Below are positions 1 to 64,000 of a stretch of DNA of 64,000 nucleotides, piece after piece; the first letter of the stretch is position 1, and each line of letters opens with the position of its first letter. Source of the stretch: Chamaelirium japonicum. Its lineage: Eukaryota; Streptophyta; Magnoliopsida; Liliales; Melanthiaceae. A program made the position numbers and the translations under genes. The notes under the pieces are model-generated. The model ran no database searches and had not been told where the DNA came from. It worked only from the letters and a program-made list of their open reading frames with translations. The DNA is taken from the NCBI GenBank assembly GCA_947650365.1, contig OX393557.1, forward strand, positions 3,706,237 to 3,770,236. The letters run 5' to 3'.

Positions 1-1200
1 AGTGAGGAGAATCAGAGAGAGAGTGAGGAGAGAGGCACATGTTAATAAAGCGGCTCATGGTCATCACCTTTACACTCATCGCACACACTCTTTAGAAAGA
101 GAGATGTTGAGAGCTAGGGAGAGAAAAGTAGAGAGTTAGAGAGAGAGAGCCGAGAAGAGAGGCTCTGGGTTCTTGGATGGGTGGCCTGCCAAGTTGGTGA
201 CCGGTAGTCATACACAAGAGAGATATAGAGAGAGAAAGGCTATGGGGGTCGGATCGGGTCATGGCGTTGTTGCGCTGGTGACGGTGTCGGAGATCGACCG
301 TTTGAGGTGATGGTGCACTGGTGAAGAGACAAGAGGGATCAAGCCGGATTGGGGTCATGGGGCACTGACGATCGGGTGGTTGGTGATGGGCGATGATGTC
401 GGCATATGCGACCCATGATCGGGGTCGATCGGCGACGGGATGGGAAATGGGCCGTCGGTTTACGGGAACAGGGTGCCGGATCGGGCGAGGTGGCGGGGTG
501 ATGGGGTACCATTAACGTTTTGGGTATCCATCCCCATAAGGACAAGACCCAAGTTCGGCATCGCATTTGTTCTCGGATCATTCTTGCAACCGGCCACTGC
601 GTGGAACTGGCTCTGCAGGTGCTGATCTTTGAGCATCTGTAGCAGTTGATGGAGTTGGATTTTAGCTTAGGTGTCTATATAGAAGTTGTAGAGGACATGT
701 CAAGCTTTCCAACGGATCCAGAATCGCTGAATTCTGATGAGTATTGAGGAAGATACAATGATCTAAAGTCAGCCCTATGATTACTTTCTGCACTCTGTTT
801 CTAAGTGTAGATTTCAGTTTTATGTTTGGAGATAGGGGTGGTGAGGCTGTTGGTGGGGGTGTGAGTGTGTGTGTGTGTGAGAGAGAACTACCTTTGCAAA
901 TAGATGCAGAAATGACGACGGCGACGGGAACCAGAGGCCGGCCAGAGAAGATGGCTGGAGGTGAGAGGAGGTTGGTAGGGATTGCTGGTGGTTTCTGGGA
1001 GGAAGAGGGAAAAGAGTGTGGTAGGTTTTATAAGGTGAAGAGCTCTGTGACCTCATCTATACTTGAGTAGAGGGGCCCCACCATATGTGTTTTCTACCAC
1101 ATCTTTTGCTTTAGAGATTTTTCTAGAAAACTTTTATTTAATCTTGGTTGTCCTTGATCTCATCTCCTTTGTCTGGATGCATGCACCCACGTGTGCATTC
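1..1200. other. Gene-free, GA-rich flank
   Basis: No recognisable gene or transposon. The first 250 bases are rich in GAGAGA runs and there is a short GT/GA run near 860-885. A plus-strand open frame at 777-1070 (97 codons) has no family I recognise and overlaps a frame on the other strand, so I do not call it a gene. Confidence 0.5.
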
Positions 1201-1218
1201 TTGCCCCCAAAACATCCG

Positions 1219-1360
1219 CATGAATTACCCCAAAGACTCATGCACTGCTAGCACCTTCCCATTATACCCAATTACTTGAATAACCTCAAAGACTTGTGCA
1301 TGGCTAGCACAGTCCCATTATGCCCACTTATTTGAATAACCCCAAAGACTTGTGGCTAGC
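1219..1360. repeat. Three tandem units of about 56 bp
   Basis: The word CAAAGACT recurs at about 1231, 1286 and 1343. Each copy is followed by a GCTAGC-containing stretch and preceded by a TTGAATAAC-like stretch. The units are imperfect. A local tandem duplication is the simplest explanation. Confidence 0.6.
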
Positions 1361-2027
1361 TGATTTGGTACCAGATCTATACCTAATTTGCTATTTTATT
1401 TATTTATTCATCCTAATTATAATAAGTTCATTTCACATCTGAAAGATATTATTTTCTTTTCTAAAAAAATCCAGAAAATTAGTTGGTTGTTATGCCTCGT
1501 ACCCGGGTATCTTAGTGTAGGTTTATACTACAGAATTACGTCCGATTTAATTTAGGAGAAATTAGAATATTTAAGTGGCTATAATTATTGGTTCGAAAGT
1601 TGGATTAGAGTAGAACAAGATCCATTATAATCCTGTCGATGGTGCGAACACTAAGATGCCAATATTAAATATAATAAGGGTAAAATTGTAATTTATAATA
1701 TTTTAAATTTCACGGTCGTTACATTAGGCATATATAAGTCCTAACATATAAACTTCTAATAATCCATAGATGATGGTAGCCATTATAATTTATTTTTCTA
1801 AGACCATGATAGTTTATAATTAACTATTATCTAGCTATGGTGTGAATTTGGTTATGATCCGAAGTGAAATTTTTTACATCTCGACTTTTCGCTGGATAGT
1901 CAGAATCTTAATTCCTAAGCCATATTTTGGGTGGTGAAAACACACTTCTGCCGTGCGCTCGGACCAACACCCACCATCATGCCCTCATTCTCCCTCCTCC
2001 TTATTTCTTCCTTCTCCTCCATCATCC
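1361..2027. other. AT-rich gene-free DNA
   Basis: No open frame of note, no terminal repeats and no RNA gene seen. Composition changes to pyrimidine-rich (CTCCTCC) from about 1975 on entering the next foldback element. Confidence 0.45.
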
Positions 2028-2412
2028 CCACGTCAAAACCCTAAGCTGCTAGCCCTCCTCCTCGTCCCCCTTCGTTCTTCTTTCCCCTTCCTTCCTTCTC
2101 CTTCTTCCTGCATCTACCCCGTGCCTGAACCCTAGCTGTTGGTCGACATCGGTGGCAACCCGTCGACGCTATATCAGTGGCTGCCCTCCGATGTTGCCGA
2201 GGTGGGTATTTACCGACATCCTCGTAATGATGTCGGTAAATACCCATCGCGACAAAATCGATGGGCAGCCACCAATATAGCATTGGCGGGCTGCCAATGA
2301 CGTTGGACAGTGGCTAGGGTTTAGTCATGAGGAAGACGGAGGAAGGAGGAGGAGGAGAAAGAAGGAAGGGGGGAGGAGTAGGAGGGCTAACATATTAGGG
2401 TTCTCATGCGTA
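2028..2412. mobile_element. Foldback (MITE-like) element with an ACCGACATC stem
   Basis: The left half (about 2028-2220) and right half (about 2229-2412) are imperfect reverse complements along almost their whole length. The perfect inner stem is 2203-2220 against 2229-2246. Further out, GCTATAT/ATATAGC, CTAGGGTTT/GAACCCTAG and pyrimidine/purine tracts pair as well. The loop is only 8 bases. No clear target duplication was found. Superfamily unassigned; a CACTA- or Mutator-derived MITE is possible. Confidence 0.6.
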
Positions 2413-2876
2413 AGAAAGATAGAAGGAGGAAGAAAGAAGGAGGAGGAGGAGGAGGAAGAAGAAGAAGATGGAGAAAGAAGGAGGACGAGGGAGGAGAACA
2501 AGGAGGCCGGTAATGGGTTTTGTTGGAAAAAAGGAGGTCAGTAATGGGTTTTGTTGGAAAAAAGAGGCGGCGGAGGACGCTGGGGTGGTAGCCGAGGCGG
2601 AGCAGGCTCAATGGCAACCAGTTGGAGGTTGGGGATGAGGGTAAACGGGGAAAAAAAATTAAGTTCTGTTGGGTGCCATCACTAATTCCATGGGTGCGAA
2701 TAGACGTACCTACACCGAGCACATGCCACTGTCCCCAACAGCACATTATGTCTGGGATATATCCCATAGTATGTTCAAATAGCATTTTCCTATACGGGTA
2801 GACCCTCCTATCCAAGCTTTTCCCACTAACCATCACCTTATGGGGGGGCACTTCAATGATCAAGTTGCGAGGGATG
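2413..2876. other. Purine-rich tract and unassigned sequence
   Basis: A GAAGAAGGAGG-type tract occupies 2413-2500. A direct repeat of about 30 bp follows, where TAATGGGTTTTGTTGGAAAA occurs twice (about 2512 and 2541). The rest, to 2876, shows no gene. Confidence 0.45.
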
Positions 2877-3020
2877 GGAGGGGAGATTTTTAGCATGCAC
2901 GACTCCTTTACATACCAATGGCAGGGCTAGACTCAACATGGTGCACTGGGACCCACTCTGAGTTTTGTAGTCTGTAGAGTGCAAGCGTCAATAATCGTGC
3001 ATGCTAAAAATGTTCCCCTC
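2877..3020. repeat. Short inverted repeat (TTTTTAGCATGCACGA arms)
   Basis: Arms at about 2877-2902 and 2995-3020 are near-perfect reverse complements, separated by about 92 bases. They could be the two ends of a small MITE or the facing termini of two neighbouring elements. No target duplication is evident. Confidence 0.5.
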
Positions 3021-3455
3021 AATGGGAGGTTTCGTCACCCATCCTTGACAGACAGGCAAACAGATGGCGGTGACCAGGTGCCACATCAAGATGGCCTAAT
3101 CCGGGACAAGTGACAAGTAGAAAATCCAAAAAAACTAGCTCAGCACCAAATCCGTCTAAATGCTCCCATAAAATTAACATTGATACTCGTCACATTCTTG
3201 GCCGCCAACCCATTTGGGGGACTATAATGGCAGCCCTAGCAGTCCTAAAAAACCATTGTCCCTAACCTTCGACCAACCCTTCCCCTTTGCCCTCGTCGCC
3301 TCTCCACCACAGCCTATTGCCTCCTCCCTCCAACACCACCACCACCACCACCACCTATCTTCTCATTCCTTTCCACCGACTGAATAATGCACCCCTGCTG
3401 CCCATTTTCCAAAGCTGACGCAAGCCCCACCGCAATATTCCTCCTCATCCTCCTC
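3021..3455. other. Gene-free DNA
   Basis: Pyrimidine-rich (CACCACCACC, CTCCTCC) with no credible open frame. It may be the outer arm of the adjacent CCGACATTG-rich repeat. Confidence 0.4.
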
Positions 3456-4045
3456 ATATTTTTCTTCCTCGTTTGAACCCTAACCCATCCCTATCGGCAC
3501 CCACATGTTGGCTTTGTCATTGCAATGTCGGTTGTCGGACACTGAGATTGCCATTACAATGTCGTTTCGAATCCACCGACATTGACGTCAGAGAAGGAAG
3601 GATGACGATGGACATGAGCTGACATTGCAAGACAATGTCAATAGGTGCCAACTGACATTGCAACAACAATGTTAGTCTATGACCACCGACATTTTCGGGG
3701 TGGAGTTTAGGGTTCAGACAAGGAAGAAGCCAATAGCTGCAAAAGTACTCCCGTTTCTAACCTTCAATCATGCTAACCCTCCTTCCACCCATCCTGCCGT
3801 CCGCCACAACCTTCACCCACCTTCGTCCATCTCCTTGTTGCTCTCCACCTTCCTCCTAGTCCTTTTCTTCTTCTCTTCCTCGCCCGTCAAAGCCTTCTCA
3901 TACCGTCAATGTCGGTGCCCAGTGATCGACATTGAAATACAATATTGGTTGGCATCCATCGACATTATCGGTCTTCTCCTCCGATACCCTCGAAAGCCAC
4001 CACCTGCTACCGTAATGACGATTTTGGTTGAAACAATGTAGGTCG
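3456..4045. repeat. CCGACATTG-rich imperfect inverted repeats
   Basis: The word CGACATTG and its complement CAATGTCG recur at least ten times in both orientations. GAACCCTAA near 3475 is answered by TTTAGGGTTC near 3710. The layout matches the 2028-2412 element, which also pairs AACCCTA ends around an ACCGACAT core, so they are probably one family. The plus-strand frame at 3679-4041 runs through this repeat and I do not regard it as a gene. Confidence 0.45.
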
Positions 4046-4093
4046 GCACCTATATTTTTGTATAATATATGTTTTCTATATATATATATATAT

Positions 4094-4216
4094 ATAATGC
4101 TATAATGCGGCATGCGGTAAGTGCGGCACCGCACCGCAGCCGTCTGATGCACCGCTGCGTGCATCGATCAGACGGCTGCGGTGCAGTGCCGCACATACCG
4201 CATTATAGCATGCCCC
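4094..4216. mobile_element. Foldback element A, about 120 bp, TA-flanked
   Basis: A hairpin-forming palindrome. GCTATAATGCGG at the left end pairs with CCGCATTATAGC at the right, and CAGCCGTCTGAT pairs with ATCAGACGGCTG near the centre. It sits directly between TA runs. It shares most of its sequence with element D at 5491-5699, so the two form one MITE family. Confidence 0.7.
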
Positions 4217-4232
4217 CTATATATATATATAT

Positions 4233-4898
4233 GGGGACGGGGAGCCTGGACCTCAGGTGCAGCGTCCTCGCTGCACCGGGCTCGGCATAGAAGCCACGTG
4301 TCGGCTGCACCTGAAATCGGATCGGATTCCGGATTAAATCCCGCCCAAAAATCCCGCAAATAGCCTCAGCCGTCCGATCACCTCTATCCAACGGATCGGA
4401 TTCCACCGGACCGGATCGGGCAGCTGTTACTGTGGCGGCCACAGTAACAGCGCTGTTTTGGTCCGGCCGAATCCTGTCCGTTGGATCGGATCAATCGGGC
4501 GGCTGAAATCAAGTTCGCGGTTACTGTAGCGGCTACAGTAACCGCGATAATGATTTCAGCCGTCCGATCGCCACGATCGGACGGATGAAATCATTATCGC
4601 GGTTACTGTAGCCGCTACAGTAACCGCGAACTTGATTTCAGCCGCCCGATTGATCCGATCCAATGGACAGGATTCGGCCGGACCAAAACAGCGCTGTTAC
4701 TGTGGCCGCCACAGTAACAGATGCCCGATCCGGTCCGGTGGAATCCGATCCGTTGGATCGAGGCGATCGAGCGGATGAGGCTATTTGCGGGATTTAATAT
4801 GTAGAATCTGATCCGATTCCGGTGCAGATGGACACATGGCGCGCGCAGGAGGTTCCGGTGCAGCATTTACGCTGCACCTGAGGTCCAGGCTCCCCATC

Positions 4899-4901
<3 letters not shown>
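4233..4901. mobile_element. Foldback element B, 669-bp near-perfect palindrome in TA repeat
   Basis: Two arms of about 330 bp meet near 4571 with almost no loop. The end GGGGACGGGGAGCCTGGACC at 4233 is mirrored at 4901 with one change. Inside each arm are smaller palindromes such as GTTACTGTGGC/GCCACAGTAAC and GGTTACTGTAGC/GCTACAGTAACC. TA runs flank both sides. It has no coding capacity, so it is a non-autonomous foldback element. Its terminal 47 bases match those of element E at 37 positions. Confidence 0.8.
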
Positions 4902-5815
<914 letters not shown>

Positions 5816-6824
5816 GCGCGGGGAAGCTGGACCTGAGGTCCAGCCTCAATGCTGCACCGGAACTGTGATGTTGCCACGTGCCCCAAGTGCCCCAGATGAT
5901 CATCCACCAGCTGGACCTAATAACCCCCAAAATCAGCCTCGGCCCCTCTCTCTCTAACCCAGATCTCGCTCTCCCCTCCTCCTCACTCCCGCCCTCTGCA
6001 CCGCCAAGATCAAGCCGGGCGCTCGCCCGGCCAACGCGCCGGGGCCCCGATCTCGCTCTCCCCTCCTCCTCACTCCCGCCCTCTCCACCGCCAAGATCAA
6101 GCCGGGCCGGGCCCTCGCCCTCTTCACCGCGCCGGCCAAGAACAAGCTCCCCACCCCCGCCCTCTTCACCGCGTCGGCCAAGATCGGACCGGGCCCCCGC
6201 CCTCTTCACCGCGCCGGCCAAGATCGGACCGGGCCCCCGCCATCTTCACCGCTCCGGCCAAGATCGGACCGGGCCACCGCCATCTTCACTGCTCCGGCCA
6301 AGATCGGACCGGGCCACCTCCATCTTCACCGCTCCGGCCAAGATCGGACCTCAGCCCCCGCCATCTTCACCGCTCCGGCCAAGATCGGACCGGGCCACCG
6401 CCATCTCACCGCTCCGGCCAAGAACTGACCGGGCCCCCGCCCTCTTCACCGCTCCGGCCACGAACAAGCCGGCCGGCCCACGCCCTCTTCACCGCTCCGA
6501 TAAGAAATGAATCAAATTTTTTTTGGGTCTGTAATCCTAAAAACTATTGCTACAATCACACTATATTTGAGAATTACATGAACATCTACGGCTCCAAGAA
6601 CATCGATGTCGACTCCATCACCATCACCGTCCCCGCCGACAGCCCTAACACCGATGGCATCCACATCAGCGGCTCGAGCAACGTCACCATCACCAACTCC
6701 ACCATCGGCACCGGCGACGACTGCATCTCCATCGGGCCGAGCACCGCCGGCGTCACGATCACCAACGTGCAGTGCGGCCCCGGGCACGGCATCAGCATCG
6801 GCAGCCTCGGCAAGAACATAGTGA
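5816..6824 (+). repeat. Left inverted arm of element E
   Basis: Pairs with 13020-13902 on the opposite strand with only scattered differences. It ends at the GTGA after the polygalacturonase GHG motif; beyond it the two sides diverge abruptly. Near the tip is the palindrome CTGGACCTGAGGTCCAG. Confidence 0.85.
6095..6505. repeat. 40-bp GC-rich minisatellite, about 10 units (left arm)
   Basis: GCCAAGATCGGACCGGG recurs at 40-base steps (6177, 6217, 6257, 6297, 6337, then 6378, 6417 and 6457 with single-base shifts). Because 40 is not a multiple of three, the array cycles through reading frames yet stays free of stops over long stretches, giving proline/arginine/serine-rich open frames. The protein-like frame at 5878-6510 is explained by this repeat and is not called as a gene. 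Confidence 0.85.
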
Positions 6825-7306
6825 GGATCAAGACGTGGCAGTCGTCGCCGGTGGCCACCTCGGCGTCCAACTTCACCTACGAGGACATAGTGATGGACAA
6901 TGTGAAGAACCCCATCATCATTGATCAGAAGTACTGCCCCTACAAATCCTGTAGTGAATCGGTACGTAAGCTATGAAACTAGCTAATGTATGTTACATCA
7001 AACCCGGCCGGCCTAGCTAGCCAGCTAATGATCTTGATTGGTCTTAATTAATTGGATCATGCATGTTTTCTCTCTTTGTGGCAGGCTCCATCTAGGGTTA
7101 AGATTAGCCATATTAAGTTCCAAAACATCAGAGGCACCTCGGCCTCGCCGGTTGCAGTCAGTCTGTTGTGCAGCGACGCATCGCCGTGCGATGACGTCCA
7201 CCTCAGCGACGTCAACATAGAGTACACCGGCGGGAAGGCTGCGGCTTCGTGTGTCAATGTGAAGGGCAGTTCCAACGGCAATGTGAAGCCACCCTCCTGC
7301 ATTTGA
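6563..7306 (+). pseudogene. Polygalacturonase (GH28) gene fragment, left copy
   Basis: Two joined exons of a plant polygalacturonase, the enzyme that hydrolyses alpha-1,4 bonds of cell-wall pectin. The first exon reads from about 6563 to 6961 and the second from 7085 to the stop at 7304-7306. The intron between them begins GTACGT and ends GCAG, phase 0. Four GH28 hallmarks are present: [27 protein letters not shown] and VRIKTW. They are followed by a typical C-terminal half with IRGTSASPVAV and CSDASPCDDV. Missing are the N-terminal signal peptide and roughly the first half, plus about 25 residues normally found between GHGISIGSLGK and RIKTW. It starts in the minisatellite with no credible start exon. 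I read it as a fragment captured by element E, not a working enzyme. Confidence 0.8.
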
Positions 7307-7646
7307 TCATCAGCCATGCACCTATTAATTGTATAGCATTATATTCATCTCCCACATTGATCACTCTGTTGTGGAGTATACTCTGCATTTGGATGTCTAA
7401 CAATTTGGGATTTTTTTTCACCCCAAGTAATAAAGATGGTACTTTCCTTTTTTATAATTCGGATTTAGAATCTTGCATTTTTTTTTTTTATAAAATGGAT
7501 GGTGGTCATTACAAAATAACATGTAGGTCTTTCCAAACTAGGGAAGAGAATAGAGAGATTTTAGATGACCAATACCCTAGCCTTCAACTCTATTTAGTCG
7601 AGGTTCCTTTGCGAGCCAAGGAGCAGCACCATTGGCATGGTGCGTA
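7307..7646. other. Downstream flank of the polygalacturonase fragment
   Basis: Probably 3' flanking sequence carried with the captured gene. Open frames overlap here (to 7647) but resemble nothing known. Homopolymer T runs occur at 7410 and 7478. Confidence 0.4.
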
Positions 7647-7725
7647 GGGGTGGCAATGGTTCGTGCCGGGTCGGGTTCGTGTCCTGTCTAGTTTCGGGTC
7701 GTGTCCAAAACCCCTAGATCCGGAC
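7647..7725. mobile_element. Truncated hAT-like MITE end
   Basis: TAGGGGTGGCAATGG followed by GGGTCGGGTTCGTGTC matches, inverted, the right end of the complete hAT-like MITE at 43361-43835. The likeness runs to CCAAAACCCCTAGA and then stops. No second end or target duplication seen. Confidence 0.6.
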
Positions 7726-9698
7726 CCGACATGTCTTGCTGAGCCATGTGTCTGACTGACTTTTGATACCCGGGATCAGATTGTAAAGGGGGGCTATTCC
7801 ATTACACTTGAATTGGACTCATTTCGTCGGAATTCCGATTCCCATGAAAAGAACACAGTGTATGGTCCTTTTTTATATAGCCTTTCTGAGATGTTTTGCC
7901 CCATCGAGCGGTGTTATATGCCTCTGCATGTCCCCCCACCAGTTGAGTACAGTAAGCAAAACAAAGTTTTGAGACTTAGCTCCATGCAGCAGCACATCAG
8001 GCATTGAAGCAGAATTTTTTTTTATCAAGAGGTAGAAAAGACTTTGATATTATACATTCCAATATACAATTAAAACCTACACCAAATGATAGGGAGTTCT
8101 AAGTTTTTTCAACACTTGGTCTGAATATCTAGAAGTTACAGCTTCCACTTCCCAATCAAAGAACTAAGAGGAAATCATTCCAATTATAATTCACCTTCGG
8201 ACCAAACCGGAAACACCGACTGAACTCGTGGGCCGAAAATTGGCGTCCAATTCAACAGAATATCAGCTGCTCATACCAAAACATAAACCAAAAATAAATC
8301 GATACAACCAAATGAAAGAAAAAAAAGAAGTATACATTACAAATGATATATTCCTCAACGAGGATCGTCAACATCTGATAAGTACACAAATAGTTCCATC
8401 AGCAGTACCACATTACTAAGTAGCGCGGGGCGGTAACTTAATAATCGAAAAGCCAGATGTGACTGCAAGGGGAAAAAAATTTGAACTATATATCGAGGAC
8501 TTTAAACGCAAACCAACAGCTACTTCTTTATGTTCATCCACCAATTTCCTTGAGCTGGAAACAAATGGCGCTAGGTCCAGTTCATCGCTCTCCGGATAAC
8601 AGTGTGCTGCTCTGTCTCTCTTCTCAGAATTCAAATCTTGCTCAACAGGCTCTTGCACCGAATTAGAATCATCAGAAGTAGAAAGGATTTGAGATTTGGA
8701 TATCCATGTGTGAAACTCCATCTACAGCAAAAGGTGGCTTGGTGTAGTCGAAACAACAACAGGTCTTCGGTTGGGAGCACCCCATGACTACAGGGTACCA
8801 AACCAAATGGATGCACAAGCAGGTGGTTTTAGTTTCAACTGCAACCAAATGGATGCACAAGGAGGTTGTAGTTCCAACTTCCAACTGCAATAGTTGGACT
8901 ACAAATATGCCAGCCAAACACAGCCCATTGTGTGCCATCAGAATGAAATAACTTCTAAAAAATGACTAACCAAATTTCATTGAACCAATATTTTAATGCC
9001 ATCCCACATTCCACACACACACAAAAACAGCCTAAATATAAGATATTCTATTTCAGAAGTATGTGATCAAATACAACAAAACTGCTAACTCTGCATCACC
9101 CATGTAATGACAGGATTAGGGTAATCCAACCTTACTCTTTTACTTTATTGGCCACAACCACCACTTCTCTTCTAAGCCAAAAGCTGTTCAAAAAAACAGA
9201 AGGAGTGGGCAAATAAAAGAAGTTAACAAAAGAAACATAGAAAATTTCGAATTTGCTTGCTTCAAATACAGTAGTGAAACTATGTATTGTAATTCGAATT
9301 TGGTCAATGTTATTCGATCACCTGAATTATGTGAAGAACAGTTTGTGATTCAAATATGAAGATAGTGCCTGTTGAGCAATGCTATGGAGCACATATACGG
9401 GATTCCCATGCAGGCTCAAGATGGGTATGGAACCTAGTACAGGCATGGACTCCACACATGTCTTGTGTCTGCAAGGGAATTATGAAGAAAATAGTCATCA
9501 GATTTATGAAGTAAACCTCAAGAAGTAGAAGCCCAACAGTTAATAATGTAAAAAAAGTAATAAATTTCAGAGTCTTCACTAGAAACACCAGATGCAGTAG
9601 ATAATAATATAAACAATAATTAATAATGCAAAAAAGACATTAAGTGAAGAGCAGAATAAAATGGTAAAATATAATGAAAATTTTTACCTAACTAGCTA
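7726..9698. other. Gene-free interior of element E
   Basis: No recognisable coding sequence. Near 8798-8878 there is a tandem pair of about 40 bp (ACCAAATGGATGCACAAG twice). The stretch from 9000 to 9690 is AT-rich and may hold the 3' flank of the minus-strand transposase gene that ends at 9699. Confidence 0.45.
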
Positions 9699-11975
9699 TT
9701 ATTTTTTCTCGGGACATGTTGTTGTATAATGACCTCTCTTCTTGCAATTTCCACACATCCTTTGCTTTGCTTTCTCTTGACTGACCTCCAAGCTTGAGCG
9801 AATTCGTGATGTATTTTTTGGTCTACCCTTGGTGATGCAAGGATCTGGATCAAGTATTCGCAATTGAACATGTTCGGATATAGAGGCACATCCTTCTATT
9901 TGACTTAAGTTGTCCTCATACACGCTCTTTGTAACTTCAGGACATAAAGATATTGCATCAAGTTTATCAACAAGATCACTTAGAACCGGCATGGCAACTT
10001 TAAAATGTTGCGGAGATTGAATACCCATGTCAATACACTGCAGAGCTGCTTCTCTAATGCACCAAATTTGAATTGGTGAAACACAATTAGAATCATCGAT
10101 TTCTTCACTCATTGCACGTACACAACCATACCTTGCTCCGATTGTCCACCTTTGAAGGATGTATTTAGGTGGAATTTGCATCACATTTGTATGTTGAAAC
10201 ACCTTTAGCACATGAGCACACAATAATCCTTCACACTCAAATTTCTTACAAGTACAAAATGCATCATTGTTTGTTCCATCAATACTCACCGTATATCGTG
10301 TATGATTTGACTCAAACATGCGCACTTCATACACATTGACATGCCCTTCTTGTGAAATTTTTATTGCAATATATGCCTCCTTCTTTCTTAATTCTTCCTG
10401 AAATAACTCAAACACTTTCCTAGTGTAGATTCTTCCCGCTTATATTTCCATTGGATTTTTAGACCAAAGCGCTGGCTTTGTGTACAAAGTGACATGATCC
10501 TCGTGGTTTTCATGGTCACGCCGGTGCATTAATGCCAAATCATATTGCCTTACAAACTCATTCAATGGTGTCTTTGCACTTACGTATCCATCAAAAAACG
10601 AGTTCATACTTTCACTACACTGTGTCGTAGTCATCCCTGCAAAGAAGACATCCTTTAGGTAGCATGGAATCCACTGTTTTCGAACCTCGTACATATATTG
10701 CAACCAATTATTTCCTTCTAGTTTGTAGGTTTTGATTAAATGATCCCAGCTCGCCTCAAACTCTTCAATCGATTCACTGTACTTGCACCTATTGTAATCA
10801 CATTCAAAGCTTTCTTGCTGTAATTTCAATTGGGTCAAATGTTTGATCTCATTTTGCCCTATATGCCACATACAAAACCGATGTATGGTGTTAGGAAAAA
10901 TTTTCTGAATAGCTTTTGCCATTTCATTGCATTGATCCGTAATGATTGAAATAGGTCTTTTACCCCACATCGCCTTCAACCAAGTCTCAAACAACCATAC
11001 AAATGTATTTTCAGTTTCGTCGGCCAATAATGCACAACCGAACAAGATAGATTGCCTATGGTGGTTGACCCCCGTGAATGGAGCAAATGGCATTGAAAAA
11101 CTATTAGTTCTATAAGTTGTGTCAAATACAACAACATCTCCGAATTGTTGATAGGACATTCTCGATCTACTGTCCACCCAAAATATACTCCTCATTCTAT
11201 ACTCTTCATCAATTTCAACTTCATAAAAAAATCCATCATCTTTGACACGTTTGTCCATAAAGCCCCTCACAATATTGATACATTCATGTCCTATATTATT
11301 CTTACGAATCTTTTTTAGGTAACTTCGAGTGTCCTGTGGGGTAACTATCATATTTTTGTTCATATCCAATGTGGTTAAAGTTGATGCAATCTGTGAGGGC
11401 CTCATAGTCTGATGGAAGCTGTGAATTAACGACTTCGTTGCAGCTGACATTCTTTTATGAGAGCGTATCTTTGCAGTCTTCGACGGTGTAACCAAAGCAT
11501 GCGTGTGCTCTTCGATAAAATATTTTACAGTCCATACATTAGCTTCTGTCAAACTAATCCCCATCATTGCTTTGCAACCTTCTCTAATCTCTCGCCGTGG
11601 ATTTAGTATGTGTTCCATTCGTCATTTGTCTTTTCCTTTAAATCCTTCTTTTGCACATAAAAACCTTCGAGCTGTAATGCATTTTCTTGGACCGGAGCGA
11701 TAAATCTTGCCCTTTCGTACACCGAAGCCTGTTCTTTTAGCATACATATTATAGAACTGATATGCATCTTCCTCTGATTTAAATGTCATACCGATGTATG
11801 GATTGCATTGATCGGATTCAAAGTCGATATGTGCACTCCCATCCCCTTCATCAATTTCTTCATCTGCATCCATCCATACATTGTCACCCTCTTCATTACG
11901 TAGATCCAAGCCAATACTTTCTTCAATTACATCCGCATCATTTATACAATTCTCCATATCCATCTGACTATCCAT
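9699..11975 (-). pseudogene. FAR1/FHY3-type MULE transposase gene with two in-frame stops
   Basis: One frame of 759 codons carries all parts of a FAR1-family protein. It has an acidic N terminus, then a FAR1 DNA-binding domain (about residues 62-165, starting GMTFKSEEDAYQFYNMY). The MULE transposase core follows, with acidic residues at about D285 (VVFDTTYRTN), D347 (ITDQ) and E455 (SESMNSFF) and a CMWHI motif. A SWIM zinc finger (CTC...CAH, about 574-588) and a C-terminal CCHC knuckle (CGNCKKRGH) complete it. Start ATG at 11975 is supported by an in-frame stop two codons upstream. The frame is broken only by TGA at codon 118 (11622-11624) and TAA at codon 512 (10440-10442); each is one C-to-T change from CGA and CAA. 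FAR1 proteins are either Mutator-like transposases or domesticated light-signalling factors. The position inside inverted arms favours a transposase of element E; a host FAR1-related gene is the alternative. Confidence 0.8.
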
Positions 11976-13019
11976 TAATTAACTTCTGCAAAATGAAATA
12001 CAAAACACAATGAGCATATGACAAGAAAACATAATAGTGTCGAAAAAATAGCATGGTCATTAAGATGTAGGACTAAACCCAACAAATTGTAGCACTCTCC
12101 CTCATGAAGGGAATCGTTTTGTAATCCTTAAGGTTCTGACATAAAATATGGATATAATACTCTATATTGTCACCCAATATAGATTTCTTTGCTTATTCAT
12201 ATACTGTTATGATTTCTAGCGCACAATTTATTGATGCAAGGAGAGAGAAGCTAGTTAAGGTAATGAAGTTGTACATTATCAGATACTATGTTACTTGAGT
12301 TTTGTGCTTCGTGATGAGTTATTACTGATTATAAGTACTCTTGCATGTACTTACTGATTGACTTACTACATTTCACCTATACACCTTTTATAGGTTTGTT
12401 GAGGGGCCTTTTCTTCATCATTGAGATGTTGTTCGTCCTTTTATTATGACTTATGTGAAGATTAGGGGTAGGAAATTGTTGTTGCATATCAGTTATGTTG
12501 GGAAACCTTCTTGTTTTGTTTTTATCATATACACATCACATGGCCATTAGCTTCATTAAGGGTTACAGAGGTTCCATTGCAGACTTCTAACCATGGTGGA
12601 GAATGCATCCTGATAGAATCCTTCTTCATGTCTACTCTTAGATGACACTTCCCTTGTTGCTGCTCGCTTTATACCACCCAGCTGTCTTATGGCCCTACTT
12701 AAAATGTGGCAGAAACAAACATGGCTATCAGTCTAGTTCATGATGCAGAAGGTATCACTATCCTCGAGTAGTGAGTTCTTATTTAGTAATTTGTGTGAAA
12801 AATATATGGATATTTACATGATGCTTTCTACATCATGCCACTTTATTTAATCTTCGAGGAAGAATCTCCTATACATGCAGTTTCGTGTATTGATGGATTT
12901 GTGTTATATATTACTCCTGTCATTCCAATCTTGTAGTATATCATAATTTCCCCTTACTAATATTTAATTTATTTTGTAGAATTCTGAAACTCCTGGAACC
13001 ATGATCAGCATTTTCATGA
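11976..13019. other. Gene-free interior of element E, upstream of the transposase gene
   Basis: Should contain the transposase promoter, but no clear TATA box can be singled out in this AT-rich DNA. An acceptor-like tract (TTTATTTTGTAG, about 12968-12980) lies just before the right arm. The segment 12540-12780 has a coding-like composition but no frame I recognise. Confidence 0.4.
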
Positions 13020-13300
13020 TCACTATGTTCTTGCCGAGGCTGCCGACGCTGATGCCGTGCCCGGGGCCGCACTGCACGTTGGTGATCGTGACGCCGGCGG
13101 TGCTCGGCCCGATGGAGATGCAGTCGTCGCCGGTGCCGATGGTGGAGTTGGTGATGGTGACGTTGCTCGAGCCGCTGATGTGGATGCCGTCGGTGTTAGG
13201 GCTGTCGGTGGGGGCGGTGATGGTGATGGAGTCGACATCGATGTTCTTGGAACCGTAGATGTTCATGTAATTCTCAAATATAGTGTGATTGTAGCAATAG
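13020..13300 (-). pseudogene. Polygalacturonase fragment, right copy
   Basis: Minus-strand copy of the first part of the left fragment. It has the [17 protein letters not shown] and GPGHGIS motifs and the same unusual junction GSLGKNIV. It then leaves the polygalacturonase sequence at the inner edge of the arm. Both copies share the junction, so the internal deletion of the captured gene came before the arms were duplicated. Not functional. Confidence 0.8.
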
Positions 13301-13339
13301 TTTTTAGGATTACAGACCCAAAAAAAATTTTGATTCATT

Positions 13340-13735
13340 TCTTACCGGAGCGGTGAAGAGGGCGTGGGTCGGCCGGCTTGTTCGTGGCCGGAGCGGTGAA
13401 GAGGGCGGGGGCCCGGTCAGTTCTTGGCCGGAACGGTGAGATGGCGGTGGCCCGGTCCGATCTTGGCCGGAGCGGTGAAGATGGCGGGGGCTGAGGTCCG
13501 ATCTTGGCCGGAGCGGTGAAGATGGCGGTGGCCCGGTCCGATCTTGGCCGGAGCGGTGAAGATGGCGGGGGCCCGGTCCGATCTTGGCCGGCGCGGTGAA
13601 GAGGGCGGGGGCCCGGTCCGATCTTGGCCGGCGCGGTGAAGAGGGCGGGGGTGGGGAGCTTGTTCTTGGCCGGCGCGGTGAAGAGGGCGAGGGCCCGGCC
13701 CGGCTTGATCTTGGCGGTGGAGAGGGCGGGAGTGA
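13340..13735. repeat. 40-bp GC-rich minisatellite (right arm)
   Basis: Inverted copy of the left-arm array: TCTTGGCCGG recurs at 40-base steps. Overlapping open frames of 172 and 176 codons on the minus strand are by-products of the array. Confidence 0.85.
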
Positions 13736-13902
13736 GGAGGAGGGGAGAGCGAGATCTGGGTTGGAGAGAGAGGGGTCGGGGCTGATTTTGGGGGTTATTA
13801 GGTCCAGCTGGTGGATGATCATCTGGGGCACTTGGGGCACGTGGCAACATCACAGTTGCGGTGCAGCATTGAGGCTGGACCTCAGGTCCAGCTTCCCCGC
13901 GC

Positions 13903-14120
13903 TTATAGCATTATAGCATTATAGCATTATAGCATTTCTCTCTCGGAATCCAATCCCATTATCCCACCAAAGTTGGTAAGTGTAACGTGCATGGGCCATG
14001 GCTATGATGGCTGACTCTTAGAATCCAATCCGGCAATCCCACCAAAGTTGGTAAATGTAACAGACACTTGTGCATGGCTGACACCTGTGTAAATTTTTTT
14101 TTTTTTGGTGCATCATTGCC
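13903..14120. repeat. TATAGCAT run and an imperfect tandem pair
   Basis: TTATAGCA is repeated about four times at 13903-13930, then TTTCTCTCTC. Two related units of about 85 bp follow (about 13947 and 14021), sharing CCACCAAAGTTGGTAA and a GCATGG-containing end. Confidence 0.6.
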
Positions 14121-14785
14121 ATGGGCCATGCAAGCTGCTGTTGTAGAGTGTTTACTGTGTTTTGCGCCCAAACGGGCCAAACCATAACTGAAGGCCCAAT
14201 CAAAGGGGGCCTTAGGCAGTTGCTGGGACCAAAGGATCTCCAAAAGGCACCACAAGCTGGGACAAGTCACAAGCAAGACTGCCAAGCAGCGAAGACAACC
14301 ACGCAGCTCCGGCAGCAAAGAAAGGCACAGGTGCCGCACCACAACGTAACATCAAGCGGGATAATTCTCACTGAAACTTCGCCACAGAAGGCGGAGACAT
14401 GGAATACCACAGTCCCTTGAGGGTTACAATTCTCAGTTACAATGTTCAAAATCTACACAAAAAGTACAATGTTAAAAAAAAAATTATTTTAAGCCCAACC
14501 CAATCGATAAAAGCCTACAGATATATGTATATCTACTATCGAGGAACTGGGTCTGGGTCAAATTTCAGATATTGATATTGAGGTGGAGCAATGCTATTCA
14601 GCTTGAAGGGTTTCTTTATTTCGCTCAGCCCGATTGACGTGGCAACATTCAACTGATGGTGACTTAAATATATTTCAGCCACCAGTTGCACGCTGCCATA
14701 TAAATCGGGCTGACAAAATTGAAAAAACCTTCGGACTGAATAGCATTTCTCGTTGAGGTGCATATACTTGATCCAAACGAATGAT
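14121..14785. other. Gene-free DNA
   Basis: Several overlapping short open frames but no recognised protein. No terminal repeats seen. Confidence 0.4.
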
Positions 14786-15115
14786 AGGGGGCAATTTCTA
14801 TACCCATTCTCATCAGAATTTTGTTTGGTGTTTTTTAAACTTACACCCCACGTTTATGCGAAGTTTGAGTTACACACCCACTTTTTTAAAAGTGGTTTTT
14901 TTTTTTGAGTTTTACTTACACCGTCACTTTTATGTCAAAATTTGAGTTGCATCCCCAGTCCCCCACTTTTAACGGGTCGCTCACGGTCAAGTACCTAATT
15001 CGGGGGTAAAGTCAAATCTTTAGAAAGTGGGGGTGTAACTCTAATCTAAATATAAAAGTGGAGGTATAAGTCAAAAGAACTCTTTTGTTTGGGTGCAAAA
15101 GTGAATAGTGAATAC
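14786..15115. mobile_element. Foldback MITE, about 330 bp
   Basis: AACTTACACCCCAC and GAGTTACACACCCACTTTT on the left are answered by inverted AAAGTGGGGGTGTAACTC and AAAAGTGGAGGTATAAGT on the right. The centre is near 14950. Non-coding. Superfamily not assigned. Confidence 0.55.
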
Positions 15116-15187
15116 CATTAGCGATACCCAAACTTTGGGTGGGGTTCGGGTCGGATATTCGAGTTTTGGTTCTCCATTGCCACCCTA
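15116..15187. mobile_element. hAT-like MITE right-end remnant
   Basis: Ends CCATTGCCACCCTAG, the complement of the CTAGGGTGGCAATGG terminus seen in other hAT-like copies in this window. Only one end is visible. Confidence 0.4.
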
Positions 15188-15650
15188 GCTGTCTGATTCC
15201 GATGAGAAAGACTATTAAAATAAATAAAAGCCAACCAAAGAAGAGGAGACCTGACTCTGTCGCCCTCCCCTCCCCCCTCCCTTCTTTGGTTTCTGGTGGC
15301 GGGAGCCACATCCAGAGGCGCAGCCGCACCCAACGACTGGCTTTACCCACCGGCGGCGACCGAATCCTCTTCCTTTGGCTGATCGGCCCCCCCGATCCCC
15401 TCCACCTTGCCTTGCGGCTGATCGCCCCCCCCCCCCCCCCCTTTCCTTCATTCCGGCGGCGGTGACAAGGCTGCATTCCGAGCCCTCGAACCCGGTGCTA
15501 GTCTTCCTTACGGATTCCCCGCAACTCGTGGCACGGGTCGGGCGGCTTAAGAGTGTAGCACCATCCTTCACCCTCCGATCGGGGATTCGAATCCCCGCAA
15601 AGTTGAGTGACCCGAACCTGTTGAGAATCCTGATACTTCCTATGGTGTAG
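15188..15650 (+). other. GC-rich segment, possible 5' UTR exon or SINE head
   Basis: GC-rich with a run of about 19 C at 15425-15443. GGATTCGAATCC at 15583-15594 fits a Pol III B box, and TGGCACGGGTCGG at 15529-15541 is a weak A box. It could also be a distant first, non-coding exon of the O-fucosyltransferase gene 2.9 kb downstream. I cannot decide between these. Confidence 0.25.
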
Positions 15651-16740
15651 TTATAAACTTACAATGCATGCTACTTGCTAGGATCGCCTACGAATCATAA
15701 TTTTCTCTTACGGATTCCGTTTTACTTCCTTTGCTAGATAAATACCCCCCATTGATTTCCAGGATTTTGGATCATCTAGCTATAATACTATTACATGCAT
15801 TTCATTAATTTCTTACGAAGAATATGCTGCATGAATTGTTATATACATAAATCGCATCGGCTTGAATCGATATGGGATTTAACCATTGTCACACGCTTCA
15901 AAATCTTGGATCATGAATGATTACCATGCGAAACATTAGTACATATTGAATTTCTTTATTATTTTGAAATATTAATTAGCTAGCTATGAATTTGTGATGT
16001 TGAACTTGTTGTACCTTGGATTTCAGTTTTAATACGGAACGACCAATTAATAGAAACATAGATGGCTGATTGCTAATCCTTCCGGTCTTTTGCTTCTTTT
16101 TTTTCCCCTTCGACTAGGACCGTATGTGCGACAGATGCACCATGCAACATGGCCACGTGCCATAAAAATTGTTTTCAACTTTTTGTTTATTACGGCCCTA
16201 CATAGGCATTGTGTCATGAAGTGTGTGTGTGTGTTTTTTTTTTTTTTGGGTTTTTTGACTTTCACCCTAAACCGATATGGGAATTAGTATGACCTCCCCA
16301 TTTTATTCGTAATTAGACTTACCTTCCAAACTGGTCCATTCTGGCAGTCAAATCTATTTGCCTGTTATTCCACCCTCCCAGATTTTTTATTAGATTGTTT
16401 TGCCACTCCTTGTCAAGAAACATAACTTGAGGAAGAAGAAAAAATATCACGTGCCTGGATGTGGTGACAGTTTGTTTTTTATTTGTTTATAGTTTTTATC
16501 TTCATTGGTTTGAAAGAGGGAGGAGTGGGTCAGTTTGGTGATTGTTGTTAGTTGGATAGTCTTGTTTGAGTTGGGTCTTTGGTTTGGATAAGAATATAGA
16601 GTATGTTGGGTCATTGATTTGATAAGAGTTTGTAGTGCAAGTATTTAAGAAGTGGGGGACTAAAGGAATATGAATACGATATGAAAAGGTTAATCAAATG
16701 TTTATTGCTGTTGGAGGATTGGTTCCCTCAAAGAAGCCAT
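15651..16740. other. AT-rich gene-free DNA
   Basis: No recognised gene or repeat. It may be intronic if the GC-rich segment before it is a first exon. Confidence 0.35.
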
Positions 16741-16744
16741 CTCT

Positions 16745-16795
16745 TTCATATATATATATATATATATATATTAATATATATATATATATATATCG
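16745..16795. repeat. TA microsatellite
   Basis: Alternating TA of about 45 bases with one TTAA interruption. Confidence 0.9.
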
Positions 16796-16844
16796 AGTAT
16801 GTTACAAAAAAAATACCAAATTTAGTATTAAAAATTGATTCGTG

Positions 16845-17290
16845 AGGAAGGCGTGTCTCCTTCAAATCGGGTGTTAAGAAACCCATTTGTGAGGGTTCGT
16901 GAGGAAGAGAAGATGAAACCCATTCGTGAAGACGAAGATGAAACCCATTTACGATGAAGAACCCAATAGGGAGGAAGTGAATGAAACCAATTTATGAGGA
17001 ATGAACCTATTTGGAGGAAGAAGATAAAATCCATGAAGGAACCTATTTGAGAGGAAGAGATGAAATCCATTTGTGATAAAAGAGATGAAACCCATTTTGA
17101 GGTGACCCCATTCGTGAGGAAAAGATAAAACTCGATCGTGAGAAAAGAACCCATTTGGGAGGAAGAGATGAAACCCATTCGTGAGTAAAGAGATCACTCA
17201 TTTGGGATGTAGGAACCCATTCGTGAGGAAAGAAATGAAACCCATTTTGGAGGAAGAAAATAAAACCCATTTGTGAGGAAGGAATCTATT
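16845..17290. repeat. Degenerate minisatellite (GAAACCCATTYRTGAGGAAG)
   Basis: The word AACCCATT recurs roughly every 30-45 bases, linked by GAGGAAGA stretches, for about 440 bases. Minus-strand open frames of 75-116 codons rich in MGFISS/TNGF words are products of this repeat and are not called as genes. Confidence 0.75.
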
Positions 17291-18036
17291 CAGGAGAAAG
17301 GTGAAGATCTACCCCAAATACCCAAATACTAAAACCCCCGAGTTTAAGGAAGAAGACAAAGATCTTCCTTACAATTAATATTTATAATGCCAAATTTGGA
17401 AATTTTTCTTCATTTTCTTGCCCAGGATTGAGTTTTTTGACAGTGAGGGACAAAACAGTCTAATAAAAAACATAGGATGGTGAAATAACAATCAAACATG
17501 CTTGACTAACTGAATGAGATGGTTTTTTTTTGTTTTTTTTTTTGGGGGGGGGGGGTAAGTCTAATTATGAAACAAAATGAAGGGTCATACTAATTTCCAT
17601 ATAGGTTTGGGGGGATAAGTCTAAATTACCCTTTTTTGTTCGTAAAAAAGTTCTGAAGTGTTGAAATAGCTTTTTCCACCTCACTTATTATCAGGTACAA
17701 CTGTCACCAATATCAGCTGCCACAAAAATGATGACTCAAAAATCTTTTAACTGACAATCATCAAACATAAAGTCTTGTATACTGAACTGACATTCAAAAT
17801 CTTTTCTTTTTCGATCATAAAATTTTAAATACCAATAAAATCCTTCTTTAGATGTTAGCTTATGTATAGGTTGCCACTAAAATCCTTCTTTAAATACTGA
17901 ACTGTCACCACTAAAGTCTTTGTTTTGTTCATGAATAGGTTGCTTTTGTGGAGCTTACTTATGTATGGAATTTTGTTTTTGTGACTTTTTCATGGAATAA
18001 AGTGTTTTTGAAAAATTAGTTTCTTGATACTTGCAG
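17291..18036. other. AT-rich DNA upstream of the O-fucosyltransferase
   Basis: Contains a homopolymer tract of T then G at 17523-17556. An acceptor-like sequence TACTTGCAG ends at 18036, suggesting that the end of this stretch is an intron. Confidence 0.35.
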
Positions 18037-18545
18037 GAGATAAAGATTGTTGATGAATTGGGAGTTTCTGTTTAAAAGGGTTACGAAAGGATTCAGTTGC
18101 GTGCTAGAAAGGACTGCTTGTTCTTTTGTTGGTCTTTTAATTCTTTGGGTATGTGCTGCGGTTTGCTTCATGCTAAAACTACTTTGGATATTAGAGCAAA
18201 ATTTTGGTAAAGTAAACATCAGTGATTCGATATAGGATAAATATATGAGGTTGGTTTTCGTATCCTCTATCATCTTTATTTGCAACTCTAAAGGCATCCT
18301 TGGAGAGAACGGCTCATTCAATTATGAAAATTGATGGAGTACAGGATTTGGGTGAGCTTTGACCGTTAGGTGACTGGTGTCTTCTCCCCTCTTTCATCGC
18401 TCCCGTTCTTTCGAATAAGCGAGGTCTCGGATTCATCTATTTGGCTTGTCTTTCATCAGAGCATGCCATGGTTGGTACTTGGTGTAGTAGGTAGAAGGTT
18501 GGAAGGGAAGATTTCTTAGGATGAGAGGAATCAAGTAAAATCTTG
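18037..18545 (+). other. Probable 5' UTR / leader of the O-fucosyltransferase gene
   Basis: Begins after a plausible 3' splice site (TTGCAG, 18031-18036) and runs to the coding start. It contains short upstream open frames. The exon assignment rests only on the splice-like site and position. Confidence 0.35.
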
Positions 18546-19880
18546 ATGGGTTTCTCAATTTGTAAATTTCGGAAGCTCACAAGCTGCCACATGAATTCAA
18601 TAGTCTGCAAATGCTTTATCTTGGTTTTCATCATTCTTGCATTCAGGACTGTGATGCTTCCCCCCTTTCCTGGTTTCAGTTGGTTTCAACAGAGAGGCTC
18701 TTATTGGGTACCTACCTCTAGTGCTGCTAATTTGCCACAGTCTGTTAGAAAAGACAAGTTTTTGGAGGTTCCACAAATTGTTTGGGGATTAAACAATCAG
18801 AAAATCGCATTTGCGAGGGCTTGCTTGACTGCAAGGTTGTTGAATCGGACTCTGCTAATGCCTAGCTTGAGCGCTTCTTTGTTTTACAAAGAGATCGAAT
18901 TGTTGGAACCCATTTCATTTGAGAAGGTTTTCCAGTTTGAAAGGTTCAATTCCCTGTGTCATGGGTTTGTTCGATTGGGTCAGTTTTCTGATCTTTTGAA
19001 CCAAACCAGGCCATTTGAGCTGCAAAAGGGAAGCGGGAGGAAATGGACTAAAGAGAAAGATTTGGATCAGTTGAAGAAAAGCAAAGAAGGCCCAACTGAT
19101 CAGTTTGAAGTCGTTCGAATTATCGGAAAGAATCCCTTCCTTTGGCACGACCATTGGCCTGTTATGGACTATGCGAAGATATTCGAATGTCTGGTACTGG
19201 TTGATGAGATAGAGAATGAGGCAACCAAAGTTATAGCCAAGATTAGAGAAACTGGAACCGAGGAGAGAAGCAAAACTGATGTCCTCAAGAAGAAAATCAA
19301 CTCATCCGGCTCATCAAACTACTCTGTGCCTTATATAGCTGTTCACATGAGGATTGAGAAAGACTGGATGATCCATTGTCTGAAGATGGAGCAGAAATCG
19401 CACATCAATCAAATCTGCAGCAGCAAGGGAGAGATCATGGAACGGGTTGCTAACATTGCTGGCCTAAAGTGGCCAATCGTTGTTTATCTTGCGGTCGCTG
19501 ACAGCCTTTTAGAAGATGGTTCGATATCGAGCGGATGGAAAGAAGGTCTGCTTGCTTTCGAGAAAAAGAGATTGGGGGTTTGGGACATCTACAAGAAGTA
19601 CCCTTATCTCGTACAGTCAGCAATCGACTATGAGGTGTGCGCAAGAGCGGATGTCTTTGTCGGCAACAGTTTTTCTACATTTTCGAGCCTTATAGTGCTC
19701 ATGAGGACACGGAAGATGATTAGAATGGGCATCACAAGGTCATGCGGGGTGGACGCAGGCTTTGCATCATATGCATACAATATCTTAGGTGAATTCGGGG
19801 GACCTAAGAGATGGATGACTGATATGTCGGCTCCGAGCCTTCACAGCATAAGTTATGGGACTAATAATATCTCATGCTAA
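18546..19880 (+). CDS. O-fucosyltransferase family protein (single coding exon)
   Basis: A 444-residue protein of the plant O-fucosyltransferase family (GDP-fucose-dependent glycosyltransferases, usually Golgi type II membrane proteins). Residues about 19-40 form one hydrophobic anchor after a short basic N terminus. The family signature PQIVWGLNNQKIAFARACL then LTARLLNRTLLMPSLSASLF follows. Further on come the nucleotide-sugar region PYIAVHMRIEKDWM and, near the C terminus, SAIDYEVCARADVFVGNSFS. The ATG at 18546 is preferred: it opens directly before the basic-plus-anchor segment. The frame is uninterrupted to the TAA at 19878-19880, and the length suits the family. The acceptor substrate cannot be told from sequence. 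A truncated copy of its 3' part lies at 27885-27978. Confidence 0.88.
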   Translation: MGFSICKFRKLTSCHMNSIVCKCFILVFIILAFRTVMLPPFPGFSWFQQRGSYWVPTSSAANLPQSVRKDKFLEVPQIVWGLNNQKIAFARACLTARLLNRTLLMPSLSASLFYKEIELLEPISFEKVFQFERFNSLCHGFVRLGQFSDLLNQTRPFELQKGSGRKWTKEKDLDQLKKSKEGPTDQFEVVRIIGKNPFLWHDHWPVMDYAKIFECLVLVDEIENEATKVIAKIRETGTEERSKTDVLKKKINSSGSSNYSVPYIAVHMRIEKDWMIHCLKMEQKSHINQICSSKGEIMERVANIAGLKWPIVVYLAVADSLLEDGSISSGWKEGLLAFEKKRLGVWDIYKKYPYLVQSAIDYEVCARADVFVGNSFSTFSSLIVLMRTRKMIRMGITRSCGVDAGFASYAYNILGEFGGPKRWMTDMSAPSLHSISYGTNNISC

Positions 19881-20460
19881 CTGTGAAGCTGCCCTAGCAG
19901 CCGGATGGCCATCATATGGCTATGAAACTGAGTTCAGTGGGTAAAAGGTGTAGGGGGGGGGGGGGGGGGGGAGGGGGGAGTATTCTTTTATTCTTTAAAA
20001 AGTGGACCGAGTGCACCTGTGGGGATTGACTAATTTGCAAAAGTCATAAATGCCCAGTTCTCATTGTGACAGCTCTACTGCAGTGCAGAAGCATTTTATT
20101 GTCAAACGCAACAAAAGAGTGATAGTTCAGGCTTGAGAACAACTCAGTGGTTGGGTCAAAGCTTCAGGTTATTCATCCCGGCATCTCTGAATGCTCCTCA
20201 CTGACATCAAGGAGATCGACCAGGTTCACGAGTCATTGGTGTCCAAGATTCTATGCCTCACTGCCATTTTTTGCATCCCTAATAGGAGAGGCAGGTTTCT
20301 GTTACCTCACGATACCATCGAGGTGTGCAAAGAGTGAAATCTTGCAATGTACTTTGTTCTCTCTTGCTTTCTTTATTTTGTAGCCTGAACGGCAGCAGAA
20401 ACAATTGAAATACAAAGAGTTGTACGCTTACGTTTGGTGATGACATCTCGCACCTTGAAC
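19881..20460 (+). other. Probable 3' flank / UTR of the O-fucosyltransferase
   Basis: No further coding sequence. Contains a G-rich tract (19952-19978) where assembly length is doubtful. No single polyadenylation signal stands out. Confidence 0.4.
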
Positions 20461-21099
20461 ACCTCTGCATAGACTCGTGGACCGTGGTGATACTTGTATG
20501 GTATGATGGTTATCTTGATTCCGGTTTGGATATGGTTTTATCCCCTGAGGTGGAACTGTATTGACCCATGATTTTTCCTTAAAAAAAACCCAATTCAGTG
20601 TCCTATTTGTCACTTACTCCAACATTTGATCTGCAGCTTTTGGTTGTGATGTTGTCTAAAGACACTGGTCGATTTTGTAGCTTCAATTGTTTCTAAAATG
20701 CAACTGCACAAAAGCTTGCATCAAGTATTCTTTTGGTTGGTGGAGTTTGAAATGAACTTGTAGTTGTAATTACAACTACATGTTATATATATTATCTTTC
20801 TACAGCGTTTCCTCCACAATATTTTCTCTTTCTTTAACATTTTATTTTTATAAAATTTCCTCTATACAATATTTTCTCTATGCAAATTTATTATCTCTAT
20901 ATAACATTTTCATTACAATGTTTTCAATCTCTTTAACATTTGTTCTCTCTGTAACATTTTCTCACTCTACAAAGTATATTCTTTCTTATGCATTCTATCT
21001 GTATCTCTCTCTACAAGATATTTATAACACACTTACTTACAATATTTTCTATTTCTACAACACATGTATTCTTTTTATAATATTATCTCTATAAATTGT
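20461..21099. repeat. AT-rich low-complexity DNA with TCTCTATAACATTTT words
   Basis: From about 20780 to 21090 variants of TCTCTATAACATTTT and ACAATATTTTCTC repeat irregularly. The open frame at 20780-21094 is a by-product. 20461-20780 shows nothing recognisable. Confidence 0.5.
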
Positions 21100-22760
21100 T
21101 TTGACGTCTTGCCTTCGGAATCCAAAAGCATTAAAATTTTGTTTTTGGGCTTTTGTTGATTCCATATTTGATTTAGGAGAACCAACTTTCTAATCGATTC
21201 CCAAATATGCCCAATTCTCTGTCTAACCAGTTTCATAAGAGGAATCGATTTTTGGCCCGAAATCGAGTGTCTAAAACAGTTCCCAAAAGAACCCTAAGTT
21301 AAGCAATCCCCTCCTATAAGGAGAGAACTGAACCATAACAATTACTTTTATATTATAATACATGCAAAACTAGTTTGGGAGGCAAAGAGAGGCAGTAGTT
21401 AGATTATTCTATAGCCCCATAAGCATATGAATATTATGTAAGCATTTCATGAATAGAATGTCCAAAATGTCATGATTACTTCAAAAAGAATTCATGTGTT
21501 TTATATATTGGTCGCCCCATGAAGAATTTGTGAATGATGATGGAGTAAAATTTTGATGGTATCTATAAGTTGAGCTCTTACCTTCACCAAGGCATCTCTT
21601 TCCACTTCCAACAATAGCGGCTCCAGGTCCATTAATATTCCACACGCCTTGTGCCACGAATCCATTCCCCAAGATCAGTTGAACTATTGGAGCAGTGCAA
21701 GCTCAGAACAAATCCTTGTCATTGTTGCGATAGGGATGAAGTGTCGATTCTCATTGTGAAGAAGTAGGTTTAGAATGCTGGAGGAGCGTATGGAGAGTCC
21801 GCGATGCCCCAAGATCGTGGTGGACACCAAATGAGCATGTATGAGGAATGGTTTGAAAAACGTACTGCAAAAACAAATTATACTGCACGAATCCTCATAG
21901 TGGAGGACACCAAATATAAAAATTGTACATGAAGTGTGATGGCTAATAGTTCATGGCCATTCCTGGCTCGGTAGTTTTTAGGTGTTCAATAGAGGTAGAT
22001 GACTCTGTTTTGGATGACTTTGATTCGGATAACCCTGGTCATAATCTTGATCAAAACCCTGATTTGGTAGATCTTGCACATTCTGCATCAGATAGCACTA
22101 TAAATGAGTTACATAGAGGGTCTCAAATCCTCTAGAATTGGTTGGAACAACGATGTTGATGTATAGTTCCATGGATACTTTAGGTAATAACAAAAGAGCC
22201 GATACACTTGAATGATGTGCCAAAAAGTGAAAGTCGATTATTTGGTTTTTCAACAAGCATTATCCACTAAGTAATAAATCATCGAATCTCTTATTATGTT
22301 TAAGAATTCTTTTATAGGTGAAAGTTTCATGATCAATACAATTGGGTTGGAACAATGCCAAAAAAAAAAAATCAATCCATTTTATATAAATCTTTTGTTG
22401 CTTTTTAGTTGAGGATGAAGGAAGAGGGACACGACTCTACTCCAGTAACAAAAATGGTTAGTAAGTTGCCAGTAATATTGAGGCCCATGTGATGTGGAAT
22501 CAGCAATCAGCAGCCATGATGCACAAGATGCCCACTAGTGACAAAAAAGTTCCCTTGTCGTGGCCGATGATTACACACATCACATGGGCGGCACTATAAC
22601 CACTTGCGGACTGAGATGAGCCATAGTCGTACGAACTATATGGTCCGTACGACCATGTTCGCACGTGTGGGAAAAAGTTTTTCCTAGAAGCTCCACCCAC
22701 AACACCGGGACATGGGGGTTAGGATTGATTGTAAGGTGTAGACAAAGGGGTTTTTTTCCA
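21100..22760. repeat. Segmental duplication, first copy
   Basis: Three stretches recur, in order and orientation, further right. 21120-21700 matches about 23330-23880, 22200-22370 matches about 25905-26095, and 22400-22600 matches about 27065-27205. They are clearly diverged (many substitutions and indels). A minus-strand frame at 21481-21672 has a counterpart in the second copy (words SGKRCLGEGKSS / YRYHQNF), but I do not recognise a family. Confidence 0.7.
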
Positions 22761-23320
22761 AAATTTCCTCCAACTCTCTCGTATTGCTGGGAATAGACCC
22801 AATTGCTTTTTGCATTACTTTTCTAGCTCTCAACACATGCCAAATATCACATCCAAATTGCTGTTGCTCTTTTGTGACCTTTTTACCCTTACCCATTAGA
22901 GTCTGCATGTGCTGCTTGAAATATTGACCATCTGTGGTGGATCCATTGGGACAATGTGTGATGACTTGGTATCAACTGACTAATGCATCCATAGGCAACT
23001 GAGGAGGTGTTTGGTATGTGGAACAACTGCTCCCCTTACTCCTTTTCCAGAAGGGGTTATTACTGTCAATTACTATTTTCAATGCAATTTGATGGTCCAG
23101 CTCTCCCGTTGGTACAGAAACAGCGGGAGTGAGATTTTTAGTTCGCAAGTCCTTCATTCCACCGGAACAATTACTAGCCGTTAATTTCAAATAAGGAACT
23201 TCGGAATGGAAATAGGCTTTTTCAGAATGATGCCAAACACCCCCTGAGTTACCTACAAGATCAGTGAGAGACTCAAAGTCCTTTCAATTTGTCACGCACT
23301 TGGACTATCTTTCTATGAGA
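22761..23320. other. Unassigned DNA between duplication copies
   Basis: Minus-strand frames at 22684-22908 (74 codons) and 22972-23190 (72 codons) show no domain I can name. No terminal repeats. Confidence 0.35.
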
Positions 23321-23324
23321 TACA

Positions 23325-24060
23325 AAAAAAGGTTGTTTTTTTGGCTTTCGTTGATTTCATATCTTGATTTAGGACAATCAACTTTCTAATTAATTTAAAT
23401 ATGTCTAATTCTCCGTCGAACCAGTTTTATAAGACGAATCGCTTTTGGCCTATAATCGGGCGTCCAAAACAGCTCCCAAACTCACCCTAAGTTAAGCAAT
23501 CTCCTCCTATATGGAGAGAACTGAACCATAGCTATTTCTTTATCTTATAGTGCATGCAAAAATAGTTTGGGGGGTACAGACAAGCAGTAATTAGATTAAT
23601 CATTAGCCCCATAAGCATATGAATATTATGTAAGCATTTCATGAATAAATAATAAAAAATGTCATGATTACTTCTTGTGGTTTTTATGTTGGTCCCCCCC
23701 CATGAAGAATTTGTGAATGATAAATACGTAAAATTTTGATGGTATCTATACTTAGAGCTCTCTACTTCACCAAGGTATCTCCTTCCGCTTCCAACAACAG
23801 CAGTGCTAGATTCCACACACCTTGTGCCACAAATTCATTCTCCATGATCAATTAAACTATTAGAGCAGCACAAGTTGTTGACAAGACAAATCCTTGCCTT
23901 TGTTGCGACGAGGATGAAGTGCCGATTTGACTCATTACGAGGAGGATGTTGGAGGAGCATATGAAGTGTCCTTGTTGCCTTAAGATGGTGACACGTATGA
24001 GGAATGATTTGGAAAACATGCGGCAAAAACAAATTCTTTGGCAAGAGTTCTCCAAATCAA
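23325..24060. repeat. Segmental duplication, second copy (first part)
   Basis: Matches 21120-21860 with divergence. The minus-strand frame at 23532-23816 holds the counterpart of the YRYHQNF-containing frame. The rest of the second copy resumes near 25905 after an intervening hAT-like element. Confidence 0.7.
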
Positions 24061-24130
24061 TTGACCAGAAGGTGGGGTTGAAGTGAGATGGTGGAGGATA
24101 CCGAACCTGGGAAATGATTGGAAAATGTAT

Positions 24131-25296
24131 AGGGGTGTAAACGGATCGGATACCACACTATACATTATCTGTATCTGTTTAGAAATGCACTATCCAAATC
24201 CTTATCCGTATCCGCCCGGATAATAAGTGCAACTATTCGAATCTGTATCCTCCCAGAGTATCTGGATTCAGATGATATCCATATCCGTATTTATTATATA
24301 TAAGATATGAACATTGTGCCGATATTCATTATATAACATATGAATATATTTTATTACAACTGACCAATATCAGGACTTATAGCATCAGGGGTTTTTTATC
24401 ACCAACCTCAAATAAGTATCTGGAGAGTTCAGTAGCCATTTCAAGAAATCTTAGGGAAATTATATTTCAATTTGGCTTAGTAGGACACAAAGCTTGTTGT
24501 GGTATAGCTTAGATCATGTGTCAGAAAGAGTCGTGTTCGATGTTTTGGGTCGCATCAAATGGTGGGCTCCACCACTAAATTTGCTACCAATGTCTTCGCT
24601 TTGGTATTTACTATTTAATGCAACGTAACCAGACATTGAGATTCGCTCTTGGATCATAATACGCGTACACATATTATATTATATATTTTGTGCCTATATT
24701 CATTATATAATATATGAACATATTTTACTACAATTGACTAATATTAGGGTATATAGCATCGGGTTTTTTTTTATCACCAACCTCACATAAGTATATGGAG
24801 GGTTCAGTAGCCATTTCAAGAAATCTTTGGGATATTATATTTCAATTTGGCTTGGTAGGACACAAAACTTGTTGTGGTGTGACTTAGATCATGTGTCAGA
24901 GAGTCGGGTCCGATGTTTTGGTTTGCATCGAGTGGTGGGCTCCACCATTAAATTTGCTACCAATGTCTTCACTTTGGTATTTACTATTTAGTTCAACGTA
25001 ACCAGACACTGAGATTCGCTCTTGGATCATAATATGCACACACATATTATATTATATATATTATGGATACGGATATATGGATATCCGTTTATATGTATAG
25101 TCGGTCTCGGGTTCGGATTATCCATGTCAAATATCTTAATATCCGTATCCGTATATGTTTTTACCGGATATTAAAAAATGCTATCTGTATCTGTATCCAT
25201 TTTTGTCGGATATTAAAAAATGATACCTGAATCCACAAAATTCGGATTCGAATACAGATTGGATTCAGAATTTCAAATATCCATTTACACCCCTAT
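24131..25296. mobile_element. hAT-like non-autonomous element with internal 376-bp tandem duplication
   Basis: Left end TAGGGGTGTAAACGGATCGG pairs with right end ATCCATTTACACCCCTA, the end type common in plant hAT-like MITEs. Inside, about 24294-24670 is repeated at about 24673-25050. Both copies carry GGTGGGCTCCACCA and GAGATTCGCTCTTGGATCAT. No transposase. It interrupts the second copy of the segmental duplication. Confidence 0.65.
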
Positions 25297-25633
25297 AAAT
25301 GTGTTTCAAATCTTAAAATATGAGTATGTACCTGCGAGACTTGGATTTGAAAGAAACCTGGTTTATTCTCACACTTCCATATATGATGAACATGCGGCTC
25401 CTCCTATCGACACCTGAGTACGCCGCCTCTATCGTCAAATGGCCACCATCACACCTGAGTTGTTAAAACTTCAACCGTGTGAACAAATAACTAGCAGGCG
25501 TAATCAGTACTCTGAAATCCTGACAGATCCAAACTTATTGGCTTGGTGTGAAACATAGATGATAAATAAAATTTGTATAATTTAGACACTCTATAACATG
25601 ATTGCTAGCAGAATGGTTTCATAAATTGCTGAG
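25297..25633. other. Gene-free DNA
   Basis: No recognised feature. The short plus-strand frame at 25220-25417 overlaps the hAT-like right end and is not credible. Confidence 0.35.
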
Positions 25634-25785
25634 AGAATTTTTGCTACCCAATTGATGTACACGTTGTCTAGGCACAACGGAGTCTCAACACTTGTTGCCC
25701 CCATTATGCCCTTGACGGCATGACACACCGTGATTGGGCCGTAAGCAAGTGTAGCAAATCAATTGGGTAGTCAAAATGTTCTTAC
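25634..25785. mobile_element. MITE family M2, copy 1
   Basis: GAATTTTTGCTACCCAATTG on the left is answered by CAATTGGGTAGTCAAAATGTT on the right, with CACTTG/CAAGTG further in. A second, better-paired copy lies at 44041-44226. Confidence 0.6.
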
Positions 25786-26140
25786 AAATTGCTAGCTGGG
25801 TCCATAATAAGTTTCCAAGAGATAGCTAGACAATTTGTATCACAATATGAGAGGAATCGCTCAAGATGAGTCTTGGATCCTTCTTTAGCTTGATGTACAT
25901 TTTTTTTTTAAGAAATAGCCTAAAATACTTGAATGATGTGCCGAGACAGCAAAAATAAATTATTTTGGCTTTTCAGCAGACGTTACTCGCTAATTAAAAA
26001 ATCTTCAAATCTCTTAGTATGTTTAAGACTTCTTTTGTATGTGCAAGTTCCAAGGTCAAAACAATTGATCAGTTGGAACAATGAAAAAAAAAGGGATGGA
26101 TAACAATTAGTCTTTTTTAACAGTTTCGTTTTAGGATAGG
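25786..26140. repeat. Segmental duplication, second copy (middle part)
   Basis: About 25905-26095 matches 22200-22370: CTTGAATGATGTGCC, then CTCTTA.TATGTTTAAGA and GTTGGAACAATG. 25786-25900 holds nothing recognised. Confidence 0.55.
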
Positions 26141-26279
26141 TTCCGATAGCTTTTTTAACTTAGCCCAAATTCATGTTTAACCATTTAAATTGCAACGACT
26201 CAATTAATTACCAAAAGACTAAAATGAACAAGATAAGTTACTAAATTTATGAAATTGCCATTGCTTATAAACCTCCCCC

Positions 26280-27025
26280 ATTCCTATGAAACGTTCAGTT
26301 TCGAAACTAATAGTAGGATCACTATAGTTACTACAATGATTTCTCTGTAGCAGCTATATTGATTTCACTGTAGCAGCTACAGTGAAATTATTGTAGCAGC
26401 TATAGGATTTCGCCATTGTTGCTAAAAACACTTTGCTACAGTGAAATCACTATAGCAATCATACTCAATTCCATATTTTAAAATTATTCTAGCACTTAAT
26501 ATCATTTTATATAATTAAGTGATTTCATTGTAGTACTACAATAATTTCACTATAGCTGCTACATTTATTTAAAATAATACTCCATTCCCTACAATAAAAT
26601 TACTGTAGTACTGAGTATCATTTTCATATAATTGAGTATCCTTTTAAATGGTAATCAACCTATACAAGAAGGTACTCAATCTCTATAATGTTTTAAAACA
26701 GTACTCAAATATGCAAAAATAATACTCAATTAAATTGAGTATTATTTACATATAATTGAGTATCATTGTTATAGTGATTTCACTGTAAGAAAGTCTTTTA
26801 GCAGCCATGGAAAAAATAATTGTAACAACTATAGTGGTTTCAAATGGTATTCAAATATATAGAATAATACTCAATTAAATTGAGTATTATTTGCATATAA
26901 TTGAGTATCATTACTATAGTGATCTTATTATAGGGAAGTCTTTTTATCAGCCACAGTGAAATTCACTATGGTAGCTACAGTGAATTCATTGTAGCTACTA
27001 CAGTGAAATCACTGTAGTAACCTGT
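26280..27025. repeat. Region of repeated CACTGTAGC/GCTACAGTG palindromes
   Basis: Variants of TTCACTGTAGC-N-GCTACAGTGAA occur in several places (about 26365-26385, 26425-26455, 26945-27015). Two longer units share ACTCAATTAAATTGAGTATT (about 26727 and 26868) followed by TATAATTGAGTATCATT. This looks like several nested copies of a palindromic MITE. The core resembles the TACTGTAGC/GCTACAGTA palindromes in element B. Confidence 0.6.
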
Positions 27026-27029
27026 GCCA

Positions 27030-27290
27030 CTATTCATGTAAAAAAAAAGGTATTCCTATATATAGGATGAATGAAGAGGGATTCACTATGTTCCAGTAAC
27101 AAAAAAATGACTAGTAAGTGGCTAGTAACGTGCCCATGTGATGCAGAATCAATAACCACGATACACAGGATGCCTACTAGTGACAAAAGTGTCATTGTGA
27201 ATCGTGGCCTACCTGCCACTTACCATTTTCGGAGTGAAGTCGAGCCCAGTAAAGAGGACGTGATTCTTCCCATTTGAGGATAGTTACTAT
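27030..27290. repeat. Segmental duplication, second copy (last part)
   Basis: Matches 22400-22600: GAATGAAGAGGG, CCAGTAACAAAAA, CCCATGTGATG and ACTAGTGACAAAA in the same order. Confidence 0.6.
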
Positions 27291-27640
27291 TCTCCTGTAA
27301 CAATCATTTATTTCTATTCTAGGGTGTACAAAAATCATCAAGGTAGTAAAAGAATTGGTTAACCCCTAATTTAAAGATATATTATAATTTACTGTGAGTA
27401 TTTCATGAGGAATTGAAGACAACTTAAAGATATTGCTTATTCTATGGAAAATATATTAGTAGTTGATTACTCCTTTTTCATAGATGGTGGCTTTTGCTAG
27501 CATCATGTTGGGCCACATATCCGCACTTAAAAGCACCCAACAAGAAACAAAACTAAACCTTTCCCATAGTAAGTGCCATTTTACTAACTACTTGGTAGAA
27601 TGAAACTAATTAAGTTTGCTAACTACTAGGTAGTATGAAG
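27291..27640. other. Gene-free DNA
   Basis: AT-rich, no recognised gene or repeat ends. Confidence 0.35.
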
Positions 27641-27641
27641 T

Positions 27642-27780
27642 CTCCAACCTATAACACAGCTGGTGCTACATCTATTACCATGGCCTTGGCCACAGGTTCG
27701 AATCTTAGACTTGGGGGTAAGGTACCCTCATACCAACGCTTTGAATAACGCACGAGTCATTCCTCAGAGTAATGGCAGGT
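27642..27780 (+). mobile_element. Candidate tRNA-derived SINE
   Basis: TAACACAGCTGG (27652-27663) fits a Pol III A box at 11 of 12 positions. GGTTCGAATC (27695-27704) fits the B box 31 bases downstream, the spacing of a tRNA head. A non-tRNA body follows (GGGGGTAAGGTACCC). The cloverleaf is not intact, so it is not a tRNA gene. The 3' end and target duplication are not identified. Confidence 0.4.
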
Positions 27781-27884
27781 GTGTTTGGTTGATGTGAATG
27801 TGAAGGAAAGGAAAAGAAAATGTAACGTTTCATAAATTTTGACATTTGATTCACGGAAAATTATTGGGCTACGGGAAAACAATT

Positions 27885-27978
27885 TTAATTTCTATGTTTT
27901 CGAGCCTTACAGTGCGCATGAGGACACAAAATTTGATTACAATGGTCATCACAAGATCATGCGGGGTGGATGCAGGCT
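27885..27978 (+). pseudogene. Fragment of a second O-fucosyltransferase copy, cut by the gap
   Basis: Matches 19668-19761 of the O-fucosyltransferase coding region: TTTTCGAGCCTTA, AGTGC.CATGAGGACAC and TCATGCGGGGTGGA are shared. The words CVITRSCGVDAG-like (ITRSCGVDAG) are preserved in frame. The match starts abruptly and ends at the N run, so the rest may lie in the gap. With no upstream coding match visible it is probably a truncated duplicate. Confidence 0.75.
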
Positions 27979-28478
27979 NNNNNNNNNNNNNNNNNNNNNN
28001 NNNNNNNNNNNNNNNNNNNNNNNNNNNNNNNNNNNNNNNNNNNNNNNNNNNNNNNNNNNNNNNNNNNNNNNNNNNNNNNNNNNNNNNNNNNNNNNNNNNN
28101 NNNNNNNNNNNNNNNNNNNNNNNNNNNNNNNNNNNNNNNNNNNNNNNNNNNNNNNNNNNNNNNNNNNNNNNNNNNNNNNNNNNNNNNNNNNNNNNNNNNN
28201 NNNNNNNNNNNNNNNNNNNNNNNNNNNNNNNNNNNNNNNNNNNNNNNNNNNNNNNNNNNNNNNNNNNNNNNNNNNNNNNNNNNNNNNNNNNNNNNNNNNN
28301 NNNNNNNNNNNNNNNNNNNNNNNNNNNNNNNNNNNNNNNNNNNNNNNNNNNNNNNNNNNNNNNNNNNNNNNNNNNNNNNNNNNNNNNNNNNNNNNNNNNN
28401 NNNNNNNNNNNNNNNNNNNNNNNNNNNNNNNNNNNNNNNNNNNNNNNNNNNNNNNNNNNNNNNNNNNNNNNNNNNNNN
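27979..28478. other. Assembly gap (500 N)
   Basis: Exactly 500 unknown bases, a conventional placeholder; true size unknown. Any open frame through it is an artefact. Confidence 0.99.
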
Positions 28479-29025
28479 TAGGGGTGTGCATTCGGTTCGA
28501 AACCGATCTATTTAGGCCAAACCCAAACCGATCCAACCTTGGTCGGTTTTGAGGATTTTTAAATCCGATCCAAACCGAACTAAGATTGGAATCCCAATCC
28601 AATTAAAGTTGGTTTGGATTGAATTGGATGATCGTTTAGGCTTTGGACCATGTTCTTATTGGGCCTCCCCCCCTCCTTTCTATTAGAACCTAGTTCAAAC
28701 TTCATAAGTAATAATTGTTATCAAATCATTAGGCCTAAATAAAATTTTTAACTGATTTTGAGTCATCCTCTAGTAAGTGTATAGTTGTTGGTAGCAAGGG
28801 TATATGAGGACATATGATATATTTAATAAAATATTATATGTATATACATATGTCAGTTCAGTTCGGGTTTAGGTCGTTTTGAATTTACAAATCCGTCAAA
28901 CCAATCCATCATGTCGGTTTTTTAAAATCTCAATCCTATCCGATCCATTGAGTGTGTTGAAACCGATCAAAATTGGTCGGTTTGGTTTGGTTTGATCTGT
29001 TTATTTTGGATATTCCACATCCCTA
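28479..29025. mobile_element. hAT-like MITE next to the gap
   Basis: Starts TAGGGGTGTGCATTCGG and ends CACATCCCTA, an imperfect inverted pair of the hAT type. The interior is rich in AACCGAT/ATCGGTT words in both orientations. The left target duplication, if any, lies in the gap. Confidence 0.5.
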
Positions 29026-29035
29026 ATGTGAAGTA

Positions 29036-29408
29036 CGTATTGACATCTCCTGATTCGTGGGACTATGGACCATGAGATAAACTCTAGTGGGATAGCACCT
29101 GCGTTGGTGGTGCGGTGGGCGATCGGCCGATAGGCTGGTCTATGGCGGGCAGCGGTGGCTGATGTGGTGGAGGATAATGACCGTTGTCAGGTGGTGGACG
29201 ACGGATGGCGGTGGCGAGACCGATAGAGGGTTGCTGGTGGTGAGACCGACAGTGGGTTCTCGGTGATAGGTGGTGGCCGATAGAAGGAGGGGTTGCTATC
29301 CGTTGATGGCAGGTGGCCTATGGGGCGACGGGGCAATGGTGGATGGTGGACAATCGCATATCTCTAGGGTTCATCCCATGGTCAAAAATTCCACCAGTCA
29401 AGAGATAC
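29036..29408. mobile_element. MITE family M1, copy 1
   Basis: GGGACTATGGACCATGAGAT near the left end is answered by inverted ATCCCATGGTC near the right. The interior is GGTGG-rich. A better-preserved copy lies at 44284-44610. Both are followed by the same unclassified module (see next entry). Confidence 0.6.
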
Positions 29409-29830
29409 CAGAGCTCCATTGACATGGAGTTATCCCTTAGTTTGTTCAAAAAATATTACTCCAAATAAAATTAAAAAATTAGAAAACTGGAACTGGAGCT
29501 ATCAGCTCGGTTGTGTCCAAGGTTGCAGAAAGTTGTCCTTATCATCGGACCCGTCCATGCGTGTGCATAGGGCTCCCTCTATGCCTTTGCCTAGCTGTGC
29601 CGTTCCAGAGTACAATTTGGACTTCGTCAAGCCGGGCCGGCCAAACCGTAAGGTCCCCTCAAGCCCCAAATGGTTTCTCATGTTCAACCCGTGCCTCACT
29701 AAGTGCTACCTACGACATGCCTTCCACTGTGTTTGCGGCGGTTTCTCCCTTGTCTTATTGATGCCTATTTGTGGGGTTATTAAAAATCAGGGTATTTATC
29801 TTATTTTTTACAGTGAGTTTTGATCCCTGA
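29409..29830 (+). repeat. Unclassified repeat module, copy 1
   Basis: Shares with 52077-52520 the ordered words GGAGTT.TCCC, CCTTAGTTTGT, CGTCCATGCGTG-like, GTGCCGTTCCA, ACAATTTG.ACTTCGTC and GGGCCGGCCAAACCGTAAGG. With M1 it forms a composite unit of about 790 bp present twice. The plus-strand frame at 29419-29823 is not conserved as a protein between copies, so I do not call it a gene. Confidence 0.6.
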
Positions 29831-30539
29831 TATATCTTTTGTTGATACACTAAATAGGTGATATACTCGCCATTATGGTGATCACTTCAAAAAAAAAAAA
29901 AAACCCTCCAAAATAGAATAAAAATCCCTTAAATAGCATAAGATTCCGTATAAAAAGAAAACTCCCAAGTCACATCAAGTGTAAAAGGATAATTTGCATT
30001 ACGTTATTCTTCAAATACCACTATACTTCAAATTCAAAAAATATATGTTACATGACAAGGTCTTAATTCTCAAGTACGACAACTCCGATATTATCGTTCC
30101 TGCGCTCCGGTCTGGGATGGAACAAGAATCTTTTATTTGAGTTACCAAAAAATATCTCTGTATTTGGCTTGCAAAAGTCGGAACTCAAAGGGGTTGGAAA
30201 CAATAATTTTACCGGGCGCCCAAGGTGCTGACAAAAGGTTAGGTTGTGCAGCAATTTCCCCCGCCCACCCATGGATTTCTTTCGAGCAAATCTGGCTACA
30301 AGCAGAACCTCAGTACGCCCAGAAAATTTGCTCGCCGAATCCTGGACGGGGACTACAGTTTTGGTCAACGAGATCAAATCACGGATGCGTTTGAAAATGT
30401 CATGTTTATTTCCTTTATACTAGGTGAAGACCAAGTAAATTGTCAGTCATATGGGAACTCCAAAAAATATATGATTCCTCTGTTATAAGAGGGGAAGTGT
30501 TGCAAAGTGAAACCCTAACGCGATAACACAAGTTGAGAT
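29831..30539. other. Unassigned DNA
   Basis: A minus-strand frame of 104 codons at 30063-30377 and overlapping plus-strand frames show no domain I recognise. Confidence 0.35.
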
Positions 30540-31078
30540 CGTATACGAGAGAAGAAAAGATAAAGAGATAGAGAGGGCACCAAGGAGACCAAGTCCTTCC
30601 GGATGTCTGGAATGTGCAGCACTCCTTCAGCTTTAGAAGGTTTTCCAAATGTGAACTTTAGGACCACGATTCTTTTCCCAGCAACCTAGGTGATCAATGA
30701 CTTGGAGAGCTAGTTCTTCTAGTACTTAGCAATCTTTTCCTCCACGAGGTTCACCTTACCTTTCAACTCATAGGCTCACTCCCACTACTTCGATACCGGG
30801 TTTGTCCTCCACTACAAAACAGGACAAAAATGATGGGCATGGAATGTTCTTATGCTTCAGACTGTTTTTTGTACTCCTTACACGAAAGAGGGAGTTTCTC
30901 AATGATAGTCGTCACTTGGAATCCCTCACAAATGTTGTAGCCATCCATAAGACTCTGTGGATGATAATATGAAATCTCCTTAAGTTGGGAGACTACATAC
31001 CTACTATTCTCCATCTTGAACTCTAGCATCTTATCACTGACAAACTTCTTCGAACCCATGTCTTCTATGACATACTTC
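30540..31078 (-). mobile_element. Old Ty1/copia fossil, downstream part (minus strand)
   Basis: Minus-strand translation shows copia gag words (VVSQLKE; FQVTTIIEKLP) and, further left, a gag-pre-integrase word (LHIPDIRKDLVS). It is a fossil, broken in many places. It continues on the far side of the younger Copia element at 40947-41290, which split it. Confidence 0.65.
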
Positions 31079-33060
31079 TGTTGTAGCTCGTGTGACCTGA
31101 GCGTGGATTTTTCTGTATTAACATTAATAATGATTCCTTTGGTTATTGCTTTAATTAGAATACTACTATGGTATATGTTAATACACATATAATAAAGGAC
31201 CCTAGGGAACACAGTAGGCCACTGAGGCGCATGGTGGATCCATGCTTAGGAGACCCCAGTGGACCAGTTATGTGTAGATCTAGAACTAGTTCACAGCTTA
31301 GGTGATGCTGGTCGCTTCACTGAGAACAAGTTGTTGGCAGGTAGAGGATGTGGTGAAGTCTCCACCACGGGGAACGCAGGATTCCCATTCACTTGACCAA
31401 GCACAATGATCGTGTTGAACAGGAACCAAGACGGTGCACAGTTCAGTGATTCAGACACTAGTGCAATAAACCGTCTTACTACTATAGATAATCTGTCCTT
31501 AACCCTGAGGGACCATGTACACTGGGCCAACCAGTTGTGTGGTGCTTTGATGTGCCAACGTGTGCGAACCTTCCATAGTCCAATACCATGGTACGTTGGG
31601 TTATCCGGCTGGCGCTTGAGTGACATGTAATCCCTATAGGTTATCCGACGTCAGTGTTGGATGGGTGCGTTTTGATGAGTCAATCTGTCTACACAGTTAA
31701 CCCAGGCCTGGTGGTTGTCAGTATGACTTATGATGTTCCAGATGCTAGGCATAGCACCAGAACGTGTGTAGTGTTATAGATGACAAGTCATCAATTCCTT
31801 GTCAGATGATCGATCGGGATCTGACGGTGCTCCCCACCGCCCGAGTCATATCATGGCACCAGTAATAGGAGGGACTAAGGATTATCGGAGTATAGTAGAG
31901 AACAGGGTTACGAGGGAGTAACATAAGTTTAGGATCACTAGAATTCAACTCGCGTCGCACTCTGGGTGGCTACGCGGGTTAATCGATTAGGACTGATTAA
32001 CGGAACTTTCGGTGTGTCACCGAATAGTTAATCAGGGATCCGGTTGGAGCTAGAGATCCCGAACCCTGAAGGTTCCACCCTGTTTGTTGTGTATAGGAAT
32101 TGTTCCCCGACCTGGTTGGATACGTTGGATGCGAAGTAGCGCGATGGAGCGTAAGCCCGGAGCCTAAGAACCTAATTCACATGTGTTAGGAGTTATAGGG
32201 GTATTTTTGGTAAATACTGAAATATGGCTCAGAACATATTGAATATGGACCTTAGAATGGAGTGGAATAATTCCAAGAGCTCATAGGCACTAACGGAACT
32301 CGATTCCGAGTAGCGCACCTCACTCAATCACTCAATCCCTCTTTCAGTTTTTTACTTTTCATGAAGGGCGTTTTCGTCCAGGCTTCACGATAGACACTTG
32401 AAACCCTGAAAACCAGCCCCCCCCCCCCCCCCCCCCCCTCATCCCTATCCATCTAGGGCGGCCCTAGCTTGCTTGGAGCACTAGGAGACCGGCCCTATAA
32501 GAGGATAGGAGGGGGAGGGGCCGGACCCTATGCTCCTCCCCCCTCTCCTAAAACCCGACCCCCTCTCCTCTCCCCCTCTCTAAGGTTTCGGCCAAGGGAA
32601 GAAAGAGGAAGAAGAAGGAAGAAGAAGGAGGAAGGAAGGAGAAGGAAGAAGAGAGAAAGAGAAGGAGGAGATCTACCGGCAACGCCGTCATCTTCGCAAC
32701 GAATTCCTCCGTCGGCTCGTAGTCCTTGCAGTCAGAGACGGGACTTCGAGGATTCCTCAATTCGCAAAGGACAATGTGCTATCCGACAGCTTCCCTTACG
32801 ATTCAAGTGCGGTTCTTCATCGTTCCGTCCTCTCCGGATCATAGATCCATAAGGTATTGATGATTCTAAACACCTAACTAGATGCATGCATTCTTTCGTA
32901 GATCGTAGTATGCCTCTAGGGTGTCCGCACATATGCTAAGATCATAGATTTGTATATAGATTGTTTTATAGAATTAATTGTAATGAAATATACACCGTAT
33001 GATCTTCGGATCTATCTTTTGCTTCCGTTGCGACTCTGATAAGCGGATCCAATTCCAATA
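31079..33060 (+). repeat. Copia-1 5' LTR
   Basis: Begins TGTTGTAGCTC and ends AATTCCAATA. Includes a poly-C tract near 32418-32438 and a GAAGAAGGA-rich tract near 32600-32670, both present in the 3' LTR. Confidence 0.9.
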
Positions 33061-36000
33061 ATTGTATCAGAGCACGCTTAGTGTATGTTTCATGCATGAA
33101 TTCATAAAAATATCATATGAATATATGATGGCATATATTTTCGTCGGGGTTCGGCGTAGATCATGCATATGGATTGTGCTATGTATCGTATTTTTGCAGG
33201 TGCCGTGCTGAATAGTAATCTGTGATTACATGCTTTCGAAGGTCGGACCCCGAATTTAATTTTGCATTGATTATTATTATGCCTGTGGTTTTTTAAGGCT
33301 CTAGATGGGCGAGGTGGAGGTTGACCACCCTCGGTTCCCTGGCCATGTTTCTAGGATTGTTTTCTTTTCTTTCTAGCGAAATTGTACACGAACGAGCACT
33401 TGCTCGGAGCATGTTAGTTTTTCGGTCACAGGAAGAAGGAGATAATGCTACATCCACGGTTCGGGCAAGCGGTACCATGGCGTGCAAAAGACCCGTGAAA
33501 GTGTGCACGTTGGCGATGATGGGGATCGTCGTTAGAGATCGTGCAGAACGGAAGAGCAGGATATCTTGGCTGTGATATTCAGGTTCAAGGGGTCGGACCC
33601 TGGTCTTGATTCAGTTGGATGATAATTTCTGTTGATCTTTTTTCTTAGTGTTTAGAGAACCCCAATGATAATGTGATTATCTATCTTGCTTATGAGCTTA
33701 TCTCTAGATCAGGCTTAGGGTTAGTACTAAGCTTATGGATTCATCGGTGTCTCTGTATGGTTCTAACATGTGCGAATCCGGTGGCTAGCTAAAAGGAAAG
33801 GTGGTAACCGCCCTCGTGGTAGTTCAGGTAGCCAAGTACTGTGCACCAAGATAGACGCAGTGTTAGATTTGTTTAGAGATAACTAATGTCTCCATAAGAA
33901 GTATGATAACCCTAGTGGGATGCCCTTTCCCCACGTGGGTCCTAGCGACCAAGTTAGGTTAGGATTTCACTGTGTGATACCCGTTTCTAGATGATGTTTG
34001 ATGGTAGTATGACTCATCACGATTTGGTTATACCATCATTAGGTTGAGGTCCGGCGGAGGTTGTCGGATGTCCCTATTTGGCCAGCATCGAAACCTATAA
34101 TGAGATGAGGTCCACTATGACATCAGGTATCAAATTGTAAACGAGACGTCATTCTAGTGGGAGTCCTTTCCACGTTGACCTTAGGCTAGGTTCCAGATCT
34201 TAGGATTATGGTCAAACTAGTGAAGTATCGGGATCCTTGGAATCTATGTAATGTGATCCTTGCAAGAAAGGCGAAAGCTGAGTATTCAAGGTAGGACTAT
34301 GATATTTTTCGAGGATATTAATGCTTTGCGGGAATATTTATAATCCTAGTGGGAGCACGATAGACAGGGTCTAAGTCTAGAAAGTCGTGACCTTTCTAGA
34401 TATGCATAAAACCTCATAAAGAAGGGATGTATAAGAGGTTCCCTCCAAAGGGGAGCTCCTGGCCTCCACAATCAACTGGCAAAGGGTCTGGATGGGAGGT
34501 ACGCAGTTCGATATTTTCACCTGGTGAGAGCTGTGTTTCCTTCCATGCTGGTTTGCATAGTGGTTTCCTACGGGACATGGAGGATGACTGGTGGCAGTGG
34601 GTGACGGTTTTTTCCTGTACCGCGGGAGCCCTATGAACCCCCCTGCCAACACCACCTTGATTTGTGGGAAGCAATCCGAAAGCATGTGTGATGCCGTTGT
34701 TGCTGCGCACCGCGGGTCACATAAAGCTGGCCAAAAGGAGACCTGGGAGGCCTTTCAGTTTAGCATGGGTATTCTGATGAAGACTGGGTCATAAAAACCC
34801 CCGTTGGCAGAAGCGGTTGCATGCTCTCACCGAGATGCTGTCTCCAATTCAAGCCGAAAGTCTAAGTGCTCGAGCCCAGGGAATTTAGATTCCTGGATGT
34901 CTCCACTTGAGGTAGTGAAGACATAGCGGCTAGAGTAAACATTACATATTTCTAAATTCCATGAAATAGATTGTAGTAAACCTTATTTTTGCTTTGAACC
35001 ATTGTTTACAGAAATCATGACCAAGCTCGACCCTCTTGCCTCCATCCTTAATGATAACAAACTTACAGGACCAAACTACGAGGACTGGAAGCATAACCTG
35101 ATGCTCGACCTAAGGGTTGTCAAACACACAATTTGCCCTAAGTACCCCTCAATCGGCCATGCCGGGACCAAGTGCAACTGAGGCTCAGTTGAAGGAATGG
35201 AAAGACTGGCTAGATGCTGATGAGATGTGCAAGTGCTATATAGTGGCATCCTTTGCAGACCGTCCTTCAGAAGCAAGTCGAAGACATGGCCTTCGTTTCC
35301 AGACATAATGCTCTACCTAAATGAAATGTTCGAGGGTCGTAGTCGGGTAACTTGTTACCTGACCATCAAGAAATTGGTATCCACGAAGATGGCATAGGGG
35401 ACTTTAGTTCGGGATCATATGCTAAAATTGTTTGGCTATGTGAATGAACTTGGTTCCTTCGATGTCATCTTGGATGCAAAGATCCAGACCAATATTTTCG
35501 TCGCTTCTCTGTCACGAGCGTTTGCAGGCTTCTTTACCAACTTTAACCTTAACCGGTTGGAGATATCAAACGCAAAGCTCCTAGCGGCGCTCCAGGCGGT
35601 AGAGGACAGGATGAAGGCAGGAGCCCAATCCCTGAACGTAGAGCGGAATTCTTCTCTGAAAGCCAAATGCAAGTTTCAGAAAAGAAAGTCTAAGAAGCCC
35701 GTGAGATGAGCCAGGTGCAGTTGCAGGTTCCTAAGCAGAATGGTCCGACGAAGCCCAAAGGAAAATATTTTCGATGCGGCAAGAAGGGGCACTGGAAGGG
35801 CGACTGCCGTAGCGGCTCCCAAGAAGGCTGAGACAGGTATATCTCAAATCCACATAGTGGAATTCCTTGTAGCATCCAGTTGTTCTTCAGTTTCATGGAT
35901 TGTGGATTCTGGTTCCACTAACCATGCTTGCAATAATTTTGCAGGGGTTCAAGGAGACAAGAAAACTGGGCGATGAGGAGATAATCTAAGCATGGGAACT

Positions 36001-38982
36001 GAAGCCGTGGCAGAGGCTGAAGCAGTTGGAGATGTCATCTTGCAGTTTCTTGATGGAAGAAGTTTATTACTTAGAGACATACTTTATGTACCGTCCTTGA
36101 GACGAAACTTAATTTATGTTTCCTTATTGAATAGTAAAGATTTTTCAGTTTTATTTGATGCTTCTGGTGTGTCAATTAAATTGAATGGTTCCTTTGTTTG
36201 TAAGGAAAAGACACAGAATGGTCTCTATATAATTAACGCCAATCATAAGCAGGATAACATAACTGAAGCATGTGTGGTTAATTCATCTAAAAGAAAAAAT
36301 CCCTCAGATAATCCAACACTTCTTTGGCATCTAAGGCTTGGACACATAGCCTCAGACAGGATTCACAGGTTGGTTAAGGTAGAACTTTTAAGTCCATATA
36401 TTTCAGAAAGCCTACCGATGTGTGAGTCTTGCCTGGAAAGCAAGATGACTAAACGATTTTTCCGAGCCAAAGGTAGCAGATCTCAGGAGGCATTAGAGTT
36501 GGTACACACTGATGTATGTGGGCCCATAAGTGTCCATGCCATAGGAGGCTTCGAGTATTTCATCACCTTCATGGGTGATCACTCGAGGTTTGGATACATA
36601 TACCTAATGCGGCGGAAGTCTGAATCCTTTAATAAATTCAAGGAGTTCAGAGCTGAAGTAGAAAAGCAGACGGATAAAAGTATCAAGTCACTTCGATCGG
36701 ATCGAGGAGGCGAATACCTATCGGATGAATTTATTGGGTACCTACGTGAGCATGGGATCGTATCCCAATTAACTGCACCAGGGACACCGCAACAAATCAG
36801 TGTATCTGAGAGGGGAAACAGAACTTTGTTAGACATGGTTCGGACTATGATGAGTTATACCACATTGCCACCTAGTTTTTGGGGATATGTCATAGAGACG
36901 ACAGCATATACTTTGAACTTTATTCCATCAAAGTCAGTACCCCAAACTCCTTGGGAGCTGTGGTTGAAGCGAAAGCCAAGCCTACAGCACTTTAGGATTT
37001 GGGGTTGTCCAGCACATGTGTGGAAGGACAAGCGAGATAAGAAGTCAAAAACTAAGGTATGTCTGTTCGTTGGGTATCCAAAAGGGACAAAGGGTGGTTT
37101 ATTTTATGATCCTGACGATAGAAAGGTTGTCGTCTCGACGAACGCCGTATTCCTGGAGCAGGATTATTTAATAGACCATAATCCCACCAGTAAAGTAATT
37201 CTTGAAGAATTGCTTGGTGATGGGAGTACGCAGACAGAAAACATAGAGGGAGCCGATACCACTAAGAAAAACGATACTGTAGAATCGACTCCTATGGAAC
37301 CACCGCATGCTCATCACAGTGGGAGGACCACAAGTGCTCCTGATAGATACATTGGAGAAGCCTTTATGGTAGATCCAGAGTTTCAGGAGGATGATGCTCT
37401 GAATTATGACGAAGCGATGGTATCCTCTGACCATGCAGCATGGCAGGAAGCCATGGAGACAGAACTGACATCGATATCCCAAAACTCAGTCTGGACACTT
37501 GTAACACCACCTCACAATATTAAACCTATTGGGTGTAAGTGGGTGTACAAAAGAAAAAGAGGTCCGGATGGTACCGTTGAGACTTACAAAGCTAGACTAG
37601 TCGCTAAGGGTTATACCTAGCGAGAAGGGATCGACTATGACGAAATCTTTTCGCTAGTGGCTATGCTTAAGTCTATCAGGATTCTCTTGTCCATTGCAGC
37701 CCATTATGATTGGGAGATCTGGCTAATGGACGTCAAGACCGCATTCCTCAACGGGGATTTGGAAGAAGATATCTATATGTCTCAGCCTCCAGGCTTTGTC
37801 GTAAAAGGTCAGGAAAGTCTGGTGTGCAAGTTGCAAAGGTCCATTTATGGACTAAAGCAAGCATCCAGAAGTTGGAACATGCGTTTTGATCAGGTTATCC
37901 AGTCTTATGGATTTGAGCAGAACGTGGCTGAACCATGTGTTTATAAAAAGAGCGATAAGACTGTAGTAGTTTTTCTAGTGCTTTACGTAGAAGATATCCT
38001 GCTCATTGGAAACGATGTTGGAACATTGTTTACAGTGAAGGTGTGGTTATCCTCTCAATTTGACATGAAAGACCTGGGTGAAGCGAGTTATGTTCTAGGG
38101 ATCAAGGTAACTCGAGATCGCCAGAACAAGACTCTCTCGCTGTCACAGTCAGCCTACATAGATATTATCTTGGTCAGATTCAGTATGCACAACTCCAAAA
38201 AGGGACTGGTTCCATTCAGACATTGAATAAAGTTGTCCAATGATCAGGGTCCTAAGACTCCTAAGAAGAGGGCAAAGATGCAGAAGATACCTTATGCTTC
38301 GGCTGTAGGGAGTCTGATGTATGCTATGCAGTGCAAGAGACCAGATATATGCTATGCAGTAGGCATGATGGGCAGGTATCAGTCAAATCTAGGTCCAGGG
38401 CAACTAGACTGCTGTGAAAAGTATACTCAAGTATCTCCGTAGGACGAGAGATTATGAGTTAGTTTACTCTTCACAGGAATTGATACCGATTGGATATACA
38501 AATTCTGACTTTGCATCAGATCCGGAATCCAGGAGATCGACATCAAGGTTTGTGTTTTCATTAAGAGGAGGAGCTATCAGTTGGAGGAGCGTGAAGCAGG
38601 GATGCATCGCGGATTCGACGACAGAGGCTGAGTACGTGGCGGCGTGCGAAGCAGCTAAGGAAGCGGTGTGGCTTAAGAAGTTCCTCACGGACTTAGGATG
38701 CGTACCGGGAGCTCAAGATCCTATTGTCCTTTACTGTGACAATAGTGGAGCGGTAGCATAATCCAAGGAGCCAAGATATCACCAGAAGAGTAAACATATC
38801 GAGCGAAAATACTACATTATCCGGGACTTGCAAAAGCGAGGGAAGGTTGCAGTGACTCAGGTGGCGTCTGCAAATAACATGGCGGACCCTTTCACAAAGG
38901 CGTTACCGACCAAGGCTTTTAAGAAGCACGTGGATGCCATGGGAGTTAAGACTGTTATTCCCTGCTAGGCCAAGTGGGAGAT

Positions 38983-40946
38983 TGTTGTAGCTCATGTGTC
39001 CTGAGCGTGGATTTTCTGTATTAACATTAATAAAGATGCCTTTGGTTATTGCATTAATTAGAATACTACTATGGTATATGTTAATACACATATAATAAAG
39101 GACCCTAGGGAACACAGTAGGCCACTGAGGCGCATGGTGGATCCATGCTTGGGAGACCCTATGGACCAGTTATGTGTAGACTTAGAACTAGTTCACAGCT
39201 TAAGTGATGCCGGTCGCTTCACCGAGAACAAGCTGTTGGCAGGTAGAGGATGTGGTGAAGTCTTCACCATGGGAACACGAGATTCCCATTCACCTGACCA
39301 AGCATGATGATCGTGTTGAACAGAAACCAAGATGGTGCACAGTTCAGTGATTCAGACACTAGTGCATAAACCGTCTTACTACTATAGATAATCTGTCCTT
39401 AACCCTGAGGGACTATGTACACTGGGCCAACCAGTTGTGTGGTGCTTTGATGTGCCAACGTGTGCGGACCTTCCATAGTCCAATACCATGGTACGTTGGG
39501 TTATCCAGCTGACGCTTGAGTGACATGTAATCCCTACAGGTTATCCGACGTCCAGTATTGGATGGGTGCGTTTTGATGAGTCAATCTGTCTACACAGTTA
39601 ACCCAGGCCTGGTGGTTGTCAGTATGACTGACGATGTTCCAGATGCTAGGCATAGCACCAGAACGTGTGTGGTGTTATAGATGACAAGTCATCAATTCCT
39701 AGTCAGATGATCGATCGGGATCTAACGGTGCTCCCCACCGCCCGAGTCATATCATGGCACCAGTAATAGGAGGAACTAAGGATTATCGGAGTATAGTAGA
39801 GAACAGGGTTACGAGGGAGTAACATAAGTTTAGGATCACTAGAGTTCAACTCGCGTCGCACTCTGGGTGGTTACGCGGGTTAATCGGATTAGGACTGATT
39901 AACAGAACTTTCGGTGTGTCACCGGAATAGTTAATCAGGGATCCGGTTGGAGCTAGAGATCCCGAACCCTGAAGGTTCCACCCTATCATTGCGTATAGGA
40001 ATTGTTCCCCGACCTGGTTGGATACGTTGGATGCGAAGTAGCACGATGGAGCGTAAGCCCGGAGCCTAAGAACCTAATTCATATGTGTTAGGAGCTGTAG
40101 GGGTATTTTGGTAAATACTGAAATATGGCTTAGAACATATTTAATATGGACCTTAGAATGAGTGGAATAATTCCAGGAGCTCATAGGCGCTGACGGAACT
40201 CGATTCTGAGTAGCGCACCTCACTCAATCTCTCTTTCAGTTTTTCACTTTTCATGAAGGGCGTTTTCGTCCAGGCTTCACGATAGACACTTGGAAACCCT
40301 GAAACCCCCCCCCCCCCCTCTCATCCCTATCCATCTAGGGCCGGCCGTAGCTTGCTTGGAGCACTAGGAGACCGGCCCTATAAGAGGATAGGAGGGGGAG
40401 GGGCCAGCCCTATGCTCTCCCCCTCTCCTAAAACCTGACCCCCTCTCCCTCTCTCCCTCTCTCCCTCTCTAAGGTTTCGGCCAAGGAAGAAAGAGGAAGA
40501 AGAAGGAAGAAGAAGGAGGAAGGAAGGAGAAGGAAGAAGAGAGAAAGAGAAGGAGGAGATCTACCGGCACGCCGTCGTCTTTGCAACGAATTCCTCCGTC
40601 GGCTCGTAGTCCTTACAGTCAGAGACGGGACTTCGAGGATTCCTCAATTCGCAAAGGACAATGTGCTATCCGACAGCTTCCCTTGCGATTCAAGTGCGGT
40701 TCTTCATCGTTCCGTCCTCTCCGGATCATAGATCCATAAGGTATGATGATTTTAAACACCTAACTAGATGCATGCATTCTTCCGTAGATCGTAGTATGCC
40801 TCTAGGGTGTCCGCACATATGCTAAGATCATAGATTTGTATGTAGATTGTTTTGTAGAATTAATTGTAATGAAACATACAACGTATGATCTTCGGATCTA
40901 TCTTTTGCTTCCATTGCGACTCTAATAAGCGGATCCAATTCCAACA
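38983..40946 (+). repeat. Copia-1 3' LTR
   Basis: Begins TGTTGTAGCTC after a purine-rich AAGTGGGAGA tract (polypurine primer) and ends AATTCCAACA. Differs from the 5' LTR by scattered substitutions and small length changes. Confidence 0.9.
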
Positions 40947-41290
40947 ACTTCTTCTTCAAGAAGTTTCACAGAATTTTTTATCATCTTGCAGGTGAAGTAG
41001 ACATCATATAACTCAGGTATGAGGCAAGTCGGGAAATAGCTTCTAGAAAGGTTATCCTTCTTCTACTAGTCTGCTATAACGGACTGGTTCGATGAACCAT
41101 TCACATATATTGTCAGGGAGGGTTTCTCAATGGTTAAAAGATCATCTATCTTAAAAACAATAAGATAGAACCTAAGTTTCATCTACCAACGTTTGAAGTT
41201 TTTATCGTTGAACGGTCTAGCTTTCTAAGAGTGTTTGCTAGGGTTTCTCTCCATTTCAGAAGACATGACTATGTTTGGAGTAAATAAATA
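40947..41290 (-). mobile_element. Old Ty1/copia fossil, upstream part (minus strand)
   Basis: Start region of the gag of the fossil that also occupies 30540-31078. It is separated from that part only by Copia-1 and its ACTTC duplication. Strongly decayed. Confidence 0.55.
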
Positions 41291-41800
41291 ACTTTGCTTT
41301 CAGAAATTAGGATTTAGCCTAGTCAAATAGTAGAAATGAGATAATAATTATAATAAAGAAATGACTCAAAGAAACTTCAATGTAAATACAGGAAATGATT
41401 TATCAGTTTGTTGTTGAGGCTTACACACAGACTACTCGGCCATAATGTATTTGGGAGACCATAACCTTAATAAGGCCACAGAAGAGCTTAAGAGCACATG
41501 GATCATGTGCGTACAAATACTATGTACTTGTCCGATTTCCCTGAACGAGTAAGGTGAGCTAACATGCACCAAGAGCCGAGTGCCCAAGAGAAAACCTAGT
41601 CACATGGGGTGCTGAGCTTCGGGTGTCACGATGATAATCTCATACACAAATTGAACAAATGTATGGAAAGGAATAAGAGGTTGATATGAAGTTATCAGGG
41701 CACGTGGTGCATGTAATCTTTGGAGCGATCTTGTAGGATCATGGAGCCAAATCCACCATAACTACAAATATCCTCTTTAAAGCACTATATATATGGTTGA
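41291..41800. other. Gene-free DNA
   Basis: No recognised gene. May include leader sequence of the minus-strand Copia fossil. Confidence 0.35.
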
Positions 41801-41804
41801 TACT

Positions 41805-42870
41805 TGAACAGGTCGAACCCAACCAAACACCAGTTCATGTTCAACCCGACATTGGGTTGGGTTTGGGAAGCTATATGATGGGTTGGATCATGGGTTGGGT
41901 TGAGAAAATGCCAACCCAATTAATGCATGTATATTTGGATATAGGGTTAGGGTTAGGGTTGGGTTGGTCAACCCAAACCTTCAAGGTAAGGGATTGATAA
42001 ACTTGAGTTCACAAATAAATGGTGAAACATGGTTTATATTGCATCATGTGTCTACTAAAAAAATATAAAGCAAGTACGAGGGAGCAAGCATTCAAAAGGG
42101 ATGAACACAGAAAAGACAAAGTAAAAAAGTAAAAAAAATACAAATATATGTTGCTTGAAAAACTCAAGTTCACCAACATAATTGTGAACTCGAGTTCAAT
42201 TTCCTAGCCCTCTATTAATAATTATATATAGTATAGGTTTTATAACATGGTTCATAATTTACTTCAATATGTAAGAAAGTATATATCACATTACTCGTTT
42301 CTTTCATTATCTTTCTTTTTTTCTTCTAAATATAGGATGAAGAACAGTGTTAAGTCATTCAAGCCAACCATTATGTGTTTCTTCTTTCCCTACTTTATGC
42401 TTTTTTTTTTCTTCTTATTTATGAATTCCAATCAAAATTATATCCAATCGAAAGTTTTATGCATTTGATATATTAGCGATACTTCTATTTTTTATATTAG
42501 CAATTTAGTATAAACAAACTTTTACATTATATTTATTTCTTTGTAGTTCTTTTGTACAATTTTATATGTCTGAATGTTAATTATTTAATTGTCTTACTTT
42601 TGTTTGGAAAGTGATTTTTTACAATAACTACACATAATTAATAAATTATTTAATTAAAAAATAGACTATAATTTTAATATGGTAGATTTAGTATTATAAA
42701 GAAAGTATTAACCTGCCCAACCCAACAAGCCTGCTTGGGTTGGGTTGAGAATCCCCAACCCAAGGTTTGGTTGGGTTTGGGTTATGGTTAGGGTTAGGGT
42801 TGAGGTATGCTAACTGCAAGTTGGGTTGGGGTTGAGCACCAACTCGATCTAACTCGTCCGAGTTTCACCT
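41805..42870. mobile_element. GGGTTGGGTT-bounded non-autonomous element (hAT-like?)
   Basis: Both ends are rich in AACCCAACC / GGTTGGGTT words in opposing orientation, around an AT-rich interior. TAGGGTTAGGG words near 41941 and 42787 belong to these ends. Exact boundaries and target duplication are not resolved. The interior plus-strand frame at 42247-42468 is AT-driven and not called. Confidence 0.35.
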
Positions 42871-43352
42871 CCTAACTATATCTAGACCGTCATATTGGGT
42901 GATGGAGTAATTGTATTTTATGGTGTTCTATGGTTATTGAAGCAATATGCTTTTGTGTGTTGATTCTTGATATGACTTGAACGTCTGAGGGACATTGGCT
43001 TAAAGAGAGCCTGGATCTTCTTGCATAAGATTGACACCTTCGGAGGATCAAAGGAGGAGAGTCTTAATCAACTTGGGGTGGGGATGGGGGTGCAGAAAAG
43101 CACCAACAGAAGGAAGGAGGAAGAAGGGGAGGAAGAAAGGGAGAGAAGGTCGGACACATGGGTGGTTGGAGCGAGGAGGAGGGGGAAGAGGGAGGAGGAA
43201 CCCTTCTTTGGGGTGCCTTATCAAGAGGGGGACGAGGGAGGAGGAACCCCTCTTTGGGGTGCCTTATCAAAAATGAGGCTTATAGGACTCGTGTTTGGTG
43301 ACCATATCAAGCTAGGGACACCAGTAATCTGCGCTCGTCAGGTAATAAACGG
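42871..43352. other. Unassigned DNA with a short tandem duplication
   Basis: GGAGGAACCC.TCTTTGGGGTGCCTTATCAA occurs twice in tandem (about 43193 and 43237). Otherwise purine-rich with no recognised gene. Confidence 0.45.
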
Positions 43353-43360
43353 ACGCCGGC

Positions 43361-43835
43361 TAGGGCTGGCAATTTTGGGCCCGACACGGCAGACCCGACA
43401 TGACCCGACACGAAGTTAGTGGGTCTAGGTCTGGGCTAAACGGGTTCGGGTCGTAAACCGGTCGACACGATAGACCCGTTTAATAAACGGGTCGGGTCCG
43501 GGTTTAGGGTATGGACACGGTAGACCCGGAAGACCCGTTTAAAATTCAACACGTCGTGTCGGGTCGGTTCTATGTACCCGCAATCCGATATTGTAATATA
43601 TAGTACCAGCGGGTTAGGTCGGGTCGAGTCGGATTGGGTTGGATCCGGTCAACTGAATAAACTCGTGTGGAAAACGGGTCTTATCGGGTCTACTCGTTTA
43701 TAAACGGGTCGGGTACGGGTTTAGGATTTAGACACAATTAGTTAAACGGGTCGGATTCGGGTCTAGGGGTTTTGGACACGACCCGAAACTAGACCCGACA
43801 CGAACCCGACCCGACCCGACCCATTGCCACCCCTA
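43361..43835. mobile_element. Complete hAT-like MITE, 475 bp
   Basis: Starts TAGGGCTGGCAAT and ends ATTGCCACCCCTA. The sides carry GACCCGACACG / CGTGTCGGGTC words. The 8-base flanks ACGCCGGC (43353-43360) and GCGCCGGC (43836-43843) agree at 7 positions, the 8-bp target duplication expected of hAT. Non-coding. Confidence 0.8.
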
Positions 43836-43843
43836 GCGCCGGC

Positions 43844-44040
43844 CCTTCTGAGTCGTGTATCTACTCTGGTGGACCGACATGGGTTGGTGGGTGGCTGTGA
43901 TAGGCCCAACAGCATTTCCGACGAGCTGTAGAGACTGGTACCGTACAGCTAGCTGTCAAACGAAGTTACTTTACAGGCAGCTTCTTCAATCAACCGTGGC
44001 TTGACAGATATATTTTTGACTTCATCAGTGATTTATCCCA
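43844..44040. other. Unassigned spacer
   Basis: No recognised feature. Confidence 0.35.
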
Positions 44041-44226
44041 GAGAATTTTTGCTGCCCGATTGATTTGCTGCACTTGTTCCAATCATGATGTGCCACGCCA
44101 TCCATTGAAAGAGCAAACAGGAACTACCGCATCTTTCCATTGTACCCTCTGTAATGGACGATGTGGCACATCACGAGTGGCTGTAAGCAAGTGTAGCAAA
44201 TCAATCGGGCTGATATATATTCCCAA
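44041..44226. mobile_element. MITE family M2, copy 2
   Basis: Arms GCTGCCCGATTGATTTGCTG and the inverted AGCAAATCAATCGGGC pair well. Inside, ATGATGTGCCA pairs with TGGCACATCA. Same family as 25634-25785. Confidence 0.7.
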
Positions 44227-44283
44227 AGGAATTCAGGTGCTGAGGGACAAGCCGGCGGACAATTCCATATGAAGTGGAGCGCT

Positions 44284-44610
44284 GGCATCTCTTGATTGGT
44301 GGGACTATGGACCATGGGATGAATCCTAAGGGGATGCCATGTGTGCGATGGTAGGCGATTGGCCAGTCGGATTAGCCTCTGACGGCAATGGCCGATGAGA
44401 TGGTGGATAATGATCGACATTAGGTGGTGGACAGCGGACGGCGGTGTTGAGACCGACAATGCGTTGCCAGTGGAAGGTGGTGGCCGACGGGGGGTGTTGG
44501 CGGGTGGCTTGTGGGGGCGGCGTGGCAATATCAACGGTGACGGTTGGTTGTGATGGCATCTTTCTAGGGTTTATCCCATGGCCAAATATTTCGTCAATCA
44601 CGAGATGACA
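44284..44610. mobile_element. MITE family M1, copy 2
   Basis: Terminal inverted repeats of about 55 bp: ATCTCTTGATTGG and GGACCATGGGATGAATCCTA on the left, with their complements (TAGGGTTTATCCCATGG; AATCACGAGAT) on the right. The downstream module that follows copy 1 directly is found here only after 52077, beyond later insertions. Confidence 0.7.
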
Positions 44611-45144
44611 AAGCTCCAGGGGTGGCAATGAACTCCGAAAACCCAACTGAAACCCGACCCAAAACATTGGGTATGGGTATAGATTTTGTACCCGAAACAT
44701 GGTTTGATTTGGGTATGGGTATATGAATTATACCCGACTAACTTTTGCTCAGTATAAGAAGTTGCCCCCTCATCTTGCCAACTTCCCCTCTTTTCTTACC
44801 ATACCGAATCCAGCGCTCGAGTCTTCTTCCCGAATCAAAAAATTTTGGCCTAAGGGTCATTCTGATAGGGTCACACGGAGTAAGGGGGGCTAGTTAACAT
44901 TGTCAGGGTACTGCTGTTTTTTGTTCTCTTGTTTTAGTGGTTCTCTGACTTGTGTGTTGTTTGTTTCCTCACGACTAGGGGCGACCATGTTGGCCTGCTA
45001 CCCGTGTGGGATGAGTTAGGGTATGGTGTTGAGGTGGCCCTATTTGGCCGTGTGTCTTGCTTTCTCACTCAGAGACAAGCCGTGATCTGTAATTGCTTTT
45101 GTTTTATCCTTAATATATTCATTTTTTACCCTTCAAAAAAAAAA

Positions 45145-45510
45145 ATGATATCTTGATTTTTCTTATTAAATAATTGAATATATGATGGTTAAAATAGATA
45201 AAATTATATCCAATTTATACTCAAAACCTGATTGTGTATGGATCGGGTATGGATCCTCTTCTAGTCGAATGGGTACGAATCGGATATGAACCCTGCTATG
45301 GATCCTCTTCTACTCTTCTAAAACCTTTCTAATAAGAAACCAAAAGAGTTCCTTACCATTGCATTGTGATATCTTGATTTTTCTCATCAAATAATTGAAT
45401 ATATGATGGTGAAAATAGATATATTATATCTAACTCAAAACTCGATTGTGTATGGATCAGGTATGGACCCTTTTCTAGCCGAATGTGTATGGATTGGATA
45501 TGAACCCTGC
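45145..45510. repeat. Tandem duplication of about 220 bp inside the hAT-like element
   Basis: The block with GATATCTTGATTTTTCT, TTGAATATATGATGGT and TATGAACCCTGCTAT occurs at about 45148-45300 and 45368-45515. Confidence 0.7.
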
Positions 45511-45546
45511 TATACCTGAATGGGTGTAGGTGCGGATAGAGGTAGG

Positions 45547-46700
45547 TGTTGGGTGTGTGTTTTAAAACCACACAAAGGGATGGGCTTTTAGTCCCATATC
45601 GGTAAGGGGAAAAATCCCCTACCAACTTAAATAGGATTCCCCACTTCCCCCCACTAGTCATCACACTAGAGGAGGGGCTCCACTAGCCCACACACGCGCG
45701 CGCGTGTGTGTGCCGTGCCGAGCCGAGCCGGGCCGGGCCGGGCTTGGGCTTGGGCATGGGCATGGGCTGGGCGGCGCGTGTGTGCGCGCCCGCGGACCCG
45801 GACACGATAGCACCTCCGAAATGGGCTGGTCCGCACCTGCCCTATTTTTGCTTTTTGCTCTTAAGTCCTCCACTATTTATTATTTACCATTTGGGACACT
45901 AGCCGTTACGCGAGAAGCGTTGCATGCTAGCCGTTACGTACAGGCTCGCTGCGAGCTGTAACGTGCGAGGTTAATGGGCTTAATCGCAGCCCATTAACCG
46001 CTCCCCTCTTTCAGCCTCCCATTAACAGCCCGAGGCCTATATAAGGCCCGGTGCAGCTATGGGATTGACACAGTCCGAATTTCGGAATTCATCCCTGCTT
46101 ACTGTCTCTCTCTCTCTCCCATTCTCTCGGTCGTGGTGTTGTTGTGCTGCCCCTTTGCTCCGAAGAGACTCCCTCTCTCGGACCAAAGCTTTGCTGCGGT
46201 GCTGCCTCCCGGCCTCGAGAAGTCGTCATCGAGTCGCTGGGTTCCTGAAAGTCTACGAGGTTCGCAAAGCCTTCTTGGAGTCGTGCCGACGAGAAGGAGG
46301 TCGCCTGACCGGGGTCGCCGTATCTCCGAGAACAATTGCCACGAGACCCGCACGAGGGGGGCAATAAGATTCTTGGGACAGTGCCTAGCACGCTTCGACC
46401 ACAGGCCAGAGTTTTCTAAGTCTTCTTTTGTCCTGATATTAGATCTAAAATAATATACTTGCATCTAATAGAGAAATATAAATAATTAGATATATTTTAG
46501 ATAGATTGTATCTCTCTTTTAGAAAAGTTCGGCAAGGTGAATGACGGTTCCATAGAACCCGCTCTGCCTTGGCAAACAATTTCTAAAAGAAATTTGTGAC
46601 TTGTCCTTGTTTGCAAAAATAACATTTGCTAATCAATTTTAATTTTAATAATTTGATTAAATCCTAAATTTGCTAGTTTAGAACGATTAGATTTCCATCA
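45547..46700 (+). repeat. Copia-2 5' LTR
   Basis: Starts TGTTGGGTGTGTG and ends TTTCCATCA. Contains a Z-DNA-prone palindrome (45689-45710), a Myb-like CCGTTA pair, an inverted repeat (45970-45998) and a TATA box. Confidence 0.92.
45970..46044 (+). promoter_or_regulatory. Copia-2 LTR core promoter
   Basis: TATATAA at 46038-46044 in CCTATATAAGGCCCGG context is the only strong TATA box in the LTR. Upstream, GTTAATGGGCT (45970-45980) and AGCCCATTAAC (45988-45998) form an 11-bp perfect inverted repeat with a 7-base loop. CCGTTACG words near 45902 and 45931 resemble Myb sites. The same arrangement occurs in the 3' LTR. Confidence 0.6.
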
Positions 46701-49700
46701 ATCCAAGAATCTTATTGTAATTTAATCGTTCATAAGTTACTTTCTTTGCAACGTGCTCACTAAGTTAGCCTACGTGATCATCTATTAGTCTTTATTTCGT
46801 GCTACCTATTAGTTGCTACTAATTACAAAACTATTTTCTACAAAAGCAAAAGCATATATAGATTATAGAAAAGACTAAAAGTCGTCATTGAAATATTCCA
46901 CTACCTACGGTGTCGAGAAAGGCTTGTCAAACCGGCATTAAATTGCCCAAGGTAGCTTGGTATTTGAGCGAGCCTAGTGCTCCACCTCCTACCTGGAGCC
47001 CATCTGGCCGTTAGGATTTGGAAGTTTCATTTGGACTTCTAAAAGTCGAATCTATCTAGGTGTACTTTAAAATTGACAAAACTTGTTTTTCAATCCACAG
47101 ATTTCAACTCCTAATTTTGGTCCGAAATGGCCTCACCAAACCGTGAAACCCTTAGTGCTAAACCCGAGAAGTTTGACGGGTCTAACTTCAAGAGGTGGCA
47201 AAACCAGATGCGATTCTGGCTAACCACACTTGGATTACTGTCAGCCATAGGTGAAACCGCACCAGGAGTATCCAACGGGTCTAGCCAAACTCGTCGCACC
47301 CGAGCCTCCACTTCACAACCTGAACCTGAATCCACTTCTGGCATTCCCACTAGGACCCCAGAAGAAATCAACTACCATGGCCTTCATAGGATCCTAGGGG
47401 CCTTATCTGATAGATTATACGATATCTATTATACCATTCAAAACCCTAAGGACCTATGGGATACCCTAGAGCGTAAGTATGGCCTAGATGATGCTGGAGT
47501 AAAACGCTTCAAAGCGTCTGACTTCAACAGCTTCAAAATGGTTGACTCCAAACCCATGAATGATCAGATTCATGAGTTTGAGAACCTAGTCCAACATCTG
47601 AAGACTAATGGTTCCACCCTTGATGAAACCTTCCAGATAGCCTGTCTTATAGATAAACTACCTGCTTCTTGGTCTGAATTCTCTAAGCACCTAAGTCATA
47701 CCCAAGGTGACCTAACCCTAACTCAAGTTCTAAACTCTATTAGAATTGAGGAGCAACATAGGCTCAGGGAAAAGGGATCCTCTGAATCCAAACCCAAGGT
47801 CAACAACATAGAGAGTCAACCTTCTAAGCCATTCCAAACAACCTAAGAAATCTTTTAAAACCATCGATCGAGACTCCCATATACTTGAATTAATTCACAG
47901 CGATGTCTGTGATTCTGGGAGAACCTCGAGAGGTGGCAATAGATATTTTGTAACGTTCATAGATGACGCTTCAAAATATTGCCACCTATACCTAATTAAA
48001 ACTAAGGATGAAGTACTCAGTAAATTTAAAATTTACAGAGCTCTGGTTGAGAACCAATTAGACGAAACCATTAAGATCCTTAGGTCAGACCGAGGAGGGG
48101 AGTATACCTCAAATGAGTTAAGTGAGTACTGTGATGACTATGGAATACTCCATGAAGTCACAGCTCCTTACACTCCCCAATCCAACGGTGTAGCGGAAAG
48201 GAAAAACAGAACCCTAATGAACATGGTTAATTCCATGTTACTAAGCTCTGGAGCGCCAGAGAACTTGTGGGGGGAAGCCCTAATGACGGCTTGTTTTATC
48301 CTTAACCGCATTCCGTTCAAACATAATGACTTGACCCCATACGAAGTATGGAAACATAGAAAACCTAACTTAGAATACCTAAAAGTGTGGGGGTGCCTAG
48401 CTAAGGTAAAAATCCCCGATAACAAAAGGAAGAAGATAGGACCTAAGACTGTAGATGCCATCTTTATTGGCTACGCTTCAGACAGTAACGCTAATCGTTT
48501 TTTAGTGTTTAACTCTGAAATAAGCGAAATAGCCAATAACACCATAATCGAAGCAAGAGATGCTTCTTACTTCGAAAATATCTTCCCTTATAAGACTAGG
48601 ATCAACACTAGGATTAATACCAATAACCAGGCCTCCAGTTCTAATCAGGTGACTCAGATCGAACCTGAAGTCCAATTAGAACCTGAAGACCAGACTGAAC
48701 CGGTAACCCAAACCGAACCTAGGAGGAGTAAACGTGCCCGTGTAGAGAAAGTCTTTGATGACTTCTATGCACTTATGGTGGAGAACTCTCCCTCCACCTA
48801 TACAGATGCAATGAAGTCCATAGACTCACCTTTTTGGAAAGAAGCCATAGATAACGAGATCCAATCTATTCTTCAAAACCATACCTGGGAACTCACCAAT
48901 TTACCTCCTGGTTGTAAAACCATAGGATGTAAATGGGTGTTTAAGAAAAAGCTTAGACCCGACGGTACCATAGATAAATTTAAGGCAAGACTTGTAGCCA
49001 AAGGCCTTACCCAAAAACCTGGGGTAGACTACTTTGATGTCTACTCACCTGTCGCTAGGATAACCACGATTAGGATCCTCATCGCCTTAGCTTCAATCTA
49101 TAAGCTAGTCATACATCAAATGGATGTTAAGACTGCTTTCTTGAATGGCGATCTGAATGAGGAAATATACATGGACCAACCCGAGGGATTTACTGCACCT
49201 GGACAAGAGGGAAAGGTGTGTAAGTTAAATCGATCCCTCTATGGACTTAAACAAGCCCCAAAACAATGGCACATGAAATTCGATGAAGTTATCTTATCCT
49301 ATGGATTTGATATCAATTCAACGGATGAATGTGTATACCATAAAGTAGATGGTAATAATATTGTCATTTTATGTTTGTATGTTGACGATATTCTGATATT
49401 CGGTTCAAACATACAAATCATAAATGATATCAAACAGTTTTTGTCTCAAAACTTTGACATGAAAGATTTAGGACAAGCCGACGTTATCTTGAACACTAAG
49501 ATCATTAGGAAGAACAATGGTTTAGTGTTATCCCAATCCCACTATGTCGAGAAAATCCTTAGGAAATTTTACGATCCCGATTGCCAACCTGTATCCACAC
49601 CATATGATCCAAATACCCATCTAACAAAGAATACTGGACTTCCTAGACTACAGAGCGAGTATGCTCAAATCATAGGATCGCTAGGTTTTCTAGCAAACTA

Positions 49701-50884
49701 TACTCGACCCGATATCGCTTACGCGGTAAATAGACTTAGTCGTTATACGTCTAACCCAAATTTGTCCCATTGGAATGCGTTAGAAAGAATTTTTAGATAT
49801 CTTAAGGGAACCATATCATACGGTCTCCACTATAGTGGATATCCAGCTGTATTAGAGGGATACTCTGATGCTAACTGGATTAGTGACTCAATAGATATTA
49901 AGTCCACTACCGGATATGTATTCCTACTAGGAGGTGGAGCCATATCTTGGAAATCCACCAAACAAACTGTTATAGCTAGGAGTACTATGGAATCAGAAAT
50001 GATAGCGCTAGATACCACTAGCACAGAAGCAGAATGGCTTCGAGATCTCCTATATGAGATCCCATTGATAGAAAAGCCTTTACCGGCTATATCTATCCAT
50101 TGTGATTGTCGATCAGCTATTGATAAATGTAATCAAGAAAACGCTGATGTAAAAATAAATCGACATCTGAAAGTGAGACATAGATCTCTCAGATATAAGA
50201 TGAAAAATCAAATAATTGCCCTAGACTTTGTTAGATCCGAAAAGAATTTGGCGGATCATCTAACTAAGGGCTTATCTAGGACAGTGGTCTTAGAATCGTC
50301 GAGGGGGATGGGATTAAGCCCATAAGAAAAATCACCGCAGTGGGAACCCAACCTCACGGAGGTTCAATGGGTAGAAACAAACTGTAGTAGTGATTGAAAA
50401 TGAGGAGCACTGAATAATGCTCCCGTCCCTATGACGTCAGTGCTTATTAAAAGCAAGGGGTAGGATGAGTGTAAAACTCTTAATAAGTCCAAGACCCATG
50501 AGGCGGGGTGTCGCCTTGCTCACACCCCTATTAGGACTTACCTATATGTATGTCGTTGTGAGGCCGCAACTCTGGGACCAGGGCTGCTCCCTAGAAACAT
50601 ACAAGAAAAGATATCTGCGCAAGGCCATTAATAGCGCAACCCGCTTAGAACCATCGAAAACTGTACTACGTGTACTACTTGTAGAAACCCGATAAATGAG
50701 GCTGGTTCAAGGCGTAGTCCACCAAGTCCTCACGGATGTATACAACTGTACTAAGTGGAGGTTCAAACCGGAAGGTACCTACACCTACTGCGTAGTATAA
50801 GGAATCCAGCAAAGTCCTTTTACTTTATATTTTGAATTTTTTAAATTATTTAATATTTAGTGGTTTTAAACACATGTGGGGGAT

Positions 50885-52038
50885 TGTTGGGTGTGTGTTT
50901 TAAAACCACACAAAGGGATGGGCTTTTAGTCCCATATCGGTAAGGGGAAAAATCCCCTACCAACTTAAATAGGATTCCCCACTTCCCCCCACTAGTCATC
51001 ACACTAGAGGAGGGGCTCCACTAGCCCACACACGCGCGCGCGTGTGTGTGCCGTGCCGAGCCGAGCCGGGCCGGGCCGGGCTTGGGCTTGGGCATGGGCA
51101 TGGGCTGGGCGGCGCGTGTGTGCGCGCCCGCGGACCCGGACACGATAGCACCTCCGAAATGGGCTGGTCCGCACCTGCCCTATTTTTGCTTTTTGCTCTT
51201 AAGTCCTCCACTATTTATTATTTACCATTTGGGACACTAGCCGTTACGCGAGAAGCGTTGCATGCTAGCCGTTACGTACAGGCTCGCTGCGAGCTGTAAC
51301 GTGCGAGGTTAATGGGCTTAATCGCAGCCCATTAACCGCTCCCCTCTTTCAGCCTCCCATTAACAGCCCGAGGCCTATATAAGGCCCGGTGCAGCTATGG
51401 GATTGACACAGTCCGAATTTCGGAATTCATCCCTGCTTACTGTCTCTCTCTCTCTCCCATTCTCTCGGTCGTGGTGTTGTTGTGCTGCCCCTTTGCTCCG
51501 AAGAGACTCCCTCTCTCGGACCAAAGCTTTGCTGCGGTGCTGCCTCCCGGCCTCGAGAAGTCGTCATCGAGTCGCTGGGTTCCTGAAAGTCTACGAGGTT
51601 CGCAAAGCCTTCTTGGAGTCGTGCCGACGAGAAGGAGGTCGCCTGACCGGGGTCGCCGTATCTCCGAGAACAATTGCCACGAGACCCGCACGAGGGGGGC
51701 AATAAGATTCTTGGGACAGTGCCTAGCACGCTTCGACCACAGGCCAGAGTTTTCTAAGTCTTCTTTTGTCCTGATATTAGATCTAAAATAATATACTTGC
51801 ATCTAATAGAGAAATATAAATAATTAGATATATTTTAGATAGATTGTATCTCTCTTTTAGAAAAGTTCGGCAAGGTGAATGACGGTTCCATAGAACCCGC
51901 TCTGCCTTGGCAAACAATTTCTAAAAGAAATTTGTGACTTGTCCTTGTTTGCAAAAATAACATTTGCTAATCAATTTTAATTTTAATAATTTGATTAAAT
52001 CCTAAATTTGCTAGTTTAGAACGATTAGATTTCCATCA
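50885..52038 (+). repeat. Copia-2 3' LTR
   Basis: Follows the purine-rich tract GTGGGGGAT and appears identical to the 5' LTR. The TATA box and palindromes are repeated here, so it could drive transcription outward into 52 kb. Confidence 0.92.
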
Positions 52039-52076
52039 GTAGGTTCCGACCCGAACCCAACCGGTTGCCACCTTAG

Positions 52077-52520
52077 AGAGCTCTATTCACGTGGAGTTGT
52101 CCCACCGGATTGTCCCTTAGTTTGTACAAATATCACTATTTCACAAAAAAAAAAAAAAAAAATCGATGTGGAGCTATCAAGGAGCACCAAATCAGCATCT
52201 GGGTTGTTTCGATAGTTGGTCTTATCATCCGACCGGTCCATGCGTGCAATGGACCGCCTCTCTGCCTGGGGCTGGTGGGTGTGCCGTTCCAAAATACAAT
52301 TTGACTTCGTCTAGCAGGGCCGGCCAAACCGTAAGGTCGATAAGACCCTAAAGTCCCGTGACACTCTCCAAATGATATCTTAGTTGGTAAGACACGTGCA
52401 ACCCGTGGTCTTAGTCAAGGGTATTGTTTAAGTGCTACGGCATTCCTTCCACACTTTTGCGGCGCTGTCCCTCTTTCTTTAGTGGTGACTATATGTGGTA
52501 AGGTATGACGGTTTTTAAAA
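52077..52520 (+). repeat. Unclassified repeat module, copy 2
   Basis: Counterpart of 29409-29830, with the same ordered words including GGGCCGGCCAAACCGTAAGG. TATCTTAGTTGGTAAGACACG near 52375 resembles a Pol III A box, but no good B box follows at tRNA spacing. An A run of 19 interrupts it at 52144-52162. Confidence 0.55.
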
Positions 52521-52860
52521 ATTAATAAAATAATTAAAAGTTTTTTGTATTCATGTTATTATGTTGTTTAACAGATGTTATAACAGAAGTGGCATGACGC
52601 TTCGACAGCCAAAATAATATTGCTTAATTTTTTAATGATATGCACATAATTTATTTATCCAAATATAGATTTTTAATAAAAAATTTATGAACTTGGTTAA
52701 ATAAATTTTAAACTAGGAACTTATATAAAAATTATATTATATCCCATATAATAAGGGAGTCCGGGAGACAAAAGAATATATATATTTGAGTCTGTTCGAT
52801 CATTAGGTAAGTGAGATTCATCAAAAACGGTGAAGGGGTGTGATCCATGATGTGGTGCGA
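52521..52860. other. AT-rich gene-free DNA
   Basis: No recognised feature. Confidence 0.4.
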
Positions 52861-53304
52861 TCGAACAATTAGTTATCGTAACTGCTTTCCCTATCCCTAT
52901 ACATATCCCTTCCCGTTTCTATCTCTTCCCCTCTTCCTCTTATCGAATTACCAACCAAACCCCCCCTTTTTATGAATGTTATGGGCGTCCTTTTATAGCT
53001 AAAGCATATGCTAATATGACAGTGATGACGTGATAGTGCTGAGGTGACGCTGAACCTGGGCTTGCCTATTTGGACCGTTGCGTGGGCCCATGTGGGTCTG
53101 GTTCGGTATAATTTTTGCACCCATAGTTATCACCTCCCAGTCAGGCCAGGGTTCTATGGGTCGGCTGGGATCTCCGGTTGCAAAGAAGTTTCTGTTGCGT
53201 CATGTGGCTCGAGCTCGGACAATCCTCGGTGCTGCGAGGTCAATAGGCTCGAGCTACCATAGCTGTCAGTTTAGTCGTGGGTCGAAGTGGTAGACTTCCC
53301 GGAC

Positions 53305-53635
53305 TTAGTTTTTCGACTGAATCCTATCATGCTTTGGTGTACCGTAGTAACCGTACCTCAGGATGCACGTTCCATACTTAGTTTTTTCAGCTGAATCCTA
53401 CCATGTTTCAGTATACCGTGCTTTGCGATGCCCGTTTTATACTTAGTTTTTTTTGGCTGAATCCTACCATGCTTCAGTGTACCGTTCTTTGGGATGCGCA
53501 TTCCAAACTTAATTTTTTTGGTTGAATCCTACCATGCTTCGGTGTACCGTGCTTCAAGATGCGCGTTTAATTCAGACTTAGTTTTTTCGGCTGAATCCTA
53601 CTATGCTTCGGTGTACCGTGCTTCCGACTTGAACT
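53305..53635. repeat. Tandem array, unit about 66-73 bp, 5 copies
   Basis: TGAATCCTAC recurs at about 53319, 53392, 53458, 53523 and 53591, each with a CTTCGGTGTACCGTGCTT segment. Inverted copies of the same unit appear at 57860-58030. Confidence 0.8.
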
Positions 53636-54640
53636 GGCAAAATCAAAGGCTTAGTTTGACATGGGTTGTCATGAGCCTTTTTATTGAACTTTTAGCCTTG
53701 AAAGGGCATAACCGATATTGCTTTGAGCTTCCGACTTGAACTGGCGGAATTGAAGACTTAGCTTGACCTGGTTTGCCAGGATCTTTTTTATCGAACTTTA
53801 GCCTTGAGAGGGCGTAGTCGATGTTGCTTCGAGCTTCTGACTTGAACTGGCAGAATCGAAGACTTAGTTTGACCTGGATTGCTAGGAGCTTTTTATCGGA
53901 CTTTAGCCTTGAAAGGGCATAAACGATATTGCTTTGAGCTTCCGACTTGAATTGGTGGAATCAAAGGCTTATTTTGACCTGGGTTGCCAGGAGTCTTTTT
54001 ATTGGACTTTAGCCTTGAAAAAGCGTAGCTGATGTTACTTCGAGCTTCCGACTTGAACTGGCAGAATCGAAGGCTTAGTTTGACCTGGGTTGCTATGAGC
54101 CTTTTTATCGGACTAGTCTTGAAAGGGCGTAGCTGATGTTGCTTCGAGCTTTCGATTCGAACTAGCAAAATCAAAGACTTAGTTTGACCTCGGTTACCAA
54201 GAGCCTTTTTATCGAACTTTATCATTGACAGGATATAGCCGATGTTGCTTCGAACTTCCGACTTGAACTGGCGGAATTGAGGTTTTATTTGACCTAGGTT
54301 GCCAGGAGCCTTTTTATCGAACTTTAGCCTTGAAAGGGCATAGCCGATGTTGTTTCGAGCTTCTGAATTGAACTGATGGAATCAAAGGCTTAGTTTGGCC
54401 TGGTTTGCCATGAGCATTTTTATCAGACTTTAGACTTGAAAGGGCATAGTCGATGTTGCTTCGAGCTTTCGACTTGAATTGGCAGAATCGAAGGCTTAGG
54501 TTAACCTGGGTTGCCAAGAGCCTTTTTATCGGACTTTAGCCTTGAAAGGGCGTAGCCGATGTTGCTTCGAGCTTCCGACTTGAACGGACAGGATTGAAGT
54601 ATTTTGCTGACCTGGGTTGCCAGGAGCGTTGAACAGGCAG
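53636..54640. repeat. Tandem array, unit about 105 bp, 9-10 copies
   Basis: TGTTGCTTCGAGCTTC variants recur at about 53717, 53822, 53927, 54033, 54136, 54242, 54348, 54454 and 54560. Each is followed by GACTTGAACTGG and TAGTTTGACCTGGGTTGCCA. Minus-strand open frames of 67 and 110 codons here come from the repeat. Confidence 0.85.
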
Positions 54641-56644
54641 AATAGAATTTCAAAGACTTCAACTTCGAGAAAAAGAGGTATTTTACTGATAAACCAAATT
54701 TACGGTTATAATTTTTTAGAGGCTGCCTGGAGGACGTTATGAATCCGCCTTTTTAGATACTTGACCTCTTTGTCGGAGGGGGCTTGTTGATGCCGATATA
54801 CGTGAATACTATTTGCTTTTGCATCCATGTATCAGGCGCTAGCAGGTTGAAGTTGGGTGCCCATGGCTGCGATGGAATTTATAGTAAATCGTAGTGTCCT
54901 TGGTCTGCTCCGAGTTTGGAGGAAGAGATTGCGACCATTTGTAGAATGGCTTGTTCTGTATATAGGTGAATATATCTTCGATCGAGATATTCAGCTTGGT
55001 GAATACTTTCTACTCCATCGGAGCTTTTCTCTTCTCTGCTTGAGGGTCTTTTGGTTCTTCTTTCTGCCTCTTGATCGATCCTTTTTGGCCAGACGCGGCG
55101 TTGGCGTGCTTCTTGTAGCGGGCATCATTTGGAGCTTCGTCAGCTTTCTTGTACTGGGAATTATGAGGCTCGCGTAGTCTTCTGGCCCACTGATTATCCT
55201 TCACCTCTATCTCCCACTATATTCACTTGAACATAGCCTCCAAGGAGCCGGGAGGATACCGGATGCAGTCGGTGTAGACGTGGAGTTCCGGCCGGATAGT
55301 GTTCTGGAATGCTAGCATGATGGCCTCCTCGTTATGGGAACGGCTAGTGAGCTCAGAATGATCATTGTGGAACCTCACCGTGAAGCTTCTTAGGGACTCA
55401 TTAGAGCCCATCTTCAGCCGGTAGAGGGTGTCTAGCTTCTTTTCCGGCTTCAGGTTTAGCCAGTAGTGGTCCATGAAGAGCTCCGTCAACTCTTCGAATG
55501 TGGCCACCATACCGGTAGGTAGCATGTCATAGCAGTCGAGGGCAAGTCCCTCGAGGCTTCCTGCGAACATACGGCAGAGAACATGGTTCTCATACTCTTA
55601 TGGCATCATGGCTTGCTTGAAAGCCAGGATGTGAGAGCAGGGTCTCCCTTGATTCAATTGAACGTTGGCAGGCTCGGTGTTCGCCAACCAACAGAAAATG
55701 GGGTTGCAAGCATCTCGGGATGCAGAGGCCCTGCTAAGGTGATTAGCTACATGCAGTCTTCATGGCAGCGCCCCCACGTTGGCGCGGTATGCCTTAGTCT
55801 ATTGAGTAGCTGGCGGGCATCTGATGCTTTCATGTGCGAGGGGACGGGATGTCTAGTGGACCCCGTTGACTCAGGCGACCTTTGTCGGTAGTGGTTTGGC
55901 ACACCGTCGATGTCGAGGCGATCCTACACTATTTGTCTTGGTACGTGCATGGATACATGATGCCTTTCCATATGATGCTCACGTGGTTCCTTGAGATGAT
56001 GACTCATAGCTGGGCAAGTCCTTGGTGGTTCTTCGTCAGCGGTGGGAGTGTTGTGGACCACAACCCCCGCTCTCTCAACTGCTTTCTTCAGGGAATCCCT
56101 CTCTTGCTTGAGGGCTTCTTTTTTCTTGTGAAAGTTCAGCAGCTAGATGTCGACATCAAAGATTTGGTACGTAGCTGGAGCGTCACCTCTTTGGGTATCG
56201 TGCTCTTTGCCATATTAACATCTCAAGGATGGTGAGTCCTATCGATTATTGCGGCCTTCTGGATGGTTGCCTTGCGGCCCCAGCCGCTCATCGATATGTC
56301 TGCGATTGGTCGCCACTGAGACTTCATGCTCGTCTTCGACCAGTACATTGTTTATCCGATCAGGACCCGCCTTTGGAGGATTGGTGCTGGCCTTCACCAT
56401 CAAGCGTGTTGATGTCGGCGTTGTGTAGAAGTTGAAGTAGACTTGAAGGAGGATTTATGGCTCATCACCACAAGTTGAGTAAGACTTGGTAGAGGTGTAG
56501 CTAGAACCTCTAACGATATCCCACAGACGGTGCCAAGATTGTGGGAGAAATTTCCGTGCCGTTTTGATCAGAGACTTCACCCATAATTCTTGATTGAATG
56601 TGGATGGTTTGCAAGTTTAAGAGATTAGAGACTTAAGAGAGATA

Positions 56645-56647
56645 GAT

Positions 56648-56706
<59 letters not shown>
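56645..56706. repeat. GA microsatellite
   Basis: About 60 bases of GA with one AAA interruption. Confidence 0.9.
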
Positions 56707-56710
<4 letters not shown>

Positions 56711-56862
56711 AAGTGGAGTTGTTGTCGGAGTTCAGTTTTACGACCTACGTCTCCGGACGAGAGGTGCCACCTGGTTTGCACTATAATAAATATGAAAATG
56801 GTGGTCAACATTCTCTCGACAGGCTAAAAGAAGCTTCTTACAATCAGGGTTGCACAGAGCAA

Positions 56863-57310
56863 CTAGAAGGAAACTAGAAGATGAGAGAAGAGTTCTGGCT
56901 CTGGAATCCCCTCTTCCTCTGATCTAATGACCAACTAAAAACCCCCCTTTTTCTGAATGCTTTGGGGTTCTTTTATAACTAAAGCATGTGCTAATATGGT
57001 AGTGATGATGTGGCAGTGCTGAGGTGGCACTATTCATGGGCCTGGGCTTGCCTATTTGGGTCGTTGCATGGGCCCATGTGGGTCTAGCTCGGTCTGGTAT
57101 TAGCACAGGCTTCAGCTATAAAAGTTCCCCTATGGCATTCAGAAAAAAGGTGGGTTTTTTTGTTGGTCATTCGATCAGAGGAAAAGGGGATTTCAGAGCC
57201 AAAGACAAAGCTCTTCTCTCCTCTTCTAGTTTCCTTCTAGTTCAGAAAATTGTACCATACTGACCAGACTCATATGGGCCCACGAAATGGCCCAAATAGG
57301 CAAGAGAGGA
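56863..57310. repeat. Inverted pair of gypsy LTR-like segments
   Basis: 56863-56975 and 57100-57255 are reverse complements with scattered changes (CTGGAATCCCCTCTTCC against GGAAAAGGGGATTTCAG; CCCTTTTTCTGAATGC against GCATTCAGAAAAAAGG). CTTGCCTATTTGGG / GGCCCAAATAGGCAAG extend the pair to 57305. The arrangement suggests two fossils of one family facing each other, or a foldback rearrangement. Confidence 0.65.
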
Positions 57311-58035
57311 GCCGCTTGTAGGGACGAATCGAAAGGAGTCATTCTACAATCTCCGAAGAAGGGCTCACGGTTAGGGTACGTGATCGCGGGGGCTGCTCCC
57401 TGGATCCAACGGAGGAGCGCTTACGATTGCAAAAGGATGGGTCGCGATGCCCTCTCACCTAGCGACTGAAGCTCTCCTACCCCGTGACGCTCTCTCATCT
57501 AGTGACAAACGCTCGTGTACGGATGCTTTCTCGCCCAGCGATGGCTCGCAATAGCAAGGTCTTTCTAGCGATGGTTTGACAAGAGGGAAGGGTCGGACGG
57601 TCCTCCCCTCCCTATGCGATATATCGGAACCGACCTCCGACAATGAGGAAGGGTCGAACGGTCCAACCCTCCCCTCCGCACATTCTTTCTCCCGATGGTC
57701 CTCGACTATAAAGGGTCGGACGGCCCAACCTTCCCCCTGTCGTTGCCCTCGCGATGGCAAGAAAATTCAAGAATGGGAAAGGAAAGAAGGTAGCGTACTT
57801 GCGCGCAGACGACGGCTGGAACGATGAAAAGAAAAAACCCTAGTGTTAGATGCTCTGAAATAAAGGAACACGTATCCCGAAGCCTGGCACACCAAAGCAT
57901 GGTATGATTCTGCCAAAAAAATTAACTAAGTATGGAATGCGTATCCCGAAGCACGGTACACCGAAGCTTGGTAGGATTTAACCAAAAAAATATGTCTAGA
58001 ATACGCATTCCAAAGCACAGTATATCTCCGTAGTG
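57311..58035. mobile_element. Gypsy-derived repeat debris
   Basis: GGGTCGGACGGTCC-like words repeat at about 57591, 57650 and 57712. 57860-58030 carries about 2.5 inverted copies of the 66-73-bp unit of 53305-53635. No intact coding sequence. Confidence 0.5.
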
Positions 58036-59330
58036 GGAGCAAGCCTCGCCTTCTTCGAGATGAACTTCCTTTCAGAGTACGTCTTACGAGGCCGTTCCAT
58101 CATAGCCCATGTTTCTCGGTCGCTGCCAGGTACTTCGCTGCCCACTTCTTGTCCTCATAATCCGAGTACATGGTGTCATTGTCCGTGTACCGTTGAGAGA
58201 GACGGTGAAGGAGGTTCGCTCCTCCGAGACGGACACAGCAGAACCCAAATTGCCTCCAGGAGCATGTCCCGCAGGTTAATTCCAAAAAGATATTGTCTAT
58301 AGCTGCTGCCCGCTCCAAAGTCTAAGCCTTATCTCCTCCGAACATGTAGCACTGGACCTCATCAGACACCACCCAGGTGACTGCCTCGGGCACACTGATA
58401 GGCGACCTCGCTCCCGTGACGGACAAGGGCCAGTTGGTGAAAGTCTTGTTAGACTCCATCATGTCTTCAATCGGCCGCAGTGCCGACGCCCCTTGCAGAT
58501 ACCAGAAGCCACTCTGGCTAGACTTCAACTGCCACTTGTAGTAGTAAAATAAGTAGTCGAGCTCAATATGGGCCCAGTCGTTCTTCTTCAAGCTAGAGTA
58601 GCACTGCCTCAGGTTTCTCTAGCAATTCGAATCCACGTTACAGAACGCATAGATGACTCTCCATGCGTTGCCTCCCACCTGCCCTGGTCAGATTCCAGAG
58701 GCGTTCAGCAGATGAGCAGCAAAGGGAGGAAGCAGCAATCGAAGACCGCTCTTCAACTGACCGATGGAGATGATAGTCCCTGAAGCATTCACCGTGCTGG
58801 CAGTGTTCAAGTAGATCGCTCGGGAGTAGATCCCGAAGGCGATGTAGATGATATTCAGCTTAGGGCGTGTGGACTTGACAGGCTCCCTAAACATGCCTAC
58901 CAAAGCTGCCCAATCGTCGCGTCGCATCGCTTCGTGATCGCATAGCAGCCAGAGCCATAGTCGAAGAGGGTTTCCTCCTCTATAGGCATCATAGGCGATA
59001 CCTTCGCGGCTAGGTGTGGCACTTGCGTCGGCTTCTTTACCGACGATTCCTCCTCAGGACGACGCTTCAACACCTTCCCGCCCCCCTTAGCCCCTATGGT
59101 GCTGTTAGAAGGGGCGGAAGTCTTAGTCGCCGGGGCTTGGGGTTCACATGAACCCTTACCCGAATCACCTCCCGAGGGCTTCTTCAAGGTGACGATGAAC
59201 TTCTTCTTCCCTTCACCCTGTGAACCCGAAGCTCCAGCAGACGTTATGTAAACGAGAGATCGAAAGAAAAGGTTCGAGATGGTGGAATTCAAGGGGCTCG
59301 AGAGTTCGAAAGTTCGAAAACTCAAGAGCT
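58036..59330 (-). mobile_element. Decayed minus-strand coding region, probably part of a retroelement
   Basis: Minus-strand frames at 58897-59325 (lysine/proline/serine-rich), 58688-58927, 58322-58591 and 58100-58318 together look like an old coding region. I do not recognise the protein family. The position among gypsy arrays suggests an accessory ORF of a Tat/Ogre-like element. Broken. Confidence 0.35.
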
Positions 59331-59600
59331 CGAAAATTCTGAAAGCGTGAAGAATTTGAAAACTTCCATGATCTATTTATAGACTTCAAAATTCGAATTT
59401 CCCGCCAAAAAGCCTGTTGGCGGGAAAAACAAAAAGGCAGGTAACGAGCAGATTCAACTAGATACAGTGCACCAGGGCTTAACCCTCCAATTTCAAGAGT
59501 CAGCGCCACGTCAGCATCCCACCACATCAGTGCCACGTCAGCCTCATCAACAAAATGATTGACTTCTTTCGAAGAAATGCCAAGTCCCAGCGATCGATCG
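59331..59600. other. Spacer
   Basis: Contains short TTCGAAA direct repeats at 59270-59350 and a CACGTCAGCATCC / CACGTCAGCCTCA pair. No gene. Confidence 0.35.
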
Positions 59601-60540
59601 ACCAATGTCGCCCGACATACCGATCATCATCATCCGACCGACCGATTGGTCTGTCAAGGTTCTGCCTGGGTCGGGCGCTAGGATCCCTCTGGTGCCTGAC
59701 CACCCAAATCAAGGTCGATTGGCATTGCTCGACCGACCGCCAATGTTCAACCGACCACCGATGTCCGACCGATCGTCGTTGTCCGACTGACCAATTGGTC
59801 GGTCAAGGTTCTGCCTTGGTTGGGCGCTAGAACCCTTCTGGCGCCTGACTGCCCCAATCATGGTTGGTTGGTGTTGCTCGACCGACCATCGATGTCCGAC
59901 CGATCGTCATTGTCCGACCGACCGATCAGTCGATAAAGGTTATGCCTGGGTCGAGCGCTAGGACCCTTCTAGCACCTGATCGCCCAAATTACGGTCGGTT
60001 GGCGTTGCCCGACTGATAGTCAATGTCCTACCAACCGTCGATGTTCAATCGATCGGTCGGTCAAGGTTCTGCATGGGTTGGGCACCAGGACCCTTCTGGT
60101 GGCCGATTGCCCAAATCATGGTCGGTTAGCATTGCCTGATCGATCGCCGATGCCCGACTGACCGCCGATGTTCGATCGATCGTCGTCGTCCGACCAACCG
60201 ATCGGTCGGTCAAGGTTCTGCCTGGGTCGGGTGCCAGGACCCTTCTGGCGCCCAACCACCCAAGTCACGGTCGGTTGGTGTTGCCCGACCGATTATCGAT
60301 GTCCGACCGACCGCCGATGTCCGACCGATCGTCGTCGTCCGATCGGTCGGTCGGTCAAGTTTTTTGCTTGGGTCGGGCGCCAGGACCCTTCTGGCGCCCG
60401 ACCGCCCAAATCACGGTCGGTTGGCGTTGCCCGACCGACCAGCAATGCCCGACCGATCGTCGATGTTCAACCGACCGCCAACGCCCGACCGGCAACTGAA
60501 GCCTGACCGACCTCCAACGCCCAATCGGCTGCTGACACCC
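59601..60540. repeat. Tandem array, unit about 130-147 bp, six or more copies
   Basis: AAGGTTCTGCCTGGGTCGGG variants occur at about 59657, 59803, 59935, 60063, 60210 and 60355. Each is followed by AGGACCCTTCTGGCGCC and by CGACCGACCGAT-type words. Plus-strand open frames of 60-112 codons here are products of the array. Confidence 0.85.
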
Positions 60541-60942
60541 TATTGATCGCCTCTAATGCCAAGCATGTGCCATGTCTATGGGTCCTTCCAACGGCATTGT
60601 TCCTACACCTCTTCTAGTCGACCCTTGGCAGGGGGTCGGTAGACACTTTGGTCGACCCTTGGCAGGAGTCAGCAGACTCAACGATCGACACTCACAGGAA
60701 ACCAGCAGGCGCACTCTTGCGCGACTATCCTTGCTAGAGCGAGCCTTGTGTAGTGAGCTCAAGTGAAATAAACTCCCGATCGGCCCTTTGTCAATAGTGG
60801 CAGATTCTCAACACTCGACTTGCTATCCCAACATCGATAAAGCAGTTTTGCACCATAGAGTCCCAGCCAGTCAGGTTAGCACTTGCCTAACTGGGAGGGG
60901 GTAACCGTGGGTGCAAAATTTTGGCTAACACCCGAGAGTGAG
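60541..60942. other. Spacer between arrays
   Basis: GACCCTTGGCAGG occurs twice (about 60621 and 60655). No gene. Probably internal retroelement sequence. Confidence 0.35.
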
Positions 60943-61250
60943 ACCCACAGCCTTCCCCGGGCCCCACGAAGACAACTGTGGGACCCACAACCCTGCCTGG
61001 GGTCCACGAAGATGACAGTGGACCCGCAGCCCTGCCTGGGGGTCCATGAAAATGACCGTGGGACCCGTAGCCCTGCCTGGGCCCACAAAGATGACAGTGG
61101 GACCCGCAGCCCTTCCTGGAGCCCCCGATGTCGACAGTGGAACCCCCAGTCCTGCTTGGGGCCCACGAAGACGATAGTGAGACATGCAGCCCTGACTGGG
61201 GCCCACGAAAATGACAATGGGACCCACAGCCCTGCTTAGGGCCCACATAT
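60943..61250. repeat. Tandem array, unit about 40 bp, eight copies
   Basis: GGGACCC.CAGCCCTGC then GGGCCCACGAAGATGACAGT repeats at about 40-base steps. Open frames on both strands across it are repeat by-products. Confidence 0.85.
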
Positions 61251-61640
61251 GCCATTCGAGGTCTGGCGAACGTCCCCAGATGATTTCTCTAACCCCAGGT
61301 GGTTCCAGGAATATCCTTGTAATATTCTCTAGAATATTCTCTATATATTCCCAAATCTCTATATATAGCCAAACCTGTGTAGACACCAGACCGGAATTCA
61401 TAATTCCACATCCCACTTTTTGTTTTTCAGAGCTCTCTGAGTCTTCTAGTATTCAGACTCTCAAGCCCCCTCCATCCTCTGTCTACTTGTAACAAGCACT
61501 CCTCGGTATGTTGAGAGTAGCTTTACATTTTCAGTGATAGTGGATTCAAAGGTTGCGTCTTGCCGCACGAAGAGGTAGGCTTTGGCCGAACTTCGTTACA
61601 TCTTGTGTAACTCTCTATCTCCCTCTTTCTCTATCTCAAC
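61251..61640 (+). promoter_or_regulatory. LTR-like promoter and leader, probably gypsy
   Basis: CTCTATATATAGCC at about 61357-61370 is a strong TATA box, followed by a pyrimidine-rich leader and GCCGAACTTCGTTAC, a word type common near the ends of plant gypsy LTRs. No matching second LTR is visible in the window, so it may be a solo or partial LTR. Confidence 0.45.
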
Positions 61641-62019
61641 AGTGATTGTGTGACAGCTCAGCACTTGACCCCTTAACTCTTCATAGCGTGCCACATCCCG
61701 AAGGGTCAAACCTTCAATCGACTGTAGGAGGGGGGTTACGTACGATGGTCGAAATCCTCCCCCATAGACTATGTCAGCGATGGGTGGCCATCGACACGTT
61801 AGGCTAGGATAAGAAGGAAGGAGGAGGAGGAGGAGGAGAAGGAGCGGCGAGGAGGAAGGAGATGGAGGAGGCCACACAGGGGGGGGGGGGGTTGAATAAG
61901 TACCGGCGACAGTGTCGAAGGAGGCATGCAACAACGACGACCACCCTCCTACATAGTGGTACTTAGGAAAAATGGTTTGGGTCACAACTGATATTTTTTG
62001 CCTTTTAAATGGTTGTATT
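61641..62019. other. Unassigned DNA
   Basis: Purine-rich tract (61810-61890) and a G run at 61880-61890. The minus-strand frame at 61596-61985 is low complexity and not called. Confidence 0.35.
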
Positions 62020-62505
62020 TAGAGGTGAAACTCGGGTCGGGTTGGTTCGGTTTGAGTCAACTCGAATCGAACTGAACTAGTTTAGTTTTACCATATTGAA
62101 ACTTGAACCAACCTGAATTGAGAATTGATCCGAACCGACCCAACCCACACTAAGTCCGAATCTGTAATTGATCTAAGAAATAATGGTTATTGGCTATTTA
62201 CTAGCAAGCCAGAGGTCCACATTAGACTTTAACCATATGTTGAGTTCTTTTGGTAGTTGGTTCATCTTTAGCAAACAACAATATGCTACTCTTGTACTAG
62301 CGTGATGTAGACCCCAAGTCAAAAACCGTGATACATGTGTATTTCTAGTACATGTGGAGTAATATATATGAATTCGATTCTTAGGTTGGGTCGGGTCTAT
62401 CCAGGCCTAACCTACAACATATCCATATTTAATCGAGTCCTCAAAGCATAGAAACAAAGCAACCCATTTAGATCGGGTTGGATTGATTCTCGGCTTTACC
62501 TCCAA
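62020..62505. mobile_element. hAT-like MITE, about 485 bp
   Basis: Left end AGAGGTGAAACTCGGGTCGG and right end CTCGGCTTTACCTCCA form an imperfect inverted pair. The interior is rich in GGTTGGTTCGG / AACCGACCC words. Target duplication not clear. Confidence 0.5.
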
Positions 62506-62587
62506 GTTGCACCCTGAGTTATACTTTGAGAATATTATGTTGCAAATATTTACTTCATTAATTGAAAATTTTGAATTTTATAGTAAC

Positions 62588-62733
62588 ATTTGCCTACTCC
62601 ACATGACACGATCACAGCCATTCGTTGCAAAATATCAACTCAAAATGACACTAGTGAGATTCAAAAATTTGAACTCACTAGTGACATTCTGCAACAAACG
62701 GCTGTGATCGTGCAATGTGGAGTTTGGCAAATA
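62588..62733. mobile_element. Hairpin MITE, 146 bp, upstream of the TPR gene
   Basis: TTTGCC.ACTCCACATG, ACGATCACAGCC and TTGTTGCA-type words on the left pair with their complements on the right. The centre AGTGAGATTCAAAAATTTG is itself palindromic. A transcript would fold into a long hairpin. It ends about 470 bp upstream of the TPR start codon. Confidence 0.7.
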
Positions 62734-62759
62734 TCATTAGTGAGATTCAAAAAATTTAA

Positions 62760-63200
62760 TCTGCACCGTTGAATCTCCATCCCGCGGATGGGAGCAAGGA
62801 ATAGAGATGATTCGAATCCCCGACCAGCGTGGCCTCCCTTTCTCCCGAGGAACTGCGTGATGCGTGCGGACAGAAAGCGGACAAGCGGGCTCCCATCTCT
62901 GAAGTCTGAAAGCCCCACCCATGCGAATCTCCGTCCCCTCCTTTCCTTCCGATCCACTCTCCCGTAAATCCCCAATTCTTAGGGTTCAGTTCATTCCTTC
63001 CTTCCCTCCTCGCCAAATCTCGGTCGATTCCTCCAAGAAACGGCCTTCCCATCGACTCCATCGTTCGATTCCTGCAATCCAGATCGGCTTCGGCTGCCGA
63101 AATTCTGATCCCTCACTTTCTCTCTTTGATCATTCGAATTTGTTTCGATTTGCGTGGAGAGAGGCCTGAGATCTCCGAGGTTTATCGGGATCCTCAGCCG
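62760..63200 (+). promoter_or_regulatory. Promoter / 5' UTR region of the TPR gene
   Basis: CT-rich leader (CTTTCCTTCC, CCTTCCTTCCCTCC, CTTTCTCTCTTTG) typical of plant 5' UTRs. No clear TATA box, which fits a housekeeping-type promoter. The transcription start cannot be placed. Confidence 0.45.
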
Positions 63201-63380
63201 ATGGCGACGGCAGCTTTGAACAAGATCGAGAGGGCTCACCAGTTGTACCGTGAGGGGAGCCACGAGGAGGCGTTAGGGCTATACACCGAAGCACTGGCGT
63301 TGGCGAAGAACAAGGCGCAGAAGATCGCGCTGCACAGCAACAGGGCCGCGTGCTATCTGAAATTGCACGAGTTTAAGAAG
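63201..63380 (+). CDS. TPR-repeat protein, first coding exon (gene continues beyond the window)
   Basis: ATG at 63201 in a good plant context (GCCGATGGCG) opens 60 codons ending in a phase-0 splice donor (AAG/GTTCTC at 63380/63381). The peptide is a tetratricopeptide-repeat start: alpha-helical ALNKIERAHQLYREG, then EEALGLYTEAL and IALHSNRAACYLKL, with the TPR spacing of small and large residues. TPR proteins act as scaffolds, often binding Hsp70/Hsp90 or other partners. This short N terminus directly entering a TPR is typical of small plant TPR co-chaperone-like proteins. The exact member cannot be named from one exon. Codon use is GC-rich at third positions. Confidence 0.85.
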
Positions 63381-64000
63381 GTTCTCTTTTTACTTAATCA
63401 AATTGGTCCCTTTTTTTTTTGGGTTTTTTATGCGTGAATCTCTCTCTTTTTAGTTTCTTTATGTGTGAGCTGTGCTTGTCTAATGATCAAATGGGTCTCT
63501 TTTTTGGTTTCCTACATCATTTTGTGATAAAAAAATATCATATTTTGAATTAGATCACAGTGATAAAAATTAGTTGGTTGCTGATAATTTATTTTAAAAA
63601 AAACTTCGGCAAGTACATTTGAAGTGTATATGTTGAATTATGCGGAATTGTGAAGAATGAAATATGCACAACTCCTTCTGCATAATTTCTAGAGCAGGCA
63701 TTGCATAATGCATGCATATGAGTTGAAGACACACATGTGAAGATACAAATGGGTTTATTCCTCGATATGTCCGCTTACTTAAAGCTGAGTTTCGCTCTTC
63801 CAGCCACATTGTCGCTCTTCATTGAACCGCGCTTTGCTTTTTTGCTAGTTGTTTTTTTGCTCTTCATCGTGTCACACTTTACTTCGGTGCTAGCCATGTC
63901 GTCGCACTTTGTTGAGATGTGCTTCAGTATTTCGGCCATGATACCGTTCTTCATTGAGCCTCACTTTGTTGTTCCAGTCTTCTTATCACTTTTCATTGAG
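63381..64000 (+). other. First intron of the TPR gene (partial), with a degenerate minisatellite
   Basis: Starts GTTCTC, T-rich, no acceptor before the window ends. From about 63800 the words CTCTTCATTGA and CGCACTTTG recur about every 45-50 bases (63815, 63860, 63905, 63948, 63990). Confidence 0.6.

Follow-up and report, generated by a model that had tools for sequence, protein, structure and literature searches.

How does part of a host gene come to lie within both terminal inverted repeats (TIRs) of a transposase-bearing element? The question is posed by an element in a 64,000-nucleotide stretch of plant DNA (the window), which has a piece of a polygalacturonase (PG) gene in each of its arms. 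We propose that the element family captured two host fragments and that, in the window copy, the element's own left arm was then copied over its right; we put the probability of this whole history at roughly 0.8. The window copy (5814-13902) is labelled C9 below, and C12, C10, C1, C118, C13 and C2 are copies elsewhere in the source genome, which is 1.52 Gb in size.

Table. Features of the element and of its surroundings, in window coordinates
Feature	Position	Strand	Remarks
Fold-back MITE	4233..4901		(TA)n-flanked; related tip, 65-84% over 41-139 bp
(TA)n microsatellite	5741..5813		at the element's left end; preferred target of the family
Left arm, extended TIR	5814..6824	+	tip and minisatellite followed by the left-type TIR tail; PG piece 6576-6824 innermost
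Family TIR proper, left type	5814..6575	+	tip, ~40-bp minisatellite, tail
Captured 3' part of GH28 gene	6576..7733	+	takes in the last intron-like stretch, the stop codon (7306) and the 3' flank
FAR1/MULE/SWIM transposase frame	9699..11978	-	profile matches; two in-frame stops
First captured fragment	12067..13019		97% identical to C373:151.1-152.1 kb
Right arm, extended TIR	13020..13902	-	left-type sequence including PG; joins captured fragment at 13020; outermost 2 bases altered
(TTATAGCA)n	13903..13936		at the element's right end; usual (TA)n missing

By repeat search and blastn, the inverted arms of C9 are 5816-6824 and 13020-13902. In the repeat search they pair as four segments, 210-334 nt long and 97-99% complementary, with a spacing of 6.2-7.7 kb; blastn of arm against arm gives 96.4% over 674 bp. 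The left-arm match reaches 5814, and the two outermost positions of the right tip are AA where the left has G. Each arm contains the minisatellite (10.5 and 9.6 copies) and a profile match to GH28 (PF00295; E 1.1e-40 for the left reading and 3.7e-28 for the right arm). Between the arms, the profile search recovers MULE (PF10551, E 4.3e-31), FAR1 (PF03101) and SWIM (PF04434) domains in a 759-codon frame interrupted by stops at codons 119 and 513; at L034 and in one of the two L043 copies the 759-aa frame is open. The MULE models match this transposase, and a Harbinger model gave no match at E 0.01. C9 is a transposase-bearing Mutator-like element (MULE) with the long terminal inverted repeats of that group; with its PG piece it carries a host gene fragment as Pack-MULEs do, but unlike them it has a transposase, albeit a broken one. 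An earlier note made from the sequence alone had described inverted arms around a FAR1/MULE transposase, with captured PG within both TIRs, and this plan is what the searches recovered. Because the best further inverted pair within 7200-13020 is 34 nt at 76%, the arms are the only long inverted repeats of the element, and a separate MULE nested between them was rejected.

Among the 45 transposase matches listed, 14, the window included, span all 2280 bases at 91% at least. The C13 and C2 copies are 99.8% alike, flanks included, and are probably one locus assembled twice, so that independent full-length copies number perhaps 13. The TIRs of the family are long (~0.5-0.75 kb) and minisatellite-bearing, and the left-type TIR is found in copies without PG, most of its length at C1:69.5 Mb and piecemeal in others; the minisatellite is not part of the capture but belongs to the family TIR. 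(TA)4 or longer adjoins 20 of the 24 family tips examined (26/30 when six MITE-like relatives are included), against a background of 42 in 7553 windows of 30 bases. Tips without (TA)n are the right end of the window copy, one L035 end, one L044 end and the inner tandem tip in L039. The family is a TA-microsatellite-targeting, FAR1-type MULE, its ends abutting (TA)n as in the MuTAnT type.

Around C9 no 8-11 bp TSD is readable between the (TA)n on the left and the other microsatellite on the right, and a 15-bp sequence found in both flanks (TAGCATTTCTCTCTC; near 5693 and near 13928) was rejected as one because it is not adjacent to the ends. The flanks are duplicated at C9:3.851-3.856 Mb (98% and 96% identical, ~142 and 135 kb away), where the element is absent; this was rejected as a clean empty site because a 3.7-kb sequence of its own occupies it. 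Together with the element, 4097-5813 forms a non-nested chain of microsatellite-flanked units, as judged by repeats and sequence, of the kind called SaTar arrays. Of this array, the duplicated flank has the first unit, accompanied by a further MITE of that type, and lacks the rest. The MITE has many relatives in the genome and resembles the window element in its tip only.

The right side of the element holds the clue to the order of events. The stretch at C373 that matches the first fragment has flanks that do not resemble the element, and on this sequence comparison it is the most likely donor of the ~1-kb right-side fragment. The right ends of C12 and C10 run from TIR through AAAGTAATTTTAGAG... 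to captured fragment, the inner part of the C118 right end does likewise, and both C1:69.5-Mb ends have a joint of AAAGTAATTTTAGAG type with one-base variants. At C373, this ~70-bp stretch and the fragment form one continuous sequence. Among C12, C10, C1, C118 and the window, C9 alone is without it, lacking the outermost ~70 bp of the C373-type fragment, and its right arm is thus the derived state. One might suppose the reverse, that PG in both arms is ancestral and that C12, C10 and C1 lost it on the right; PG does lie on the left in all three full PG-bearing copies listed, and a symmetric ancestor is conceivable. However, the PG-less right ends carry the joint that is contiguous at the likely donor, and loss of PG would not rebuild it in C12, C10 and two C1 ends, which makes an ancestral two-armed state highly improbable.

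The PG piece has its closest genes at C6:73.54 and 73.13 Mb, close paralogues within C6:73.1-73.5 Mb. On the left it extends beyond the arm to its stop codon (E 7e-15), and CATG is shared at its left junction (6577-6580). At 6818-6820, 3 bp stand where the gene has 66 bp. As these 66 bp read as coding in the gene, and the GT-AG intron-like stretch that follows (~6962-7084) is retained, the loss is a deletion and not the loss of an intron, and an origin from spliced RNA was rejected. C12 and C10 have PG on the left only; the full PG occurs in both arms in the window copy only, among the copies listed, and C118 has a 63-bp version. This comparison scored 40 of the 1321 candidates, and another two-armed copy may have been missed. 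The earlier note's reading is partly supported; the outcome it had named as refuting, in which the arms would occur singly as small elements, was not met with among the genome copies.

The PG in the right arm of C9 carries marks that the C9, C12 and C10 elements have and that neither of the two aligned PG genes has: two substitutions, the joint at CATG with the left-type TIR tail, and the AACATAGTGA scar. It therefore came from an element and not newly from the gene. Separate capture by each arm would fit the frequency of captured fragments in MULEs (Pack-MULEs) and the different PG endpoint in C118; the identical TIR-PG joint, the two element-only substitutions and above all the deletion scar, whose presence in both arms refutes it for C9, leave this reading next to no credence.

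Which element served as donor is a finer question. In the PG block the two C9 arms differ at 5/241 positions, and from the C12 and C10 copies at 3-5/241; for the tail block the corresponding counts are 3/185 and 3-4/184-185; in the tip block the C9 arms are each other's nearest, narrowly (4/148 versus 5-8/147-149). Since the C9 arms are about as far from each other as from C12 and C10, the copying was not recent, and with block distances so alike the case for a donor within the same element depends on three changes that both arms have: CAGCTGGACC in the tip block (0/7 other arms compared), and a 1-bp deletion and a C-to-G change in the tail (each in 0/4 other arms). Ectopic conversion with another element's left arm as donor agrees with the PG and tail distances, but these three private changes common to the C9 arms make it unlikely, though less so than the other alternatives. 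An 87-bp duplication at 5958-6044 is present in the left arm and missing from the right, so change within the repeats must also be invoked, and repair intermediates are not visible. The sequences show both the copying of left-type material into the right arm and the order in which the events took place.

The right arm of C118 reads, in order, TIR, tail, 63 bp of PG, ~14 nt of filler (GTCTGATGCA) that resembles a MITE of the window, old right TIR and captured fragment. This C118 fragment shows a second, shorter copying event, with a layout such as template switching would leave. TA-rich repeats are difficult to assemble, and the window has one 500-N gap, at 27979-28478, away from the element; nevertheless, arms ~3.5% divergent, inner joints that differ and the same plan on several chromosomes render an assembly or inversion artefact scarcely believable.

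We hypothesize the following history. Two host fragments were taken up, probably in the course of DNA repair: ~1 kb came to lie beside the right TIR, and afterwards ~1.16 kb of a PG gene beside the left. Later, in the window copy, a broken or half-repaired right end would have taken the left arm as template. Synthesis would have entered from the tip, crossed the TIR and reached ~250 bp into PG, and the new strand would have rejoined the element interior with ~70 bp deleted. A one-sided capture would in this way have become part of an extended TIR, the deletion scar being copied along. As the trigger, we infer a transposase-made break repaired by strand invasion. More tentatively, arm-to-arm copying during the repair of broken ends might be a general engine of TIR growth and gene swallowing in MULEs, a possibility to which we give rather less than even odds. 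Were it so, this family would have been caught at it at least twice, in full in C9 and in part, with a MITE-like template switch, in C118, and donor-gene relatives, one-sided stages and two-sided stages would coexist in one genome.

Captured sequence inside extended TIRs is already known in MULEs and in Turmoil-1. A literature search that included polygalacturonase found no matching paper. PMC3310237, which deals with Pack-MULEs and with MULEs whose TIRs are multiple or extended, describes acquired sequence in extended TIRs (citing Hanada 2009 for these) and a plastic TIR structure, as here, and states that how such sequence is acquired is not yet understood; those MULEs have tandem TIRs, whereas here the TIR grew by copying from the other arm in a family that still encodes transposase. 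Captures inside terminal repeats are not dealt with in the available part of PMC13317346. The earlier note's suggestion of a possibly undescribed kind of element gives way before Turmoil-1 of C. elegans (PMC2572040), which, in the portion available, likewise bears a transposase and holds two captured coding fragments within its ~760-bp terminal repeats. Turmoil-1 is an animal element of the Harbinger superfamily and ours a plant MULE, and that portion does not reconstruct the route of the fragments into both repeats, which here is read from copies.

In plan, the window family resembles AutoMuTAnT, its transposase being known by domain content. MuTAnT and AutoMuTAnT of Medicago truncatula (PMC4486113, available text) are likewise MULEs that prefer (TA)n targets, with long foldback TIRs, G-rich tips (GGGG there, GGG in the window family) and short relatives beside a transposase-bearing element. 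AutoMuTAnT, however, measures 4.9 kb, its ORF has five exons, and that text reports no host-fragment capture; the window element is ~8 kb long, holds two captured fragments and has a TIR that includes a minisatellite. SaTar arrays of guayule and rice (PMC5907723, accessible part) are, like 4097-5813 and the element, non-nested chains of microsatellite-flanked MULE-type units, although SaTars are small and non-autonomous, unlike the transposase-bearing window family. For Pack-TIRs of metazoans, the accessible part of PMC8277862 proposes microhomology-guided template switching (the FoSTeST model) as the capture route, which is the point of likeness with the present case; those are animal elements, and arm-to-arm copying is not described for them there. 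The present locus adds a transposase-encoding, TA-targeting family whose fold-back relatives sit in microsatellite arrays. What is new is a variant of a known phenomenon with an unusually clear before-and-after record: with likely donors, one-sided copies and two-sided copies in one genome, the order, direction, short joints and scars can be read directly.

The inverted arms of the window element, a MULE-type copy on C9, are real and lie where the earlier note had placed them, and the structural reading given there was graded good. A repeat search and blastn found a main block of 674 bp that is 96.4% identical between the arms, and an 87-bp tandem duplication is a difference between them. Each arm contains a polygalacturonase (PG, GH28) piece and a minisatellite with a unit of about 40 bp, as had been claimed; the left-side PG reading does not end with its arm but goes on until a stop at 7306, and the right-side reading stops where the right arm stops. 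The protein between the arms, on the minus strand, had been called a nearly intact FAR1-type protein; FAR1, MULE and SWIM are all present in one frame, but in three pieces interrupted by two stops. A search of the interior found no further long inverted repeats.

Positions of features in the window
Feature	Position	Basis
MITE-like array unit, first	about 4097-4217	repeats and sequence
MITE-like array unit, second	about 4233-4901	repeats and sequence
MITE-like array unit, third	about 4980-5382	repeats and sequence
MITE-like array unit, fourth	about 5492-5700	repeats and sequence
Left arm	5816-6824	repeat search and blastn
Captured fragment	12067-13019	
Right arm	13020-13902	repeat search and blastn
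Probable LTRs, Copia-like insertion	45998-46453; 51336-51791	DNA identity
Run of 500 N	27979-28478	

The element belongs to a family spread through the source genome (1.52 Gb searched; the window is C9:3706237-3770236). The left arm had at least 48 matches (best 40 of 103 candidates), and many of those listed form inverted pairs, with a spacing of about 5-9 kb, on several chromosomes. For the transposase there were at least 45 (best 40 of 159 candidates), 14 of the 45 listed, the window included, covering the full 2280 bases at 91% or more. Frames were examined in 13 transposase stretches from 12 sources, including partial ones, and in two of these 759 aa can be read as one open frame: the first is in a PG-bearing copy at C10:9.1 Mb (L034), whose left arm is split in two with about 20 kb between the pieces, and the second at L043 (C10:64105358-64111349), where two full-length transposases lie in opposite orientation about 1.4 kb apart. 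A composite at C1:69540480-69551784 (L035/L036) places a right-type end, the captured fragment and a partial transposase before another family element.

Four copies without PG (L038, L039, L046 and L047, the last two of which may be one locus) separate the family's own terminal inverted repeat (TIR) from captured sequence. L046 (C13, 205000-214000) and L047 (C2, 62569000-62578000), both counted among the 14 full-length transposase matches, agree at 99.8% across 8.4 kb and have the same flanking stretches; they are probably either a single locus that entered the assembly twice or the product of a recent duplication. These copies hold minisatellite-bearing TIR pieces, the transposase and much of the interior 7734-12066, so the minisatellite belongs to the TIR and not to the captured gene. 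Both 6576-7733 and 12067-13012 are unmatched in them, with different sequence in their place. In a genome search 12067-13008 occurred seven times among seven candidates: at C9, C118, C12, C10 and two ends at C1:69.5 Mb, all in the family, and once at C373. Because the sequence is contiguous there with the adjoining ~70 bp, and the C373 flanks (about 930 and 206 bases) gave no match to the window or the family loci, C373 is the likely source; by eye, the joints have short homology, GAT on the inner side and AA(A) at the TIR. Genes at C6:73.54 and 73.13 Mb are about 96-98% identical to the coding sequence of the PG part and 91-93% identical to its 3' flank. At the left joint of the PG part, CATG occurs both in the PG gene and in a family arm that lacks PG (C1), and a scar common to C9, C12 and C10 replaces 66 bp of coding sequence with 3 bp, yielding AACATAGTGA.

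C12 and C10 carry PG on the left side only, and their right TIR joins the captured fragment via AAAGTAATTTTAGAG..., matching the C373 reading. The window's right arm is instead left-type, with the left TIR tail, the CATG joint and PG through the scar; its inner joint runs ...AGTGA, one extra base, then CATGAAAATG inside the captured fragment, which has lost its outermost part. In alignment with two PG genes, the right-arm PG has the scar and two further substitutions found only in elements, and it was therefore copied from an element. Three changes common to the C9 arms (a complex change near the tip, in none of seven other ends, and a 1-bp deletion and a C-to-G change, each in none of four) make the same element's left arm the probable template. 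Counting against this, the arms differ at 5 of 241 sites in the PG block, as many as between copies, and are not grouped by distance in the tail block, which somewhat lowers our confidence in the main explanation. We hold it at roughly 80%: two captures, then a right end re-copied from the left arm. The copying itself can be read from the sequence; in the mechanism that fits it, the right end would have broken, and repair would have been templated by the left arm through the TIR common to both.

The C118 copy, a fragment in the stretch read (of the transposase it has only the first 39 bases, twice over), appears to record a second such event. In its right arm the TIR is followed by a left-type tail, 63 bp of PG, a short filler GTCTGATGCAAGCG, the old right-arm minisatellite and the captured fragment; this filler is similar to GCCGTCTGATGCACGCGC, which belongs to the MITE at 5538 and that MITE's relatives in the window. 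Since its tip and tail variants are common to C10 and it has none of the three C9 changes, the event looks independent. Interrupted copying with template switches would produce such an arm.

At least (TA)4 adjoins 26 of 30 tips in the window and 17 loci, against a background of 42 of 7553 30-base windows in the remainder of the window. Six tips are MITE-like relatives (78-87% identity); in the family proper the count is 20 of 24. The four misses are the window copy's right end, where a (TTATAGCA)n repeat stands in place of (TA)n, one end each of L035 and L044, and the inner tip of L039, where the TIR tip is tandemly duplicated at one end (390-461).

At 4097-5740, to the left of the element, palindromic MITE-like units form a chain with (TA)n between them and no nesting. 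The second unit has tip similarity to the window element, and its relatives fill at least 102 matching rows on both strands (best 40 of 2020 candidates). A segmental duplicate of the flanks lies at a distance of about 135-142 kb (3200-4060 against C9:3850995-3851852, 98%; 13940-14480 against C9:3855553-3856089, 96%). The duplicate, read over 4.0 kb, holds the first array unit (93% identity) together with a further unit of its MITE type (88%), with no match to the second unit or the element, so the remaining array was probably built after the duplication. Elsewhere in the window, Copia-like readings lie between two stretches identical in DNA, probably the LTRs of a young insertion, and the 500 N fall inside a reading in which a resemblance to part of the 18525-19880 protein can be seen by eye.

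The suggestion that such an arrangement was possibly undescribed does not hold. Acquired sequence in extended MULE TIRs is noted, with citation of earlier papers, in PMC3310237, and captured coding pieces sit in the terminal repeats of Turmoil-1 (PMC2572040), so the general phenomenon is already known; the value of this family is its before-and-after record. The tandem tip of L039 brings to mind the multi-TIR MULEs described in PMC3310237, and the MITE chain is like the SaTar arrays of guayule and rice (PMC5907723).
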